Origin: an uncultured Alphaproteobacteria bacterium
GTDB lineage: Bacteria > Pseudomonadota > Alphaproteobacteria > HIMB59
Length of the DNA: 64,000 bases
Assembly (NCBI GenBank): GCA_902599405.1
Contig: CACKFO010000006.1
Location: 1-64,000 of the forward strand
Direction: 5' to 3'
Shown here: positions 1 through 64,000 of the stretch, in pieces
Layout of the letters: each line of letters starts with the position of its first letter
How positions within the stretch are numbered: the first letter of the stretch is position 1
The notes under the pieces: generated by a model
The model's input: only the letters and a program-made list of their open reading frames with translations
Database searches by the model: none
What the model was told of the DNA's origin: nothing
Program-made: the position numbers and the translations under genes

Positions 1-383
1 TTTCTAATGATTTAATAAATAAAAATATCAAATGTTCACTTCCCAAAGTAATATCAAAAGGATCTTCTTTAAAGTACTTTGAATATAACCCTCATAGCCC
101 AAATTTGGAAAAAGGTTTTGGTGGTATTATGGAACCTAAGGGTGAAAAGACATTAGATCCTGATATAATTATTGCATCATGCTCTGCATTTAATGAAAAA
201 GGTTTTAGGGTAGGCTATGGAGGAGGTTTTTTTGATAGAACTATTGAAGAATTGAAAAAAAAAGGAAATTTAAAAACTATTTTAGCTGCTTTTGAAATTC
301 AAAAAACCAACTATAATTTTCAGGAGAGTTTTGACCAAAAAGTAGATTATATTTGTTCAGAACAAAAAATCTATTCTTTATGA
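1..383 (+). CDS. 5-formyltetrahydrofolate cyclo-ligase, C-terminal part
   Basis: The reading frame is open from base 3 to a TGA at 381-383, so the gene starts left of the window and only about 126 residues are visible. The protein carries the family's glycine-rich signature GYGGGFFDR near 213-239, preceded by GFGGIMEP, which matches the GIPEP region that binds the folate and ATP. The enzyme converts 5-formyl-THF to 5,10-methenyl-THF in the cytoplasm. Its stop overlaps the ATG of the next gene (ATGA at 380-383), so the two are probably translationally coupled. The identification is firm; the start is not visible. Confidence 0.9.
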   Translation, partial: SNDLINKNIKCSLPKVISKGSSLKYFEYNPHSPNLEKGFGGIMEPKGEKTLDPDIIIASCSAFNEKGFRVGYGGGFFDRTIEELKKKGNLKTILAAFEIQKTNYNFQESFDQKVDYICSEQKIYSL

Positions 384-1195
384 ATTTTTTAGTTATAGGA
401 GATGTTGTAGGAAGATCAGGTAGAACAGCTCTCAAAGAAAATTTAAAAAAGATACAAGATCAATTCAAAATTAGCTTTACAATAATTAATGCTGAAAACT
501 CAGCTGGTGGTTATGGACTTACAGGAAAAATTTACGAAGAGCTTATAAGTTGGGGGGCTAATGCTATCACTTTAGGAAATCATGCTTGGAAACAAAAAGA
601 GATCATAGAATATATGGATCAAAATCCAGATCATAATATTATCAGACCTTTAAATTTCGAAGTTGGATCTCCTGGTAGGGGGTTTAAAATTTTTACACAT
701 AAAAATGGAAAAAGAATATTGGTAAGCCAAGTTCATGGTCAAACATTCATTGACCTTCCCTTAAGTAACCCTTTTCATTCTATTGATACACAACTTTTAT
801 CTATAATTAATGACCATGAAATAGATTATTCATTTTTAGAGGTACATGCTGAGGTGACATCTGAAAAAAATGGTATAGCTCAGAATTATGACGGAAAATT
901 TACAGCAATATATGGGACTCATGTTCATATTCCAACCTCAGATGCTAGAGTTTTAGAAAAAGGCACTTGTTTTCAAACTGATATTGGCATGACAGGAGAT
1001 TATAATTCTGTTATTGGTATGAAAAAAGAAAACGCCATCAAAAGAATGAGAACTGGGTCAAACTCTCACAGACTGGAACCAGCAGAGGGATTGGCAACTA
1101 TTTCTGGAGCGGTCATTACTACAAATGTGGGGGATAAAAATTCAATTCAATCTATTCAAATAGGTGGTGTTTTGGATAGTAATTTATTATCTTAG
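380..1195 (+). CDS. YmdB/TIGR00282-family metallophosphoesterase
   Basis: A 271-residue protein if started at the ATG at 380, which overlaps the previous stop. A further in-frame ATG at 353 lies inside the upstream gene and would put a non-conserved extension before the GDVVGR motif. Visible metal-site residues are D8 in GDVVGR, E39-N40 in NAENSAGG, N67-H68 in TLGNHAW, H156 in VHAEVTSEK and H181/H183 in GTHVH. Characterised relatives are 2',3'-cyclic nucleotide phosphodiesterases (YmdB of Bacillus). In alphaproteobacteria the gene often sits between the folate cyclo-ligase gene and yebC, as here. The cellular role in this organism is unknown. Confidence 0.9.
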   Translation: MNFLVIGDVVGRSGRTALKENLKKIQDQFKISFTIINAENSAGGYGLTGKIYEELISWGANAITLGNHAWKQKEIIEYMDQNPDHNIIRPLNFEVGSPGRGFKIFTHKNGKRILVSQVHGQTFIDLPLSNPFHSIDTQLLSIINDHEIDYSFLEVHAEVTSEKNGIAQNYDGKFTAIYGTHVHIPTSDARVLEKGTCFQTDIGMTGDYNSVIGMKKENAIKRMRTGSNSHRLEPAEGLATISGAVITTNVGDKNSIQSIQIGGVLDSNLLS

Positions 1196-1198
1196 CTC

Positions 1199-1936
1199 AT
1201 GGCAGGACATTCAAAATTTAAAAATATTCAATATCGTAAAGGTGCTCAGGACAAAAAAAGAGCAAAACAATTTGCAAAAATTGGAAGAGAAATTCAAATA
1301 GCCGTTAAGATTGGAGGAACCGACCCAGAGTCCAATCCAAGATTGAGACTAGCAATAACAAATGCTCGAAGTGTAAATATGCCAAAGGATAATGTAGATA
1401 GAGCTATTAATAAAAATAATTCTGAAGCTTCTGATTATTCAGAAGTTCGTTATGAGGGGTATGGTCCATTTGGAACAGCTTTTATAGTTGAGGCCTTAAC
1501 AGATAATAAAAATAGAACAGCTTCAGAAATTAGATCTATTTTTTCAAAGAATGGGGGGAATTTGGGCGAGACTGGAAGTGTGAGCTTTAATTTTAACAAA
1601 GTAGGAGAAATACAAATCAAAAAAGAAATAGATGATGGTGCACTAGAGGATTTACTCGACCATGGTTTAGAGGATTACAATACAGATGACGATGTAACAT
1701 ATCTTTATTCATCTTTTGAGGAATTAGAATCTTTTGAGAAAATACTAGTAGATAAAAAGTTTGACATTGAAAGTGCAAATATTATTTGGAAGCCAAATTT
1801 AACTGTAAAAATTGAAAAAAAGGAAGATCTTGACAAGCTTATTAAATTAAATGAAGAGTTAGAGGATAACGATGATGTTCAAAATTGTTTTTCAAATCTT
1901 GATTTTGATAGTGAACTTTTAGAGGTTAATAATTAA
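1199..1936 (+). CDS. yebC: YebC/PmpR-family regulator (TACO1-like)
   Basis: A 245-residue protein with the hallmark N-terminus MAGHSKFKNIQYRKGAQDKK, the NMPKDNVDRAI segment and the YEGYGPFGTAFIVE motif of YebC proteins. Family members were described as DNA-binding regulators. More recently, YebC and its mitochondrial homologue TACO1 have been linked to translation of difficult peptide stretches. The ATG begins 3 nt after the YmdB-like stop, and the next gene begins 2 nt downstream, so it is inside an operon. Length and motifs are normal. Confidence 0.95.
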   Translation: MAGHSKFKNIQYRKGAQDKKRAKQFAKIGREIQIAVKIGGTDPESNPRLRLAITNARSVNMPKDNVDRAINKNNSEASDYSEVRYEGYGPFGTAFIVEALTDNKNRTASEIRSIFSKNGGNLGETGSVSFNFNKVGEIQIKKEIDDGALEDLLDHGLEDYNTDDDVTYLYSSFEELESFEKILVDKKFDIESANIIWKPNLTVKIEKKEDLDKLIKLNEELEDNDDVQNCFSNLDFDSELLEVNN

Positions 1937-1938
1937 TA

Positions 1939-2265
1939 ATGCCTGATAAAGCTTGGAAAAATAGGGAAAGACTTGTAGCAAAGTTTTTTGGAGGCATGAG
2001 AAATGCCCTTAGTGGGATTAATTCAAAAGTTACTCATTCAGATGTAATTCACGATAATTTATTCATTGAGTGTAAATTAAGAGCTAAACATACAGCTATT
2101 AAATTATGGGATTATACAAAATCTTTAGCAGACAAGGAAAAAAAGACCCCAGTCATTGCATTATGTGAAAAAAATAGACCTGGTTTTTGGATAATGGTAC
2201 ATTCAGATGATTTTGAGAAAGTCTCTAAAGAACTTAAAAACAAAAATATAATTGATGAAGAATAG
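1939..2265 (+). CDS. Small PD-(D/E)XK nuclease-like protein (possible Holliday-junction resolvase)
   Basis: A 108-residue basic protein. Its layout fits a minimal PD-(D/E)XK nuclease: E10 in an N-terminal helix, D35 in SDVIHDN, then E44-C45-K46 in LFIECKLR (D-X(8)-E-X-K), followed by a hydrophobic strand TPVIALCEK. Small proteins of this layout include archaeal Hjc-type resolvases and phage endonucleases. It sits between yebC and tolQ, where alphaproteobacteria usually carry ruvC-ruvA-ruvB. A junction-resolving role is therefore an attractive inference, not something shown. It could also be a general nuclease of unknown substrate. Gaps of 2-3 nt on both sides place it in the operon. Confidence 0.6.
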   Translation: MPDKAWKNRERLVAKFFGGMRNALSGINSKVTHSDVIHDNLFIECKLRAKHTAIKLWDYTKSLADKEKKTPVIALCEKNRPGFWIMVHSDDFEKVSKELKNKNIIDEE

Positions 2266-2268
2266 TTT

Positions 2269-2967
2269 ATGGAAGAAGTAGTCAACTTAGCATCCCTTGA
2301 AGGTTCGGTAGATTTCTCAATGATGGGAATGTTTCTGAAATCTGACTGGGTTGTAAAATTTGTAATAATATTGCTAGTGATTTTTTCAATTCAATCTTGG
2401 AAGACAATCATTCAAAAAATTTTGTTAATAAATAAACTTAAGAAAATATCAAAAAAATTTGAAAACCATTTTTGGTCTGGGGTATCTTTAGATGAACTAT
2501 ACAAACAAATTGACGAATTTGATCAAGAAAGTTTCTCAAATATATTTAGAAATATTATGAATGAATATGAAAAATCTTTAATTCAGAAAAATAAAATAGA
2601 CTCAGCTTTTATTCAAAGACTTTATACCTCTCTTGATTTAAGTATTGCTGTTGAGGATACAAATTTAAATAAAGGATTGTCTTTTTTGGCATCCTCAGGA
2701 TCTGTAGCACCTTTTATAGGATTATTTGGAACAGTTTGGGGAATCATGAATAGTTTTCAAGCTATAGCAATTGCTCAAAATACTAATCTCGCTGTAGTTG
2801 CACCCGGTATAGCAGAGGCTCTATTTGTAACTGCTTTGGGCCTTTTCGTTGCTATCCCCTCAACCGCTTACTACAACCTCATAACTTCTAAAATTGATAA
2901 CTATTTGTCAGAGGCTGAGAGTTTTGGGAAGGACTTAGTAAATATAATTTCACGCCAAGTTAAATAA
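2269..2967 (+). CDS. tolQ: Tol-Pal system proton channel subunit TolQ
   Basis: A 232-residue inner-membrane protein with three predicted membrane segments: about residues 26-45, 135-160 and 175-200. The second and third contain the conserved LFGTVWGIMNSFQAIA and GIAEALFVTALGLFVAIPS stretches of the TolQ/ExbB/MotA family. With TolR it forms the proton-driven motor that energises TolA. It is followed within 4 nt by tolR, and the complete tolQRAB-pal-cpoB order downstream separates it from an ExbB paralogue. No ybgC thioesterase gene precedes it. Confidence 0.95.
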   Translation: MEEVVNLASLEGSVDFSMMGMFLKSDWVVKFVIILLVIFSIQSWKTIIQKILLINKLKKISKKFENHFWSGVSLDELYKQIDEFDQESFSNIFRNIMNEYEKSLIQKNKIDSAFIQRLYTSLDLSIAVEDTNLNKGLSFLASSGSVAPFIGLFGTVWGIMNSFQAIAIAQNTNLAVVAPGIAEALFVTALGLFVAIPSTAYYNLITSKIDNYLSEAESFGKDLVNIISRQVK

Positions 2968-2971
2968 TTAT

Positions 2972-3367
2972 ATGAGAAAAAAACATCGACCTGTCTCTAA
3001 TATAAATGTGACTCCGATGGTTGATGTTATGTTGGTTTTACTTATTGTGTTTATGGTCACAGCTCCTCTCTTAACTGTGGGTGTGCCAGTTAATTTGCCA
3101 AAAGTTGAGGCTAATTCTTTAGATGCACAAAAGGAACCACTTGAAATCTCAATTAATGAGAATAATGATATTTACTTAGGCGAAGAACTAATACCTTTCG
3201 AAGAGTTAATATTAAAAGTTAAAACTATTGCTGGCTCCAACACTGACATAAGGATTTTTTTAAGAGCTGATACCACAATAAACTACGGAGAAGTGATGAA
3301 GGTTCTTGGTGCTCTGAACACATCTGGTTTTTTAAAAATTGCTCTTGTAACGAAAAAACCAAGTTAA
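2972..3367 (+). CDS. tolR: Tol-Pal system protein TolR
   Basis: A 131-residue ExbD/TolR-family protein. It has a short basic cytoplasmic tail, one membrane helix at about residues 14-36 with the functionally important aspartate (D18 in TPMVDVM), and a periplasmic domain ending in the usual ADTTINYGEVMKVLGAL region. It pairs with TolQ to form the proton path. The ATG has no clear Shine-Dalgarno sequence, and its stop abuts the GTG start of tolA. Confidence 0.95.
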   Translation: MRKKHRPVSNINVTPMVDVMLVLLIVFMVTAPLLTVGVPVNLPKVEANSLDAQKEPLEISINENNDIYLGEELIPFEELILKVKTIAGSNTDIRIFLRADTTINYGEVMKVLGALNTSGFLKIALVTKKPS

Positions 3368-4372
3368 GTGTCTACTATTTCAATATTTAATCCTTTTAGA
3401 AACTTAATCTTATTGATTGAAAATTTCAGTTACAAAAAAAGCGATTTTTATTTTCAAATATTCTCTTTTCTATTACACCTACTAATTTTGATACCAATGA
3501 TAAATTTTACTTTTGAAAAAAAAATCAGTGATATTCCAATGATTTTACCAGTTGAAATGTTCATTATTGAAGAGGAGACAGCCGCACCTGAATTTGTTGA
3601 GGAGATAAATGAAATTGTTCCAACATTTCAAGAAGAGACTCCAAAACAGAATGAAACTGAGGCTATTGAACCAGATATAAAAGAAATAGCATCTCAAGAG
3701 TCAATTGATCCAATAATTCAGGATACTAATGAAGAAGTATTAGTTGATAACTCTGCAGACAAAACAAATGAATTTATCATTGATGAGAAAGTAAAACCTG
3801 AAATTAAAAAACCAGAAGACGAGACACCGCCACCTATAGAAAATGATTTTGAGATTAAATTAAAGCAAAAACCTGAACCCAAAGAGATACCTGAACCCAA
3901 AAAAGATATTGAGATTGTTGTTAAGAAAAAACCTATTAAGAAAACTTTCAATGTAAGCACTGTTCTTAAAGATCTAGAAAATCAAGATAAAGAATTTAAA
4001 AAAGAGCAAGAAGCATCTGAGGTCAAACAGGAGGAAGTTTTCACAGAAAAAGTTGGACCAACGATGACTATTTCAGAAATTGATTTATTAAGGCAACAAT
4101 TACATGGCTGTTTAAATCTTAATGTTGGTGTTGCAAATTTAAAAGAAATAAAACCTGTTATTTACATTGAAGTTAACCCTGATCGAACTGTAAAAAGTTC
4201 TAAAGTAGTCAATAAAGAGAAATTAAATGATCCATCATTTAGAACTGCTGCTGAAGCTGCAATGAGAGCAGTAAATAATCCAGATTGTAGCCCTCTTTTA
4301 TTACCTGCAGATAAATATGAACAGTGGAAAGAAATTAATTTTACTTTTGATTTCAGCTGGATGTTTGATTAA
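3368..4372 (+). CDS. tolA: Tol-Pal system protein TolA
   Basis: A 334-residue protein starting with GTG directly after the tolR stop. It has one membrane anchor (about residues 29-48), a long Glu/Pro/Lys-rich periplasmic region (about 65-230) and a C-terminal TolA/TonB-like domain with NPDRTVKS, FRTAAEAAMRAV and LPADKYEQWKEI. The middle region contains the near-repeat EPKEIPEPKK and is a proline-rich spacer rather than the long Ala/Lys helix of enterobacterial TolA. TolA bridges TolQR in the inner membrane to Pal/TolB. Sequence identity to known TolA is probably low, but position and architecture make the call strong. Confidence 0.85.
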   Translation: MSTISIFNPFRNLILLIENFSYKKSDFYFQIFSFLLHLLILIPMINFTFEKKISDIPMILPVEMFIIEEETAAPEFVEEINEIVPTFQEETPKQNETEAIEPDIKEIASQESIDPIIQDTNEEVLVDNSADKTNEFIIDEKVKPEIKKPEDETPPPIENDFEIKLKQKPEPKEIPEPKKDIEIVVKKKPIKKTFNVSTVLKDLENQDKEFKKEQEASEVKQEEVFTEKVGPTMTISEIDLLRQQLHGCLNLNVGVANLKEIKPVIYIEVNPDRTVKSSKVVNKEKLNDPSFRTAAEAAMRAVNNPDCSPLLLPADKYEQWKEINFTFDFSWMFD

Positions 4373-4417
4373 TAAAAATTTAAGATAAGAATTGATTAAT
4401 CGGCTACAAATATTCTT

Positions 4418-5737
4418 ATGATTAAAAAAATCCTAATAATTTTGTTTTTTTCACTTAATGCAAACGCTGCATTAGAAGTAACCATTGCACAAGGTAAAGT
4501 TGAGCCTACTCCCATAGCTATAACTCAAATTTTTGGAGCTAACTCTGACACAGCTAGATACGGAAACACACTTAGACAAATTATTTCAAATAATCTTACC
4601 AATTCTGGGCTTTTTTATACTGTGAATGAGGACCTCTACATTCAATCAGATAATTTAGTTGAAAAAGTTCCACGTTTTGAAGACTGGAAATTAATCAAAG
4701 CACAATTTTTATTAAGTGCAGATGTCAGTAAAACCGATAAAGGTATCAGACTACGAATGAGACTTTATGATGTCTTTAATGCAAAAGAGATAGAGAAATT
4801 ACAACTAACAATACCCGATGAAAATTTAATTAGAAGAGTGGGTCATACAGTAAGCGACATTGTTTACGAGAGGATTACTGGTGAAACAGGTTACTTTGAT
4901 ACAAGAATTGTTTATGTTTCTGAAATTGGTCCGCTAGACCAAAGAGTAAAAAGATTAGCAATAATGGATCAAGACGGACATTTAGATAGTCATCAATTTT
5001 TAACAGATGGAAAAAATTTGGTGTTAACTCCTCGCTTTGCACCAAATAAACAATTAATAACGTATATGGAATATAAAAATAATCTTCCAAGAGTTTATAT
5101 TTACAACCTTAAAACAGGTGAAAGAGAAATTGTTGGAGACTTTCCCGGAATGACTTTTGCACCGAGATTTTCACCGGATAGCCAAAGTGTAGTGATGTCT
5201 TTTTCAGATCCTAACAATGCAGCAAATTCAGAAATATATTTAATGGATTTAAATACCCGATCTCGTTCAAGATTAACAAATGACTCTGGAATTGATACAT
5301 CACCCTCATTTTCTCCTGATGGAGAAAAAATTGTTTTTAACTCTGATCGTGGTGGAAGCCCTCAGTTATTCATTATGGATAAGAATGGAGATAACATTAA
5401 AAGAATTTCAAAAGGTAGGGGTGTGTATGGAAACCCAGTTTGGTCTCCAAGAGGTGACTTGATAGCTTTTACCAAGTTAACACAGGGCAACTTCCATATA
5501 GGTGTTATGGATGTAAATGGAAACAATGAAAGGGTGATTGTAAGGGATTTTGCTTTAGAGTCCCCTGCTTGGTCCCCAAATGGTAGATATTTAATATTTC
5601 ATAGACAAAAAAGGTCAAATCTTGATGGTACCGGTGGGGAAGTAACAATACATTTTATCGATATTACTGGATACAATGAGAGGATCATCCCGACACCAAG
5701 GGATGGAAGCGACCCAGCTTGGTCGCCTTTATTATAA
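4418..5737 (+). CDS. tolB: Tol-Pal system periplasmic beta-propeller TolB
   Basis: A 439-residue exported protein. Residues 1-17 form a signal peptide ending ANA before ALEVTI. An N-terminal domain (to about 150) is followed by repeated propeller blades with the PD40 signature, such as PRFSPDSQSVV, PSFSPDGEKIVF, PVWSPRGDLIAF and PAWSPNGRYLIF, ending in DPAWSPLL. TolB binds Pal and links it to TolA. The start is the ATG at 4418, 45 nt after tolA. The length is normal for the family. Confidence 0.95.
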   Translation: MIKKILIILFFSLNANAALEVTIAQGKVEPTPIAITQIFGANSDTARYGNTLRQIISNNLTNSGLFYTVNEDLYIQSDNLVEKVPRFEDWKLIKAQFLLSADVSKTDKGIRLRMRLYDVFNAKEIEKLQLTIPDENLIRRVGHTVSDIVYERITGETGYFDTRIVYVSEIGPLDQRVKRLAIMDQDGHLDSHQFLTDGKNLVLTPRFAPNKQLITYMEYKNNLPRVYIYNLKTGEREIVGDFPGMTFAPRFSPDSQSVVMSFSDPNNAANSEIYLMDLNTRSRSRLTNDSGIDTSPSFSPDGEKIVFNSDRGGSPQLFIMDKNGDNIKRISKGRGVYGNPVWSPRGDLIAFTKLTQGNFHIGVMDVNGNNERVIVRDFALESPAWSPNGRYLIFHRQKRSNLDGTGGEVTIHFIDITGYNERIIPTPRDGSDPAWSPLL

Positions 5738-5857
5738 GAATTCATTAGAAATCAACAAAATTTAAATAAAATAAAATAAGAATTGTCTTGATTTCCAAAA
5801 AATTCAGTGTTTATTTACCTAAACTATAGTAAGAATATATTTACGCGGAGATTTATA

Positions 5858-6352
5858 ATGTTAAAAAATTTGTTTATGCTTATTGTTGCGGGTTTTTTCC
5901 TTGCTTCATGTGCTGCTACTAAGACTGAACAAGGCGGAGACACAGATGCAGCTTCAGCTAGTGCAAGTTCATCCTCAGGGGGTGAAATTTTAGCTGGTAC
6001 CCAAGAAGATCTGATTGTTAACGTTGGTGACAGAGTCTTCTTTGAATTTGATAGTTCTGAACTCACTGTTGATGCTCAAGCAACACTTGATGCACAGGCA
6101 GCTTGGTTAATGCAATACCCTGACACTAACATAACTGTTGAAGGCCATGCAGATGAAAGAGGTACTCGTGAGTACAACTTAGCTTTAGGGGATAAAAGAG
6201 CATTTTCCGTCTATTCTTATCTAGCTCAGGCTGGCATCGATACTAATAGAATGGAATATGTAAGTTGGGGTAAAGAAAGACCTGAAGTTATTGGATCTGA
6301 TGAAACTGCTTACAGTCAAAATAGACGCGGCGTAACCCTAGTAAGTAATTAA
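5858..6352 (+). CDS. pal: Peptidoglycan-associated outer-membrane lipoprotein Pal
   Basis: A 164-residue lipoprotein. The ATG at 5858 is chosen because it follows a GCGGAG ribosome-binding site and gives a clean signal peptide with lipobox LASC (Cys18). An upstream in-frame ATG at 5807 would add 17 residues before this signal. The OmpA-like C-terminal domain shows FFEFDSSEL, VEGHADERGTREYNLALGDKRA and SQNRRGV, the diaminopimelate-binding core. Pal anchors the outer membrane to peptidoglycan and is recycled by TolQRAB. A 120-nt gap precedes it, so it may have its own promoter. A strong hairpin follows it. Confidence 0.95.
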   Translation: MLKNLFMLIVAGFFLASCAATKTEQGGDTDAASASASSSSGGEILAGTQEDLIVNVGDRVFFEFDSSELTVDAQATLDAQAAWLMQYPDTNITVEGHADERGTREYNLALGDKRAFSVYSYLAQAGIDTNRMEYVSWGKERPEVIGSDETAYSQNRRGVTLVSN

Positions 6353-6366
6353 TTAAAATTTCATTA

Positions 6367-6391
6367 AGGTGCTCTTTCTAAAAGAGCACCT
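6367..6391 (+). terminator. Hairpin after pal (terminator or attenuator)
   Basis: A perfect 11-bp inverted repeat (AGGTGCTCTTT / AAAGAGCACCT) with a 3-nt loop lies between pal and cpoB. The following T content is weak, so it may only partly terminate transcription and lower cpoB expression relative to pal, or it may stabilise the pal mRNA 3' end. Confidence 0.65.
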
Positions 6392-6400
6392 CAAACTTTC

Positions 6401-7429
6401 ATGAAAAAAATAAACAAAATTTTGGTTATTTTTTTCCTAGTCCTTTTCAGTAATCAATCTAATAGTGAAAATCACAATCAAGTATCTGTAGAATTAGACA
6501 GAATTAAAAATGATATAATTGATCTTCAAAAGTTTGTTTATAAAAATGAGCAGTCATTAGGTGATAATTCTAACACAAATACAAAAAATGATTTAGAAGA
6601 ATTAAAAATATTAATCAATGAGATTTCAAAAAATGTTATTTCATTAGAAAAACAAATTTCAGATATTAAAGATGATGTAAAAAACCTATACTCCTTATAT
6701 ACATCATCTGATTCTGACGAAAAAAAAATTATTAGTGCATCTGATCAATTAAACATAGAAGAAAGTTCCTCAAATATAGTAGAGAATTCAAAGGATAATC
6801 AATTATTAGGACAAATCAGTCTTTCTGATTTAGAAGGAGATGAAATAAAAAATATAGAAATACCAAATGAGGAGTCTGATGAAACAATTTCTTCATTAGG
6901 CCTTGAAAAAGAGGAATTAGATGAAATAGAGATTAAATCTATCTCAGAAGTAAACACCTCAATTCTTAATGATTTAGATAAGCTTATTGAAGAGAGAGAA
7001 ATAGAGCTCAATAAGCCAATAATTGACGTTGAATTAGAGTTAAAAAATGCAAAAACAAGCTTTGCAAGTTTTGATAATAAGTCTGCTATTGAAAGTTTGC
7101 TGTTAATAATTAATTCAAATACCGATCAAGATGATTACTTAGCTGAAGCTTATTATCTTCTTGGAAGGACTTATTTTATGGAGAATAAAATTATTGAAGC
7201 TGTGAAATATTTTGGGATAAGACACAGAGATTTCTCATCATTCTCTAAATTTAAGTCTGAAAATTACTTTTGGCTTGGAAAGTCTCTCTTTATAATTGGC
7301 GATCAAGAAAATGGATGTTTAGTTATGGAAGATCTAATTTTTTCAAATACTTATTTAGAAAGTAAAGAAGTAATTGAGTCTGCTAAATCTCTCCAATCCG
7401 AAAAAGATTGTGGTTTAATTATTGACTGA
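6401..7429 (+). CDS. cpoB: CpoB/YbgF-like periplasmic coordinator of the Tol-Pal system
   Basis: A 342-residue exported protein. It has a signal peptide (about residues 1-22), a coiled-coil segment (about 25-95, ending EKQISDIKDDVKNLYSL), an unusually long acidic Ser/Glu/Ile-rich linker (about 95-215) and a C-terminal TPR region with AEAYYLLGRTYFMENKIIEAVKYF and ENYFWLGKSL. CpoB coordinates peptidoglycan synthesis with outer-membrane constriction. The sequence is divergent, and the call relies on architecture and position after pal. It ends overlapping the tilS start by 8 nt. Confidence 0.75.
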   Translation: MKKINKILVIFFLVLFSNQSNSENHNQVSVELDRIKNDIIDLQKFVYKNEQSLGDNSNTNTKNDLEELKILINEISKNVISLEKQISDIKDDVKNLYSLYTSSDSDEKKIISASDQLNIEESSSNIVENSKDNQLLGQISLSDLEGDEIKNIEIPNEESDETISSLGLEKEELDEIEIKSISEVNTSILNDLDKLIEEREIELNKPIIDVELELKNAKTSFASFDNKSAIESLLLIINSNTDQDDYLAEAYYLLGRTYFMENKIIEAVKYFGIRHRDFSSFSKFKSENYFWLGKSLFIIGDQENGCLVMEDLIFSNTYLESKEVIESAKSLQSEKDCGLIID

Positions 7430-8375
7430 AGAAGTATCTCTTTCATTAAGCATAAAGAATTATCTTCAAAATAATATTAAAGCTAACGATAAAATATTGA
7501 TTTCAATTTCTTGCGGTTTGGATAGTACAGTCCTATATGACACAATAATTAGAACAAAATATTTTAATAAAAAAAAAATATATTATTTAATTTTTGATCA
7601 CCAAATAAGATCTGAGGGAGAATTTGAAATTAAACAATTTATTAAAGCTTATAATCTTACAAATAAAAATCTTCTAATTAAGAAATTGTTTTTAAGGGAT
7701 AAAGCAAAAGGTTTACAAGAAAAATCAAGATCTAGTAGATATGATTTTTTATATAAATTTGCAAAAAAAAGAGATGTAAGGCATATTTTTTTAGGCCACC
7801 ATCTCGATGACTTAAATGAAACCTATTTCTTAAGAAAAACTCAACAATCTGGCGCAACCGGATTATCAAATATTTTTTTAGATAATTACAAGAGTATCAA
7901 ATTACACCGACCATTAAAGAAATATACAAAAAAGCAAATCAAAAGTTATGCCATATATAATAGACTTACCTGGTTTGATGATAGAAGTAACTTGGAGTTA
8001 AACTACACAAGAAATAAGATAAGAAATTTTTTATATTCAAAAAAACTCTTTAATAATATTAATAAAGAGAGACTAGAATATTCCAAAATATTTCATTTAC
8101 ATCAGCTACACAAAAATTTTTTCAAAAGAAAAAGAAATAATATTTTTGAAATTGATATAGATAAGTTCCACAATCTGAGTGAAAATCTTAAATTTTTTGT
8201 AGTTCAGTCATTTTATTATGAATATCGTCATTTATTAAAAAAACAAATTAGAGATGAAAACATCAAGAATTTTATAAAAATACTTAATACTCACCTTATA
8301 AGTAGTAAAGAAATGTCAGTATTTTCAGGAAAAATTGCTGTTTTTAAAAAAAAAACATGTATAAATCTTACTTAG
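7422..8375 (+). CDS. tilS: tRNA(Ile)-lysidine synthase TilS
   Basis: A 317-residue PP-loop ATPase beginning at a TTG that overlaps the end of cpoB. The enzyme attaches lysine to C34 of the CAU-anticodon tRNA-Ile. Visible motifs are the P-loop SCGLDS (normally SGGxDS), [20 protein letters not shown] and the TilS-specific [19 protein letters not shown]. The first glycine of the P-loop is replaced by cysteine. The C-terminal substrate-recognition part is short and Lys/Asn-rich. Order cpoB-tilS-ftsH is typical of the class and supports the assignment. Confidence 0.9.
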
Positions 8376-8412
8376 CACTTTAAACGTAAGTAGCAGTAAC
8401 TATATTAAAATT

Positions 8413-10341
8413 ATGAAAAATTTTTCAAAAAATATTTTTGTCTGGATAATAATAAGTTTAATTTTGCTTGGATTGTTCAATGTATTTAAAAATTCTCAAA
8501 GAGATTACTCCTCAGTTACATACACATATTCAACATTATTAGATAAAGCTCAAAATGGTGAAATTAAATCTGTTGAAATTCAGGGAAACAATATTTTTGG
8601 TCAAACTATGGATGGTGTTGACTTTTCAACATACGCCCCTAGGGACCCTAATTTAATAGAAACTCTTAACGAAAATGAGGTTGCTATTAATGCAAAACCT
8701 GAACAATCTGGTATGCACCCTCTACTAAGCATATTTGTTTCTTGGTTCCCAATGCTACTTTTAATTGGTGTTTGGATATTTTTTATGCGTCAAATGCAAT
8801 CAGGTAAGGGTGGAGGAGCGTTAGGTTTTGGAAGATCAAAAGCAAAGTTACTTAATGAAAATAAACAAAGAGTTACATTTAATGATGTTGCAGGTATTGA
8901 TGAGGCCAAACAAGAGCTAGAAGAGGTTGTTTCTTTTTTAAAGGACCCACAAAAGTTTCAAAGATTGGGTGCTAAAATACCAAAAGGTGCTCTTTTGGTC
9001 GGGCCACCCGGTACCGGAAAGACACTTCTTGCTCGAGCAATAGCTGGAGAGGCTGGAGTGCCATTTTTCTCTATTTCTGGATCAGATTTTGTAGAAATGT
9101 TTGTGGGTGTTGGAGCAAGTAGAGTGAGAGATATGTTTGAACAAGGCAAGAAAAACGCACCTTGTATTATATTTATTGATGAAATAGATGCTGTTGGAAG
9201 GCACAGAGGTGCTGGACTAGGTGGTGGCAATGACGAGAGAGAACAAACCCTCAATCAGCTTCTTGTTGAAATGGATGGTTTTGAAGCAAATGAGGGTGTG
9301 ATTATTGTTGCAGCAACTAACAGACCAGATGTTCTTGACCCCGCATTACTAAGACCAGGAAGATTTGATAGACAAGTGGTAGTACCTGCTCCTGACATTA
9401 TTGGTAGAGATAAAATTTTAAAAGTACATACAAGAAAAATTAAAATGGATAAATCTGTTAAAACTATAGCTATTGCTAGGTCAACTCCTGGTTTCTCTGG
9501 AGCTGATTTAGCTAATATTGTGAACGAAGCCGCACTTATAGCAGCTAGAAAGAATAAGAAAATTGTAACTATGGATGATTTTGAAGATGCAAAAGACAAA
9601 GTAATGCTTGGAACACAAAATAAATCAAAAATAATATCAGATAGCGAGAAGGAAGTAATAGCTTACCACGAAGCTGGGCATGCTTTAGCGAATTTACATT
9701 GCAAACATGCTGACCCAATATATAAATCATCAATTATTCCGACAGGTAGAGCTTTAGGTTTTGTTATGAGCGTCCCTGAGCAAGACAAAGTGATTCATCG
9801 TAAAGATGAATATTTAGATAAATTAGTTGTTACCGTGGCAGCACGAATTGCTGAAGAATTAATATTCGGTCCTGAAAAAATAGGGTCAGGAGCCGCTGGT
9901 GATATTCAACAGGTCACAAACTTGGCTAGAGCGATGGTAACACAAATGGGTTATAGTGATAAGTTGGGAAGAGTTAGATATACTGGTAATCAGGAGGAAG
10001 TATTTTTGGGTCATTCTGTTACACAATCTAAAAATATTTCTGAGGAAACTGCAAGAATTATTGACCAAGAGGTTATTCGCCTCGTTGAAGATGCAGAGTC
10101 AAAAGCTAGAAAAATACTTACAGAAAATATGAAAGATCTTCATACTATAGCTAAAGGACTTTTAGAATATGAAACTCTAACTGGCGAAGAAATTAAAAAC
10201 TTAATTAAAGGTATAAAACCGAAAAGGGATGACGATTTGACATCTGATAGTTCAGATGACTCTGATAATCAAAAATCGACAGTTAATAAAGGCCCTTTAC
10301 CATCTTTTACAAAAGATCAAGATTTTCCTCTTCCAAATTAA
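8413..10341 (+). CDS. ftsH: ATP-dependent zinc metalloprotease FtsH
   Basis: A 642-residue inner-membrane AAA+ protease. Two N-terminal membrane helices (about 8-26 and 104-124) flank a periplasmic domain. The AAA module has Walker A GPPGTGKT (197-204), Walker [12 protein letters not shown] and the second region of homology [19 protein letters not shown]. The zinc site is HEAGH at 419-423. FtsH degrades membrane proteins and regulators such as RpoH and LpxC, both of which are encoded in this window. A -10-like TATATT at 8401-8406 ends 6 nt before the ATG. Confidence 0.98.
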
Positions 10342-10368
10342 CGATAAGTCCAATATTAAATATTTCTA

Positions 10369-11721
10369 ATGAGGTTATTTGGTACTGACGGGATCAGAGG
10401 CGAAGTAGGTAAGTATCCTCTGACACCTGAAAACGTTCTTAAACTTGCTAAAGCTTCATCACTTGTTTTGAAAAAGAAAAATTCAATTTCAAGAGTAGTT
10501 ATCAATAAAGATACACGATTATCCGGGTATATATTTGAACCAGCTTTAACATCGGGTTTTCTATCAATGGGAATAGAAGTAATTTTGGTAGGGCCATTAC
10601 CCACACCAGCTCTGACAGTTTTAGGTAAGTCATTAAGAGCAGATTTTTCAGTCATGATTACGGCTTCTCATAATCCATACAAAGATAACGGACTAAAATT
10701 CTTTTCCGGTCAAGGTTTAAAAATTTCTCCAGAGGAGGAAAATAAAATTGAGGATTTATTTTTTAACTACGACTTTGATAAATTTAAAATAAAACAGTCA
10801 AATTATGGTAAAGCTATAAGACTTAAAAATGCATTAGGAAGATATTCCGAAGCACTTAAACATAGTGCAGATAGAAATCTTAATTATAGTCAACTAAAAG
10901 TAATGTTAGATTGTGCAAATGGAGCATCCTATAAAGTAGCACCAGAGGTTTTGTTTGAATTAGGTTTAGACTTACACACCATTGGTAATAATCCCTCTGG
11001 CACGAATATTAATCAAAACTGTGGCTCTTTATTTCCTTATAAAGCATCAGAGTTAGTTAAAAAAAAAAGATGTGATATTGGAATTTGCTTAGATGGAGAT
11101 GGCGATAGAGTTATTATTATTGATGAAAAAGGTAATACATTAAATGGAGAGGAAATAATTTTTATTTTCGCCAAATATTATTTACAAGAAAAAAAAATAA
11201 AAAAAGGCTCTGTGTTAGTTACTAACGAAGTCGCAAATCATGGTCTTGATATAGCCTTAAATAAATTAGGTCTTAAATTAAAACGAGTAAAAGTTGGTGA
11301 TAAAAATATTTTAAAGGAAATTATAGATAATAAATATTTTTTTGGAGGCGAACCATCTGGGCATTTTATATTTAAAGATGACATCTTAATTGGCGATGGC
11401 ATGGCAACTGCTATTAGATTACTCACATTAATTCTTAAAGAAAAGAAAAAGCTATCAGTATTGAGAAATGGTATCGATTTACTTGAAGAATTGAATATAA
11501 ATCAAAGAATAGATAGTGAAAGATTTTACTTAAATCAAGAGAGTATTTATAAGCAACTAAATAATCTTCTAAAAAATTTAAATATTTATTACAATATTCG
11601 TCCTTCGGGAACAGAGCCGCTATTAAGAGTGAACTTGCAATATCATAAAAGAAATATAAAAGTAATTACTCTTAGTAAATTAAAAAAACAAATAATAAAA
11701 GTAATTTCAGATGCTTGTTAA
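10369..11721 (+). CDS. glmM: Phosphoglucosamine mutase GlmM
   Basis: A 450-residue alpha-D-phosphohexomutase that converts glucosamine-6-phosphate to glucosamine-1-phosphate for UDP-GlcNAc synthesis. The active phosphoserine is S100 in TASHNP, the magnesium loop is DGDGDR, the sugar loop GGEPSGHF and the phosphate-binding loop RPSGTEPLLRV. The N-terminal MRLFGTDGIRG is typical of GlmM and excludes PgcA- and ManB-type mutases. It follows ftsH as in many proteobacteria. GlmU and GlmS, the other two enzymes of the branch, are at 37885-40964. Confidence 0.97.
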   Translation: MRLFGTDGIRGEVGKYPLTPENVLKLAKASSLVLKKKNSISRVVINKDTRLSGYIFEPALTSGFLSMGIEVILVGPLPTPALTVLGKSLRADFSVMITASHNPYKDNGLKFFSGQGLKISPEEENKIEDLFFNYDFDKFKIKQSNYGKAIRLKNALGRYSEALKHSADRNLNYSQLKVMLDCANGASYKVAPEVLFELGLDLHTIGNNPSGTNINQNCGSLFPYKASELVKKKRCDIGICLDGDGDRVIIIDEKGNTLNGEEIIFIFAKYYLQEKKIKKGSVLVTNEVANHGLDIALNKLGLKLKRVKVGDKNILKEIIDNKYFFGGEPSGHFIFKDDILIGDGMATAIRLLTLILKEKKKLSVLRNGIDLLEELNINQRIDSERFYLNQESIYKQLNNLLKNLNIYYNIRPSGTEPLLRVNLQYHKRNIKVITLSKLKKQIIKVISDAC

Positions 11722-12421
11722 TTCATTTGACACAAAATACTCACTAACAGCAAAAAAATATGAGAGTTTGGATAACTTATTTACTAAAACTGTTAGTTCG
11801 AACAAGAAATTTTCAAGAATTTTTACATCTGTAATTGAAGATAAATCTTTAAAGTCACTATCAGATGCAACACTTCGCTCAGATATCACAGGTCAGGTTA
11901 TTAATACAATTTTGACTCACGACTCTAAATCTAAACATTTCCTCTATTACATGGGAGATGTTTTTAAAAAAGATAAAATGAATAGTGGTAATATTAAGCA
12001 GTTTAGACAACATGGTGTTGAAATAATTAATTTATATAAAAATGACTCTTTCAAAGAGTCTTTACTGATTTTAGATAAGTTTCTTAAAAAAATTATTAAA
12101 AAAAATTATACTTATGTTTTTACAGATCCTAAAATATCGAAAAATAAAAGTTACCTTCTAGATAGTATTAGTCATAAAAATAATATTTCTAAATTTGTCA
12201 ATATTTTTAAAAAAAAAATTGATGCTCCCTTTGAATTAAATTTAGAAAAAGACTTTTTTTCTCAAGAATATCATCAGGATATTTTTTTTTATGTTTACTC
12301 AAATTCTACAAAAAAAATATTAGCCCAAGGTGGCGGCTATAAATATAAAAAAAATACAAAAAAAATTGAGGGTTTTGGTTTCTCATGCAATGTTGATTAC
12401 ATTGCTGAATTAATTAAATGA
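11711..12421 (+). CDS. hisZ: Short HisZ-like ATP phosphoribosyltransferase regulatory subunit
   Basis: A 236-residue protein related to the catalytic core of class II histidyl-tRNA synthetase. RSDITGQVINT resembles motif 2 entry, KQFRQHGVEIIN the end of motif 2, and AQGGGYK ... GFGFS motif 3. HisZ proteins, which activate short HisG, are usually 320-400 residues, so this one is markedly shortened and lacks an anticodon domain. It overlaps glmM by 11 nt and shares an ATGA with purA. A hisZ-like gene next to purA is common in alphaproteobacteria. Catalytic aminoacylation looks unlikely. Confidence 0.7.
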   Translation: MLVNSFDTKYSLTAKKYESLDNLFTKTVSSNKKFSRIFTSVIEDKSLKSLSDATLRSDITGQVINTILTHDSKSKHFLYYMGDVFKKDKMNSGNIKQFRQHGVEIINLYKNDSFKESLLILDKFLKKIIKKNYTYVFTDPKISKNKSYLLDSISHKNNISKFVNIFKKKIDAPFELNLEKDFFSQEYHQDIFFYVYSNSTKKILAQGGGYKYKKNTKKIEGFGFSCNVDYIAELIK

Positions 12422-13672
12422 ACACAGCTGTTATAGGACTTCAATGGGGAGATGAGGGCAAGGGTAAAATAGTTGATTATCTTTCAGAAGAATTTGATTT
12501 AGTTGTAAGATATCAAGGTGGTAATAACGCGGGCCATACTGTTATTGTAGATGATACTACTTATAAGTTAAATCTTATTCCGTCCGGCATAATTCGTGGA
12601 AAAGTCTGTTATTTAGGTCAAGGTGTTGTACTCGATCCTAATCATTTTTATAATGAGTATGATCAAATTATTAAAAAGATTGATAGTCCTAAGATATTTT
12701 TATCTTCAAATATATCTCTTATCTTAGAATATCATAAGCAACTAGATAAAATTAATGAATTAATTTTAAAAAACGAAAAAAAAATTGGAACCACTTCTAA
12801 AGGTATTGGGCCTGCATACCAAGATAAAGTTGGAAGAAAGAGCATTAAACTTTACGATTTAAAATCTAAAAATATAATTGAAGAAAAATTAGAGACAATT
12901 AAGAAGTTTTATGACCCTATTCTTGAAAGTTTTGATGAAAGTAGAATTAATATTGATAAAACAGTTAAAGACTTATTGAGTTTTTATGATTTAGTTAAAG
13001 AATTAATTGTTGATAATTCATTTATTAAAAAAGAATTTAAAAATAAAAAAATATTATTTGAAGGTGCTCAAGGGGCACTTCTTGATTTAGATCATGGCTC
13101 TTACCCCTTTGTAACCTCATCAAACACTGTTTCATCAAATATTGTGATTGGTTCAGGAATTCAGGTTGATTATAAAACTGTTGGTATATTTAAAGCCTAT
13201 GCTACTAGAGTTGGCAATGGTCCATTCCCATCTGAATTATTTGATAATGTTGGGGATTATATCGCTGAGAAAGGTGTTGAAATTGGCACTGTTACAAAAA
13301 GAAAAAAGAAGGTGTGGTTGGCTTGATTTAGTTTCTTTAAAGTATAGCTGTGAAATAAATCGTGTTAATGAACTTTGCATAACTAAAGCTGATGTATTAA
13401 ATAATCTCTCAGAAATCAAAGTATGCAAAAGTTATAATTCGAAAAAATATGAGGAGGTTAATTTTAGTGATAGTGACATTTTGGAGTCATTATCTTTGGA
13501 TGATAATGACTTTGAGTTATTTTCAAGTTGGGGAGAAATTAAAGATTTAAGTAATTTTAAAAACTTACCTGAAAATCTAAAAAAATTTATTTCTTATATT
13601 GAGGAGTACTTAAGTATTCCAATTAAAATTATTTCATTAGGACCTGAAAGAAATCAAACAATTATTAGGTAA
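12418..13672 (+). CDS. purA: Adenylosuccinate synthetase PurA, with apparent frameshift
   Basis: This enzyme makes adenylosuccinate from IMP, aspartate and GTP. The N-terminal frame (12418-13326) has the P-loop region GLQWGDEGKGK, GGNNAGHT and VGNGPFPSELFD. The family sequence then continues in the next frame (to 13672) with RRCGWLDLVSLKYSCEINRV, CITKADVL and SLGPERNQTI. Removing one A from the six-A run at about 13302-13307 joins the frames into a normal 417-418-residue protein. The gene is essential for AMP synthesis, so a homopolymer sequencing error or transcriptional slippage is more likely than a dead gene. It overlaps hisZ by an ATGA. Confidence 0.9.
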
Positions 13673-13673
13673 T

Positions 13674-14567
13674 TTAAGGTTTAGTTAAAAGTTTCTGATC
13701 TGTAATATTTTTGATTTCTTCTTGAAGTTTTTTAATTGCTTTATTCTCTATTTGTCTAACCCTTTCTCTACTTATTGAATATTTCTGGCTAAGGTCCTCT
13801 AATGTTTTAGGCTCTTCATCTAATCGTCTTGCAGTTAAAATTTCTATTTCTCTTGGCTCAAGTTTTGTCACAGCTTGATTATAAAGCGCTTTTCTTTTTT
13901 TTAATTCATCACTTTGTTCAACTTTTGAGACAGTATCAATTGTTTCATCTTCTACTTGATCAACCCATTCTGAGTCATTTTCATCATTTAAGGGGGTGTT
14001 TAATGAGAAATCTTGATTAAATACTCTTCCCTCCATTTGTTTTACTTCCTCTTCAGTTACCCCAAGATCATTAGAAATAGACTTAATCTGATCATTAGTA
14101 AGGTAACCATCTTCATATTTTTTTAATTGATTTCTAAGTCTTCGAAGATTAAAAAAAAGTTTTTTTTGGGCCGCAGTAGTCCCTATTTTTACAAGAGACC
14201 AACTATGTAAGACATACTCCTGAATAGATGCCCTAATCCACCATATTGCATAAGTAGCTAACCTAAAACCTTTTTCAGGATCAAATTTTCTTATTGCCTG
14301 GATAAGTCCTAAATTACCCTCAGAAATTAAATCAAATAACGGTAAACCATAACCTCTATAACTCATAGCTATTTTTGCAACTAGTCTTAGATGACTTGTC
14401 ACAAGCTTTTGAGCAGCTTTTGTATCTCCATTTTTAAGCCAATCTATTGCAAGTCTTTTTTCCTCTTCATCTGATAAAATAGGAAACTGATTAATTTTTT
14501 TTAAATAAGGATAAACGTCATTTTCTGAGGTAATAACAGGTAGCAAATTTTTATTTTCAATATTCAT
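13674..14567 (-). CDS. rpoH: RNA polymerase heat-shock sigma factor RpoH (sigma-32)
   Basis: A 297-residue sigma-70-family protein. Region 2 shows LRLVAKIAMSYRGYGLPLFDLISEGNLGL and the Trp-rich FRLATYAIWWIRASIQEY. The RpoH-specific box AQKKLFFNLRR is at residues 133-143. Region 4 ends SISRERVRQIENKAIKKLQ. The size and the RpoH box distinguish it from the primary sigma factor. It converges with purA one base apart and overlaps the upstream pseudouridine synthase by 4 nt, an association seen widely in alphaproteobacteria. Confidence 0.95.
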   Translation of the reverse strand: MNIENKNLLPVITSENDVYPYLKKINQFPILSDEEEKRLAIDWLKNGDTKAAQKLVTSHLRLVAKIAMSYRGYGLPLFDLISEGNLGLIQAIRKFDPEKGFRLATYAIWWIRASIQEYVLHSWSLVKIGTTAAQKKLFFNLRRLRNQLKKYEDGYLTNDQIKSISNDLGVTEEEVKQMEGRVFNQDFSLNTPLNDENDSEWVDQVEDETIDTVSKVEQSDELKKRKALYNQAVTKLEPREIEILTARRLDEEPKTLEDLSQKYSISRERVRQIENKAIKKLQEEIKNITDQKLLTKP

Positions 14568-15313
14568 TGCAAATTTGCTTTTAAATCTCTCATGTCATCA
14601 GGTAAATCGCAAGTTATTTTAATATGTTTTTCTATAATTGGATGGTCAAATTCTATTTTATGGGAGTGTAATGCTTGTCGTGGAAATAATAAAATATAAT
14701 CCTTTAGACTAGTAGCCATATTTGTTAATCGAAATTTTTCCTCTTTGTTTAGCTTATAATCTTTATCACCAACAATTGGTAGTCCCAAACTCAAAAGATG
14801 AACTCTAATTTGATGAGTTCTACCAGTTATAATTTCACAATTTAGAAGACTAATTGAGCCGTGAAAATTTTTTACATTGGAAACTTTTGTGATCGCTTGC
14901 TTTCCAAAATTATCAGATACATTAAATTTTGTCCTTTGAATTTTATTCCTGGATATATTTTTATTGATTTCAACTTGCCTTTGATTAAGTACACCATATG
15001 TAAAAGCTAAATAATTTTTTTTTATATTTCTTTTTTTAAACATTTCCTTAAATTTATTTTTTGAATTATGATTTTTAGTAATTACTATTACGCCACTTGT
15101 ATCTTTATCAAGACGATGAACAATCCCCTCCTTTAAATACTCGTTATCGTCTATTGTAAATTGGTCTTGAAGACTTTCCTGTAAGTTAGGGCTATTATCT
15201 AATCCATTTTTTTTATGTGTTAAAAGCCCAGTGGGTTTATTTAATATTGCTATATAGCTATCCTCGTATAATATTTCTATTTTAAAACCTTTGTAATTAT
15301 AAGATTTAATCAT
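14564..15313 (-). CDS. RluA/RluD-family 23S rRNA pseudouridine synthase lacking an S4 domain
   Basis: A 249-residue enzyme with the catalytic GIVHRLDKDTSG motif (catalytic Asp69) and the later GRTHQIRVHLLSLGLPIVGD signature. RluD proteins are about 320 residues and begin with an S4 RNA-binding domain. Here the protein starts directly at the catalytic domain, and no S4-like sequence lies upstream before the divergent gene at 15321. It probably modifies 23S rRNA (RluD positions are the best guess). The stop overlaps the rpoH start in an ATGA, so rpoH is likely co-transcribed from the 8-nt divergent gap or from within the neighbouring coding sequence. Confidence 0.85.
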   Translation of the reverse strand: MIKSYNYKGFKIEILYEDSYIAILNKPTGLLTHKKNGLDNSPNLQESLQDQFTIDDNEYLKEGIVHRLDKDTSGVIVITKNHNSKNKFKEMFKKRNIKKNYLAFTYGVLNQRQVEINKNISRNKIQRTKFNVSDNFGKQAITKVSNVKNFHGSISLLNCEIITGRTHQIRVHLLSLGLPIVGDKDYKLNKEEKFRLTNMATSLKDYILLFPRQALHSHKIEFDHPIIEKHIKITCDLPDDMRDLKANLQ

Positions 15314-15320
15314 TGGATAT

Positions 15321-15596
15321 ATGTTAAAAAAAAAAATTCTAATTAGTTTAGTTATAATTCAAGGCTTATTAATAATTGCAGGGATAATAGCAATTATTTT
15401 TGGTGTTTTCTATAAAATGAGTAATAACGATAATAAAACAATTATTATGAATAAAAATATTGGCTTAAATGATGTTTATTTGATAAATGAAAATCAATAT
15501 CAACAAAAATTAGTTAAAGATAACAAAGCAATTTTTCAAATTATAGATATTGAAACAAATGAATTATTGAAAGAAATAGTTATTGAAAAAGATTAA
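15321..15596 (+). CDS. Small membrane protein, DUF6476-like
   Basis: A 91-residue protein with one N-terminal membrane helix (about residues 7-31), a short basic stretch before it and a small hydrophilic C-terminal part. Alphaproteobacteria often carry a small single-helix protein of unknown function (DUF6476) divergent from the RluD-type gene, and position and form fit that family. The resemblance is in architecture, not clear sequence motifs. It overlaps murG by 14 nt, so it is likely co-expressed with the cell-wall genes. Confidence 0.6.
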   Translation: MLKKKILISLVIIQGLLIIAGIIAIIFGVFYKMSNNDNKTIIMNKNIGLNDVYLINENQYQQKLVKDNKAIFQIIDIETNELLKEIVIEKD

Positions 15597-16581
15597 ATAT
15601 ATTGTGATTGCAGGATCTTCAGGTGGTCATATCTTACCCGCACTAGCGTATATAAATAACTTAAGTCTTGTCAAAGATCCAAAAAGTATTCTTTTTGTCA
15701 CGAATGAAATAGGAAAAAATTATTTAGAAAAAATTGAAAGTAATAAAATAAATAAAATTATTTTAAAATCTAAAAATAAATTTTTTTTTATTATTAATTT
15801 ATTATTAAAAGTATCCTTTGTATTTTTGTCTAACAGGAGAATAATTTTGATGGGTTTTGGTGGCTTTATTACAACTCCTGTTTTGATAATTTCAAAATTA
15901 TTTAATATTTTTCTTCTATGTTTTAATAAAATTTATATTCATGAGCAAAATGTAATATATGGATTAGCAAATAAAATAAATTATTTTATCGCTAAAAATG
16001 CTTTTATTTCATTTCCAAAAGACAATATGCGTAGTAAAGAAATATTTGTTGGTAATTTTTTTATTAATAGAAATAAATTTAGAGAAAAACTCAATCATAA
16101 CTTTATAAATGTTTTGCTAATGGGGGGAAGTGCTGGTTCATTAGATTTGAATAATATGATGCTAAAAGAAATAACAAATTTTAACAAGGCATATTTAAAA
16201 AACATTAAATTCTTTATTCAAATACCTGAGTCTCATATAAATGTTTTAAAAAAAAAATATACAGATCTTGTAGATAATAATTGCAAATTCTTTTCCTTTA
16301 AAGATGATTTGAAACCGCAGGAATACGATATGATACTTTCAAGATCTGGTTCAGGTTCTATAAATGAAATCTTATATTATACTAATAATGTCCATTTTAC
16401 TCCTCATTTAATATCAAGAGATCAACACCAAAAATTTAACTTAGACTATTTTCTCTCTCATGATATGAGTCAAAAAATTTTTTACATTCCAAATAAAAAA
16501 AACATAACTAGTCAATTTTATTTTAATCCACTTATCAATCCTCACTCTATCCAAAAAATCATTTGTTATATTACAAGATGA
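15583..16581 (+). CDS. murG: UDP-GlcNAc:lipid I GlcNAc transferase MurG
   Basis: A 332-residue GT28 glycosyltransferase starting at a TTG inside the previous gene. It adds GlcNAc to lipid I at the inner membrane. The N-terminal loop reads GSSGGHILPALA (usually GGTGGHxxPAL). Other motifs are IHEQNVIYGLANK, LLMGGSAGSLDLN in the second Rossmann domain, SRSGSGSINEI and RDQHQKFN. The protein is divergent and somewhat short, but motif order and the downstream murC-murB-ddl make the call safe. Its stop forms ATGA with murC. Confidence 0.9.
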   Translation: MKKIKYIVIAGSSGGHILPALAYINNLSLVKDPKSILFVTNEIGKNYLEKIESNKINKIILKSKNKFFFIINLLLKVSFVFLSNRRIILMGFGGFITTPVLIISKLFNIFLLCFNKIYIHEQNVIYGLANKINYFIAKNAFISFPKDNMRSKEIFVGNFFINRNKFREKLNHNFINVLLMGGSAGSLDLNNMMLKEITNFNKAYLKNIKFFIQIPESHINVLKKKYTDLVDNNCKFFSFKDDLKPQEYDMILSRSGSGSINEILYYTNNVHFTPHLISRDQHQKFNLDYFLSHDMSQKIFYIPNKKNITSQFYFNPLINPHSIQKIICYITR

Positions 16582-17957
16582 AGTTCTCAGATCTATCTTC
16601 AATCAAAGTACATATTATAGGTATAAATGGCATCGGTATGAGTGCTCTGGCTATTTACTTAAAAAAAAACAATGTCGACATCACAGGTAGTGATATTACT
16701 TACAACGCAAATACTATTAATTTAGAAAAATATAAAATTCCTGTTTATATTGGTCACAAAATCTCAAATATAAAAGATAGAGAACTAATATTTTATTCCA
16801 CTGCTATTAAAAATAATCCTGAAATTAAAGAGGCCAAAAAAAATAAAATACCATGTTATAATAGGTCCAAACTTCTCCAGCTTATTTGTAGAGATAAATT
16901 CACAATTGTAGTATCTGGCTCACACGGAAAAACTTCAACCACATCTTTTTTAGGGCATTTATTAGTTTGTGCTGGTCTAAATCCAACTGTTATTTCAGGG
17001 GGAGTTATGCAAAATTTTGGTCAAAATATTTACCTTACTAATAGTAAATATGTTGTGGTTGAAGCAGATGAAAGTGATGGAACAGTATTTAAGTTAAGTC
17101 CAAAATATTTAATATATTTAAATGTCGATAGAGAGCATGTAGATTTTTATAAATCATATTCAAATTTTAAATCAAAAATAGAAAAATATATTTACAGACA
17201 AAGTCAAAAAGACTCTAAAATTTTTATTAATAATGATGATCATTTTTTATCCTCATTAAAAAAATATTCTGGAAATATAAAAACGTTTGGTTCAAATTCG
17301 AATGCAAATTATAGCTACAAATTAATAAATTTGACTAATAAAATGTCATATTTTAATTTTTTTAAAGGCAAAAAAATTTTATTTAAAAATTTATCCACTA
17401 ATCTATTAGGGGAACACAATGTCCAAAATTTAACCGCAGTCCTCTCTATTATAGACGACTTGGGATATAAAATAAAAAAATCACATATACTTAGTTTTAA
17501 AGGAACAAAAAGAAGAATGAATATTCTTGGTAAATTAAAAAAAACAATATTTATTGATGATTATGCGCATCATCCTACTGAAATAGAAAAGTTAATTAAT
17601 GTCATATCTTTATATAAAAAAAAGAATATTTGTTTAATTATAGAACCACATAGATATTCAAGATTAAATGATTTATATAACGAATATTTAAGCGTATTAA
17701 AAAATATAAATAATTTAATTATATTAAAAACTTATGAGGCTGGAGAAAGCTATAAGAAGGGTATGAAAAATTCAAAAAACTTAGTTAATGATTTGAATGT
17801 TTTAAATAATCAAAAAACTAAATATATTGATAATTATAGTGATTTATTTAGTTTATTAGATCAATATGTGAAAAATAAAAGAGAAAATATAATTATTTCC
17901 GCTGGAGCAGGTGAAATTTCAAACCAAATCCGTTTTTTTTATGACTCTAAAAAATAA
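16578..17957 (+). CDS. murC: UDP-N-acetylmuramate-L-alanine ligase MurC
   Basis: A 459-residue Mur ligase starting at the ATG at 16578, which overlaps the murG stop. A TTG 15 nt upstream is a less likely start. It shows the N-terminal glycine loop GINGIGMSALA, the ATP-binding loop SGSHGKTSTT (113-122), EADESDGTVFKL, LNVDREHVDFY and the C-terminal DDYAHHPTEI, all specific to MurC rather than MurD/E/F. It adds L-Ala to UDP-MurNAc in the cytoplasm. Confidence 0.95.
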   Translation: MKFSDLSSIKVHIIGINGIGMSALAIYLKKNNVDITGSDITYNANTINLEKYKIPVYIGHKISNIKDRELIFYSTAIKNNPEIKEAKKNKIPCYNRSKLLQLICRDKFTIVVSGSHGKTSTTSFLGHLLVCAGLNPTVISGGVMQNFGQNIYLTNSKYVVVEADESDGTVFKLSPKYLIYLNVDREHVDFYKSYSNFKSKIEKYIYRQSQKDSKIFINNDDHFLSSLKKYSGNIKTFGSNSNANYSYKLINLTNKMSYFNFFKGKKILFKNLSTNLLGEHNVQNLTAVLSIIDDLGYKIKKSHILSFKGTKRRMNILGKLKKTIFIDDYAHHPTEIEKLINVISLYKKKNICLIIEPHRYSRLNDLYNEYLSVLKNINNLIILKTYEAGESYKKGMKNSKNLVNDLNVLNNQKTKYIDNYSDLFSLLDQYVKNKRENIIISAGAGEISNQIRFFYDSKK

Positions 17958-18816
17958 AAACTTAGTTACCAATTATTCATCAGCAAAATTTTCATGGCTG
18001 AAATCTGGAGGTAATATTAGCCATCTCTATAAAGTTCATAATCAAGTCGAATTAAATAAGCTATTTAGTCAAAATTGTATCAATGCAAAATCATTTCTAG
18101 TGATAGGTAATTTATCAAATACATTAATTAAAGACGATGGTTTTAATGGGATAGGCATAAAGCTTTTAGGAGATTTTACAGATGTTAAAATAAATTCTGA
18201 TCACATGTTAGTTGGTGCTGCAGTTTTGGATAATTACTTTTCTAAATTTTGTTATCAAAAATCTATAGCTGGTTATGAGTTCTTATATACAATTCCAGGC
18301 TCAATTGGAGGAAATATATTTATGAATGCAGGCTGTTACAATCAAGAAATTAAAGATAAATTAATTAGTGTTATTTATTATGACATAAATCATAACAAAA
18401 TATTTGAAAAAAATATTAATGATTTAAATTTTGATTACCGAAAGGGTTTTCAAAAAAATAATTCTATAATTTTATATGGAAAATTTAAAATTTCATATAA
18501 AGATCAAGACCATATTAAAAGTTTAATGCAAGAGTACGACATAATTAGAAAAGAAACACAACCCCAGAAAGTGAATTGCTGCGGTAGTATTTTTAAAAAT
18601 CCAAAAAATCAAAGTGCATGGAAACTTATAAAGTCCTCTATAGATGAGAGTTTCTATGATGGACCAGTAAAATTATCTAAAACACATTCTAATTTTTTTG
18701 AAAATGATCCTAATATAAGTGCCAATAGTATTAGTTCATTTATTTCCAAAATCCAAAAAAGAGTAAAAGAAAAACATAATATATTACTTGAAAAAGAATT
18801 AATAATTATAGATTGA
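17941..18816 (+). CDS. murB: UDP-N-acetylenolpyruvoylglucosamine reductase MurB
   Basis: A 291-residue FAD enzyme from the ATG at 17941. An in-frame GTG at 17911 would lengthen it by 10 residues but lies deep in murC. Motifs are WLKSGGNISHLY, SNTLIKDDGFNGIGIKL, the FAD-binding IPGSIGGNIFMNAGCY, DYRKGFQ and CGSIFKNPK near the active-site serine. It reduces UDP-GlcNAc-enolpyruvate to UDP-MurNAc. It overlaps murC by 17 nt and shares TTGA with ddl. Confidence 0.93.
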   Translation: MTLKNKNLVTNYSSAKFSWLKSGGNISHLYKVHNQVELNKLFSQNCINAKSFLVIGNLSNTLIKDDGFNGIGIKLLGDFTDVKINSDHMLVGAAVLDNYFSKFCYQKSIAGYEFLYTIPGSIGGNIFMNAGCYNQEIKDKLISVIYYDINHNKIFEKNINDLNFDYRKGFQKNNSIILYGKFKISYKDQDHIKSLMQEYDIIRKETQPQKVNCCGSIFKNPKNQSAWKLIKSSIDESFYDGPVKLSKTHSNFFENDPNISANSISSFISKIQKRVKEKHNILLEKELIIID

Positions 18817-19706
18817 TAGATAAAAAAAATAAATTTCATAAAATTGTTGTAGTTGCTGGTGGATGGTCAGACGAAAGAGAAATATCTCTTATGTCAGGGA
18901 AAAATGTTTATTCTTGCCTTCGAAAAAATAAATTTAACGTAAAGTTTTTTAATTTAAAAAAAAATAATATTGAGGAAATTTTACTTTACAGGCCTGACAT
19001 TATATTCAATTCTCTTCACGGGGAATATGGTGAAGATGGAGGATTAAATTCCCTAGCAAATAAAAATAATATTGTTATTTCACATTCTAGTGCTATTTCA
19101 TCCGCTCTATGTTTTAATAAGCGTTTATTAAAAAAATTCCTAAAAAAAGAGATTAATATTTTATCACCTAAAGAGGTAATTAATGAAAATCAAGTTAAAT
19201 TTCCTGTAATATTGAAGCCAAATTGGGGAGGTTCCTCAAAAGGTATCAAATTTTTAAAAAATAAAGAAGACCTTAAAAAGAAAATTAATAATCCTAAATA
19301 TTTAATTGAGGAAATTATTTATGGTAAAGAGCTAACAGTCACTGTTATTGAAAACAATAAGAAAATTGAGGCCCTAGGTGTCACAGAAATTGAATTCAAA
19401 AATAAGCATTATGACTACAAAGCAAAATATAAAAAAAATGAAAGCACTCATTTTTTACCAGCGCGTATTTCTAAATCTGAATATAAATTTTTGATTAAAA
19501 TTTCAAAAGAAATATTTCGTGTATGTAATTGTAAAGGAATTGCAAGAATAGATTACATAATGAGTAATAAAAATAGAAAAGTATATTTTTTAGAAATGAA
19601 TACTCACCCTGGATTGACTAAATTATCACTTGCTCCTGAGCAAGCTAATTATCAAGGACTCTCTTATTTGTATTTATTAAAACAAATAATTAATTCTTCT
19701 TTATGA
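18813..19706 (+). CDS. ddl: D-alanine-D-alanine ligase
   Basis: A 297-residue ATP-grasp enzyme that begins with TTG in a TTGA overlap with the murB stop. It has an N-terminal VVVAGGWSDEREISLMSG, LHGEYGEDGG, the ATP-grasp strand FPVILKPNWGGSSKGI, EEIIYGKELTV and the C-terminal metal site FLEMNTHPGLT. It supplies D-Ala-D-Ala for MurF. Its stop overlaps the ftsQ start as ATGA. Confidence 0.95.
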   Translation: MIDKKNKFHKIVVVAGGWSDEREISLMSGKNVYSCLRKNKFNVKFFNLKKNNIEEILLYRPDIIFNSLHGEYGEDGGLNSLANKNNIVISHSSAISSALCFNKRLLKKFLKKEINILSPKEVINENQVKFPVILKPNWGGSSKGIKFLKNKEDLKKKINNPKYLIEEIIYGKELTVTVIENNKKIEALGVTEIEFKNKHYDYKAKYKKNESTHFLPARISKSEYKFLIKISKEIFRVCNCKGIARIDYIMSNKNRKVYFLEMNTHPGLTKLSLAPEQANYQGLSYLYLLKQIINSSL

Positions 19707-20350
19707 AATTAAGATTAAAAGAAATATCAATTTATTTGCTATCAATCATATTACTTTTAGCCTCTTTATACTTTTCTATGCATTATTTATTTAATAAAGA
19801 CTCAGTAATTATAAATTTTATTGACTCTGATATACATGAAGATTTTGAAATAGAAATTACAAATAATTTAGATGATTTAAATAATTTTTTGAAAGATTAT
19901 TTATTTATTGAAAATTATTTATTAAAAAGAAAAAAAAATGAAATTATAATACAATTGAAACTTAAAGAACCTTTTGCAATAAATAATTTTACTAATGAAG
20001 TTATATTTACTGATAACACTATAGCTCCTAATAATTATTTTGAAATAAATTATCTAAATAGTATTAATCTTATTGATATTTCTCAAAATAGTATTCATAT
20101 AAACAATTATTTAAATGAATATTTTCAATCCCTATCTACTTTATTTGAAATTGATCAGATAGAATATATAGAAGATAGAAGATACAATTTAGTTTTAAGT
20201 GATGGTAAAATAGTTATGCTACCTAAGGTGATTGATTCCAAATTGTTATACTTTATTAAAAATAATATTGATTTAATTAATAAAAGCACAAATTATTCAA
20301 AGTTTTTAGATTTGAGGAATTTTCATAATAAAACGATAAGATTGAAATAA
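19703..20350 (+). CDS. ftsQ: Cell division protein FtsQ
   Basis: A 215-residue, strongly divergent and short protein with one N-terminal membrane helix (about residues 9-28) and a periplasmic part ending in RYNLVLSDGKIVMLPK and FLDLRNFHNKTIRLK. This ending matches the end of the FtsQ beta domain, where the family reads LDLR...V. FtsQ is normally 250-300 residues. The identification relies on that C-terminus, topology and position between ddl and ftsA. FtsQ bridges early and late divisome proteins. Confidence 0.8.
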   Translation: MKLRLKEISIYLLSIILLLASLYFSMHYLFNKDSVIINFIDSDIHEDFEIEITNNLDDLNNFLKDYLFIENYLLKRKKNEIIIQLKLKEPFAINNFTNEVIFTDNTIAPNNYFEINYLNSINLIDISQNSIHINNYLNEYFQSLSTLFEIDQIEYIEDRRYNLVLSDGKIVMLPKVIDSKLLYFIKNNIDLINKSTNYSKFLDLRNFHNKTIRLK

Positions 20351-21541
20351 GTGGATAATTATAAAACCATAATCGAAATTGGATCTTTTTCAATTAAGAC
20401 AATTATTTATTCCGAATTAAATAAAGATTTTTCAATTATTGGTACAGGTAAGACTAGATCTAGAGGGTATACAGGAGAAGAAATTGATAATTTTGACGAC
20501 TTTATTGAGTCTATTAAGAATTCAATAGTACAGGCAGAAAAACAAGCAAATTATATTATTAAAGATGCCTATATTCTTATTACAAATCAAAGTGTGCAAA
20601 TCAAGAAAACACAAAAAGATCTTAGGTTAGATGGATCAATTGTTGAAAAAAATGATTTAAGGAAAATTTCTAAAATTAAAATTGATAAAAATGAAAACTA
20701 TCATTATAATTTTTATACTTCTCACTATAAAATCGATGATAAATTAATTACAGATAATCCAATTGGTTTAAACTGTGAAAAATTATCTCTAGTTTCTCTA
20801 GTTTCGATGATTGATATCAAACAAGTAAATCTTTTTAATAATATATTTCAAAAATTACAAATTAAAATTTTGAATTATTTAGACTCTACTACTTGTTATT
20901 ATTTTTATTTAAAAAACAAACGTAAAACTAAAACAAATGTAGTCTTAATAGATTATGGTTTTAATTATATAAATATTTTAATGATAAAAAATAAAGTTTT
21001 ACATTTTCAAAAGAAAATTGCTCAAGGAAGTAAAAAAATATCAAATGATTTAGTTAATATACATAACATCAGTTTTGACTTTGCTGAAAAACTTAAAAAT
21101 TCCACAATAGACTTATCTGATACTAGAAATTCAATAGTTGAAATTCCAATCTGGGAAGAGTTTGGTGATAATAAAAAAAAAAATGTTGGTCATGATAATT
21201 TAAAAGAAATCACATTAGATCGGTTAGATGAAACTTTTGAATTAGTTTTAAAATACCTACCAAATGATAGTAACTTTTATTCGTATATTTTTACTGGTGG
21301 TGGAGCAAATATAAGAAATTTTTATAACTATTTTCGAACGAAATTTGGTTATGATATTCAATTTTTAGAACCACCAAAATCCTGTGGTATTCCTAAAGTT
21401 TTAAATGACGGAAGTATTATGTCTCTTTATTCAAGTTTTTGGTTTTTAACGAATAAAAGCACTGAGGGGAGTAATTTTATTCAAAAAATTGATTCTTTTT
21501 CAAACAAAATATGGTACAAAAGATTCGTAGACCTACTATAG
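20351..21541 (+). CDS. ftsA: Cell division protein FtsA
   Basis: A 396-residue actin-like ATPase starting with GTG directly after ftsQ. Conserved points are IEIGSFSIKT in phosphate-1, RSRGYTGEEIDNF in the 1C domain, VLIDYGFNYINI in phosphate-2 and FTGGGANIRNF in the adenosine site. The end FSNKIWYKRFVDLL looks like the amphipathic helix that ties FtsA to the membrane. Sequence is divergent (DLG-type phosphate motifs are altered), but gene order ftsQ-ftsA-ftsZ confirms it. Confidence 0.92.
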   Translation: MDNYKTIIEIGSFSIKTIIYSELNKDFSIIGTGKTRSRGYTGEEIDNFDDFIESIKNSIVQAEKQANYIIKDAYILITNQSVQIKKTQKDLRLDGSIVEKNDLRKISKIKIDKNENYHYNFYTSHYKIDDKLITDNPIGLNCEKLSLVSLVSMIDIKQVNLFNNIFQKLQIKILNYLDSTTCYYFYLKNKRKTKTNVVLIDYGFNYINILMIKNKVLHFQKKIAQGSKKISNDLVNIHNISFDFAEKLKNSTIDLSDTRNSIVEIPIWEEFGDNKKKNVGHDNLKEITLDRLDETFELVLKYLPNDSNFYSYIFTGGGANIRNFYNYFRTKFGYDIQFLEPPKSCGIPKVLNDGSIMSLYSSFWFLTNKSTEGSNFIQKIDSFSNKIWYKRFVDLL

Positions 21542-21561
21542 GTTGATTTGCGGGGAAAAAA

Positions 21562-23088
21562 ATGACACTAGATATAGAACCAGTAGTTGATCAAAAAAAC
21601 TTAAAGCCATCTTTAACAGTAATGGGTATTGGCGGTGCAGGATGTAATGCAGTAAATAACATGATTCAATCTAATCTTAATAATGTTGATTTTATTGTAG
21701 CGAACACGGATGCTCAAGCTCTTGAAAATTCTCTTTGTTATAATCGTATCCAATTAGGACTTGAAAAAACAAAAGGTTTGGGAGCAGGAGCAGATCCAAT
21801 CATAGGAAAGGATGCAGCTGAAGAAAGCATTGATTTAATATCCGAAGAATTAAGAAACACTAATATGTTATTTTTAACAGCTGGTTTGGGTGGGGGCACA
21901 GGAACAGGTGCTTTGCCTGTAATAGCAAGTATTGCAAAAAAATTAGGTATAGTAACAGTAGCTATTGTCTCAACCCCATTTAACTTTGAAGGCACAAAAA
22001 GGATGAATCTTGCCTTACAAGGTCTTGAAGATGTAAAAAGCAATGTAGATACTTTACTTATCATCCCTAATCAAAATTTATTTAAAGTATCGAATGAGCA
22101 GACTTCTTTTGCAGAAGCTTTTAAGAAAGCAGATAATGTTCTTTTCGACGGCGTTAAAGGTCTAACTGATTTAATTACACAACCTGGTCTTATAAACTTA
22201 GATTTTGCAGATGTAAGAACGGTTATTAAAGAAATGGGATTTGCAATGATGGGTACTGCAGTAGCAGAAGGTGATAATAAAGCAGTAGAGGCATCAAATT
22301 TAGCTTTAACTAACCCACTAATTGAAAATATAGATATGAATACTGCTAAAGGAGTTATTGTTAATATTTCTGGTGGTAGTGATATGACTTTATTAGAAGT
22401 CGATCACGCTGCGAATATCATAAGGCAGAGTGTTAATCCAGAGGCAAATATAATCTTTGGCTCCTTAATAGACGAGAGTCTGCAAGGTAAATTAAAAATT
22501 AGTATTTTCGCTACTGGAATAGAGGCCTCAGGAAAAAAAATTCTTTACTATCCAGAGTCTGAAAATAATTCAGGATTTAGCTCTATTCAAAATAAAGTTG
22601 ATGGGACCTTTTCTTATGATAGCTCAGACACTAAAACCCACAAAGACATTTCTGGTGTAATAGAAAATAAACAATTTGATTCTGAAAAAGAGGAATTTAA
22701 TCTGACTAATGAGTTGGAAAATACTCAAGTTGATAAAGATGAATTAACTGAGGAAACTACTGAAAAATCTAACAATCTTGAAAACTTTGAGGAAAAAAAG
22801 AAAAGAGGTTTTTTTAGTATGCTTTCCAATTTGATGACTTCTGATAAAAAAATTACAGAAGAAACTGTTGAAATTCCTGAAAAAAAGCAAAAAATCAAAA
22901 AAACAAAGACAGATCCTAATCTTTTTTTATTTAGTGATGTTGTAGAAGAAGATACTGAAAAAACTAAACAAAACAAAGATAGTGATGAAATATCTGAAGT
23001 TTCTGATATTTCAGAATTTAGTGATGAAAATGAGACAATTGAGGATATAGACACCCCTTCATATCTTCGCAAAGGCTCTGAAAAGTAA
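21562..23088 (+). CDS. ftsZ: Cell division GTPase FtsZ
   Basis: A 508-residue tubulin homologue. The GTP-binding loop GLGGGTGTGA starts at residue 108, with NTDAQAL and GIGGAGCNAVNNM upstream. The conserved core ends near residue 320. A long acidic Ser/Thr/Glu linker then leads to the C-terminal peptide DTPSYLRKGSEK, which binds FtsA and other partners. A GCGGGGAAA ribosome-binding sequence precedes the ATG, which is stronger than for neighbouring genes and fits high FtsZ expression. Confidence 0.98.
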   Translation: MTLDIEPVVDQKNLKPSLTVMGIGGAGCNAVNNMIQSNLNNVDFIVANTDAQALENSLCYNRIQLGLEKTKGLGAGADPIIGKDAAEESIDLISEELRNTNMLFLTAGLGGGTGTGALPVIASIAKKLGIVTVAIVSTPFNFEGTKRMNLALQGLEDVKSNVDTLLIIPNQNLFKVSNEQTSFAEAFKKADNVLFDGVKGLTDLITQPGLINLDFADVRTVIKEMGFAMMGTAVAEGDNKAVEASNLALTNPLIENIDMNTAKGVIVNISGGSDMTLLEVDHAANIIRQSVNPEANIIFGSLIDESLQGKLKISIFATGIEASGKKILYYPESENNSGFSSIQNKVDGTFSYDSSDTKTHKDISGVIENKQFDSEKEEFNLTNELENTQVDKDELTEETTEKSNNLENFEEKKKRGFFSMLSNLMTSDKKITEETVEIPEKKQKIKKTKTDPNLFLFSDVVEEDTEKTKQNKDSDEISEVSDISEFSDENETIEDIDTPSYLRKGSEK

Positions 23089-23122
23089 TTTTAATAAATA
23101 CAAAGTTTTACAAATATAAAGT

Positions 23123-23139
23123 AATACTTTTGAAGTATT
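23123..23139 (+). terminator. Weak hairpin between ftsZ and lpxC
   Basis: A 7-bp AT-rich inverted repeat (AATACTT / AAGTATT, 3-nt loop) followed by TTT lies 35 nt after the ftsZ stop. It could act as a weak terminator. Its low GC content makes this uncertain. Confidence 0.3.
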
Positions 23140-23157
23140 TTCATACTATTACATTAG

Positions 23158-24015
23158 ATGAAAAGTTTTACTATCAATGAGCCTATAAATATTGATGGGA
23201 TTGGATTACACACCGGTGTAAAAACTAATGTTATTCTTAACCCTGCACCTTTAAATTCTGGTATCTTTTTTAATAGAATTGATAAAACAACAATTATTCC
23301 TGCAAAATGGGATAATGTGATATCAACAAAATTTTCAACTAACATAGCCTCAAATGGAGTTGAGGTTAAAACTGTTGAACACTTATTGAGTGCACTTGCA
23401 GGTCTACACATTAATAATTGTGAAATTTTAATTGACAATGTTGAAGTACCTATACTTGATGGTAGCTCAAATGTATTTGTCGAAAGGATCTTAGAAAAAG
23501 GAATTAAAGAGCAAGGCTCAGAACAAAAGATCTTAGAAATTGTTAAACCTGTAAAATTTTCATGCGATTATGGATATGCTGAGTTAGCACCTAATTCACC
23601 AAAAGATGAGGGGTTAAATATTAATTTAGAGTCTAGTTTCGAAGGAAAGTATGAAGATCAAGATATTAAAATTAAGAACTTAAATGGTAACTATATCGAG
23701 TCTATATCAAAAGCAAGAACTTTTGGTTTTTTTCAAGAAATTGAATACCTCAAGTCACAAAATCTAATTAAAGGAGGATCACTTGATAATGCCATTGTAA
23801 TCAAAGACAAAAAACCTCTTAATAAAGATGGATTAAGATATGATAACGAATTAATGCGCCATAAAGTTTTGGATGTGGTTGGTGATCTTTATTTATCAGG
23901 TTACCCTATTATTGGAACTTATAAGGGTTTTAAAACAGGTCACTTCATTACAAATAATCTACTTAAAGAATTATTCAAATCAAAAGAAAACTATAAGATA
24001 CATAAGATAAACTAA
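23158..24015 (+). CDS. lpxC: UDP-3-O-acyl-N-acetylglucosamine deacetylase LpxC
   Basis: A 285-residue zinc enzyme for the committed step of lipid A synthesis. It shows GIGLHTGVKTNV, VEHLLSALAG with zinc ligand H75, EVPILDGSS, and the second site LMRHKVLDVVGDLYL (HKxxD), ending TGHFITNN. It is about 20 residues shorter than the usual 305. It lies after ftsZ as in many proteobacteria and implies this organism makes lipopolysaccharide. It overlaps convergently with fumC by 4 nt. Confidence 0.96.
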   Translation: MKSFTINEPINIDGIGLHTGVKTNVILNPAPLNSGIFFNRIDKTTIIPAKWDNVISTKFSTNIASNGVEVKTVEHLLSALAGLHINNCEILIDNVEVPILDGSSNVFVERILEKGIKEQGSEQKILEIVKPVKFSCDYGYAELAPNSPKDEGLNINLESSFEGKYEDQDIKIKNLNGNYIESISKARTFGFFQEIEYLKSQNLIKGGSLDNAIVIKDKKPLNKDGLRYDNELMRHKVLDVVGDLYLSGYPIIGTYKGFKTGHFITNNLLKELFKSKENYKIHKIN

Positions 24016-25400
24016 ACCATTTTCTTAGGGTCGGTATTTTTATTAAATTCTTCCTCAGATAAATCAGTTAGTTCCATACAGGACTCTTTTAATGAAATGT
24101 TTTTATTATAAGCATTTAGTGCCACTTTAGATGCTAGATCGTAACCAATAATTTTAGTTAATGGTGTGACAAGCATTAAAGAGCGATTTAAGAGTTCAGT
24201 TACTCTTTTTTTGTCAACTTTTAATCCTTTCAAACAGTTTTTATTAAATGAAGCCATTGCCTCACTTATTAAACTAATTGCATCAAGAGTATTATGTATA
24301 ATTAATGGATTATAAACATTTAATTGGAAATGGCCTTGAGAACAAGCGAAGGTTATAGAGTTTCTCAGACCAATTACATGTGTGCACACCATCGATAGTG
24401 CTTCACACTGTGTAGGGTTTATTTTTCCTGGCATAATTGATGAGCCAGGCTCATTGGCTGGAAGAATTAACTCAGAAATGCCACTTCTCGGCCCAGATGC
24501 TAATACCCTAATATCATTTGCCATTTTAAATAAAGCACTAGTTAAAATTTCAACACCTGACATGACTTCAATAAATACATCATGGGACGCGAGAGACTCA
24601 TACTTATTTGGGGCAGACTTAAACGGAAGACCTGTTTCCTTTTTTAAGTATTTAATAAATATTTTAGAAAAATTTTTTGGGGCATTTACTCCAGATCCAA
24701 CAGCAGTTCCTCCTTGAGCTAGTTCGTAGAGTTTATCTAAACTTTTTTTAATAACATTTTCTGCATAAGATATTTGATCATAAAATGCCAAAAATTCATT
24801 TGAAATTTTAATTGGTGTTGCATCCTGAGTGTGAGTCCTTCCAATTTTAATTATTCCTTTGAACTCAGAAATTTTCTTTTTTAAAGATTTTTTATAAAAA
24901 GCTATCTCTGGAAGTAATATTTTTTTTATTGATAATACTGTAGCTATGTGCATAGCAGTAGGAATACTGTCATTAGATGATTGAGACCTATTAATATGAT
25001 CATTAGGATGAAGTGGTGTATTTGTCGGGAGCTTTCTACCTAAAAACTGATTGCTTTTATTTGCAATGACTTCATTTATATTCATATTGATTTGAGTACC
25101 TGATCCTGTTTGCCAAACAACAAGAGGAAAGTGATCATTTAATTTTCCAGATATAATTAAATCACAAACTTTACCAATAATTTTTGTATGATTTTTCGGT
25201 AATAATTTTAATTCTGCATTGGCAAAAGCACATGATTTTTTTTGTAAGGCAAGGGCCTCTATAAAAATATTTTGAAAATGAAATTTCCCAATACCTATTT
25301 GAAAGTTTTCTATTGATCTTTGAGTTTGTGCACCCCAAAGTTTTGTGCTTTCAACTTTAATTTTACCTAAGCTATCTTTTTCAATGCGAAATTTGACCAT
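24012..25400 (-). CDS. fumC: Class II fumarate hydratase FumC
   Basis: A 462-residue fumarase/aspartase-superfamily enzyme of the TCA cycle. The N-terminal KLWGAQTQRSIENF, VWQTGSGTQINMN, HPNDHINRSQSSNDS, GRTHTQDATP and the superfamily signature GSSIMPGKINPTQCE are all present, and together they match FumC rather than AspA or ArgH. The ATG at 25400 is 28 nt from the divergent gpmA start, so promoter elements of both genes share that short gap. Confidence 0.95.
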   Translation of the reverse strand: MVKFRIEKDSLGKIKVESTKLWGAQTQRSIENFQIGIGKFHFQNIFIEALALQKKSCAFANAELKLLPKNHTKIIGKVCDLIISGKLNDHFPLVVWQTGSGTQINMNINEVIANKSNQFLGRKLPTNTPLHPNDHINRSQSSNDSIPTAMHIATVLSIKKILLPEIAFYKKSLKKKISEFKGIIKIGRTHTQDATPIKISNEFLAFYDQISYAENVIKKSLDKLYELAQGGTAVGSGVNAPKNFSKIFIKYLKKETGLPFKSAPNKYESLASHDVFIEVMSGVEILTSALFKMANDIRVLASGPRSGISELILPANEPGSSIMPGKINPTQCEALSMVCTHVIGLRNSITFACSQGHFQLNVYNPLIIHNTLDAISLISEAMASFNKNCLKGLKVDKKRVTELLNRSLMLVTPLTKIIGYDLASKVALNAYNKNISLKESCMELTDLSEEEFNKNTDPKKMV

Positions 25401-25421
25401 GAGTAATTAATAATATATATC
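25393..25421 (+). promoter_or_regulatory. Predicted gpmA promoter
   Basis: A -35 box TTGACC (25393-25398), a 17-nt spacer and a -10 box TATATC (25416-25421) precede the gpmA ATG by only 7 nt. The predicted transcription start falls at or beside the start codon, implying a leaderless mRNA. The -35 box overlaps the fumC start codon on the other strand. Confidence 0.5.
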
Positions 25422-25428
25422 AAATTCA

Positions 25429-26052
25429 ATGAAAAATATTTTATTAATTCGCCATGGTCAAAGTGAGTGGAATAAATTAAATCTTTTTACCGGCTTTAAA
25501 AATATTGAATTATCTGAACAAGGCATTGAGGAGGCAAATAAAGCTGGGCAAAACTTCAAAAATTTAGATATTAAATTCAATATTGTATTTACAAGTGAAC
25601 TAAAAAGAGCTCAAGAAACTGCTAAAATAATTCTTCAAAACCTCGACCAGTGGGATTTTTTAAATAATCAAGGAAAAATAATCTCAAACATTAATTTAAA
25701 TGAGAGAGATTATGGTGATCTCACGGGTTTAAACAAAAAGGAAACTGCTGAAAAATTTGGAGAAGAACAAGTTCATAAGTGGAGAAGAGGTTATTCTGAT
25801 CAACCCCCTAACGGTGAAAGTCTTGAGGATGTGGTCAGAAGAGTTACAAAATATTTTGAGGAAGTAATTAAACCTGCTATTCAAAGTAATGAAAATGATA
25901 ATATTTTAATAGCTGCACATGGGAATTCTCTTAGAGCACTTTTAATAGTTATGAATATTTATGAACCACATAATATTAATTCTGTTGAACTCTCAACTGG
26001 TGTTCCAATACATGTTATCTTAAAAGATAATAAGTTTAGTATTAAAGATTAA
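25429..26052 (+). CDS. gpmA: 2,3-bisphosphoglycerate-dependent phosphoglycerate mutase
   Basis: A 207-residue histidine phosphatase-fold glycolytic enzyme. The catalytic phosphohistidine is H9 in LIRHGQSEWN, followed by LFTGFKNIELSEQG, LNERDYGDLTGLNKKE, KWRRGYSDQPPNGESL and the second histidine in AAHGNSLRAL. The motif set is that of GpmA rather than a generic phosphatase. No Shine-Dalgarno sequence is visible before the ATG. Confidence 0.95.
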   Translation: MKNILLIRHGQSEWNKLNLFTGFKNIELSEQGIEEANKAGQNFKNLDIKFNIVFTSELKRAQETAKIILQNLDQWDFLNNQGKIISNINLNERDYGDLTGLNKKETAEKFGEEQVHKWRRGYSDQPPNGESLEDVVRRVTKYFEEVIKPAIQSNENDNILIAAHGNSLRALLIVMNIYEPHNINSVELSTGVPIHVILKDNKFSIKD

Positions 26053-26056
26053 CTAA

Positions 26057-26656
26057 TTGATAGATATAGCTTTAGTTGTAGCAATAGTATCATATTACAC
26101 CGTCATGTTTATCACACCTGGGCCCAATAATGCTATGTTAACGATCTCAGGCTTAAAATTTGGTTTTAAAAGATCTTTACCACATATTACTGGTATTTCT
26201 TTAGGTCATGCTCTTCAAGTTTCATTAATTTGCACAGGTTTAGGTTTAATTTTGATTAATAAACCAGAATTTCAAATGATACTAAAATGGCTTTGTTTTT
26301 TTTATCTAATTTATTTAGCTTATCAAATGATTGGGTCTCTAAAGGATTACAAGAAAGATACAGGTAGACCCTTAAATATTTACGAAGCTGCTCTTTTTCA
26401 ATGGGTAAACCCTAAGGCATGGACAATTGCTATTACAGTCGCATCTGGTTTTATGCCTTTAGAAGAAAAGCTTTGGATAGCTGTTGTTTTCACAGGGTTG
26501 ATGTCATCATTGGTAAGCTTTCCATGTATAAGTTTATGGGCACTTTTTGGAAGTTTAATTAAAAATTTAGTATCTAACCCTAAATTAAAAAGAAGCTTTG
26601 AGTATTTCTTTGCATTATTATTAGTATCTACGGGTATTTATTTAATATTAAACTAA
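26057..26656 (+). CDS. LysE/RhtB-family amino-acid exporter
   Basis: A 199-residue inner-membrane protein with about six hydrophobic helices. The N-terminal signature FITPGPNNAMLTISGLKFG and the later FQWVNPKAWTIAI match the LysE/RhtB family, which exports amino acids such as lysine, threonine or homoserine lactone. The substrate here cannot be read from the sequence. The start is a TTG 4 nt after gpmA, with no better ATG nearby. It overlaps convergently with the next gene by 9 nt. Confidence 0.85.
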   Translation: MIDIALVVAIVSYYTVMFITPGPNNAMLTISGLKFGFKRSLPHITGISLGHALQVSLICTGLGLILINKPEFQMILKWLCFFYLIYLAYQMIGSLKDYKKDTGRPLNIYEAALFQWVNPKAWTIAITVASGFMPLEEKLWIAVVFTGLMSSLVSFPCISLWALFGSLIKNLVSNPKLKRSFEYFFALLLVSTGIYLILN

Positions 26657-27199
26657 TTTTTCAATTAAAGTTAAATAACGAAAATTAATATATCCTTTTT
26701 TGGATATATAAAATTTCTCAATGCTATCTTTTTTTAAGGAGTTACAAAATACTGGCAACTTTGCTTTTAATTTTTTACTTATATTAATAGTCGATTTTAG
26801 CAAATGCTCTTCATTAGCAGATTTTAAAATTTTGATTGAGTGTTTGCCACTCAATAAATCGTAAAATAACAGAGAACAATTATTTTTTAAAATTTTATTT
26901 AACATAGCTCTATTTTGCTCAACACACTCTACAACATCGAATAAGACTAAATAATTTTGATTTGACTTTATTTGACTTTGTTTCAAACCTTGCATTGATA
27001 AGAATAAATCAATTTTTTGATTTGTATAGTGTTTACACCCTACTGAAATATATTCTTTCTCTTCAATTATTCTGTCAGTAAATTTTTCAATATAAAAGTT
27101 GAATTTAGTTGATATATTTTTTAGTTCAATAATATCATCTGGTATTAGGGGCATTCTTTTTTCTTTTTTGACCATATCTGAGAGTATACAAATATTCAT
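26648..27199 (-). CDS. Orphan AlaDh/PNT N-terminal-like domain protein
   Basis: A 183-residue protein that resembles only the N-terminal substrate-binding domain of the alanine dehydrogenase, transhydrogenase and saccharopine dehydrogenase group. It shows EKRMPLIPDDIIELK near the start, a DRIIEEKEYISVGCK stretch, a DLFLSMQGLK strand and CSLLFYDLLSG at the point where the family reads YE.L. The Rossmann NAD-binding half that makes these enzymes dehydrogenases is missing, and the downstream DNA is the opposing exporter gene. It may bind a lysine- or alanine-like ligand without catalysis, or be a remnant. The family link is by eye only. Confidence 0.45.
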   Translation of the reverse strand: MNICILSDMVKKEKRMPLIPDDIIELKNISTKFNFYIEKFTDRIIEEKEYISVGCKHYTNQKIDLFLSMQGLKQSQIKSNQNYLVLFDVVECVEQNRAMLNKILKNNCSLLFYDLLSGKHSIKILKSANEEHLLKSTINISKKLKAKLPVFCNSLKKDSIEKFYISKKGYINFRYLTLIEKLV

Positions 27200-27214
27200 A
27201 ATTAAAAAAAAATA

Positions 27215-27220
27215 TATACT
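27215..27220 (+). promoter_or_regulatory. Candidate -10 box for aguA
   Basis: TATACT ends 8 nt before the aguA ATG. No convincing -35 hexamer stands at 16-18 nt upstream, so this is a weak prediction. The 29-nt divergent gap must hold promoters for both aguA and the opposing orphan gene. Confidence 0.35.
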
Positions 27221-27228
27221 ATAATCTT

Positions 27229-28218
27229 ATGAAGTTAATTCCAGAATGGGAAGTACATGACAAATGTCTAATGGCTTGGCCATGTAATAAAAATCTTTAC
27301 AACGAAATAATTAAAGATGCCAGATTAGAAATGGCGCATTTAGCTAATTGTATTTCGGATGAAGAAACAGTTTATATGTACTGTAATAAAGAGGATTACA
27401 ATGAGTGTAAAAATTATATCAATAATCAAAAAATAAATATTATTCAATTAGAACTAGATGACTCTTGGATGAGAGATATAGCCCCAATCTTTATAAAAGA
27501 GGACAACGAACTTAAATGTATTAACTTTAATTTTAATGGATATGGAAAATACCCGAATTATTTTAATGATAATAAAGTGGGTGAATATATCTCAAATCAA
27601 TTTTCTATTACTTCATATTTAAATGACCTTACTTTAGAAGGTGGTGCTATTACTTACGATGAATATGGAAACTTTTTTACAACTGAAAGTGTACTACTTA
27701 ACCCAAATAGAAATAATCCTGAAAAAGCAAAAATAGAGCAAACACTGACTAGTTTATTTGATTTAAATTCAATAATTTGGATCCCCGAAGGTTTAAAAGA
27801 TGACGATACTGATGGGCACATAGACAATATTTTATGTCCTATTGGTAATAGAAAATATTTAATAGCAAAAAGTTATGATTTAGATGATTTGAATTCAAAA
27901 AACTTAACTAAGATTAAATCCATTATTCTCAGTAATCTCTCCAGCATTGAAAGTAATATAGAATTAATTGATATACCACTACCTTCAAAAATAGTTGTCA
28001 ATAATAAAAAGCTTATTGCCTCGTATATAAATTTTTATTTTTCAAAGCATAAAATCTTTGTTCCAAAATTTAATGTTAAAGAAGATGAAATGGTTTATGA
28101 TATTTTTAAAGATATTTTTAAAGATAAAAAAATTGAGATGATTGAAACTTCACATATAAATTATGGTGGAGGTAATATCCATTGTGTTACTATGAATGTG
28201 CCAAAAAATGTCAGTTAA
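27229..28218 (+). CDS. aguA: Agmatine deiminase AguA
   Basis: A 329-residue peptidyl-arginine-deiminase-fold enzyme that hydrolyses agmatine to N-carbamoylputrescine and ammonia. It has the LMAWPCNKNLY start, DDSWMRDIAPIF, LEGGAITYDEYGNF, DDTDGHIDNILC and the catalytic cysteine C319 in YGGGNIHCVT. The set is specific for AguA. It overlaps aguB, the next enzyme of the pathway, and lies upstream of a polyamine transporter. A plain arginine deiminase is ruled out by the motif pattern and size. Confidence 0.95.
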   Translation: MKLIPEWEVHDKCLMAWPCNKNLYNEIIKDARLEMAHLANCISDEETVYMYCNKEDYNECKNYINNQKINIIQLELDDSWMRDIAPIFIKEDNELKCINFNFNGYGKYPNYFNDNKVGEYISNQFSITSYLNDLTLEGGAITYDEYGNFFTTESVLLNPNRNNPEKAKIEQTLTSLFDLNSIIWIPEGLKDDDTDGHIDNILCPIGNRKYLIAKSYDLDDLNSKNLTKIKSIILSNLSSIESNIELIDIPLPSKIVVNNKKLIASYINFYFSKHKIFVPKFNVKEDEMVYDIFKDIFKDKKIEMIETSHINYGGGNIHCVTMNVPKNVS

Positions 28219-29065
28219 GGTTGCTGCCTCACAATTTAAATCAATAAAAGAAAAAAAAGATTTAAATATAAATAAGGCTATACATATTGCTCAACAAGCA
28301 TCCAATGAAAATGTAAATATCTTCCTCCTACAGGAGTTATTTCAAACTGAGTACTTTTGCTCAACTCAGGATAAAAAGTTTTTTAGTTATGCAATTGAAT
28401 TTCCTAATGACAAACTATTTGAAATTTTTTCTAATTTTTGTAAGAAAAATAATATGGTAATGCCGATCAGTTTTTTTGAGAAAAAAGAAAATAATTTTTT
28501 TAATTCTCTAGTTGTGATTAATGCTGATGGTAAATTAAGTGATTTATATAGAAAGTCCCATATTCCTGAGGGTCCTGGTTATAATGAAAAGTTTTACTTT
28601 AAACCTGGAGATACTGGCTTCAAAGTATTTAACACAAAATTTGGAAATCTTGGTTGTGGTATATGCTGGGATCAGTGGTTTCCTGAATGTGCTAGATCTA
28701 TGACACTTTCTGGTGCAGATATTTTATTATATCCCACAGCAATTGGTTCTGAGCCTCAAGACCCTTTATTAGACTCAAAAGATCACTGGCAAAACGTAAT
28801 GAAAGGTCATGCAGCTGCAAATCAAATTCCAATCATTGCTTCTAATAGAATTGGCACAGAAAATGAAGGTTCAATATCTATTACATTTTATGGAAGTTCC
28901 TTTATTGCTAATCATTTGGGTAATATTGAAATTGAAATGGACAAAAAAGATGAGGGCTTTGTATCTAAGAATTTCAACTTTTCAGAAATAACAAAATACC
29001 GCCAATCTTGGGGAAATTTTAGAGATCGTAGACCAGATCTATATAAAAAAATTTGTGATTTTTAA
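28208..29065 (+). CDS. aguB: N-carbamoylputrescine amidase AguB
   Basis: A 285-residue nitrilase-superfamily amidohydrolase that releases putrescine, carbon dioxide and ammonia. With the ATG at 28208 (MSVKVAASQF), the catalytic triad is E43, K116 and C153, seen in LLQELFQTEYF, YRKSHIPEGPGYNE and GCGICWDQWFPECAR. An ATG at 28196 would add four residues. It overlaps aguA by about 11 nt, which supports translational coupling of the two pathway steps. Motifs around the triad are those of AguB rather than other nitrilase branches. Confidence 0.95.
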   Translation: MSVKVAASQFKSIKEKKDLNINKAIHIAQQASNENVNIFLLQELFQTEYFCSTQDKKFFSYAIEFPNDKLFEIFSNFCKKNNMVMPISFFEKKENNFFNSLVVINADGKLSDLYRKSHIPEGPGYNEKFYFKPGDTGFKVFNTKFGNLGCGICWDQWFPECARSMTLSGADILLYPTAIGSEPQDPLLDSKDHWQNVMKGHAAANQIPIIASNRIGTENEGSISITFYGSSFIANHLGNIEIEMDKKDEGFVSKNFNFSEITKYRQSWGNFRDRRPDLYKKICDF

Positions 29066-29077
29066 AAAAAATTATCA

Positions 29078-29083
29078 TATTAT
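29078..29083 (+). promoter_or_regulatory. Candidate -10 box of the pot operon
   Basis: TATTAT lies 32 nt before the ATG of the binding-protein gene, leaving room for a leader with a strong AGAGGAGAGG ribosome-binding site (about 29102-29111). A -35 hexamer is not clear. The strong site fits high expression of a periplasmic binding protein. Confidence 0.3.
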
Positions 29084-29115
29084 TCAAATTCTACTTATTT
29101 AAGAGGAGAGGTAAT

Positions 29116-30183
29116 ATGAACAAATTTTTAACAGCTCTTTTAGTGCTTATACTCCCTTTGAGTTTGAGCGCTAAAGAAGAGTTATTTATATACAATTGGT
29201 CCGATTATATAGCTGAAGATACAATTGCAAATTTTGAGGAAGAAACTGGTATTGATGTAACATACGATGTATTTGACTCAAACGAAGTTCTAGAGGCTAA
29301 GCTTTTAGCTGGAGGAAGTGGTTATGACTTAGTTGTTCCATCAGGCTCCTTTATGGAAAACCAAATTAAAGCAGGAGTTTTTCAAAAACTTGATAAAAGT
29401 ATGATTCCAAACCTCAAAAATTTAGATCCAAGTGTTTTAGATAAAACTGATGCTCATGATCCAGGTGGGGAATACTCTGTTAATTACATGTATGGTACAA
29501 CTGGAATTGGTTACAACGTTGCTGCCGTCGAGGAAAGAGGTGGAGATGTTGAGTCATGGGACATAATATTTGATGTAGATCAAATTTCTAAATATGAAGA
29601 TTGTGGTGTGGCTTTCTTAGATGCACCAAGTGAAATTGTTGAGATTGCATTAAATTATCTTGGCCATGATCCAAATACAGAAAACACTAAAGCTAATCAA
29701 GAAGCACTAGAATTATTGAATAAAATTAGACCTTATATAAAGTATTTTGACTCTTCTCAGTACATTGATGATTTAGCAAATGGTGAGATTTGCTTAGCAA
29801 TAGGTTGGTCAGGTGATGTATTTATAGCAGCATACGAGGAAATTGAAGAGGTCTGGTATTCAATTCCAAATGAAGGAACAGTAATTTGGTTTGATATGAT
29901 GGGAATTCCAGCAGACGCAAAAAACGTAGAAAATGCTCATAAATTTATAGATTATATTTTGAGACCAGAAGTTGTTGCAGAAATTACTAACTATGTGTGG
30001 TACTCAAACCCTAATCTAGTAGCTAACACAACTGAAGGTTTGATAGATCCTGATATTCTTTCAGACCCAGCAATTTATCCAACAGAAGAGACATTAACTA
30101 AACTTTTTGCAGATACAGCTGACTCACCTCAAAAGTCTAGGATATCTTCGAGAGTATTTAATAGTTTTAAAGCTTCTCAATAA
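29116..30183 (+). CDS. potF: Putrescine/spermidine ABC transporter substrate-binding protein (PotF/PotD-like)
   Basis: A 355-residue periplasmic protein. Residues 1-19 are a signal peptide (ends LSLSAKEE). The mature protein begins ELFIYNWSDYIAEDTIANFEEETGI, the standard opening of PotD/PotF, with DLVVPSGSFMENQIKAG, YGTTGIGYN and GEICLAIGWSGDV further on. Neighbouring aguAB and puu genes favour putrescine as the substrate, so PotF is the better name, though the ligand cannot be fixed by eye. A 12-bp hairpin after the stop separates it from the transporter genes. Confidence 0.9.
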   Translation: MNKFLTALLVLILPLSLSAKEELFIYNWSDYIAEDTIANFEEETGIDVTYDVFDSNEVLEAKLLAGGSGYDLVVPSGSFMENQIKAGVFQKLDKSMIPNLKNLDPSVLDKTDAHDPGGEYSVNYMYGTTGIGYNVAAVEERGGDVESWDIIFDVDQISKYEDCGVAFLDAPSEIVEIALNYLGHDPNTENTKANQEALELLNKIRPYIKYFDSSQYIDDLANGEICLAIGWSGDVFIAAYEEIEEVWYSIPNEGTVIWFDMMGIPADAKNVENAHKFIDYILRPEVVAEITNYVWYSNPNLVANTTEGLIDPDILSDPAIYPTEETLTKLFADTADSPQKSRISSRVFNSFKASQ

Positions 30184-30190
30184 TTTAATT

Positions 30191-30220
30191 AAAGCGCAAC
30201 TTTTACTTAAGTTGCGCTTT
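30191..30220 (+). terminator. Hairpin between the binding-protein and ATPase genes
   Basis: A perfect 12-bp inverted repeat (AAAGCGCAACTT / AAGTTGCGCTTT) with a 6-nt loop stands 8 nt after the potF stop, followed by TCACAATTTTTTT. It should terminate many transcripts or protect the potF 3' end, giving more binding protein than membrane components, a pattern known for other ABC importers. No separate promoter is evident before potA. Confidence 0.8.
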
Positions 30221-30233
30221 TCACAATTTTTTT

Positions 30234-31292
30234 ATGTCTGAGCCTTTTTTACAAATCATAGATGTATCAAAAAGGTTTGATAATGTTGTTGCTTTAGACA
30301 AAGTTAATCTAAAAATAGCAAAATCTGAAATATTCAGTCTCCTAGGATCTTCAGGATGCGGTAAGTCAACACTTTTGAGAATTATAGCAGGTTTCGAGAA
30401 GCCTGATGAAGGAAGAATTCTACTCGAGGGAAAGGATATCACGAAACTTCCACCATATGTAAGACCTTTAAATATTATGTTCCAAAATTATGCACTATTT
30501 CCGCATTTAAATGTCACTAATAATATCCAGTTTGGACTAAAAGAAGAAAAAATTTCTAAAGAAGAAATCAATCATCGTGTTAATGAAATTTTAAATTTAC
30601 TAGAGCTGAATGGTTTAGAGAAAAGAAAAATCAATGAGATATCTGGTGGTCAACAACAACGTGTAGCATTAGCAAGATGTCTAGTCAAAAAACCAAAATT
30701 ACTTTTATTGGATGAACCACTTGCAGCATTAGATAAACAGCTAAGAGTACAAACACAATTCGAGTTAGTTAATCTACAATATAAGTTAGGCATCACTTTT
30801 ATTATTGTTACCCATGATCAAGAGGAAGCAATGTCATTATCTGACAGAATGGCAATTATGAAAAATGGAGAAATCCTCCAAGTCGGTAATCCTGTTGAGA
30901 TATATGAAAAACCGAAGGACAAATATATAGCGAATTTTATTGGCACAGCCAATATCTTTAATGTTCTTAATAAAAATAATCAAATCATCATTAAAGAATT
31001 AAATTATGAAGTTAAAAATATTAACAAAAAAGAAAACTATGTTAAATGTTTAATTAGGCCTGAAAAAATTTCTGTTAAAAAACTAGAAAATCAATCTGAT
31101 AATTTAAATATTGGTGTAGTTAAAGAAGTAGCTTATTTAGGGAGCTATACAAAGTATTTAATTGAGGTTAATGGATTTGAATTTTATTCTTTTATGCAAA
31201 ATAGTTTAGTTTCAGATAACCTTCAAATAAGATGGGATGACAAAGTTCAGATAAGTTTTAACGAAACATCAATATATTTCTTTAATGATTAA
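30234..31292 (+). CDS. potA: Polyamine ABC transporter ATPase (PotA/PotG)
   Basis: A 352-residue ABC ATPase. Walker A GSSGCGKST is at 38-46, followed by the Q-loop FQNYALFPHLNV, signature ISGGQQQRVALARCL, Walker B LLLLDEPLAALD and switch histidine in VTHDQEEAMSL. The C-terminal third is a TOBE-type regulatory domain with CLIRPEKISV. It powers uptake with the two permeases that follow. It overlaps potB by 8 nt. Confidence 0.93.
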   Translation: MSEPFLQIIDVSKRFDNVVALDKVNLKIAKSEIFSLLGSSGCGKSTLLRIIAGFEKPDEGRILLEGKDITKLPPYVRPLNIMFQNYALFPHLNVTNNIQFGLKEEKISKEEINHRVNEILNLLELNGLEKRKINEISGGQQQRVALARCLVKKPKLLLLDEPLAALDKQLRVQTQFELVNLQYKLGITFIIVTHDQEEAMSLSDRMAIMKNGEILQVGNPVEIYEKPKDKYIANFIGTANIFNVLNKNNQIIIKELNYEVKNINKKENYVKCLIRPEKISVKKLENQSDNLNIGVVKEVAYLGSYTKYLIEVNGFEFYSFMQNSLVSDNLQIRWDDKVQISFNETSIYFFND

Positions 31293-32178
31293 AAATTTAA
31301 AAAAACAAAACGTGTGGTTTGTATTCACTCCATATTTATGGCTAGTTTTGTTCTTTTTTGTTCCATTAGCTTTAATTTTTAAAATATCAATATCTGTGTC
31401 TGAATGGGGTATGCCACCTTATCGTGATCTTTTCTCTTTTTCTGAAAATGGATTGAAGATTAATTCAACTCTTGGAAATTATTTATTCATTTTTTCAGAC
31501 CCTTTCTATATAAGATCATATCTCAATTCACTATCATTAGCTTTTACATCCACGGTATTATGTTTATTAATCGGTTATCCCATAGCTTTTTACGTTGCAA
31601 AATCTAAACCAAGTATAAGAAACATACTTTTGATTATGCTTATCATACCTTTTTGGAGTTCTTTTCTTTTAAGGGTATATGCATGGAAAGTCTTACTGCA
31701 AGGTTCTGGTATAATAAATTCGGTTCTCATACATATAGGACTAATTACTGAACCAATATCTATGTTACACAATCATTATGCTGTGATTTTAGGCGTTGTT
31801 TATACTTACCTTCCATTTATGATTTTACCGCTTTATGGATATTTGGTTAAATTTGATTTAAATTTGATTGATGCATCTAATGATTTAGGTGCAAAGCCTT
31901 TAAACACGTTTGTAAAAGTTATCTTACCTCTCTCTTTACCAGGAATTGTTGCGGGGAGTATGTTGGTTTTTATACCAGTTGTTGGAGAATATATAATTCC
32001 AGAAATGTTAGGTGGCAGTGATAAACTTTATTTTGGGAAAATAATTTGGGATGAATTTTTTGTAAATAGAGATTGGCCTATTGCTAGCGCACTTGCTATG
32101 TCTGGTATTGTAATTCTTGTATTTCCAATAATTATTTTTCAATTAATGTACGCAAAATATAATTTTAAAAATGAATAA
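31285..32178 (+). CDS. potB: Polyamine ABC transporter permease (PotB/PotH)
   Basis: A 297-residue permease with six predicted membrane helices. The ATPase-docking EAA loop reads DASNDLGAKPLNTFVKVILP and is followed by PGIVAGSMLVFIPVVGEYIIPEMLGG, typical of PotB/PotH. It forms a heterodimer with the next permease. Overlaps of 8 nt at both ends show tight coupling within the transporter operon. Confidence 0.92.
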   Translation: MIKNLKKQNVWFVFTPYLWLVLFFFVPLALIFKISISVSEWGMPPYRDLFSFSENGLKINSTLGNYLFIFSDPFYIRSYLNSLSLAFTSTVLCLLIGYPIAFYVAKSKPSIRNILLIMLIIPFWSSFLLRVYAWKVLLQGSGIINSVLIHIGLITEPISMLHNHYAVILGVVYTYLPFMILPLYGYLVKFDLNLIDASNDLGAKPLNTFVKVILPLSLPGIVAGSMLVFIPVVGEYIIPEMLGGSDKLYFGKIIWDEFFVNRDWPIASALAMSGIVILVFPIIIFQLMYAKYNFKNE

Positions 32179-32968
32179 ATTATTTTTTAAAATTTTTACC
32201 TTAACAATTGGATTTTCATTTCTATATTTTCCTATTTTAACTCTTATAGCTTATTCTTTTAATGATAATAAAAGAGTTATGGTTTGGAAGGGTTTCTCTT
32301 TGAGATGGTATAAGGAATTATTTCAAAATGAACAAATTTTAGAGGCTTTTTATACTAGTTTAAAAATTGCCTCTCTTTCAGCAACATTTGCAACAATCAT
32401 GGGTGTAATGATTGGTTTTTCATTAACAAGAATATCAAAAATTCCAGCCAGGCCTTTCTTTATTTTCTTGAGTTCTTCTCCTTTGGTAATGCCTGAGATA
32501 ATTTTAGGGCTTTCTTTGTTGTTATTCTTTATATCATCTAACCATATTATTGGCTTTCCTTCCTCAAAAGGACAATTAACAGTCTTAATATCGCATATAA
32601 CTTTCTCTGTAGCTTTTGTTGCAGTTATTATCCAGTCAAGGTTGAGTAGTTACGATAAAAATATAGAAGAGGCTGCTCAGGATCTTGGGACAATTCCAAA
32701 TATGATTTTTTGGAAAGTAACTGCTCCTGTAATATTACCTGCAATATTATCAGGTTGGTTACTTGCATTTACACTCTCTTTGGACGATCTTGTCGTTGCT
32801 AGTTTTACTACCGGTCCCGGAGCTAACACTTTGCCAATAGTGGTTTTTTCTAAAGTTAGATTGGGATTGAGTCCAGAAGTTAATGCTCTTTCCGCAATAA
32901 TAATGCTAATTGTTATATTAGCAGCAATTAGTATTTACTTAATTAATAGATCAAACATTAAGAAGTAA
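32171..32968 (+). CDS. potC: Polyamine ABC transporter permease (PotC/PotI)
   Basis: A 265-residue permease with six predicted helices and the EAA loop EEAAQDLGTIPNMIFWKVTAPVILP (shown in part by EEAAQDLG). It also has LAFTLSLDDLVVASFTTGPG, a PotC/PotI hallmark. It completes the polyamine importer. Its 3' end overlaps the convergent glutamine synthetase-like gene by 18 nt. Confidence 0.92.
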   Translation: MNKLFFKIFTLTIGFSFLYFPILTLIAYSFNDNKRVMVWKGFSLRWYKELFQNEQILEAFYTSLKIASLSATFATIMGVMIGFSLTRISKIPARPFFIFLSSSPLVMPEIILGLSLLLFFISSNHIIGFPSSKGQLTVLISHITFSVAFVAVIIQSRLSSYDKNIEEAAQDLGTIPNMIFWKVTAPVILPAILSGWLLAFTLSLDDLVVASFTTGPGANTLPIVVFSKVRLGLSPEVNALSAIIMLIVILAAISIYLINRSNIKK

Positions 32969-34303
32969 ATATTCTCTTTCCCATGCTGTAATAATTTTAT
33001 TATAGGCATTTACCTCTAAGTCTTTGATTGAACAAAATAATTCTATAAATGTTTCACCAAATATCTCTTTTGCCTCCTTAGATCTAGAAAAAGTATCTAT
33101 TGATTGATAGATGCTTTCTGTCAGAGAAACATTTACGTTATAAGCAGCTTTTTTGGTCTCTGGGGTTGCATTTAATTTTTTCTTCAAACCTAGATATCCC
33201 GCAGATAAAGTTGCAGCTATAGCTAAGTATGGATTTACGTCTGATCCACAAAGTCTATTTTCAATTCTTGCCTGGTTGGCAGAGTTAAAATTTGGGACTC
33301 TAAAACCACAGGTACGGTTTTCAAAACCCCAGTTTAGGTTAAAAGGTGTACCTTCCTCCCAAAAACCTCTGAGCCTTTTAAAGGAATTAACGTTAGGTGC
33401 AAAAAGAGGTAAAAAAGCTTTTGAATATTTTTGTAATCCACCCATATAATTATCAAACTGTTTTGTAGTTTTAAGATTTTTGTCCACAAATATTGGTTTA
33501 CCTTTTTTTAAAATTGATTGATGTATATGCATCGAGTTCCCTGGAGTATCTTCCATCGGTTTAGCCATAAAAGTTGCATACAAATTATGCTTCAATGCAG
33601 TTTGTCTAAGAGTTCTTTTAAATAAAAAAACCTGATCGGCCAAGTCAAGGGGGTTACCATGCTTGAAATTAATTTCCATTTGTGCTGGCCCATCTTCATG
33701 ATTAATATTCTCTACGTCTAATTCTTGAGTCTCACAGTAGTCATATAGATCCTCAAAAATATGATCAAATTCATTAACAGCATCAATACCGTAAGACTGA
33801 TTTCCTTTTTCAATTCTTCCAGATTGCCCACTTGGTGTCTCTAAAGGATTGTCTGGATCATTGTTTTTCTTAACTAAATAGAATTCAATTTCTGGAGCAA
33901 CTACTGGTTCAAGGCCTATTTTTTCATAAAGACCAATTACTTTTTTTAAAATACCTCTAGAGTGTACCTCTATAACATTATCATTGTTATCAACAGCATC
34001 ACAAATAACCTGTGCGGTTGGTTCTTCATACCATGGAACAGTTCTCAGAGTATTAAAATCAGGCTTTAAAATAAAATCACCATCTGTAGGATTTAAAATC
34101 TGATCATCTATTGAATAAGTCACATCTCTAGATACTGCTAATTTGAATAGTGCTAAAGGTAATCTTAATCCACCTGACTCAATAGAGCTTAAAAATTTTT
34201 TTGTTGGTAGTATTTTTCCCCTTGGTATACCTGAATTATCAGGAATCATACATTCTACCTCTGTTATTTTATTTTTCTTTAACCAATCGACATAATCATT
34301 CAT
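32951..34303 (-). CDS. puuA: Glutamine synthetase-family gamma-glutamylputrescine synthetase (PuuA-like)
   Basis: A 450-residue glutamine-synthetase-fold ligase. Visible are VECMIPDNSGIPRGK near the start, VAPEIEFYLV with metal-binding glutamates, INHEDGPAQMEINF, NSMHIHQS, and FENRTCGFRVPN with RIENRLCGSDVNPYLAIAA. The N-terminal start and lack of the adenylylation loop set it apart from GlnA. PuuA glutamylates putrescine as the first step of its catabolism. The divergent puuB-like gene and adjacent transporter support that role. Another amine ligase is possible. Confidence 0.82.
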   Translation of the reverse strand: MNDYVDWLKKNKITEVECMIPDNSGIPRGKILPTKKFLSSIESGGLRLPLALFKLAVSRDVTYSIDDQILNPTDGDFILKPDFNTLRTVPWYEEPTAQVICDAVDNNDNVIEVHSRGILKKVIGLYEKIGLEPVVAPEIEFYLVKKNNDPDNPLETPSGQSGRIEKGNQSYGIDAVNEFDHIFEDLYDYCETQELDVENINHEDGPAQMEINFKHGNPLDLADQVFLFKRTLRQTALKHNLYATFMAKPMEDTPGNSMHIHQSILKKGKPIFVDKNLKTTKQFDNYMGGLQKYSKAFLPLFAPNVNSFKRLRGFWEEGTPFNLNWGFENRTCGFRVPNFNSANQARIENRLCGSDVNPYLAIAATLSAGYLGLKKKLNATPETKKAAYNVNVSLTESIYQSIDTFSRSKEAKEIFGETFIELFCSIKDLEVNAYNKIITAWEREYLLLNV

Positions 34304-34343
34304 AGCTATAACTAACCTTTAAAATTTGATATTTATGTATCTG

Positions 34344-35633
34344 ATGGATTACTCAGATAATTATTACGTAAGAACAAAAGCATTCAATCTTAATACTAAC
34401 AAATTAAATGAGAGCTTACAATGTGATGTTTGTATAATTGGTGCAGGTTTATCAGGAATTTCATCAGCATTATATTTATCTAAATTAAATCCAGATTTAA
34501 ATATAGTCATATTGGAGAGAAATAAAGTTGGATGGGGCGCATCCGGAAGAAATGGTGGGCAATTATTACATGGTTTTTCCTCAGAGAATTACTCTAGCCA
34601 AAAACACACTCAAGAGGAAATTAAGATATTATGGCAATTCACATTAGACGCTGTTAGAGAAGTAAAAAAAAATATTAAAGACTTAAATATACAGTGTGAC
34701 TTAATCGAGGGTTATGTTTTAGCCGCAGTAAGTAAATCCCATGATGAGGAGTTAAAAAAATACGTAGACAGGCTTCAAACAAAATTTGATTATGAGTCAG
34801 TGACGTATCTTCCAAAAAATAGAATGGACCAGTATTTTGATAGCCCTTATTACAAATCTGCAATGTATGACTCAGAGTGTGGTCAAATTCATCCACTTAA
34901 TTATTGTCTAGGATTAGCAAGAGAATTATTAAAAAATCAAAATTGTAAAATATTTGAAGATACAGGAGTAATATCATATGAATCTCAAAAAAAAGTAACA
35001 ATAAAAACTGAAAAAAATTTAACTGTTAAATCTGATAAATTAATTATCTGCTGTAATGCATATATTGATAATTTGAATAAAAATTTAAGAAAAAAAATAA
35101 TGCCTGTTAAAACTTATGTATCAGCATTTACTGAAATTCCAAATACAGAATTGAGTAAATATTTTCGAAAACCTATCACAGTAGGAGATATGTTATTTGT
35201 ACTAAATTATTTTAGACTGGATTCTAATAATAATTTAATTTTTGGTGGAGGTGTAAGTTACTCTAATATAGATCCGATAAATTTAGAATTATCTTTAAAA
35301 AAAAGTATAAAAAAGATACTTCCTGGTTTAGAAAAGTTCAAAGCTTGGTGTACTTGGAGTGGGCACGTTGCCATAACTGTAAACAGATTCCCTCATATCG
35401 GTAGTATTGATAATAATATTTTTTTTGCACAAGGATATTCAGGACATGGTTTAGCAATAACAACTATGGTTGGAAAAATGCTTGCTGAAACAATAACAAA
35501 TCAGAATAATAATTTGAGCTTATTTGAAAAGTTTAGACATAAAAACTTTCCTGGTTTTGGCATAATTGATAAGCCATTATTAGTTTTAGCAATGAGTTAT
35601 TTTAAATTAAAAGATCAATTAAGCCTGAAATAA
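34344..35633 (+). CDS. puuB: FAD-dependent gamma-glutamylputrescine oxidase-like (PuuB/DAO family)
   Basis: A 429-residue flavoprotein. The Rossmann FAD motif GAGLSGISSALYLSK lies in CDVCIIGAGLSG, followed by ILERNKVGWGASGRNGGQLLHGFS and, near the end, FFAQGYSGHGLAITTMVGKMLAE. This layout is that of PuuB and related DAO-family amine oxidases. The ATG at 34344 (MDYSDNYYVRT) aligns best with family N-termini. In-frame ATG 34335 and TTG 34326 are alternatives. It is divergent from the puuA-like gene across a 40-nt gap. PuuC and PuuD homologues are not in the window. Confidence 0.82.
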   Translation: MDYSDNYYVRTKAFNLNTNKLNESLQCDVCIIGAGLSGISSALYLSKLNPDLNIVILERNKVGWGASGRNGGQLLHGFSSENYSSQKHTQEEIKILWQFTLDAVREVKKNIKDLNIQCDLIEGYVLAAVSKSHDEELKKYVDRLQTKFDYESVTYLPKNRMDQYFDSPYYKSAMYDSECGQIHPLNYCLGLARELLKNQNCKIFEDTGVISYESQKKVTIKTEKNLTVKSDKLIICCNAYIDNLNKNLRKKIMPVKTYVSAFTEIPNTELSKYFRKPITVGDMLFVLNYFRLDSNNNLIFGGGVSYSNIDPINLELSLKKSIKKILPGLEKFKAWCTWSGHVAITVNRFPHIGSIDNNIFFAQGYSGHGLAITTMVGKMLAETITNQNNNLSLFEKFRHKNFPGFGIIDKPLLVLAMSYFKLKDQLSLK

Positions 35634-36884
35634 CTTATTTTTGCCTAATCTAGAGTTAGGATCTAAGTGTTTTTTTAATTTTTTAATAAAAAGGTAATTT
35701 TCACTAGGTTTATATTTTTTTAAAAGATAATTTTTTTTCAAACCAAGACCGTGTTCTGCTGCCACACTACCTTCGCTTTGAATAGTCAAATCATAAATAA
35801 ATTTTGAGAGGTAAGCACAATTCTTTTTTGAATTAGGATGTACTTTAAAATTGCAATGCAAATTACCATCTCCCAAATGCCCAAAAAAATAAGGAGTAAA
35901 GATTTTATTATCCTTTACAAATGTATTTACCTTCTTAATAAAGACAGACCACTTATCAATGGGTAAAGAAATATCAAATTTTTCAGTAAAATTATATTTT
36001 ATCTGATTATATACTAACTCTTCTCTTTTGCTCCATATCCATGATTTCGATTTATCATGTTCTATTTTATCAATTTTAAATTTATTTAAATTAAAGTATT
36101 TTTTTAAGTCTTTTTTGTAATTACCAATAATATTAGATTGTATCTCTATGATTAAATTGAAGTGATGTGTACTTTCATTAAATAAATAAGAGCTAGGTAT
36201 TGGAAATATTATTTCAAAACTTGTTAAATTATCGAAGTATTTGTTTCTTAAAAATTTTAGTAATCGAATTGACTTATTTAAACTATTTGTTTGTATTAAA
36301 TATGTAGAATTGTATTTTTTTTTTGGGATTAACTTTAAGCTTGCTCTTGTAATTATTCCAAAAACACCCTCAGAACCACAAAATAACTTCCACAATTTTG
36401 GGCCAAAATTATCTTTTTTGAGTTTATTTAAAAAATTTAAAATAGTTCCATCACTAAGCACTACTTCAAGGCCATTTATATGATCCTCTATGTTACCATA
36501 TCTCAAGGTTTGCAAACCCCCAACATTAGTAGATATATTACCCCCAATCGTACATTTATCACTTGGCGCAATATTAACTGGAAATAAAAGTTTTTTATTA
36601 TTTGCTGCTTTTTGAATAGTTTTTAACAATGTTCCGCTTTGAGCTGTTATTATAAAATTATCACTATCAACTTCTTCAATACGATTCATTTTTTTAAAAT
36701 CAATTAGGATAGTTTTTTCAAATTGAGGTTTTGTGCCATCCACTCTATTAGTCTCTCCACCAATAGGTAAAATATGAAATTTATATTTGTTAGAAAATTT
36801 AACCAGTTTAGATACCTCCAAAGAATTTTTAGGGAAAGCAGTTATTTGGGCACTTTTTCTTATAGTTTTTATTGGAAACTTCAT
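35619..36884 (-). CDS. FAD-linked D-2-hydroxyacid dehydrogenase (GlcD/D2HGDH family)
   Basis: A 421-residue PCMH-type flavoenzyme. The N-terminal half binds FAD, with LPIGGETNRVDG, NIAPSDKCTIGGNISTNVGG and GSEGVFGIITRASLKL. The C-terminal half has FFGHLGDGNLHCNF and GSVAAEHGLGLKKNYLL. Relatives oxidise glycolate, D-lactate or D-2-hydroxyglutarate, and the substrate here is uncertain. The protein is about 40 residues shorter than typical GlcD. It overlaps tsaC by 4 nt and converges with the puuB-like gene with a 15-nt overlap. No glcE or glcF follows, which favours the D-2-hydroxyglutarate or D-lactate type. Confidence 0.8.
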   Translation of the reverse strand: MKFPIKTIRKSAQITAFPKNSLEVSKLVKFSNKYKFHILPIGGETNRVDGTKPQFEKTILIDFKKMNRIEEVDSDNFIITAQSGTLLKTIQKAANNKKLLFPVNIAPSDKCTIGGNISTNVGGLQTLRYGNIEDHINGLEVVLSDGTILNFLNKLKKDNFGPKLWKLFCGSEGVFGIITRASLKLIPKKKYNSTYLIQTNSLNKSIRLLKFLRNKYFDNLTSFEIIFPIPSSYLFNESTHHFNLIIEIQSNIIGNYKKDLKKYFNLNKFKIDKIEHDKSKSWIWSKREELVYNQIKYNFTEKFDISLPIDKWSVFIKKVNTFVKDNKIFTPYFFGHLGDGNLHCNFKVHPNSKKNCAYLSKFIYDLTIQSEGSVAAEHGLGLKKNYLLKKYKPSENYLFIKKLKKHLDPNSRLGKNKLFQA

Positions 36885-37819
36885 TTAGATGCTCTTCGTA
36901 ATCTATCATTTATAGCGATTCCTATTTTCTTATGAGGAATAGGTGCGATACTTATATTTTTATATTGGTTGTCGTTATCTGCTAAAAAAATAAAATGATA
37001 AAGATTTTTGGCAGCTTCAATTAAATTTCTACTCTTACTTAAATTTTTAAATTGATCTTTCTTATTTGCTCCAAAGTTTATATATGCAGATTTTTTTTTT
37101 GCATTTTTGACGTTTAAAAATATTTTCTTCTTCGGAGAATAATGTTTTTTTGAAGTTCCAGGAAAACTTAAATTCTTGTTATATTTACTAATAAAAATAT
37201 AGGGTAATATTTTTTTCACATTTTCTAGTGATATCATCCCTGGTCTTATTATATTCAATTTGTTATCAGATATTTTAATTAAAGTTGACTCGATACCAAC
37301 TTTACATTTTCCATCATCTACAATTAATAAATTTGTATCTATAAATTGCTGAAAAACCATTTCACTGTTGATTGGGCTAAGTTGTTTAAATTTGTTTGCT
37401 GAAGGCATTACAAGGGGCTTACCTAATTTATTTATTAAATTTAATGTAAATTTATTATTTGGAACTCTTACAGCACACTCATTATTTAATGTAAGAGATT
37501 TGGGTATTTCGAGAGACTTCCTTTGTAAAACAAGAGTAAGAGGCCCAGGCCAAAATTCTTTGGCTAAAATTAAATTTTCATCATCTAAATTAAAAAATTT
37601 ATCTACCATTTTTAAACTTGAACAATGAAAAATTAGTTTTTTTTTCAAAGGTCTTTTCTTTAATAAGAAAATTTTTTTTGCTGCTTTAATATTGGTTCCT
37701 AAACCAGCTAGCCCATAAACAGTTTCTGTTGGCAAAACTACTAATTCATCTTTTAATAGTTTAGACTTTAAGAAATGTGTAAGTTGCTTTGATAAATTTG
37801 ATTTAACGATAATGGGCAT
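36881..37819 (-). CDS. Threonylcarbamoyl-AMP synthase (Sua5/TsaC)
   Basis: A 312-residue protein with an N-terminal YrdC domain (LPTETVYGLAG, FWPGPLTLVL, VRVPNN, MPSANKF, STLIKIS and IRPGMIS) and a C-terminal Sua5 domain beginning around PGTSKKHYSPKK. The two-domain length marks the Sua5 type rather than short TsaC. It makes threonylcarbamoyl-AMP for the t6A37 modification of ANN-decoding tRNAs. It shares an ATGA with the downstream flavoenzyme gene and diverges from glmU. Confidence 0.93.
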   Translation of the reverse strand: MPIIVKSNLSKQLTHFLKSKLLKDELVVLPTETVYGLAGLGTNIKAAKKIFLLKKRPLKKKLIFHCSSLKMVDKFFNLDDENLILAKEFWPGPLTLVLQRKSLEIPKSLTLNNECAVRVPNNKFTLNLINKLGKPLVMPSANKFKQLSPINSEMVFQQFIDTNLLIVDDGKCKVGIESTLIKISDNKLNIIRPGMISLENVKKILPYIFISKYNKNLSFPGTSKKHYSPKKKIFLNVKNAKKKSAYINFGANKKDQFKNLSKSRNLIEAAKNLYHFIFLADNDNQYKNISIAPIPHKKIGIAINDRLRRASK

Positions 37820-37884
37820 AATTTACATAATTAGATATATTTTTAGTATTCAGTTAAGATTAATTAATATTATTTTACAACTTT

Positions 37885-39168
37885 ATGAATATATGCGCCA
37901 TTATTCTTTCTGCTGGAAAGAGCAAAAGATTTAAATCATCTAAACCAAAATTTCTTCATGAAATATCTGGTAAAGAGTTAATACAGTATAATTTAGATGC
38001 ACTAAATAAAATTAAACAAGTAAAAAAAACTTTTATTATTTCGAGTAAAGCTAATAAAAAATATTTCATTCATGAAAAAGTATTTATTCAAAATCCAATA
38101 GACGGTACTGGTGGAGCTTTTAAACAATTTTATAAATACAATAATAAATTTGATTATTTTTTATTGACCTTAGCAGATACACCTATTTTCGATTATAAAA
38201 TACTCTCTGATTTTGTTTCAAAAGGTGTAAAAAATGATGATGACTTATCAGTTCTTACACAAAATGTAAGAAACCCAAAAGGATATGGAAGAATAATTAA
38301 AAAAAATAATTTATTAATAAGTATTATTGAAGAAAATGAATGTTCAAACGAAGAGAAATTAATCAATGAGATAAATACTGGCATATTTTTAATTTCAAAA
38401 AAAGCTGCATTAAATTTAAAATTAATAAAAAAAAATAAAAATAAGAATGAATTTTACATTACTGATTTAGTAAATGTCTGTTTAAATAAAAAACTTAAAA
38501 TGACTACTTTTTTAAATAAAGCCACAGTTATATCAGGTGCTAACACCTTAAATGAACTTAATAAATTAGAAACATTATCTCAAGATTTTATAAAGAAAAA
38601 ATTAATAGATAGTGGTGTTAGAATTATTCATCCCGATACGGTTTATATAGAGAGCAATGTTAGTATCGCTCCGGGAGTAGTAATTGAGCCACATGTTATT
38701 ATAAAAAAAAATGTAAGCATCAAAAGTAATTCCATTATTAAGTCCTTTTCTTATATTGAAAATTCGACAATAGGTAATAACTGCTCCATCGGCCCTTATG
38801 CAAGAATAAGACCTGAGGTTATTTTGGCAGATGAGGTAAAAATTGGTAATTTTGTTGAGATTAAAAAATCAAAATTATCAAAGGGAGTAAAAATAAATCA
38901 TTTAAGTTATATCGGTGACTCATCTATAGGAACAAATAGTAATATTGGGGCCGGAACTATTACTTGTAATTATGATGGAATAAATAAGCTGAAATGCAAA
39001 ATAGGTAATAATACCTTTATTGGCTCAAATTCTTCTATTATTGCACCTGTTAATATAGGCAATAAAGCATACATAGCTGCAGGATCTGTAATTACTAAAT
39101 CAATACCAAATAATCATTTTTCAATAGCCAGATCAAAACAGAAAAATAAAATTAATAATAAAAAATAA
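37885..39168 (+). CDS. glmU: Bifunctional GlcN-1-P acetyltransferase/uridyltransferase GlmU
   Basis: A 427-residue enzyme. The N-terminal pyrophosphorylase domain has ILSAGKSKRFKSSKPKFLHEISG, NPIDGTGGAF and INTGIFLISKKA. The C-terminal half is a left-handed beta-helix with repeated hexapeptides, including IGPYARIRPEV, VEIKKSKL, HLSYIGDSSIG and GAGTITCNYDGINK. It makes UDP-GlcNAc. The nucleotide-site motif reads LADTPIF where the family usually has GDxPL. The C-terminal tail is shorter than in E. coli. Its stop overlaps the glmS ATG by one base. Confidence 0.95.
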   Translation: MNICAIILSAGKSKRFKSSKPKFLHEISGKELIQYNLDALNKIKQVKKTFIISSKANKKYFIHEKVFIQNPIDGTGGAFKQFYKYNNKFDYFLLTLADTPIFDYKILSDFVSKGVKNDDDLSVLTQNVRNPKGYGRIIKKNNLLISIIEENECSNEEKLINEINTGIFLISKKAALNLKLIKKNKNKNEFYITDLVNVCLNKKLKMTTFLNKATVISGANTLNELNKLETLSQDFIKKKLIDSGVRIIHPDTVYIESNVSIAPGVVIEPHVIIKKNVSIKSNSIIKSFSYIENSTIGNNCSIGPYARIRPEVILADEVKIGNFVEIKKSKLSKGVKINHLSYIGDSSIGTNSNIGAGTITCNYDGINKLKCKIGNNTFIGSNSSIIAPVNIGNKAYIAAGSVITKSIPNNHFSIARSKQKNKINNKK

Positions 39169-40964
39169 TGTGCGGTATAGTTGGTATCTTAAACTCATCT
39201 TTTTTAAAGAATAACTCTATAGATATTTTAAAAAAGCTGGAATATAGAGGGTATGACTCTGCTGGCATTTCCTTGTTTTCAAAAGAACGAATAAAAACTA
39301 TTAAAAGTGTCGGCAAAATATCAGAACTAAAAAATAAAGCTCAAAATGTATCAGATAAAAATTTTTATGGTGTGATAGGTCATACAAGATGGGCAACACA
39401 TGGAGTTGTTAGTAAAAATAATGCTCATCCATTTGCAAATGATGATCTTACTTTAGTTTGTAATGGTATAATTGAAAACTATAGAAAAATTCAAAATCGA
39501 TTTGTAGAAATTCCTAAAAATATTCAATCAGATACTGAAATCAGTTTTTACTTTCTCACCTATTTAGTCAACAAATATAAAAATTCAGATGAAGCTATTA
39601 GAGTATTTAAAAGTGTTATTAAAGGAAACTACGCCTTTGTTATATTTATAAAAAAAAATAATTGTTTTTACTTATTAAAAAATGGCAGTCCAATCGCCTT
39701 ATCACATAATAAAAACTCCTCTTACATATGCTCAGATTCATCTATTTTATCTGATTATAGTGATAAGATTTATCATCTTAAAGATGGTGATATTATTAAA
39801 ATTCAGCAGTCTAAAATATCTAGTTTAAATAAAGCTAAAATACTCTTTGAGAAAAATGAAATTAAACAAAACCCATATGATAAAGGAAAATATCAACATT
39901 ATATGTTGAAAGAGATACATGAGCAGCCTGAAGTTATAAAAACTACTCAAAAAAACTATTTACAAGAATTTTTTAATGATTTTGAAAGCAAATTTAAAAA
40001 TTTAATTTTAAACAAAAAAATAATATTTGTTGGATGTGGTACTGCATACCATGCCTGTTTAGTTGGGGAGTATTATTTTAATAAATATACAAATATAGAT
40101 ACGTCATCAGAATTAGCTTCCGAGCTTAGATATAAAAAAATAAATAAAGACGAAAAAATATTATTTGTTTTTATTTCACAATCTGGTGAAACCATGGATA
40201 CATTGATGGCTTTAAAATATATCAAAAAAAATAAACATTCTTCTATAGTTATAACTAATTCTTTACAGAGTAGTATGGTAAGGGAGGCTGATGTAACTAT
40301 ACCTACTTATGCTGATAAAGAAGTTGGTGTAGCCTCAACTAAAGCTTTTACTTGTCAAATATTGAGCTTAGCCAATCTTTCTATTGAAATTGGTAAAATG
40401 ACAAATTCCATATCGAAAAAAGATTATAATAAGAATTTAACAATTCTAAAGTTATTACCAATAAAGCTGAAAAAATTAATAAACGATTTTACACCAGAGG
40501 CGAAAAAAATTGCAAAAAAATTAAGCCAATCTGATACTTGTTATTTTATTGGAAGGAATATTGTATACCCAATAGCATTAGAAGGATCCTTAAAATTAAA
40601 AGAGATATCTTACATGCATAGCGAAGGCTTTCCTGGAGGAGAGATGAAACATGGCCCAATTGCATTGATCGATAAAAAATCATTAACAATTTGCTTATCG
40701 CCAAACAACGAATTATATGAGAAATCTATTTCTAATGCTGAGGAAATCGCTGCTAGAAATGGTAAGGTTATAATTTTATCGAGTGTTAAAATTCACAGAA
40801 AATCATTAAACACACATAATGTAAGCCTACCCAAAGAAAACTTTATTGACACACCTTTCATTTATACTATTCCTCTTCAACTCATTTCATATTATTTTGC
40901 TCTTAATGAAGGTACTGATATTGATCAACCAAGGAATCTTGCTAAATCAGTTACTGTTGAATAA
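39168..40964 (+). CDS. glmS: Glutamine-fructose-6-phosphate aminotransferase GlmS
   Basis: A 598-residue enzyme that makes glucosamine-6-phosphate. The catalytic Cys follows Met directly (MCGIVGILN), as in type II glutamine amidotransferases, with LEYRGYDSAGIS and GHTRWATHG. Two SIS sugar-isomerase domains follow (FVGCGTAYHACLVGEYYF and FIGRNIVYPIALEGSLKLKEISY). The C-terminus DQPRNLAKSVTVE is almost invariant in GlmS. It is coupled to glmU by TAATG, leaving no room for a glmS ribozyme. Confidence 0.98.
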   Translation: MCGIVGILNSSFLKNNSIDILKKLEYRGYDSAGISLFSKERIKTIKSVGKISELKNKAQNVSDKNFYGVIGHTRWATHGVVSKNNAHPFANDDLTLVCNGIIENYRKIQNRFVEIPKNIQSDTEISFYFLTYLVNKYKNSDEAIRVFKSVIKGNYAFVIFIKKNNCFYLLKNGSPIALSHNKNSSYICSDSSILSDYSDKIYHLKDGDIIKIQQSKISSLNKAKILFEKNEIKQNPYDKGKYQHYMLKEIHEQPEVIKTTQKNYLQEFFNDFESKFKNLILNKKIIFVGCGTAYHACLVGEYYFNKYTNIDTSSELASELRYKKINKDEKILFVFISQSGETMDTLMALKYIKKNKHSSIVITNSLQSSMVREADVTIPTYADKEVGVASTKAFTCQILSLANLSIEIGKMTNSISKKDYNKNLTILKLLPIKLKKLINDFTPEAKKIAKKLSQSDTCYFIGRNIVYPIALEGSLKLKEISYMHSEGFPGGEMKHGPIALIDKKSLTICLSPNNELYEKSISNAEEIAARNGKVIILSSVKIHRKSLNTHNVSLPKENFIDTPFIYTIPLQLISYYFALNEGTDIDQPRNLAKSVTVE

Positions 40965-40981
40965 ATTGAATACTATTTAAT

Positions 40982-42259
40982 ATGAATATCGAAGTTGATA
41001 ATGAGATTTTAGCTAGTGTGATTGACGCTCGGTTTAGTATCGAACCACAGCTTTCTTCAAATATCGAAAAAGCTAATTTTAAACAAACTATTTTTTTTCC
41101 TGAGGATAAATTGAAATCAAATAAATTTAATTCAGTGCCTTTAGACACATATGGAATAATCAATAAATCTAAGTTATTTACAAGAGAACCTATTACAGGA
41201 GAACAAATTTCTTATTTAATTAATGATAATGGCTACACTGTTAAAGATAATAATCCAGATATTAAAATCGAAACAACAGATTATAAAATTTTTTATAGAT
41301 TTGAAATCAACGAGATTCAACACAAATACTGCTCATCAATTTTTACTAATTTAAAATTTAAAAAAATTAATATTGTTTTTCCAAATAGCAACACAATACA
41401 CTTTTTTTCTGAGAATATATCCCTTTTAAAAAAATATATTAAGAAAATTGCTAATAAAAAAATTCAAGAGAGTGATCTTATTAAAATCAAAGTCCCAACT
41501 AGTTTATCCATTTATCACTCTAAAAATAATAATACAAAAGAGATTACAATCAAAAATAAATCTTATTTGGGAATATGTTTTGAAATAGTTAATCTTTTAA
41601 GCTTAAATACTTTAGACAATAAGAATACGTATAATTCCAGCAATAATAGCAATTACTATATTAATATTCTTTTTTTTAATTTTTATAACTTTTTCCCTAA
41701 GTTTATATCTTTATTCATATTTAAATTTTTACTCAGGTTTAATAAATCTTACATATTTTCTAATCAAGTATTAGAAATTAATAATAATTTTAACAAACAA
41801 AATAATTTCTTCTCTAATATTATTGATGACAATCAATATCCTAGTTACTTATCAAAAGGAACTTTTTTCCCTAATTTAAAATTAAGTAATAAAAAGTATA
41901 TTCATGAGATACTCAAGGATGACGATACATACATACTTTCAAATAAATATAAAATAAAAAATGTAAAAAATTTTATTTTTCTATCTGATGGTTCTGATAA
42001 AAATTCTTATCAAATCGGTAAAAGCTCATATGACTATTTAAATTTAGATAAATGTTATTACATTACAGACAATCATGGCCTAATCACCACAGTGGATTTC
42101 GTTGATAATATCGGAATTATCAATCATGAAGATATTGATTCAAAGTACTCAGATAATAAACAATCCAGCATAGATAATTTTTATGCTACAGGTTACGATC
42201 CATCATTACCTAAATTAAAGCTACCCAAAATTTGGCCTTTTAAATCTAAAACCCAATAA
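40982..42259 (+). CDS. Hypothetical protein, 425 residues, unrecognised
   Basis: I do not recognise this protein. It is Asn-, Ile-, Lys- and Ser-rich, with no signal peptide. A hydrophobic stretch around residues 223-250 (YYINILFFNFYNFFPKFISLFIFKF in part) may be one membrane-associated hairpin. The N-terminal third (DARFSIEPQL, REPITGEQISYLI) and a C-terminal region (NFIFLSDGSDKNSYQIGKSSYDYL) look globular. It ends in the basic, proline-containing LPKIWPFKSK. It starts 18 nt after glmS and runs in the same direction, so it is probably co-transcribed. Codon and base use do not differ visibly from its neighbours. Confidence 0.7.
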   Translation: MNIEVDNEILASVIDARFSIEPQLSSNIEKANFKQTIFFPEDKLKSNKFNSVPLDTYGIINKSKLFTREPITGEQISYLINDNGYTVKDNNPDIKIETTDYKIFYRFEINEIQHKYCSSIFTNLKFKKINIVFPNSNTIHFFSENISLLKKYIKKIANKKIQESDLIKIKVPTSLSIYHSKNNNTKEITIKNKSYLGICFEIVNLLSLNTLDNKNTYNSSNNSNYYINILFFNFYNFFPKFISLFIFKFLLRFNKSYIFSNQVLEINNNFNKQNNFFSNIIDDNQYPSYLSKGTFFPNLKLSNKKYIHEILKDDDTYILSNKYKIKNVKNFIFLSDGSDKNSYQIGKSSYDYLNLDKCYYITDNHGLITTVDFVDNIGIINHEDIDSKYSDNKQSSIDNFYATGYDPSLPKLKLPKIWPFKSKTQ

Positions 42260-42285
42260 TTTCTTTTATTTAATACATTTAACAA

Positions 42286-42291
42286 TATAAT
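42286..42291 (+). promoter_or_regulatory. Candidate -10 box for aroG
   Basis: A consensus TATAAT ends 9 nt before the aroG ATG in the 41-nt gap after the hypothetical gene. The -35 region is T-rich and not a clear match. If used, the transcript would have a leader of only about three bases. Confidence 0.45.
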
Positions 42292-42300
42292 CCTTGCCTC

Positions 42301-43650
42301 ATGAAATGGACTAAAGATAGTTGGAAAAACTTTGAAGCAAAGCAAATGCCTGCTTACGCTGATCAAGGTAATTTAGACTCTGTAATAGAGGAATTATCCT
42401 CTATGCCTCCTTTAATATTTGCTGGTGAGACCAGGTCTCTAAAATCACAAATTTATCAAGTTCAAAAAGGAGAGTCCTTTTATTTACAAGGCGGTGACTG
42501 TGCTGAGAGCTTTCAGGAATTAAACCCCAATACAATTCGAGATAATTTTAAATTACTATTGCAAATGTCTGTTGTTCTGACTTTTGCCACTAATAAACCG
42601 GTTGTTAAATTAGGGAGAATGGGTGGACAATTTGCTAAACCAAGAAGCTCAGACTTTGAAGAAAAAAACGGTCAAAAGCTACCTAGTTATAGAGGAGATA
42701 TCATAAATTCTTTTGAGTTTAACGAGTCCTCTAGAGAACCAGACCCTAAAAGAATGATTCGAGCTTATAACCATTCAGCTTCAACTTTAAATTTATTAAG
42801 AGCTTTTGCTCAAGGAGGTTTTGCTAGTTTAACACAATTAAATAAATGGAATTTAGATTTTGCAGATAACTTTGATACAACAAAAAAATTTAAAGAATTA
42901 TCTGAAAAAATTGCAGAAAGTATAAAATTTATGAATGCCTGTGGTGTAAATGAAAAAAATACAAGAGAATTAAGAGAGACAGATTTTTACACAAGCCATG
43001 AAGCACTTCTTTTACCTTATGAACAAGCTTTTACAAGAATAGATAGCACTACAGGTGAGTGGTACAATGTAAATTCTCATTTTTTGTGGGTCGGCGATAG
43101 AACTAGAGATCCTAATGGTGCTCACATACACTATTTAAGTGGTATAAAAAACCCTTTAGGTCTTAAAGTAGGTCCATCTACAACCATTGATGATTTAAAA
43201 AAAAATATTGAGATACTGAATCCCGAAAATGAAGGTGGGAGACTTACACTTATTGTTAGAATGGGAGCAGATAAAATTAATTCAAAATACCCTGATTTAT
43301 TGAAAGAAATTAATAAACTCGGTCTTAATCTTACATGGATATGTGATCCTATGCATGGAAATACATCTACAAGTAAATCTGGCTATAAAACTAGAGCTAC
43401 TGAGAATATTTTTAAAGAAATTCAGTCTTTTTTTGAAATTCATAAATCAGAGGGTTCAGTCGCAGGTGGTGTTCACCTTGAATTAACAGGTTTAGATGTA
43501 ACTGAATGTGTCGGTGGGCCTGATGATATTAAAGATGAAAATTTAGGTGATAGATACCATACGTTTTGTGATCCAAGACTAAATGTTAATCAATCATTAG
43601 AGCTATCTTTTCTACTGGCTGATTTATTGTCAAATGGCGAAATGAATTAG
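42301..43650 (+). CDS. aroG: Class II 3-deoxy-7-phosphoheptulonate (DAHP) synthase
   Basis: A 449-residue plant/mycobacterial-type (class II) DAHP synthase, the first enzyme of the shikimate pathway. Characteristic segments are FYLQGGDCAESFQEL, RMGGQFAKPRSS, FNESSREPDPKRMIRAYNHS, LLLPYEQAFTR, LKVGPSTTIDDL, WICDPMHGNT and AGGVHLELTGLDVTEC. It is not related in sequence to class I AroF/G/H. It has its own candidate promoter. Confidence 0.96.
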   Translation: MKWTKDSWKNFEAKQMPAYADQGNLDSVIEELSSMPPLIFAGETRSLKSQIYQVQKGESFYLQGGDCAESFQELNPNTIRDNFKLLLQMSVVLTFATNKPVVKLGRMGGQFAKPRSSDFEEKNGQKLPSYRGDIINSFEFNESSREPDPKRMIRAYNHSASTLNLLRAFAQGGFASLTQLNKWNLDFADNFDTTKKFKELSEKIAESIKFMNACGVNEKNTRELRETDFYTSHEALLLPYEQAFTRIDSTTGEWYNVNSHFLWVGDRTRDPNGAHIHYLSGIKNPLGLKVGPSTTIDDLKKNIEILNPENEGGRLTLIVRMGADKINSKYPDLLKEINKLGLNLTWICDPMHGNTSTSKSGYKTRATENIFKEIQSFFEIHKSEGSVAGGVHLELTGLDVTECVGGPDDIKDENLGDRYHTFCDPRLNVNQSLELSFLLADLLSNGEMN

Positions 43651-43664
43651 TTTTCTTATTCATA

Positions 43665-44792
43665 ATGAATAAAAAAACAAATTCAAATTTAATTAATAAT
43701 TTTACTGATAATTATTTTTTAAAAACAAAAAAAATTATCCATAAGTATGGAGATATTAAAGTTACTTATGCTGTTTTTATTCGTAGACCAGGCGTTATCG
43801 CATTAAAACTAGCAATAAATTGGATTAAACAAATTTCAAAAGACAGAGGAATTAAAGTATCAACTTCTAGTCCATTCAAAGAGGGTGACCATTTCGGTGC
43901 TGGAGAACCAATTCTTTATATTAGGGGTTCTTTTAAACATATAGTTGATTTGGAAACTTTACTCTTACAAAAAATTGGTCCAGCTTGTATAGCAGCAGCT
44001 AATGCATATCAAATGTGTTTAGACTTGCCTAAAACGTCCTTTATAGCTATGGATGCAAGACATTGTGCAGGTACAGAGATGTCTGAATTAATGTCATATG
44101 CGGCATCAGTAGGATCAAAATCAGCAAAAAGAAAGAAAGCTAAAGGCTTTATTGGAACATCGATAGATGCAACATCACATTATTTTCAATCTAATAAAGC
44201 ATTAGGAACGATGCCACATGCATTAATAGGATATGCAGGATCTACTCTTGAGGCGGTAAAAATGTTTCATGAAACATTTCCAAAAGATGATTTAGTTGTA
44301 TTGCCTGATTATTTCGGTAAGGAAATTACTGACTCTATTCAAGTTTGCAGTCACTTCGATAAGTTGTCAAAAGCTGGAAAAGTAATGATAAGACTTGATA
44401 CCCCAAATGGAAGATTTATTGAGAGTCTTGATACCTCAAAATCATATGAGGTCTTAGAAAAACACGCACCCGGTTCAATCAAAGAATACAGATCTGACAA
44501 AGAGTTAAAACACTTAGTTGGGCCTGGAGTCTCTGCTGCATCTTTGTGGTATTTGAGAGCACAACTTGACAATTTTGGTTTTAAAAAAGTAAAAATTATT
44601 GCATCTAGCGGATTTACAAATGAGAAATGCAAGGCAATGTCTTTAGCCAAAGCTCCAATAGATGTCATAGGGACTGGAAGTTATCTACCAGAAAAATGGT
44701 CAGAAACATATGCAACTGCTGATATTATAAAATATGGTAATTCCTCTAGAGTAAAAGTTTCAAGAGAATACCTCTTAAAAAAAGTTAAATGA
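43665..44792 (+). CDS. pncB: Nicotinate phosphoribosyltransferase
   Basis: A 375-residue type II phosphoribosyltransferase. It has FKEGDHFGAGEPILYIRGSF and LETLLLQKIGPACIAAANAYQM in the N-terminal domain, then DARHCAGTEMSELMSYAAS, GFIGTSIDATSHYF, GTMPHALIG, RLDTPNGRF and the barrel segment IIASSGFTNEKC and VIGTGSYLP. It salvages nicotinate to NAD. The alternative, quinolinate phosphoribosyltransferase, is shorter and lacks the MPHALIG region. It begins 14 nt after aroG and overlaps gltX by 4 nt. Confidence 0.85.
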   Translation: MNKKTNSNLINNFTDNYFLKTKKIIHKYGDIKVTYAVFIRRPGVIALKLAINWIKQISKDRGIKVSTSSPFKEGDHFGAGEPILYIRGSFKHIVDLETLLLQKIGPACIAAANAYQMCLDLPKTSFIAMDARHCAGTEMSELMSYAASVGSKSAKRKKAKGFIGTSIDATSHYFQSNKALGTMPHALIGYAGSTLEAVKMFHETFPKDDLVVLPDYFGKEITDSIQVCSHFDKLSKAGKVMIRLDTPNGRFIESLDTSKSYEVLEKHAPGSIKEYRSDKELKHLVGPGVSAASLWYLRAQLDNFGFKKVKIIASSGFTNEKCKAMSLAKAPIDVIGTGSYLPEKWSETYATADIIKYGNSSRVKVSREYLLKKVK

Positions 44793-46120
44793 TAATTACA
44801 CGTTTTGCCCCGAGCCCAACTGGTCACCTGCACTTAGGAAATATGAGATCTTGCTTTTTAAATTGGGCATATTCGAAAAAAAATAATGGTAAATTTATTC
44901 TTAGATATGACGACACTGACCAAGAGAGAAGCAAAGATGAATATGTAAAGTCCATAGCATCTGATCTTGATTGGTTAAAAATAAAATATGATGAAACTTT
45001 TTATCAAAGCAAAAGAATTGAGAGATATAATGAACTTTTCGATCAATTAATTTCTTTAAAATTTGTTTATCCATGTTTTGAGTCAAGTGAGGATTTAGAT
45101 ATAAAAAAAAAGTTGCAGTTAAAAACAGGAAAACCTCCAATCTACGATAGATCCTCATTAAATTTATCTAAAGAAGAAATTGAAAAAAAAATAATTCACG
45201 GTAATCAGCCTTATTGGAGATTTAAGCTTTCACAGACTAAAATTAAATGGAATGATTTAGTAAAAGGAGAGACCGAAGTAGATCTAGCTTCTCAATCAGA
45301 TCCTGTTTTAAGGAGGGCTGATGGTAGCTACCTCTACCATTTTCCAAGTGTCGTCGATGATATAGATATGAAAATATCTCACATTATTAGAGGCGAAGAC
45401 CACTTAACTAATTCAGCAATTCATTTAGAATTATTTAAATGTTTAAATTCTGATTTACCTTCATTAGGTCACAATCCATTAATGCTTAATGAGGATGGAA
45501 CAAAACTAAGCAAGAGAAATCTGGACTCAATTTCACTTAAGCAATTTAGAAACAGTGGATATACAGTCAACAGTATTCTATCTTATTTGTATTCACTTGG
45601 TTTAAATTCAGATTATGATTTTGAAACAATTTTAGAGAATAATTTTAGAGATTTTAATTTAGGGGATATTTCTAAAAACTTACCAAAAATTGATATTCAT
45701 AAAATTGACTTTTTTCAAAAAAATTCATTAAGGTCAATGAATTTAAAAGGTTTAAATAATGAATTTCCTGAGCTAGAAGAGTTAGCTTTAAATGAAAGTG
45801 AGTGGGAACTTATTAAAGAAAATGTTGAAAAGTATGAAGATATAAGAAATTTATGGAAAATTATTAATAGAAAAGAAATTAAAATTCAACCTTCAGGTGA
45901 CTTTATCAAACTTTTGATTAAAAATTTGAATGGTATTTCAAATTTTAGTTTTGATGAATATGTCAATTATTTAATGAGTATTGATAAATCACTATCAAAA
46001 AAAGAAATATTTACTAATACACGTTATATACTTACAGGTAATCAAAATGGCCCATCTGTTAAAGACCTATATAATTATTTTGGCCACGAAGGTTTAAAAA
46101 AAATTTTAAATGAATATTAA
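44789..46120 (+). CDS. gltX: Glutamyl-tRNA synthetase
   Basis: A 443-residue class I synthetase. The HIGH-type motif is in RFAPSPTGHLHLGNMRSCF, followed by LRYDDTDQERS, the GEDHLTNSAIHLELFK region and the KMSKS-type GTKLSKRN. The size and anticodon-domain remnants fit the second or shorter bacterial GluRS type. Alphaproteobacteria often carry two GltX copies, one charging tRNA-Gln for GatCAB. Which role this one has cannot be told. It overlaps cysS by 11 nt. Confidence 0.93.
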   Translation: MIITRFAPSPTGHLHLGNMRSCFLNWAYSKKNNGKFILRYDDTDQERSKDEYVKSIASDLDWLKIKYDETFYQSKRIERYNELFDQLISLKFVYPCFESSEDLDIKKKLQLKTGKPPIYDRSSLNLSKEEIEKKIIHGNQPYWRFKLSQTKIKWNDLVKGETEVDLASQSDPVLRRADGSYLYHFPSVVDDIDMKISHIIRGEDHLTNSAIHLELFKCLNSDLPSLGHNPLMLNEDGTKLSKRNLDSISLKQFRNSGYTVNSILSYLYSLGLNSDYDFETILENNFRDFNLGDISKNLPKIDIHKIDFFQKNSLRSMNLKGLNNEFPELEELALNESEWELIKENVEKYEDIRNLWKIINRKEIKIQPSGDFIKLLIKNLNGISNFSFDEYVNYLMSIDKSLSKKEIFTNTRYILTGNQNGPSVKDLYNYFGHEGLKKILNEY

Positions 46121-47444
46121 TCTTTTTAACACTTTAACCAAAAAAAAAGAAAAACTTATACCTATTAATTCATCTGAAGTTAAGATGTATGCTTGTGGAC
46201 CCACCCTTTATAGTAATCCACATATAGGGAACTTCAGACCAATTATAGTTTTTGATATCTTATTCAGAGTCCTAAGACTAATTTTTGGAGAGGATAGTGT
46301 ACGTTACGTCAGAAATATAACAGACATTGATGATAAAATTATAGATAAAGCCAATGAACTTAAAATATCAACAGATGAGTTGGTACATTCTACTCAAAAA
46401 ATATATCAACAAAATCTAAGTTCTTTGTCAATATTATCTCCAACACATGAACCAAAAGCCACAGATTATATTTCAAAAATGATTGAGATGATTACATCTC
46501 TTATTGAAAAAAAATATGCCTATGTATCTGAAGGACACGTTTTATTTGAAGCAAAGAAATTTAAAAGTTATGGTTCTCTCTCTAAGTTTTCATTAAAAGA
46601 CATAATATCTGGTGCAAGAGTAGAAGTTGCCGATTACAAAAAAAATCCTGAAGATTTTGTCCTTTGGAAACCATCAAAAACAAATGAACCTCATTGGGAT
46701 AGCCCATGGGGTAATGGTAGACCTGGATGGCACATAGAGTGTTCAGCTATGATTTCAGAATTACTTGGGGAAACCATTGATATCCATGCGGGCGGTATTG
46801 ATCTTATTTTTCCACATCACGAGAATGAAATTGCTCAGTCAACATGTTGTCATGATAAAAAAATGTCTAACTTTTGGCTCCATAATGGATTTATAAATTT
46901 TAAGGGTGAAAAAATGTCAAAATCTTTAGGAAATACCTCAATTGTTAATGATTTATTATCTAAACACGATCCTGCTGTTCTCAAATATTCACTACTGACT
47001 ACTCATTATCGTCAACCACTTGATTTTTCAAAAGATCTTATAAGTTATAGTGAAAACATCATTAACAAGTGGAGAGAACATATTAAAGAGGTTAATAGCA
47101 AAGAATTAGACTCAGAATTTGTTAATGCACTTTTAGATGACCTAAATACCCCAAAAGCACTGATGAGATTACAGCAAATAATAGCTAACATTAAAAAAGA
47201 CAAGAATAATGATGACTTATTAGCTCATTTTAATAATGGTTTAAGCTTATTAGGATTGAATCCTAGTTTTAATAAAACAGATTTAAACCTTGATAAAGAA
47301 TTTATTGAAAATATGATATCTCGCCGACAAGAGGCTAAAAAAAATAAAAACTTTGAACTAGCAGATAAAATTAGAGATGAGTTATTTAAACAAGGGATTG
47401 TTTTAGAAGACACCAAAAATGGCACAACATGGAAGAAAAACTAG
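46110..47444 (+). CDS. cysS: Cysteinyl-tRNA synthetase
   Basis: A 444-residue class I synthetase with the zinc-binding YACGPTLYSNPHIGNFRP (HIGN form of HIGH), RNITDIDDKIIDKA, GWHIECSAM, the metal-site FPHHENEIAQS and the catalytic KMSKSLGN. These are diagnostic of CysRS. It overlaps gltX by 11 nt and cimA by 16 nt, so translation of the three genes is likely coupled. Confidence 0.97.
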   Translation: MNINLFNTLTKKKEKLIPINSSEVKMYACGPTLYSNPHIGNFRPIIVFDILFRVLRLIFGEDSVRYVRNITDIDDKIIDKANELKISTDELVHSTQKIYQQNLSSLSILSPTHEPKATDYISKMIEMITSLIEKKYAYVSEGHVLFEAKKFKSYGSLSKFSLKDIISGARVEVADYKKNPEDFVLWKPSKTNEPHWDSPWGNGRPGWHIECSAMISELLGETIDIHAGGIDLIFPHHENEIAQSTCCHDKKMSNFWLHNGFINFKGEKMSKSLGNTSIVNDLLSKHDPAVLKYSLLTTHYRQPLDFSKDLISYSENIINKWREHIKEVNSKELDSEFVNALLDDLNTPKALMRLQQIIANIKKDKNNDDLLAHFNNGLSLLGLNPSFNKTDLNLDKEFIENMISRRQEAKKNKNFELADKIRDELFKQGIVLEDTKNGTTWKKN

Positions 47445-49021
47445 AAAATAAAATTTATTTTTTTGACACTACATTAAGAGATGGTCAACAAACTACCGGT
47501 GTTGATTTTACCGTAGATGATAAAATCAAATTCTCTAATGCTCTCGATGAATTAGGTTTAGATTATATTGAGGGTGGTTGGCCTGGGTCAAATCCAACTG
47601 ATGATAGTTTTTTTAATTCTACAACAAATTTTAAAAATTCTAGTTTGGTTGCTTTTGGAATGACCAGAAGACCTAATACAAGTGTTTCAAACGATCCAGG
47701 TCTAAATACTTTAATTAATACAAATGTAAAACATATTTGCATTGTTGGGAAATCATCTTCATATCAGGTCGAAAAGGCTTTAGGCATTTCAAAATCTGAT
47801 AACCTAAAAATGATTGGTGAGAGTATCGCTCATATCAATGAAAAAGGTTTAGAGGCAATGTATGATGCTGAGCATTTTTTTGATGGATATAAATCAGATC
47901 CTAAATTTGCATTAGATTGTTTAACTGAGGCTTTAAATAATGGAGCTAGGTGGATAGTATTGTGTGATACTAATGGTGGTACTCTGCCAAATGAAGTAGA
48001 GACAATTGTTCAAGAAGTAACAAAATATATACCAGGTGCAAAACTTGGCATCCATGCGCATAATGATACAGAAAATGCAGTTGCCAACTCACTAGCTGCT
48101 GTGCGAGCAGGAGTGAGACAAATTCAAGGCACAATTAATGGATTAGGAGAAAGGTGTGGAAATGCTAATTTAGTATCTCTTATTCCCTCAATAATTTTGA
48201 AAACAAAATTTGAAACTAGTATTCCTAAAGAAAAATTATCAGCCTTAAAGAAAACCTCATTGCTTTTAGATGAAATTTTAAATCGTATGCCAAATACTCA
48301 GCAAGCCTATGTTGGTGAAAATGCCTTTTCACATAAAGGAGGTTTGCATGTTTCAGCAATTAACAAAGACCCTAAAACATATGAGCATATAGACCCAGAA
48401 ATAGTAGGTAATACCAGAAAAATTGTAATTTCTGATCAATCTGGCCGATCTAATATCATATCTCTTTTAAATACTGTTGGTATTAAACCAGATGATCATT
48501 CAGATAAATTAGATTTTTTACTCCAAAAAGTAAAAGAGAGAGAATTTAAGGGTTACGCTTACGATCAGGCAATTGCGAGTTTTGAGATACTAGCTAGACA
48601 AACTCTTTTCGGTATCCCAGAGTACTTTGAATTAAAAAGATTTAAAGTTATTGATGATAGAAGATGGAATGCTAAAGGAGAATTAGTAACTGAGTCTGAA
48701 GCAACTGTAAGGATAGAAGTTGAAAAAAAAGAATACATGAATGTAGAAGTAGGAAATGGTCCAGTAAATGCTTTGGACAAAGCTTTAAGAAAATCATTAA
48801 TGGGCTTTTACCCTGCTTTAGAGGATTTAGAATTAACTGATTTTAAGGTAAGAATTTTATCCTCAGAAAAAGGAACAGATGCAATAGTTCGTGTTCTTAT
48901 CGAGACAAAGGATCAAAAAGGATCCATTTGGACAACAGTAGGTGTCTCTACTAATATAATTGATGCGTCTTATAACGCCCTTAGAGAGAGCTTAATTTAT
49001 AAATTAATTAAGTCCTCTTGA
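47429..49021 (+). CDS. cimA: (R)-citramalate synthase CimA
   Basis: A 530-residue TIM-barrel acyltransferase of the isopropylmalate/citramalate synthase family. FFDTTLRDGQQTTGVDFTVDD, YIEGGWPGSNPTD, CDTNGGTLPNEV, GIHAHNDTENAVANSLAAV and GTINGLGERCGNANL are visible, and a LeuA-type regulatory domain occupies the C-terminus. The GWPGSNPTD form is typical of the citramalate branch (TIGR00977), which feeds 2-oxobutyrate into isoleucine synthesis from pyruvate without threonine. Its stop shares TTGA with trmJ. Confidence 0.88.
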   Translation: MEEKLENKIYFFDTTLRDGQQTTGVDFTVDDKIKFSNALDELGLDYIEGGWPGSNPTDDSFFNSTTNFKNSSLVAFGMTRRPNTSVSNDPGLNTLINTNVKHICIVGKSSSYQVEKALGISKSDNLKMIGESIAHINEKGLEAMYDAEHFFDGYKSDPKFALDCLTEALNNGARWIVLCDTNGGTLPNEVETIVQEVTKYIPGAKLGIHAHNDTENAVANSLAAVRAGVRQIQGTINGLGERCGNANLVSLIPSIILKTKFETSIPKEKLSALKKTSLLLDEILNRMPNTQQAYVGENAFSHKGGLHVSAINKDPKTYEHIDPEIVGNTRKIVISDQSGRSNIISLLNTVGIKPDDHSDKLDFLLQKVKEREFKGYAYDQAIASFEILARQTLFGIPEYFELKRFKVIDDRRWNAKGELVTESEATVRIEVEKKEYMNVEVGNGPVNALDKALRKSLMGFYPALEDLELTDFKVRILSSEKGTDAIVRVLIETKDQKGSIWTTVGVSTNIIDASYNALRESLIYKLIKSS

Positions 49022-49707
49022 AAAAAACAATTCAATTTATATTAAACAAACCCCAGTTATCTGAAAATGTTGGTATGTCTCTAAGATCAATAGGATGTTT
49101 TGGTTTTGAGAACTTATCCTTAGTAAGTCCAAGAAAAATTTGGCCTAATGATAAGGGAATAAAATCTGCAAAGCATTTTTCATACTTAGTTAAAAAAGTT
49201 AAGGTGTATCAATCAATACCAGAAGCCATGAAAGGTAGTGATATCTTAATTGCAACGTCAATCAGGAAAAGAGACTTTCACATACCTCCAATAAAAGTAA
49301 ATGAAATATCTAAACTAAAATCGAAAAAAATATCAATTTTGTTTGGTCAAGAAAATAATGGATTGTCTAATAAGGAGATATCGCATGCTAATTTTCTATT
49401 GTCTCTACCTACATACAACAAGAGTTCGCTCAATTTATCTCATACTGTAGCTTTAATTGCTTATGAATTGAGTCAAATATCTCTATCTAATATTAATCCA
49501 ACTTTTGAAAATTCTCCCGCAAGCTCAAAAGATATTGAAAAATTTTTATCATTTCTGATGAAAATACTAGAAAGAAGAAAATTTACATCAATCTCATCCA
49601 AAAGAGATAATTTAGAAATATCTTTAAGAAATTTTTTAAAAACATCAAAAATAGACCAAAAACAAATAAAAACAGCCTATGGAATTTTAAAATTTATTAC
49701 AAAATAA
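49018..49707 (+). CDS. trmJ: tRNA (cytidine/uridine-2'-O-)-methyltransferase TrmJ-like
   Basis: A 229-residue SPOUT methyltransferase starting at a TTG in a TTGA overlap with cimA. Motifs are LNKPQLSENVGMSLRSIGCFGF, ILIATSIRKRDF (motif 1 region), ILFGQENNGLSNKEI (motif 2) and LPTYNKSSLNLSHTVALIAYEL (motif 3). The motif set is that of TrmJ, which methylates position 32 in the anticodon loop. A helical C-terminal extension is present as in TrmJ but not TrmL. Confidence 0.87.
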   Translation: MKKTIQFILNKPQLSENVGMSLRSIGCFGFENLSLVSPRKIWPNDKGIKSAKHFSYLVKKVKVYQSIPEAMKGSDILIATSIRKRDFHIPPIKVNEISKLKSKKISILFGQENNGLSNKEISHANFLLSLPTYNKSSLNLSHTVALIAYELSQISLSNINPTFENSPASSKDIEKFLSFLMKILERRKFTSISSKRDNLEISLRNFLKTSKIDQKQIKTAYGILKFITK

Positions 49708-49708
49708 A

Positions 49709-49736
49709 TTGACTTAAAAGGCTAAATCTATATAAA
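49709..49736 (+). promoter_or_regulatory. Predicted rpsD promoter
   Basis: A -35 box TTGACT (49709-49714), 16-nt spacer and -10 box TATAAA (49731-49736) lie immediately after the trmJ stop. The ATG is only 10 nt after the -10 box, so the predicted leader is about 4 nt, with no Shine-Dalgarno sequence. Confidence 0.6.
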
Positions 49737-49746
49737 TCACCAATTC

Positions 49747-50364
49747 ATGACAAAAAGACTATCGTCAAAACATAAAATTGATAGAAGACTTGGCCTAAAT
49801 TTATGGGGTAGACCTAAAAGTCCTTTTAATAGAAGACCCTATGGTCCTGGCCAACATGGTCAAGCAAGAAGAAGAAAACCATCTGATTTTGGAGTTCAAT
49901 TAGCAGCTAAACAAAAGCTCAAAAAATATTATGGCGATATTACTGAGAAACAATTTTTAAAAATTTATCAAGCAGCTTCTAGAAAAAAAGGCGATACTAG
50001 TCAAATTTTAATTGAACTTTTAGAACGAAGATTAGATGCTGTTGTGTTTAGACTAAAGTTTGCTCCAACTGTATTTTCCGCAAGACAACTAGTAAATCAC
50101 GGGCACGTTTTGGTAAACGGTAAAGTAGTAAATAAAAAATCTTATCAGGTTAATGATGGTGATGAAATATCCCTTCAACAAACTAGCCAGAATATTCCGA
50201 TGATAATTCAAACATTAAGCTCTAATGAAAGAGATGTTCCTGAGTATTTACAACTAGAAATATCAAAATGTCTTGGTAAATTTGTTAGAGGACCTCAATT
50301 GACAGATGTTCCTTACCCTGTTCAAATGGAACCTAATTTAGTCGTTGAATTCTACTCTAGATAA
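49747..50364 (+). CDS. rpsD: 30S ribosomal protein S4
   Basis: A 205-residue primary rRNA-binding protein of the small subunit. It has the typical [19 protein letters not shown] start of the alphaproteobacterial form, [29 protein letters not shown] and an S4 domain [32 protein letters not shown] (shown in part). The gene stands outside the main ribosomal clusters, as usual in the class, and has its own strong promoter. Confidence 0.98.
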
Positions 50365-50423
50365 CTAATAGTTAATAATCTATTCAATTAATCTAACAGC
50401 GCATAAATTTCGAAGAGATATTT

Positions 50424-50876
50424 ATGAAAATAAAAATACTAACAGTCATATTTTTTCTTTTTATTACAAGCCTTTTCGCTGCTGGATCTAGCTCCGATGA
50501 TAGTGCTAAAACTAATTATGGAAAAGATTATAAGTCAGCAATTAAGCTAATAAGAAGCAAAGATTATGATAAGGCAATAAGAAAGCTGAAGACTCTTACA
50601 ACTGCTAGTTCAACAGATTTTACTAAAGCTGATGTTTACAATGAGTTAGGTTTTGCTTACAGAAAAAGTGAAGACTTTGATAATGCAGCAAAATATTACA
50701 AAAAAGCTCTTGAATTAGACCCAGAACACTTAGGTGCTATCGAATACCAAGGTGAGATGTATGTAGATCTTGGTCAAAAAGAAAATGCCCTAAATAATTT
50801 AGCTTTACTTAAAAAACTAGTTGGAGAAAATAATTCTTATTATAAAGAATTAAATAATTATATTTCAAATAACTAA
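50424..50876 (+). CDS. Exported TPR protein
   Basis: A 150-residue protein with a signal peptide (about residues 1-20, ending LFAAGSSS). The mature part carries tandem tetratricopeptide units: YKSAIKLIRSKDYDKAIRKL, DVYNELGFAYRKSEDFDNAAKYYKKALELDPEH and GAIEYQGEMYVDLGQKENAL. TPR proteins act as binding scaffolds, and the partner here is unknown. AAGAGA ahead of the ATG is a fair ribosome-binding site. A terminator follows, so it is probably transcribed alone. Confidence 0.8.
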   Translation: MKIKILTVIFFLFITSLFAAGSSSDDSAKTNYGKDYKSAIKLIRSKDYDKAIRKLKTLTTASSTDFTKADVYNELGFAYRKSEDFDNAAKYYKKALELDPEHLGAIEYQGEMYVDLGQKENALNNLALLKKLVGENNSYYKELNNYISNN

Positions 50877-50881
50877 TGAGA

Positions 50882-50906
50882 GGGGCAAAATAAATGCCCC
50901 TTTTTT
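50882..50906 (+). terminator. Rho-independent terminator after the TPR gene
   Basis: A 6-bp GC-rich stem (GGGGCA / TGCCCC) with a 7-nt A/T loop is followed by six T residues. It ends the plus-strand TPR transcript and lies beside the convergent grxD stop, so it may also help end the purine operon on the minus strand. Confidence 0.85.
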
Positions 50907-51246
50907 AATTTACTTCAGTTTTAATGCCTTTTGTGTTAAGCAATTCTAGAAGTTCACCAGACTCAGCCATTTCTTTCATAATATCACAACCACCTACAAA
51001 TTCTTTTTTTATGTAAAGTTGAGGTATCGTAGGCCAATTTGAATAAGTTTTTATACCTTCTCTAATGTTGTTATCTTCAAGTACATTACAATGGCCAAAC
51101 TCAACCCCAGTTTTTTTTAAAATTGCGCTTGCGACTGACGAGAAACCACACATAGGAAAGTCAGGGTTACCTTTCATAAATAGGAAAACTTCATTATCTC
51201 CAATCATTTTTTCAATTTGTTCTTTTGTACTACTCTCTAATTCCAT
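50905..51246 (-). CDS. grxD: Monothiol glutaredoxin, Grx4/GrxD type
   Basis: A 113-residue glutaredoxin with the CGFS active site at residues 33-36 (PMCGFSSVA), the WPTIPQLYIKKEFVGGCDI segment and normal length. CGFS glutaredoxins bind and transfer [2Fe-2S] clusters, usually as a partner of BolA. The bolA gene lies directly upstream with a one-base overlap, which supports a joint role in iron-sulfur trafficking. Confidence 0.96.
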   Translation of the reverse strand: MELESSTKEQIEKMIGDNEVFLFMKGNPDFPMCGFSSVASAILKKTGVEFGHCNVLEDNNIREGIKTYSNWPTIPQLYIKKEFVGGCDIMKEMAESGELLELLNTKGIKTEVN

Positions 51247-51479
51247 TATTTTGTTCCTTTCGTTTTTAATTGCATAGCATGAAGCTCTTTATCCATTAAT
51301 CCATCTAATAATTTGTAAACTAACTGGTGTTGTTGTATACGTGACAATCCGTTAAACATATCACTTTCAATTTCAACTGAATAATGATCGTTATCACCGG
51401 CAAGATCCTCAATTACAATTTTAGAGTTTGGAAATTTGTTCTCTAGGAGTCCTTCTAATTTTTTTTGTTCAATAGGCAT
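51246..51479 (-). CDS. BolA-family protein
   Basis: A 77-residue BolA-fold protein with IVIEDLAGDNDHYSVEIESDMFNGLSRIQQHQLVY (shown in part by DLAGDNDHYSVEI) and the C-terminal LHAMQLKTK that holds the conserved histidine used for cluster coordination. The short form resembles IbaG/BolA2. It starts one base after purL ends and overlaps grxD by a TAATG, so it is the penultimate gene of the purine operon. Confidence 0.93.
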   Translation of the reverse strand: MPIEQKKLEGLLENKFPNSKIVIEDLAGDNDHYSVEIESDMFNGLSRIQQHQLVYKLLDGLMDKELHAMQLKTKGTK

Positions 51480-53645
51480 CTAACTAATTATCTTCTCAAA
51501 ATCATTACGATATTTATTCATAATATCAAAATAGTCAAATTTTTTAGAGTTTATCTCAATACCTTCTTTAATTATCTGCCCAATTTCGAGGTATTCAGCA
51601 CCTTTTTTTGTCAGAAATGAAGTTACTTCTTCAAAATCTTTGCTTCTGATTTCAATAACATATCCAGCACTATATTCGCAGAATAAATCAATAGGATCAG
51701 GGACCTTGACCCTAAAACCCATATCCTTATATTGCATTTTTAATAACGCCGAAAAGATACCCCCTCTGGAAATATCATTGCAAGACATAATGCATTTCAA
51801 ATCTGATAATTCCAAAACACAATTTGCAATTTTTTTCTCAAAATCTAGATCTAATACCTCTAAGTCATTAAATTCACATATGTTAAAAGCAATTTTTTGA
51901 TCTTGTAATAAGTAAGGACTACAATTTTTTGTTAATTGTTTTCCTAAAATAAGGATCTTATTACCAATTTCACAAAACTTATTTGTGTTTATTTTATTTA
52001 AATCCATATTGGAACCTACCATTCCTATTACAGGTGTAGGCTTAATTGGTATTTCATTTGTCTGGTTATATAAAGATACATTACCTGAAACAATAGGTGT
52101 ATTGAATTTTACAGCCGCAGTTTTTAATCCATTAATAGATAAAACCAACTCTCCCATAATGTTTGGATCTAAAGGACTTGCAAAGTTAAGGTTATTTGTA
52201 ATCGCTAAAGGATTAATATTGCATGCAATTAGATTTCTATATGACTCAGCAACCGTATATTTCATTCCTTCATATGGATTGATTCTAATGTATAATGGAT
52301 TGCAGTCGGTAGATGCACCAATAACTTTTTGTGTTCCGTGAATCTTTACTATACCTGATGATTGACCTGGTTCTCTGATAGTATCTCCCATCACAGTAGA
52401 GTCATATTGATCGAAAACCCAACTTTTATCTAAATAATTAAGATTTGTAAGAAGGTTAATTATCATATCTTCCAATTTAATTTTTGAAAAATCAAAATCT
52501 TTGTTTTTTCTTTTTCTTGGGATGTAAAACTCTCTATCGTATTCAGGAGCATCATCAACAATTATTTCTACTGGAAGATCGACAACTTTTTTATTATTTG
52601 ACTCAAACACAACTCTTTTAGTTTCTGTAATTTCTCCAATGACTTCATAATCAATTTGCCATTTTTGAAGAATTTCTCTGACTTTACGATTATTTTTTTT
52701 ATCGATAACAGCTAGCATTCTTTCTTGGCTTTCAGATAAAAGTATCTCATAGGCGCTCAGTGGTTGCCTCAATGGAATTTTATCAAGATTGATATAAACA
52801 CCTACATTTCCTTTTGAAGCCATTTCTACACTGGAGGAGGTAATACCCGCAGCTCCCATATCTTGCATAGACTCTATTAATCCTGATGACATTAATTCTA
52901 AGCAACCCTCCATTAAAAGTTTTTCCATGAAGGGATCACCAACTTGTACAGAGGGTCTTTTTTCATCCTCATCTTCCTCTGAAAAAACATCAGAGGCCAT
53001 ACTTGCTCCATGAATTCCATCTTTTCCAGTTTTAGATCCAATGTAAACAATAAGGCCACCAATAGATTTTGGTTTAGAATAAAAAATTTTATCTTTTTGA
53101 ACATGTCCCACAGCCATAGCATTAACCAAATTATTAAAATCATATGTTGACTCAAACTCACACTCACCACCAATATTAGGAATTCCAATACAGTTACCAT
53201 AGTGTCCAATTCCATGAACCACACCATTTAACAAGTATTTTGTCTTTTCAGTTTCTATTAAACCAAATCTAATTGAGTCAAGAGTAGCAATTGGTCTCGC
53301 TCCCATTGTAAATATATCTCGTAGTATACCTCCAACACCAGTTGCTGAACCGTTGAAAGGTTCTATGTAACTTGGATGATTGTGGCTTTCTATTTTAAAC
53401 GCAATACCATCGTTATCTTGCAAATCAATTACACCAGCGTTTTCTCCTGGTCCCTGAATTACAATTTCATTATCTGTGGGGAGTTTCTTAAGCCATTTTT
53501 TTGAAGTTTTATAACAACAGTGTTCATTCCACATAGCAGAAAAAATACCCAATTCCTCAATGCTTAAGTCTCTGTTTAGATATTTCCTAATGACCTGGAA
53601 TTCATCTAAAGTTAAACCGTGCTGAAGTATTAACTCTTCATTCAT
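51480..53645 (-). CDS. purL: Phosphoribosylformylglycinamidine synthase subunit PurL
   Basis: A 721-residue small-type PurL, the ATP-dependent synthetase subunit of the three-part FGAM synthase. It has IQGPGENAGVIDL, FKIESHNHPSYIEPF, ATGVGGILRDIFTMGARP, GDPFMEKLLMEGCLEL and QDMGAAGITSSSVEMASKG. The small form requires separate PurQ and PurS, both encoded directly upstream. Its ATG overlaps the purQ stop as ATGA. Confidence 0.98.
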   Translation of the reverse strand: MNEELILQHGLTLDEFQVIRKYLNRDLSIEELGIFSAMWNEHCCYKTSKKWLKKLPTDNEIVIQGPGENAGVIDLQDNDGIAFKIESHNHPSYIEPFNGSATGVGGILRDIFTMGARPIATLDSIRFGLIETEKTKYLLNGVVHGIGHYGNCIGIPNIGGECEFESTYDFNNLVNAMAVGHVQKDKIFYSKPKSIGGLIVYIGSKTGKDGIHGASMASDVFSEEDEDEKRPSVQVGDPFMEKLLMEGCLELMSSGLIESMQDMGAAGITSSSVEMASKGNVGVYINLDKIPLRQPLSAYEILLSESQERMLAVIDKKNNRKVREILQKWQIDYEVIGEITETKRVVFESNNKKVVDLPVEIIVDDAPEYDREFYIPRKRKNKDFDFSKIKLEDMIINLLTNLNYLDKSWVFDQYDSTVMGDTIREPGQSSGIVKIHGTQKVIGASTDCNPLYIRINPYEGMKYTVAESYRNLIACNINPLAITNNLNFASPLDPNIMGELVLSINGLKTAAVKFNTPIVSGNVSLYNQTNEIPIKPTPVIGMVGSNMDLNKINTNKFCEIGNKILILGKQLTKNCSPYLLQDQKIAFNICEFNDLEVLDLDFEKKIANCVLELSDLKCIMSCNDISRGGIFSALLKMQYKDMGFRVKVPDPIDLFCEYSAGYVIEIRSKDFEEVTSFLTKKGAEYLEIGQIIKEGIEINSKKFDYFDIMNKYRNDFEKIIS

Positions 53646-54322
53646 GAAATTAACGACTCTATAATAAGTCTTCCATCTTGTGATTGATGAAAATCAGAAT
53701 ATGCTCTCTCGGGATGAGGCATCATTCCAAGAACATTCTTTTTTTTGTTTGTAATACCTGCGATAGCCTCTATTGAACCATTTATATTTTCTTCATTATT
53801 TGAGAATTCACCTTTGCAATATTCAAATGCAATTTGTTCATTATTTTTTAATAAATTTAAAGTTTCAGTATCACAATAAAAATTTCCCTCATTATGAGCT
53901 ACAGGTATTTGAAGAACCTGATTATCTTTGATTGATAAATTAAAATTATTTTGAAATTTTTTTTTAATAAAACAATTTTTTCCTAAAAATTTAAGTTTTT
54001 TATTTCGAATTAATGCTCCTTCAAGAAGTCCAATTTCAGTTAAAATTTGAAAGCCATTACAAATACCTAATAAATATCTATTATCATTTGCATGTTTGAC
54101 AACTTCATTAATAATTTTACTTTTTGATGCCATTGCTCCTGATCTTAAATAATCACCAAAGCTAAAACCCCCAGGTAAAATTACTAAATCAACTTTTGGC
54201 AATGATGTCTCCTCATGCCATATATTATGAACCTCACCTTTAGTTAAATCTTTTAAGTAGCATAAGGCGTCTCTGTCACAATTAGATCCAGGAAATGTTA
54301 TAACAGCAGATTTAAAACTCAT
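53642..54322 (-). CDS. purQ: Phosphoribosylformylglycinamidine synthase glutaminase subunit PurQ
   Basis: A 226-residue class I glutamine amidotransferase. The start VITFPGSNCDRDAL, VDLVILPGGFSFGDYLRSGAMA, the nucleophile-elbow cysteine in LLGICNGFQIL and the catalytic His-x-Glu in MMPHPERA are present. It supplies ammonia to PurL. Both ends overlap neighbouring genes by 4 nt. Confidence 0.98.
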   Translation of the reverse strand: MSFKSAVITFPGSNCDRDALCYLKDLTKGEVHNIWHEETSLPKVDLVILPGGFSFGDYLRSGAMASKSKIINEVVKHANDNRYLLGICNGFQILTEIGLLEGALIRNKKLKFLGKNCFIKKKFQNNFNLSIKDNQVLQIPVAHNEGNFYCDTETLNLLKNNEQIAFEYCKGEFSNNEENINGSIEAIAGITNKKKNVLGMMPHPERAYSDFHQSQDGRLIIESLIS

Positions 54323-54558
54323 CCAAGCACTTCGTACTCTTCAATAATATCGTTGACTAGAAGTTTTTTGCAAGCAGAGTCGATTTTTTGTACTTTTTCC
54401 TCTTTGCTTATATTATCGGGTAAATCTAATTCAATGAGTTTTCCCTGTCGGATATTTGAAAATTCTGTAAATCCTAAACTATTAAGTGACTGTTCAATTA
54501 CTTTTCCCTGTGGTTCTAAAATTTGGCCTTTAAGTCTTACTAAAATTTTTATTCGCAT
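54319..54558 (-). CDS. purS: Phosphoribosylformylglycinamidine synthase subunit PurS
   Basis: A 79-residue protein matching PurS, with ILVRLKGQILEPQGKVIEQSLNSLGF (shown in part by LEPQGKVIEQSL) and the GKLIELDL strand. PurS bridges PurQ and PurL in the three-subunit enzyme. It lies between purC and purQ with one- and four-base overlaps. Confidence 0.95.
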   Translation of the reverse strand: MRIKILVRLKGQILEPQGKVIEQSLNSLGFTEFSNIRQGKLIELDLPDNISKEEKVQKIDSACKKLLVNDIIEEYEVLG

Positions 54559-55274
54559 TAAATCGTTAAGTTTAACCTATTAAGCACCTCTTCATATGCT
54601 TCTTCGATATTTCCTAAATCTCTACGAAATCGATCTTTATCAAGTTTTTTATTTGTTTTTAAATCCCACAAACGACATGTATCTGGTGATATTTCATCTG
54701 CTAAAACAAGCTCATCAGTTTTTTTACAAATTCCAAATTCTAATTTAAAATCAACTAGATTTATTCCTATAGAATAGAACGTAGACCTTAATATGTCATT
54801 AATTCTCAAAGAATATTCATCTATTAACTCTAATTCATTTAAATCACATAAACCTAAATTAAGAATATGTTCAGAACTTATATGAGGATCGCCAAGTTCA
54901 TCCGATTTTAAACAATACTCTATTAGCGTATCAGATAATTGCGTTCCTTCTTTTACACCAAACTTTTTAGATAAAGAGCCAGCAAAGAAATTTCTTACTA
55001 AAACTTCAATTGGAATAATATCTACTTTTTTTAAAAGCTGAGATTTTTTATCAATTTTCTTTATAAAGTGTGTTGGAATATCACAATGATTCAATATTTG
55101 AAATAAATAACTCGATATAGCATTATTAATTGCACCCTTATTCTTTATAGAGCCCTTTTTTAAATTATTAAAAGCTGTAGCATCATTTTTATAGGTAGCT
55201 ATGACTTCCTTACTAGTTTTGGCATAAATAATTTTTGCTTTTCCCTCATATAATTTTTTCAATTTTACTGCCAT
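54558..55274 (-). CDS. purC: SAICAR synthetase PurC
   Basis: A 238-residue phosphoribosylaminoimidazole-succinocarboxamide synthase with LYEGKAKIIYAK, DDATAFNN-like NDATAFNNLKKGSI, VEVLVRN-like PIEVLVRNFFAGS, LVDFKLEFG and LADEISPDTCRLWD. All are standard PurC motifs. It is linked to purB and purS by one-base TAATG overlaps. Confidence 0.98.
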   Translation of the reverse strand: MAVKLKKLYEGKAKIIYAKTSKEVIATYKNDATAFNNLKKGSIKNKGAINNAISSYLFQILNHCDIPTHFIKKIDKKSQLLKKVDIIPIEVLVRNFFAGSLSKKFGVKEGTQLSDTLIEYCLKSDELGDPHISSEHILNLGLCDLNELELIDEYSLRINDILRSTFYSIGINLVDFKLEFGICKKTDELVLADEISPDTCRLWDLKTNKKLDKDRFRRDLGNIEEAYEEVLNRLNLTI

Positions 55275-56563
55275 TAATTAATCCTTTTAAATATTTTATC
55301 AACATTTTTAAAAAGATTTTTATTATTGAAGATATTATTGACTTTACTTGATATTTTTAATTTGGCTAAACGAGGATGACTCAAAAGATTATCTTTAAAA
55401 GACATATCACCTTTCCAAGTTTTCAAAGCACAATCTTGAACAATCTTATAGGCATCTTCTCTTAAAACTTTATTTTCAATAAGAAAGATCAAGACATTTT
55501 GTGAATAGGGTAGACCTTTTAAAAGATTTAAATTTTTCATCATATTTTTTTTATTTATATTTAAATTATTTAAAACGTTGATCATTCTTTGAACTGCAAA
55601 GTCTAGCGTTATGGTGGCATTGGGAGCGTTTATTCTCTCAACACTGGAGTGACTTATATCTCTTTCATGCCATGAAGTTATATTCTCCAAAGCAGGAATA
55701 GTTAACGATCTAATTACTCTTGCTAGTCCTGTTAAATTTTCTGATAAAATTGGATTTTTTTTATGAGGCATTGCTGAACTACCCTTTTGGCCTTTTCCAA
55801 AACCTTCCTCAACTTCTAAAACTTCTGTTCTTTGTAAATGTCTAATTTCAGTTGATAGACGTTCGATGGAGCTTGCAATAATAGCAAAAGAGCAAAAAAG
55901 GTCCGCATGCCTGTCTCTTGGAATTATCTGCGTGGAGACAGGTTCGATTGCAAATTTTAATTTTTTAGCAATCATTTGCTCTACCCTTGTGTCAATATTT
56001 GAATATGTCCCTACAGGACCAGACATTTGAATTGTTTGTATTTGTTTTATCGAATTTTTAAGACGATCTATGTTTCTTTTGTTTTCGGCTAGATAACCTA
56101 ATATTTTTAATCCAAAAGTAGTCGTTTCGGCGTGAATACCATGACTTCTACCGATACATAATGTGTATTTATGTTTTTTTGCAATATTTAAAAGAGATTT
56201 ACTCAAAGTTTTTAAACCTCCAAGAATTATATTGCTTGATTGGTTAAGTTGTATGGAGAAAGAAGTATCTAAAATATCACTAGATGTTAGTCCTTTATGA
56301 ATATACCTAGACTCGGGTCCTACATACTTTGCTACATTAGTTAAAAAAGCAATTACATCGTGCTTTGTTTTTTCTTCAATCTTTTCTATTTCTTTTACCT
56401 TAAACTTTGCTTTTTTTTTAATTTTGTTTGAGGTTCCTTTAGGTATCTGACCCAATTTTTCCATAGCCTCGCAAGCAAGAATTTCAAGGTCAAGCCATAT
56501 TTGAAATTTATTATTATCCTCCCAGATTTCTTTAAGAATTTTTCTAGAGTATCTTGGTATCAA
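55274..56563 (-). CDS. purB: Adenylosuccinate lyase PurB
   Basis: A 429-residue fumarase-superfamily lyase acting in both purine synthesis and AMP formation. It has the MIPRYSRKILKEIW start, HDVIAFL, GLTSSDILDTS, GRSHGIHAETTTFG and the signature SSAMPHKKNP with nearby HERDISHSSVER. The start codon is TTG in a TTGA overlap with the map stop. Length and motifs are those of the bacterial AMP-lyase branch. Confidence 0.97.
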   Translation of the reverse strand: MIPRYSRKILKEIWEDNNKFQIWLDLEILACEAMEKLGQIPKGTSNKIKKKAKFKVKEIEKIEEKTKHDVIAFLTNVAKYVGPESRYIHKGLTSSDILDTSFSIQLNQSSNIILGGLKTLSKSLLNIAKKHKYTLCIGRSHGIHAETTTFGLKILGYLAENKRNIDRLKNSIKQIQTIQMSGPVGTYSNIDTRVEQMIAKKLKFAIEPVSTQIIPRDRHADLFCSFAIIASSIERLSTEIRHLQRTEVLEVEEGFGKGQKGSSAMPHKKNPILSENLTGLARVIRSLTIPALENITSWHERDISHSSVERINAPNATITLDFAVQRMINVLNNLNINKKNMMKNLNLLKGLPYSQNVLIFLIENKVLREDAYKIVQDCALKTWKGDMSFKDNLLSHPRLAKLKISSKVNNIFNNKNLFKNVDKIFKRIN

Positions 56564-57336
56564 TTATAAAAAGCCTTATTTGGAGACTCTGTTAGAATCT
56601 CAATAATATCACCATTAATGTATATCGTATGTTCGTACTGAGCGCTAAGTGTTTTATCTTTTGTCACTGCAGTCCAACCATCGTTAAGTATTTTAGATTG
56701 ATATTTACCAACATTGATCATGGGTTCAATTGTAAAAATCATTCCATCTACAAATTTTACTTTATCATACTCACTATCGTAATAGTGTAAAATACTAGGA
56801 TTCTCGTGAAATTTTAATCCAACTCCATGTCCACAAAAATCTCTAACAACACTAAAGTTATTTGAAGTAGCTATATCCTCAATTTTTTTTCCTATTCTAC
56901 TGATAGGCTCACCAACTTTTATCTCGTCAATACTTTCTATCAAACAATCGTGGGTAACCTTGCATAGATTACTTGCTTTAATTGAAATGTCTCCTACTTT
57001 AAACATCCTTGATGAGTCCCCATGCCAACCATCAATTATTGTTGTTACATCTACATTTAAAATATCTCCATTTTGAAGGTTTCGATTATAATTTGGAATT
57101 CCATGACAAATAACATGATTTAATGAGGTACATGTAGACTTTGGAAAACCTCTGTAAAACAACGGCGCAGGTGTGCCTCCTAGCTCTTGAATTCTTTTTA
57201 AACAATAATCATCAATCTCAGACGTTGAGACACCTTCTTTAATAATATTATTTAGTTCGTCTAAAATAGTCGCAGTTATTTTACTTGCCTCTCTACAAGG
57301 TTCTATCTCATAACTTTTGTATGATTTAATTTTCAT
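56560..57336 (-). CDS. map: Methionine aminopeptidase, type I
   Basis: A 258-residue metallopeptidase that removes N-terminal methionine. Metal ligands appear in NVDVTTIIDGWHGDSSRMF (two Asp), GHGVGLKFHENPSI (His), FTIEPMI (Glu) and SAQYEHT (Glu). The ATG at 57336 is preceded by an in-frame TTG at 57339. Its 5' end overlaps sfsA and its stop overlaps purB. Confidence 0.96.
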   Translation of the reverse strand: MKIKSYKSYEIEPCREASKITATILDELNNIIKEGVSTSEIDDYCLKRIQELGGTPAPLFYRGFPKSTCTSLNHVICHGIPNYNRNLQNGDILNVDVTTIIDGWHGDSSRMFKVGDISIKASNLCKVTHDCLIESIDEIKVGEPISRIGKKIEDIATSNNFSVVRDFCGHGVGLKFHENPSILHYYDSEYDKVKFVDGMIFTIEPMINVGKYQSKILNDGWTAVTKDKTLSAQYEHTIYINGDIIEILTESPNKAFYN

Positions 57337-58021
57337 CAATATTTATCTCACTAGTAATACTTATACCTTTATGTGAAACGTTACATTTAAAAGCTCTAAA
57401 TTGTACGCCACTTTTTTTTGCTTTAAGAGAGTTTTCATAATACTCATTATCCAGATCTTTAGCTATAGAAAATCTATCTGCATCATTTCGTTGAATAAGA
57501 TATATTAAAAAACATTTACTCCCTTTTTTTGACATATTACTCAACTCAATTAAATGTTTAGATCCCCTAGAAGTAACTGCATCTGGAAATTCTGCTAAAT
57601 TCTTTTTTCTTGATAAAGTGACTGATTTAACTTCAATGTAAGTATTCCCATTTGGGTGGCTAGCAAAGATATCAACTCTAGAATTTTCTCCATATTTAAC
57701 CTCTTTTTTTAAATCTCCTTTAATTTCCTGCAAAATTTTTTTTTCCTTCATGGCGTTGAAAACTATGTCATTTGGCAGAGATGTGTTTACTCCTACAAAA
57801 GTTTTGAGATCTTTAATTGCCTCTAGTCTATATTTTAATTTTGCATTCGGGTTTTCAACTTTGGCAACTAATACCTTTGAGTCTTCTTTTAATAAACCTA
57901 AAAGTGACCCTGTATTTGGGCAGTAAGCTGTGACAACTTCATTATCAATCTTTAAATCTACAAAAAATCGTTTATAGCGTTTTACAAAAAAACCCTCTAA
58001 GATTTGTTCTTTATACTTCAT
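57326..58021 (-). CDS. sfsA: SfsA-family DNA-binding/nuclease-like protein
   Basis: A 231-residue SfsA-type protein, with EGFFVKRYKRFFVDL, AYCPNTGSLLGLL, KKEVKYGENSRVDIFA, TYIEVKSVTLSRKK and FPDAVTSRGSKHLIEL. SfsA was named for effects on sugar fermentation in E. coli, and its fold is nuclease-like with an ExK-type site (EVK here). The true function is unsettled. It heads the purine operon on the minus strand, and its ATG is two bases from the divergent CinA-like ATG. Confidence 0.92.
   Translation of the reverse strand: MKYKEQILEGFFVKRYKRFFVDLKIDNEVVTAYCPNTGSLLGLLKEDSKVLVAKVENPNAKLKYRLEAIKDLKTFVGVNTSLPNDIVFNAMKEKKILQEIKGDLKKEVKYGENSRVDIFASHPNGNTYIEVKSVTLSRKKNLAEFPDAVTSRGSKHLIELSNMSKKGSKCFLIYLIQRNDADRFSIAKDLDNEYYENSLKAKKSGVQFRAFKCNVSHKGISITSEINIDEN
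58012..58017 (+). promoter_or_regulatory. Candidate -10 box for the CinA-like gene
   Basis: TATACT ends 6 nt before the CinA-like ATG, inside the first codons of the divergent sfsA. The -35 region is not a good match. With only two bases between the divergent start codons, each promoter must overlap the other gene. Confidence 0.35.
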
Positions 58022-58023
58022 TT

Positions 58024-58767
58024 ATGGTAACTACTAAAAAAATATATTCTGCTTGTCTAATTATCATTGGCAATGAGATATTATCAGGTAGGACCCAAGA
58101 TAAAAATATAAATCATGTAGCTAAAGAGTTGTTCATTTGTGGTATATCTCTAAAGTTAGTGGTCGTAATCCCTGACCAAAAAAAAATAATTATATCTCAA
58201 ATAAGAAAATTAAAAAATCAGTATGATTTTGTTATCACTACTGGTGGTATAGGTCCAACTCACGATGACATTACATCTGAATCTATTAGTTTGGCAGTTA
58301 AAAAAAAATACAAATTACATTACGGCGCATACAGAGAATTAAAAAAATATTACACAAAAATTAAATCTGAATTAACTGATGCAAGAATGAAAATGGCGTA
58401 TATGCCGGAAGGCTCTAAGTTAATTTTAAATAAAGTTAGTGGAGCACCAGGTTTTAAAATTGAAAATATTTATGTTTTTGCAGGCATACCTTCAATAGTA
58501 CAAGCGATGATGAAAGAATTTAAAAAAATGATCAAAATTAAAAATAAATTTTATTCAACTACTATAATTACGAAGCTTTTCGAGAGTAAAATAGCCCATA
58601 TACTCGTTGAAGCTGAGAGAAAATATAATAATATTTCTATAGGTAGCTATCCAATTTTTGATGGAAAACCTAAGGGCGTAGAGGTTGTTATAAGCTCTCA
58701 AGTTAACAAATTAAGTGTTAGTAATGCAAAAAAATTCATATTAAGTGAGATAAACAAAATCATTTAA
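58024..58767 (+). CDS. CinA N-terminal-type (MoCF-fold) nucleotide hydrolase-like protein
   Basis: A 247-residue molybdopterin-binding-fold protein with LIIIGNEILSGRTQDKNINHVA and TTGGIGPTHDDITSESI, the two signatures of the CinA N-terminal domain. The deamidase (PncC) half is absent, as in many alphaproteobacteria. Full-length CinA has ADP-ribose/NMN-related pyrophosphatase activity. Whether this short form does too is unknown. Related Mo-cofactor proteins MoaB and MogA lack the DKNI segment. Confidence 0.85.
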   Translation: MVTTKKIYSACLIIIGNEILSGRTQDKNINHVAKELFICGISLKLVVVIPDQKKIIISQIRKLKNQYDFVITTGGIGPTHDDITSESISLAVKKKYKLHYGAYRELKKYYTKIKSELTDARMKMAYMPEGSKLILNKVSGAPGFKIENIYVFAGIPSIVQAMMKEFKKMIKIKNKFYSTTIITKLFESKIAHILVEAERKYNNISIGSYPIFDGKPKGVEVVISSQVNKLSVSNAKKFILSEINKII

Positions 58768-58804
58768 GATTGGATTAATATAATATAAAACAATATTTCT
58801 TTAT

Positions 58805-58881
58805 GGCGGAGTAGCTCAGTTGGTTAGAGCGGTGGAATCATAATCCATGTGTCGGGGGTTCAAATCCCTCCTCCGCTACCA
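58805..58881 (+). tRNA. tRNA-Met (CAT), elongator
   Basis: A full 77-nt cloverleaf including an encoded CCA. Acceptor GGCGGAG pairs with CTCCGCT (G1-U72 wobble), and the anticodon loop ATCATAA gives CAT. The T arm is GGGGG TTCAAAT CCCTC-like. Identity with the elongator tRNA-Met of alphaproteobacteria is preferred over the lysidine-modified Ile tRNA. A TATAAT at 58779-58784 could be its -10 box. Confidence 0.88.
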
Positions 58882-58932
58882 AGATTAATTATTGTAATTA
58901 TTTATATTTTGACATATCTTTCGCTATCTGAT

Positions 58933-59009
<77 letters not shown>

Positions 59010-59015
59010 AATTAT

Positions 59016-59729
59016 TTAAAATAATTTATATTTTATCAAAGCAAAAATAGCTTCAAACGCATCTTTTAATTTTATTTTTTTTCCCTCTTTATAACTTCTA
59101 CCAAAGTAGTCTATGGGCACTTCTTTAATTTGAATACCCAATTTAGCAATTTTTGTTGTCACTTCAGGACAAAAAGCAAATCTTTTTTCATGCAAATCAA
59201 TTTTTTGAATTACATTTCTATCAAATAGCTTGTAGCAGGTATGGGCATCTGTGAGTTTCTGCTTATTTATGAAATTTGATAGTTTGGTCAAAATAAAATT
59301 TGCAAATTTACTTAAAACTGGTCTCAACCCTCCTTGGTTACTTACATCGCCACCTTTTAAAACTCTTGAGCCATAAACAACTTTATAGCCATTTTTGGTT
59401 TCATTTAACAAATCAATATAATTTTTTGGGTTGTATTCCAAATCAGCATCTTGAATGATTACAAATTTTCCATTAGATATTTCTATGCCTTTTTTACAGG
59501 CAAAACCTTTACCTCTATTTTTTTTGAAAGATAATAAATAGTCATATAAATGGTCATTACTTTTAAGTATTTTAAGTGAATTATCGTTTGAACCATCATT
59601 AATAACAATAATCTCTTTGAAAATATTTATATTATTAATTTTTTCTAGAATCGTTTTAATAGTATCTTGTTCATTAAATAAAGGAATAATTACAGAGAGT
59701 TCTAATTCTTTATTTTTTTTTAATTTCAT
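59016..59729 (-). CDS. GT2-family glycosyltransferase, DPM1-like
   Basis: A 237-residue cytoplasmic glycosyltransferase. It has the N-terminal SVIIPLFNEQDTI, IVINDGSNDNS, the metal-site QDADLEYNP and VVYGSRVLKGG, with no C-terminal membrane helices. This form resembles dolichol- or undecaprenyl-phosphate mannose/glucose synthases. Beside it is a large membrane protein that could use a lipid-linked sugar. The actual donor and acceptor cannot be read from the sequence. Its stop lies within an AT-only palindrome (59009-59027). Confidence 0.85.
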   Translation of the reverse strand: MKLKKNKELELSVIIPLFNEQDTIKTILEKINNINIFKEIIVINDGSNDNSLKILKSNDHLYDYLLSFKKNRGKGFACKKGIEISNGKFVIIQDADLEYNPKNYIDLLNETKNGYKVVYGSRVLKGGDVSNQGGLRPVLSKFANFILTKLSNFINKQKLTDAHTCYKLFDRNVIQKIDLHEKRFAFCPEVTTKIAKLGIQIKEVPIDYFGRSYKEGKKIKLKDAFEAIFALIKYKLF

Positions 59730-59787
59730 TGCTATATTTAGATTTTATAAATAAATTTAAATTCTTAAATCATTAATTTAAAAAAAA

Positions 59788-61578
59788 ATGATATTTCCAG
59801 TCCTTTATTTAAAAACTATTTTATTTACCTTTTTTATTTTATGTAATGTTTGTGGTTATTTTCTTTTAATTAAAAAATTTTTTGGATTACAGAGTCAAAA
59901 TATATTTACAATCTTTATTCTAGGTTCATCTTTTTTAATTTTTTTTTCATACTTAATTAATTTTTTTTCCCCACTTAATATATACATAACTAATATTTTT
60001 TTTATTTTCTTTTCAATTATGGGACTAATTTTTTTTGTAATTGATAAAAATATAAACTTCAGATATTTGATAATAATTGTATTTATAACATCACTTATAA
60101 CTTTTTTATCTAAGTCGTATAATGATTATGAACTCTACCATCTACCTTATATGGAAATTTTGAGGAAATTTAAAATTATATTTGGTCTTTCAAACTTTGA
60201 TTTTAGATATGGGCATACTTCTGTATTTCAAAATATTTCTGCATTTCAGTACAATTCATTAATGCTTAAAGATAGTTATGTATTTTACACACCATTATTA
60301 ACAATTTTGTCGGCTGGATATCTTTACAAAAAATTATTCAAAACTAGAAATAATTTTATTTTATTAATTTCTTTATCAACACTAATTTATTATCTACTTC
60401 ACGGTAGTAGATATGGTGCTTTGGGAAATGACTTACCAACTCACATACTTGCTGTTATTTCAATAATTTTATTTATTGAAATAAAAAATAACAATTCTAA
60501 TAAGAATGAAAATATATTTTTATTTCTGACAATTATTTTAATAATAACCCTATCAAAGTTTTCTCTTATATTATTTTATTTATTGCCTGTATATTTAGTT
60601 TTAAAAAGGAAAATATTTATAGACCTTAAAAATATATTTTTATTAGTTTTATTATCATTTTTTTTTATTAAAAATTTTATTAATACATCCTGTTTAGTCT
60701 ATCCAATATCATTTTTATGTTTTGAAACTAAGTGGTCAGTAAATGAGTATAGTTATACCTCGCCAAAAACCATATCAATGGAAAGTAGCGCTATGGTAAA
60801 AGCTTATATGGAGAGTAAATATTTAATTGATCCAAATTTGAAAAAGAATTTTATTGATAATCTATTAGAGCAAGATAGTTCTAAAAAATTCTTATCTCTA
60901 CTTCCAAATCATGAAAAATCTGAATATATCAACTTTCAATATTATAAATACTATTCCCAGTTCAAAATTTGGTTTCCTGAATATCTAAAAGGAAATGACT
61001 TTTTAAAATTATTAAAAAATATATTTTTTTTATGTTTTATAATTTTTTTTATTTTTTATTTTTATCTAAAATCTCAAATTTTAAATAAAATTAATTTGCT
61101 CAATCTTTTAACAAAATTTTTTATCAATAATTATTTTATTACTATTTTCCTCTCAATTAATTTTTTGCTGTGGTTAATTAACTTCCCTCAGTTAAGATAT
61201 GGTTTATCATATGTCTTAGTTTTTAGTATGCTGCCTTCAATTGTAGTTTATGGCAATTGTAACCTTCATAGAGTTGAAAAAATATTTAGAATTTTAATAA
61301 TTTTATCTTTCTCTTACGCTATTTTATCCAATTCTTTAAGGATCTTTAAAGAGTCAAAAAATTATAATCAAATCAACGATATTTTACATTTACAGATTGT
61401 GCCTCTTTCAAAATTTGATTATAAAACTATCAAAACTAATGATCACATTGACATTAGACAACCAATTGGTGGTGTTTGCTCAGATATCGAGCAGTTATGC
61501 TCAGTTTTTACAGACCGATTTTTACTGACTCAAAGGAAAATACATAAATCTGCCAATAATTACATTATAATTAAATAG
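59788..61578 (+). CDS. Large multi-span membrane protein, GT-C/LIC_10190-like
   Basis: A 596-residue Phe/Ile/Leu-rich protein with about eleven to thirteen predicted membrane helices. After two or three helices comes a loop with YNDYELYHLPYMEILRKF and FRYGHTSVFQNISAFQ. This resembles the first periplasmic loop of a family of lipid-sugar-using membrane proteins (LIC_10190-like, GT-C topology). The C-terminal tail (from about 520) is soluble with several cysteines (GGVCSDIEQLCS). A glycan-transferase or polymerase role is inferred from topology and the adjacent GT2. It is the most AT-rich gene here. Confidence 0.6.
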   Translation: MIFPVLYLKTILFTFFILCNVCGYFLLIKKFFGLQSQNIFTIFILGSSFLIFFSYLINFFSPLNIYITNIFFIFFSIMGLIFFVIDKNINFRYLIIIVFITSLITFLSKSYNDYELYHLPYMEILRKFKIIFGLSNFDFRYGHTSVFQNISAFQYNSLMLKDSYVFYTPLLTILSAGYLYKKLFKTRNNFILLISLSTLIYYLLHGSRYGALGNDLPTHILAVISIILFIEIKNNNSNKNENIFLFLTIILIITLSKFSLILFYLLPVYLVLKRKIFIDLKNIFLLVLLSFFFIKNFINTSCLVYPISFLCFETKWSVNEYSYTSPKTISMESSAMVKAYMESKYLIDPNLKKNFIDNLLEQDSSKKFLSLLPNHEKSEYINFQYYKYYSQFKIWFPEYLKGNDFLKLLKNIFFLCFIIFFIFYFYLKSQILNKINLLNLLTKFFINNYFITIFLSINFLLWLINFPQLRYGLSYVLVFSMLPSIVVYGNCNLHRVEKIFRILIILSFSYAILSNSLRIFKESKNYNQINDILHLQIVPLSKFDYKTIKTNDHIDIRQPIGGVCSDIEQLCSVFTDRFLLTQRKIHKSANNYIIIK

Positions 61579-61606
61579 TTTTTTTGAGTAATTTTATTAA
61601 TTGCAT

Positions 61607-61634
61607 TTGACAAAACTTCAATAAAGTGTAGATA
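61607..61634 (+). promoter_or_regulatory. Predicted rrn promoter
   Basis: A perfect -35 TTGACA (61607-61612) is followed after 16 nt by TAGATA (61629-61634). It is about 200 nt upstream of 16S rRNA and is the best sigma-70-type promoter in the gap between the membrane protein and the rRNA operon. Confidence 0.65.
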
Positions 61635-61685
61635 TATTCTACTTTTTTTGAATCTTGAGGCCGTTTAACGTGCATTAGTGATTCT

Positions 61686-61694
61686 TGCTCTTTA
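61686..61694 (+). promoter_or_regulatory. rRNA antitermination boxA
   Basis: TGCTCTTTA matches the bacterial boxA core (TGCTCTTTAACA) and sits in the leader between the rrn promoter and 16S rRNA. It is bound by NusB/S10 during antitermination in characterised bacteria. Confidence 0.75.
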
Positions 61695-61714
61695 TTTTTT
61701 GTAAATATGAAATG

Positions 61715-61726
61715 AATAGACGGTGG
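61715..61726 (+). promoter_or_regulatory. 5' arm of the 16S processing stem
   Basis: AATAGACGGTGG is exactly complementary to CCACCGTCTATT at 63374-63385, after 16S. The 12-bp helix would loop out pre-16S rRNA for RNase III-type processing. Confidence 0.8.
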
Positions 61727-61836
61727 GTTTATAACGTCAAATTTCGGTAAAGTCCCTATTTAGAAAAATAGTGGCTCGTTATTTTGGCGTCTAACCTACG
61801 TCAATTTAAAACTTTGTTTTTTATGAGTAGGTAATT

Positions 61837-63334
<1,498 letters not shown>

Positions 63335-63373
63335 AGGAAAAAAAACTTTGAACTAAGTGTACGTTCGAAGTAA

Positions 63374-63385
63374 CCACCGTCTATT
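63374..63385 (+). promoter_or_regulatory. 3' arm of the 16S processing stem
   Basis: CCACCGTCTATT pairs perfectly with 61715-61726 upstream of 16S, closing the pre-16S stalk about 40 nt after the mature 3' end. Confidence 0.8.
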
Positions 63386-63427
63386 TGTTTTGCTTTTTTC
63401 AACATGTGTTGATAAAGAGCATTGATT

Positions 63428-63504
63428 GGGCGTGTAGCTCAGTTGGTTAGAGCGCGCGCTTGATAAGCGTGAGGTCGGAGGTTCAAGTCCTCCCTCGCCC
63501 ACCA
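63428..63504 (+). tRNA. tRNA-Ile (GAT)
   Basis: A 77-nt tRNA in the 16S-23S spacer with encoded CCA and anticodon loop TTGATAA. The acceptor stem GGGCGTG / CTCGCCC has a U-U mismatch at 6:67, while all other stems pair well. Its position before tRNA-Ala is standard. Confidence 0.96.
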
Positions 63505-63512
63505 ACAATGTT

Positions 63513-63588
63513 GGGGGATTAGCTCAGCTGGGAGAGCGCCTGATTTGCATTCAGGAGGTCAGCGGTTCGATCCCGCTATCCTCCACCA
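63513..63588 (+). tRNA. tRNA-Ala (TGC)
   Basis: A 76-nt tRNA with encoded CCA. Acceptor GGGGGAT pairs with ATCCTCC (one G-U), and the anticodon loop is TTTGCAT. It begins 8 nt after tRNA-Ile, in the usual rrn spacer order. Confidence 0.97.
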
Positions 63589-63625
63589 ACTTTTTAAAAT
63601 CGTAAATATGTAAGCTGATAACACA

Positions 63626-63653
63626 GACGAATGACTTGCACGAGTTATTCGTC
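63626..63653 (+). promoter_or_regulatory. Hairpin in the tRNA-Ala to 23S spacer
   Basis: GACGAATGACTT and GAGTTATTCGTC form a 12-bp stem (two G-U pairs) around a GCAC loop. Flanking ACACAG and CTGTGT (before 23S) could pair around it. It probably belongs to the 23S precursor processing structure. Confidence 0.55.
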
Positions 63654-63722
63654 AATTAAACAACTAATATAACAAATAACTACAAAAAGTTATTAACTAC
63701 AAACTTTTCACTGTGTGTTAAT

Positions 63723-64000
63723 AATTCAAGCGCGTAAGAGCATTTGGTGGATGCCTTGGCATAAAGAGGCGATGAAGGACGTGACAGACTGCGATAAGCT
63801 CGGACTTGCTGTCAATAAGCTTAATCCGAGATCTCCGAATGGGGAAACCCAATAACTTATAAGTGAATTCATAGCTTATAAGGGCGAACCTAGGGAACTG
63901 AAACATCTAAGTACCTAGAGGAAAAGATATTCCGTTAGTAGTGGCGAGCGAAAGCGGATCAGGCCAGTGCTACTTTTTACTAAACCAGAACTGTATGGAA
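63723..64000 (+). rRNA. rrl: 23S ribosomal RNA, 5' part
   Basis: The conserved 23S start is visible: GGTGGATGCCTTGGCATAAAGAGGCGATGAAGGACGTG, shown in part by GCCTTGGCATAAAGAGGC, followed by AATCCGAGATCTCCGAATGG and the TAGTGGCGAGCGAAAG block. The gene runs off the right edge. The exact 5' end is estimated. Confidence 0.96.

Follow-up and report, generated by a model that had tools for sequence, protein, structure and literature searches.

The window, which here means the whole 64,000-nucleotide stretch of DNA analysed, comes from an uncultured alphaproteobacterium of HIMB59, a group given in PMC10308929 as the former AEGEAN-169; its source genome amounts to 1.26 Mb in 34 contigs and is 89.5% complete. 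Close to the beginning of the window an open reading frame encoding 108 amino acids lies between yebC and tolQ (Table 1), starting 2 bp past the yebC stop codon and ending 3 bp ahead of the tolQ start codon. A first-pass annotation, made from the letters alone, had given the frame exactly these coordinates and had noted that nothing but a 108-residue protein separates the two neighbours, and both the position of the frame and the Pfam matches of the flanking genes bear this out.

Table 1. Genes around the yebC-tolQ interval and codons of the proposed active site (positions are those of the window)
Feature	Position	Strand	Evidence
ymdB-like gene	380..1195	+	Pfam PF13277; upstream of yebC
yebC	1199..1936	+	Pfam PF01709, PF20772; upstream neighbour of the 108-aa gene
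Hjc-like resolvase gene (putative), 108 aa, PHROG 2002 family	1939..2265	+	profile match, fold models, profile comparison
E10 codon, proposed catalytic residue (Hjc E9)	1966..1968	+	profile alignment, conservation
R21-x-x-x-S25 codons (Hjc R25-x-x-x-S29)	1999..2013	+	profile alignment, conservation
D35 codon, proposed metal-binding residue (Hjc D33)	2041..2043	+	profile alignment, conservation
E44-C45-K46 codons, (D/E)xK motif (Hjc E46-x-K48)	2068..2076	+	profile alignment, conservation
tolQ	2269..2967	+	Pfam PF01618 (MotA/TolQ/ExbB family); downstream neighbour of the 108-aa gene

That yebC is commonly followed in alphaproteobacteria by ruvC, ruvA, ruvB and then tolQ, as the annotation held, agrees with 20 RuvC-bearing loci of our own choice, in 17 of which yebC lies directly upstream of ruvC and in nine of which the full order yebC-ruvC-ruvA-ruvB-tolQ is found. 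Downstream of ruvB, tolQ is present in those nine loci and also in one (L219) that is without yebC, and ymdB too lies upstream in five of the yebC-ruvCAB-tolQ loci (L223, L226, L234, L237 and L238). For RuvC-containing organisms generally, PMC3403352 describes yebC and ruvC as sharing an operon in about half. Since yebC-ruvCAB-tolQ occupies the interval in other alphaproteobacteria, three genes have here been exchanged in place for one. The same arrangement is seen in a second lineage elsewhere in the class, family f25 (four genomes of 0.8-1.1 Mb), at all four loci, with proteins 61-65% identical to that of the window.

The ruv genes are not found elsewhere. RuvC (PF02075) was detected neither in the source genome nor in any of the 52 genomes of its genus or the 162 of its order, among the latter one assembled as a single contig at 99% completeness; a RuvC hidden elsewhere in the order is rejected on this count, the model being one that finds RuvC in 353 of 385 alphaproteobacteria sampled across the class and in 8 of 14 named controls. 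RuvA (TIGR00084), for which the search covered the genus, is absent from all 52 genomes, and RuvB (TIGR00635) exceeds its cut-off in none of these 52 and in none of 25 carriers of the 108-residue homolog. Weak RuvB matches in the genus (at most 35 bits, with the cut-off at 299) were read as other AAA+ ATPases because none reached the cut-off, which was passed by all five RuvC-bearing comparison genomes. The annotation had asked whether a normal ruvCAB lies elsewhere in the genome, and on these searches it does not. In the class sample, all nine carriers of the homolog (two lineages, and so not nine independent events) are without RuvC, which is present in 353 of the 376 non-carriers. Seven of these carriers are recorded as having no RuvC match, and the other two, G412 and G490, do not figure among the matches. 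Among the RuvC-less non-carriers, 23 in number, the 13 named by the class-wide search were tested for RuvB, and four had it over the cut-off. The other nine (G209, G258, G272, G278, G287, G294, G330, G333 and G357) have neither RuvC nor RuvB over the cut-off nor the 108-residue gene, G258 being a single contig that is 100% complete; because these nine manage without the gene, loss of RuvABC alone does not make this substitute necessary.

Within the order the gene is a fixture. A homolog occurs in 44 of the 52 genomes of the window's family, all of one genus, and in 10 of the 10 that are at least 90% complete; across the order the count is 135 of 162 genomes, with all 20 near-complete genomes and all seven genera represented. 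Completeness is 50-87% in the genomes listed as having no match. Of 62 loci retrieved from the window's family and a second one in the order, 61 share the gene order YmdB-YebC-gene-TolQ. The remaining locus, L069, has no tolQ downstream. Contig 14 of genome G124 holds the locus twice, as L070 and L069, the latter being the second copy, and by our reading of the sequence the nuclease frame of L069 continues into an orotate phosphoribosyltransferase-like protein, so that either a misassembly or a real duplication with fusion may account for it. The order's YmdB-YebC-gene-TolQ locus also appears on a contig titled 'Gammaproteobacteria bacterium TMED225' (L144), a title that is probably wrong. With pN/pS of 0.06-0.16 (the window gene against eight loci of the genus), the 108-residue gene is under strong purifying selection; it is a real, conserved gene, and a chance reading frame is excluded. 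When the window is compared with that second family of the order, the nuclease is 66-76% identical, YebC 49-56% and TolQ 45-50%, making the nuclease the most conserved of the three. One position stands apart: residue 59, next to the invariant D58, is tyrosine in the window protein (codon 2113-2115), where the 20 further relatives aligned from the order have D or E, which reflects either a true variant or a sequencing error.

As to what the protein is, it matches PHROG 2002, a family annotated as 'Holliday junction resolvase', with an E value of 3.2e-8 over residues 3-102 (profile positions 16-120 of 130), as do 32 of 37 aligned relatives. Other models gave little. RuvC (PF02075) and the archaeal Hjc model PF01870 do not match the window protein at E values up to 10, and PF01870 is matched by one of the 37 relatives, at an E value of 0.15; RecU and VRR-Nuc (Pfam) match neither the window protein at E up to 10 nor the 37 relatives at E up to 1; RusA-like PHROG 244 does not match the window protein and is matched by six of the 37 relatives. 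The sole Pfam offering, transposase PF12762 (E 0.12, below the cut-off), was set aside as chance, as were sequence hits to PDB entries (E at least 0.29; profile E 1). There is no NCBIfam match for the window protein and none in PADLOC, and a reading as a defence system was dropped on the latter result.

Two AlphaFold models of the protein (pLDDT 85.1 and 86.1) predict a core consisting of a helix, a strand (residues 41-47) bearing E44-x-K46, a helix (53-66), strands at 70-76 and 84-86 and a further helix, with a short strand opened by D35 preceding; the models thus place D and (E/D)xK on successive strands, as in the alpha-beta core of PD-(D/E)XK nucleases. In Foldseek searches, Archaeoglobus Hjc fills the first seven PDB rows for the first model (E 0.024-0.038) and the first six for the second, the top-row E value across both models being 0.014-0.038, while VIA places Hjc 1gef first for each (Z 7.5, rmsd 3.7, 88 residues aligned; Z 7.3, rmsd 3.6, 86 aligned), followed by cap-snatching and tRNA-splicing endonucleases at Z 5-6. 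A library of viral structures returned 10 predicted proteins at E values of at most 0.001, with several lower rows named Holliday junction resolvase. The nuclease core for which the annotation had proposed a structure comparison is therefore present in the models, with archaeal Hjc ranked first; the match of the modelled fold to Hjc is moderate, and because the Z values lie below 8 it is by itself no proof.

Profile comparison against four Hjc/Hje chains (E 5.8e-4) brings E10, R21, S25, D35, E44 and K46 into register with Hjc E9, R25, S29, D33, E46 and K48, and a local rerun gave a score of 32.0, while 200 column shuffles peaked at 17.7, none reaching 28. The acidic and lysine residues that the annotation had picked out as having the spacing of small PD-(D/E)XK nucleases (E10, D35 and E44-x-K46) are all where it placed them. 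Across 66 aligned relatives there is no variation at E10, D35 or K46, and conservation at E44 is 90% or higher. Six distant phage relatives (L085, L086, L088, L089, L091 and L092) have S-C-K where others have E-C-K, and so lack the second acidic residue at its usual position. As the protein does not match the PF01870 model it is not filed in that family; on the evidence of profiles and models it would be Hjc-like in its working while standing outside PF01870.

Scans of viral contigs yielded 24, 25 and 80 loci with homologs, some of them in common. A large terminase lies at or near the homolog in 93 of 116 viral loci, often 0-8 bases off, and none of the 116 carries ymdB, yebC or tolQRAB, on which ground contamination of the viral contigs by host DNA was rejected. 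One locus (L073) reads, by names we gave from the sequences, putative small terminase, nuclease gene, large terminase, portal protein. Isolated phages hold few members of the family (2 of 50,697 records), and the nearest relatives of the gene are terminase-adjacent genes of uncultured marine phages. A protein of Bacteroides phage BS162P1 that is annotated 'DNA endonuclease I-HmuI' (L095, 5323-6315) ends C-terminally in the same nuclease domain, and looks like a resolvase fused to a homing-endonuclease-like part.

Taken as a whole, the evidence makes it probable that a phage-family, Hjc-like resolvase displaced RuvABC in situ and that it would cleave junctions. The product would be a small nuclease that depends on metal and belongs with the Hjc-like PD-(D/E)XK enzymes, and its gene would have come to occupy the place of ruvC-ruvA-ruvB in the ancestor of the order, streamlined marine alphaproteobacteria of the HIMB59/AEGEAN-169 type. 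RecA, presumably present, would make the four-way junction, RecG would move it, and the nuclease, presumably a homodimer with a site of E10, D35, E44 and K46 in each subunit, would introduce paired nicks, upon which two duplexes could separate without RuvABC. RecG, the other junction-moving helicase, is retained in the carriers, being full length in 22 of 25, cut by contig ends in two (G000 and G053) and not found in one (G030). A replacement of this sort seems feasible because a variant of the SPP1 resolvase G44P partly replaces RecU in vivo (as described in PMC3485210), and the terminase-side position of the phage copies fits with the role that the same source gives T4 endonuclease VII, that of debranching DNA for packaging. 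The annotation's suggestion of a non-homologous replacement of the resolvase in a streamlined genome is thus supported by the lack of RuvC in all 162 genomes, the fold ranked closest to Hjc and the shared site. Beyond that suggestion, RuvA and RuvB are gone too, the exchange extends to the whole order and one further lineage, and the family is one common to bacteria and phages.

Several other readings deserve weight. A PD-(D/E)XK nuclease of similar fold could have taken the ruvCAB site without the function and act instead on flaps, forks or damaged or foreign DNA, as the moderate fold match and the presence of other PD-(D/E)XK nucleases at Z 5-6 would allow, along with the account in PMC3864405 that phage resolvases accept a wider variety of branched DNAs than their bacterial counterparts do; we think this unlikely, however, given that Hjc appears both in the top structural rows and in the motif register, that the family profile is named for Holliday junction resolvases, that RuvABC is absent exactly at the gene's site and that no defence family matches. 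Still more improbable, in our judgement, is that another enzyme such as YqgF (RuvX) resolves the junctions and the 108-residue gene is accessory. PMC1193525 does raise the prospect that YqgF serves in rare genomes without RuvC and RecU, and the nine RuvC-less, RuvB-less genomes evidently do without the gene described here, but in what that source says of YqgF it co-occurs with RuvC or RecU in most genomes and had at the time no resolvase activity shown, and retention of the gene in every near-complete genome of the order, as well as its better conservation between the two families than that of YebC and TolQ, fits poorly with an accessory role.

A different question is the direction of transfer. 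That the gene was bacterial in origin and was taken up by phages seems rather doubtful to us, though less so than the two readings just given. In a gene tree of 81 rows and 99 columns, phage L080 clusters with the f2 bacteria (99/90), as a bacterial origin would have it; the exchange at the locus predates the split of f1 from f2, and a tree of neighbour genes joins f25 to f1 and f2 at 98/98, although these genes are linked and several rows differ in composition. (Entry to that tree required two or more of the five genes, and 12 of the 20 RuvC-bearing loci qualified.) Against this, the bacterial groups f1, f2 and f25 fall within phage diversity in the gene tree, where phage sequences alone make up the deepest branches (L084-L096, L213-L215); the nearest phage is 74-84% identical, against 69-77% for the nearest bacterium of another family, and is the closer of the two in all 10 bacterial rows examined (of 30); and the phage copies travel with one terminase lineage. 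A topology test also rejects f1, f2 and f25 as a single clade (p 0.0145, on 99 columns, which are few), but does not reject one uniting f1 and f2 (p 0.237, or 0.493 without the long row L060). Both one old displacement with later exchange and two displacements remain compatible with these trees. Returning to displacement of RuvABC by the phage-family enzyme, we put forward its fullest form tentatively, as an account with somewhat less than an even chance of being right: a resolvase from a phage packaging module displaced the whole of RuvABC in place, on one or more occasions and perhaps independently in each of two alphaproteobacterial lineages, the order may since have finished recombination with RecG and one viral-type junction nuclease, and alleles may still pass between cells and phages.

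Each of the known systems resembles this one in part. Members of PHROG 2002, the family whose profile the window protein matches, are phage genes beside the terminase, whereas here free-living bacteria keep the gene as a fixed part of their chromosome, at the ruvCAB place. Archaeal Hjc (1gef, 2wcw; PF01870) is the top match of the predicted fold and shares the register of E, R-x3-S, D and E-x-K, but the protein here falls below detection by the Pfam Hjc model, has a shorter motif spacing and is found in bacteria and phages. RecU of Firmicutes and Mollicutes offers, as set out in PMC1193525 and PMC3403352, a precedent in which a non-orthologous enzyme has replaced RuvC throughout a large clade; it takes over from RuvC only, however, acting alongside RuvAB, and its gene mostly lies elsewhere, unlike the present gene, which sits in the place of the missing RuvA and RuvB. 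RusA and SPP1 G44P are likewise phage resolvases able to substitute, the latter as the variant that partly complements a recU mutant, but they belong to another family (PHROG 244), and theirs is laboratory complementation rather than natural displacement of RuvABC. The main text of the HIMB59 genome paper (PMC3815206) contains neither 'ruv' nor 'Holliday', and our search of the open-licence PMC literature, in which papers on HIMB59 could be crowded out, gave no report of a phage-type resolvase replacing RuvABC.

RuvAB and RuvC or RecU are described in PMC1193525 as core bacterial recombination genes with little horizontal transfer, and the known substitute RecU leaves RuvAB standing. Here RuvC is lost throughout an order, and RuvA and RuvB wherever they were tested, with an enzyme of a phage family at the vacated site. 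The order thus offers a natural test of the post-synaptic functions that cells require, and an instance of core repair machinery common to cells and phages. It also makes testable the question of whether one small resolvase, together with RecG, may serve in place of RuvABC.
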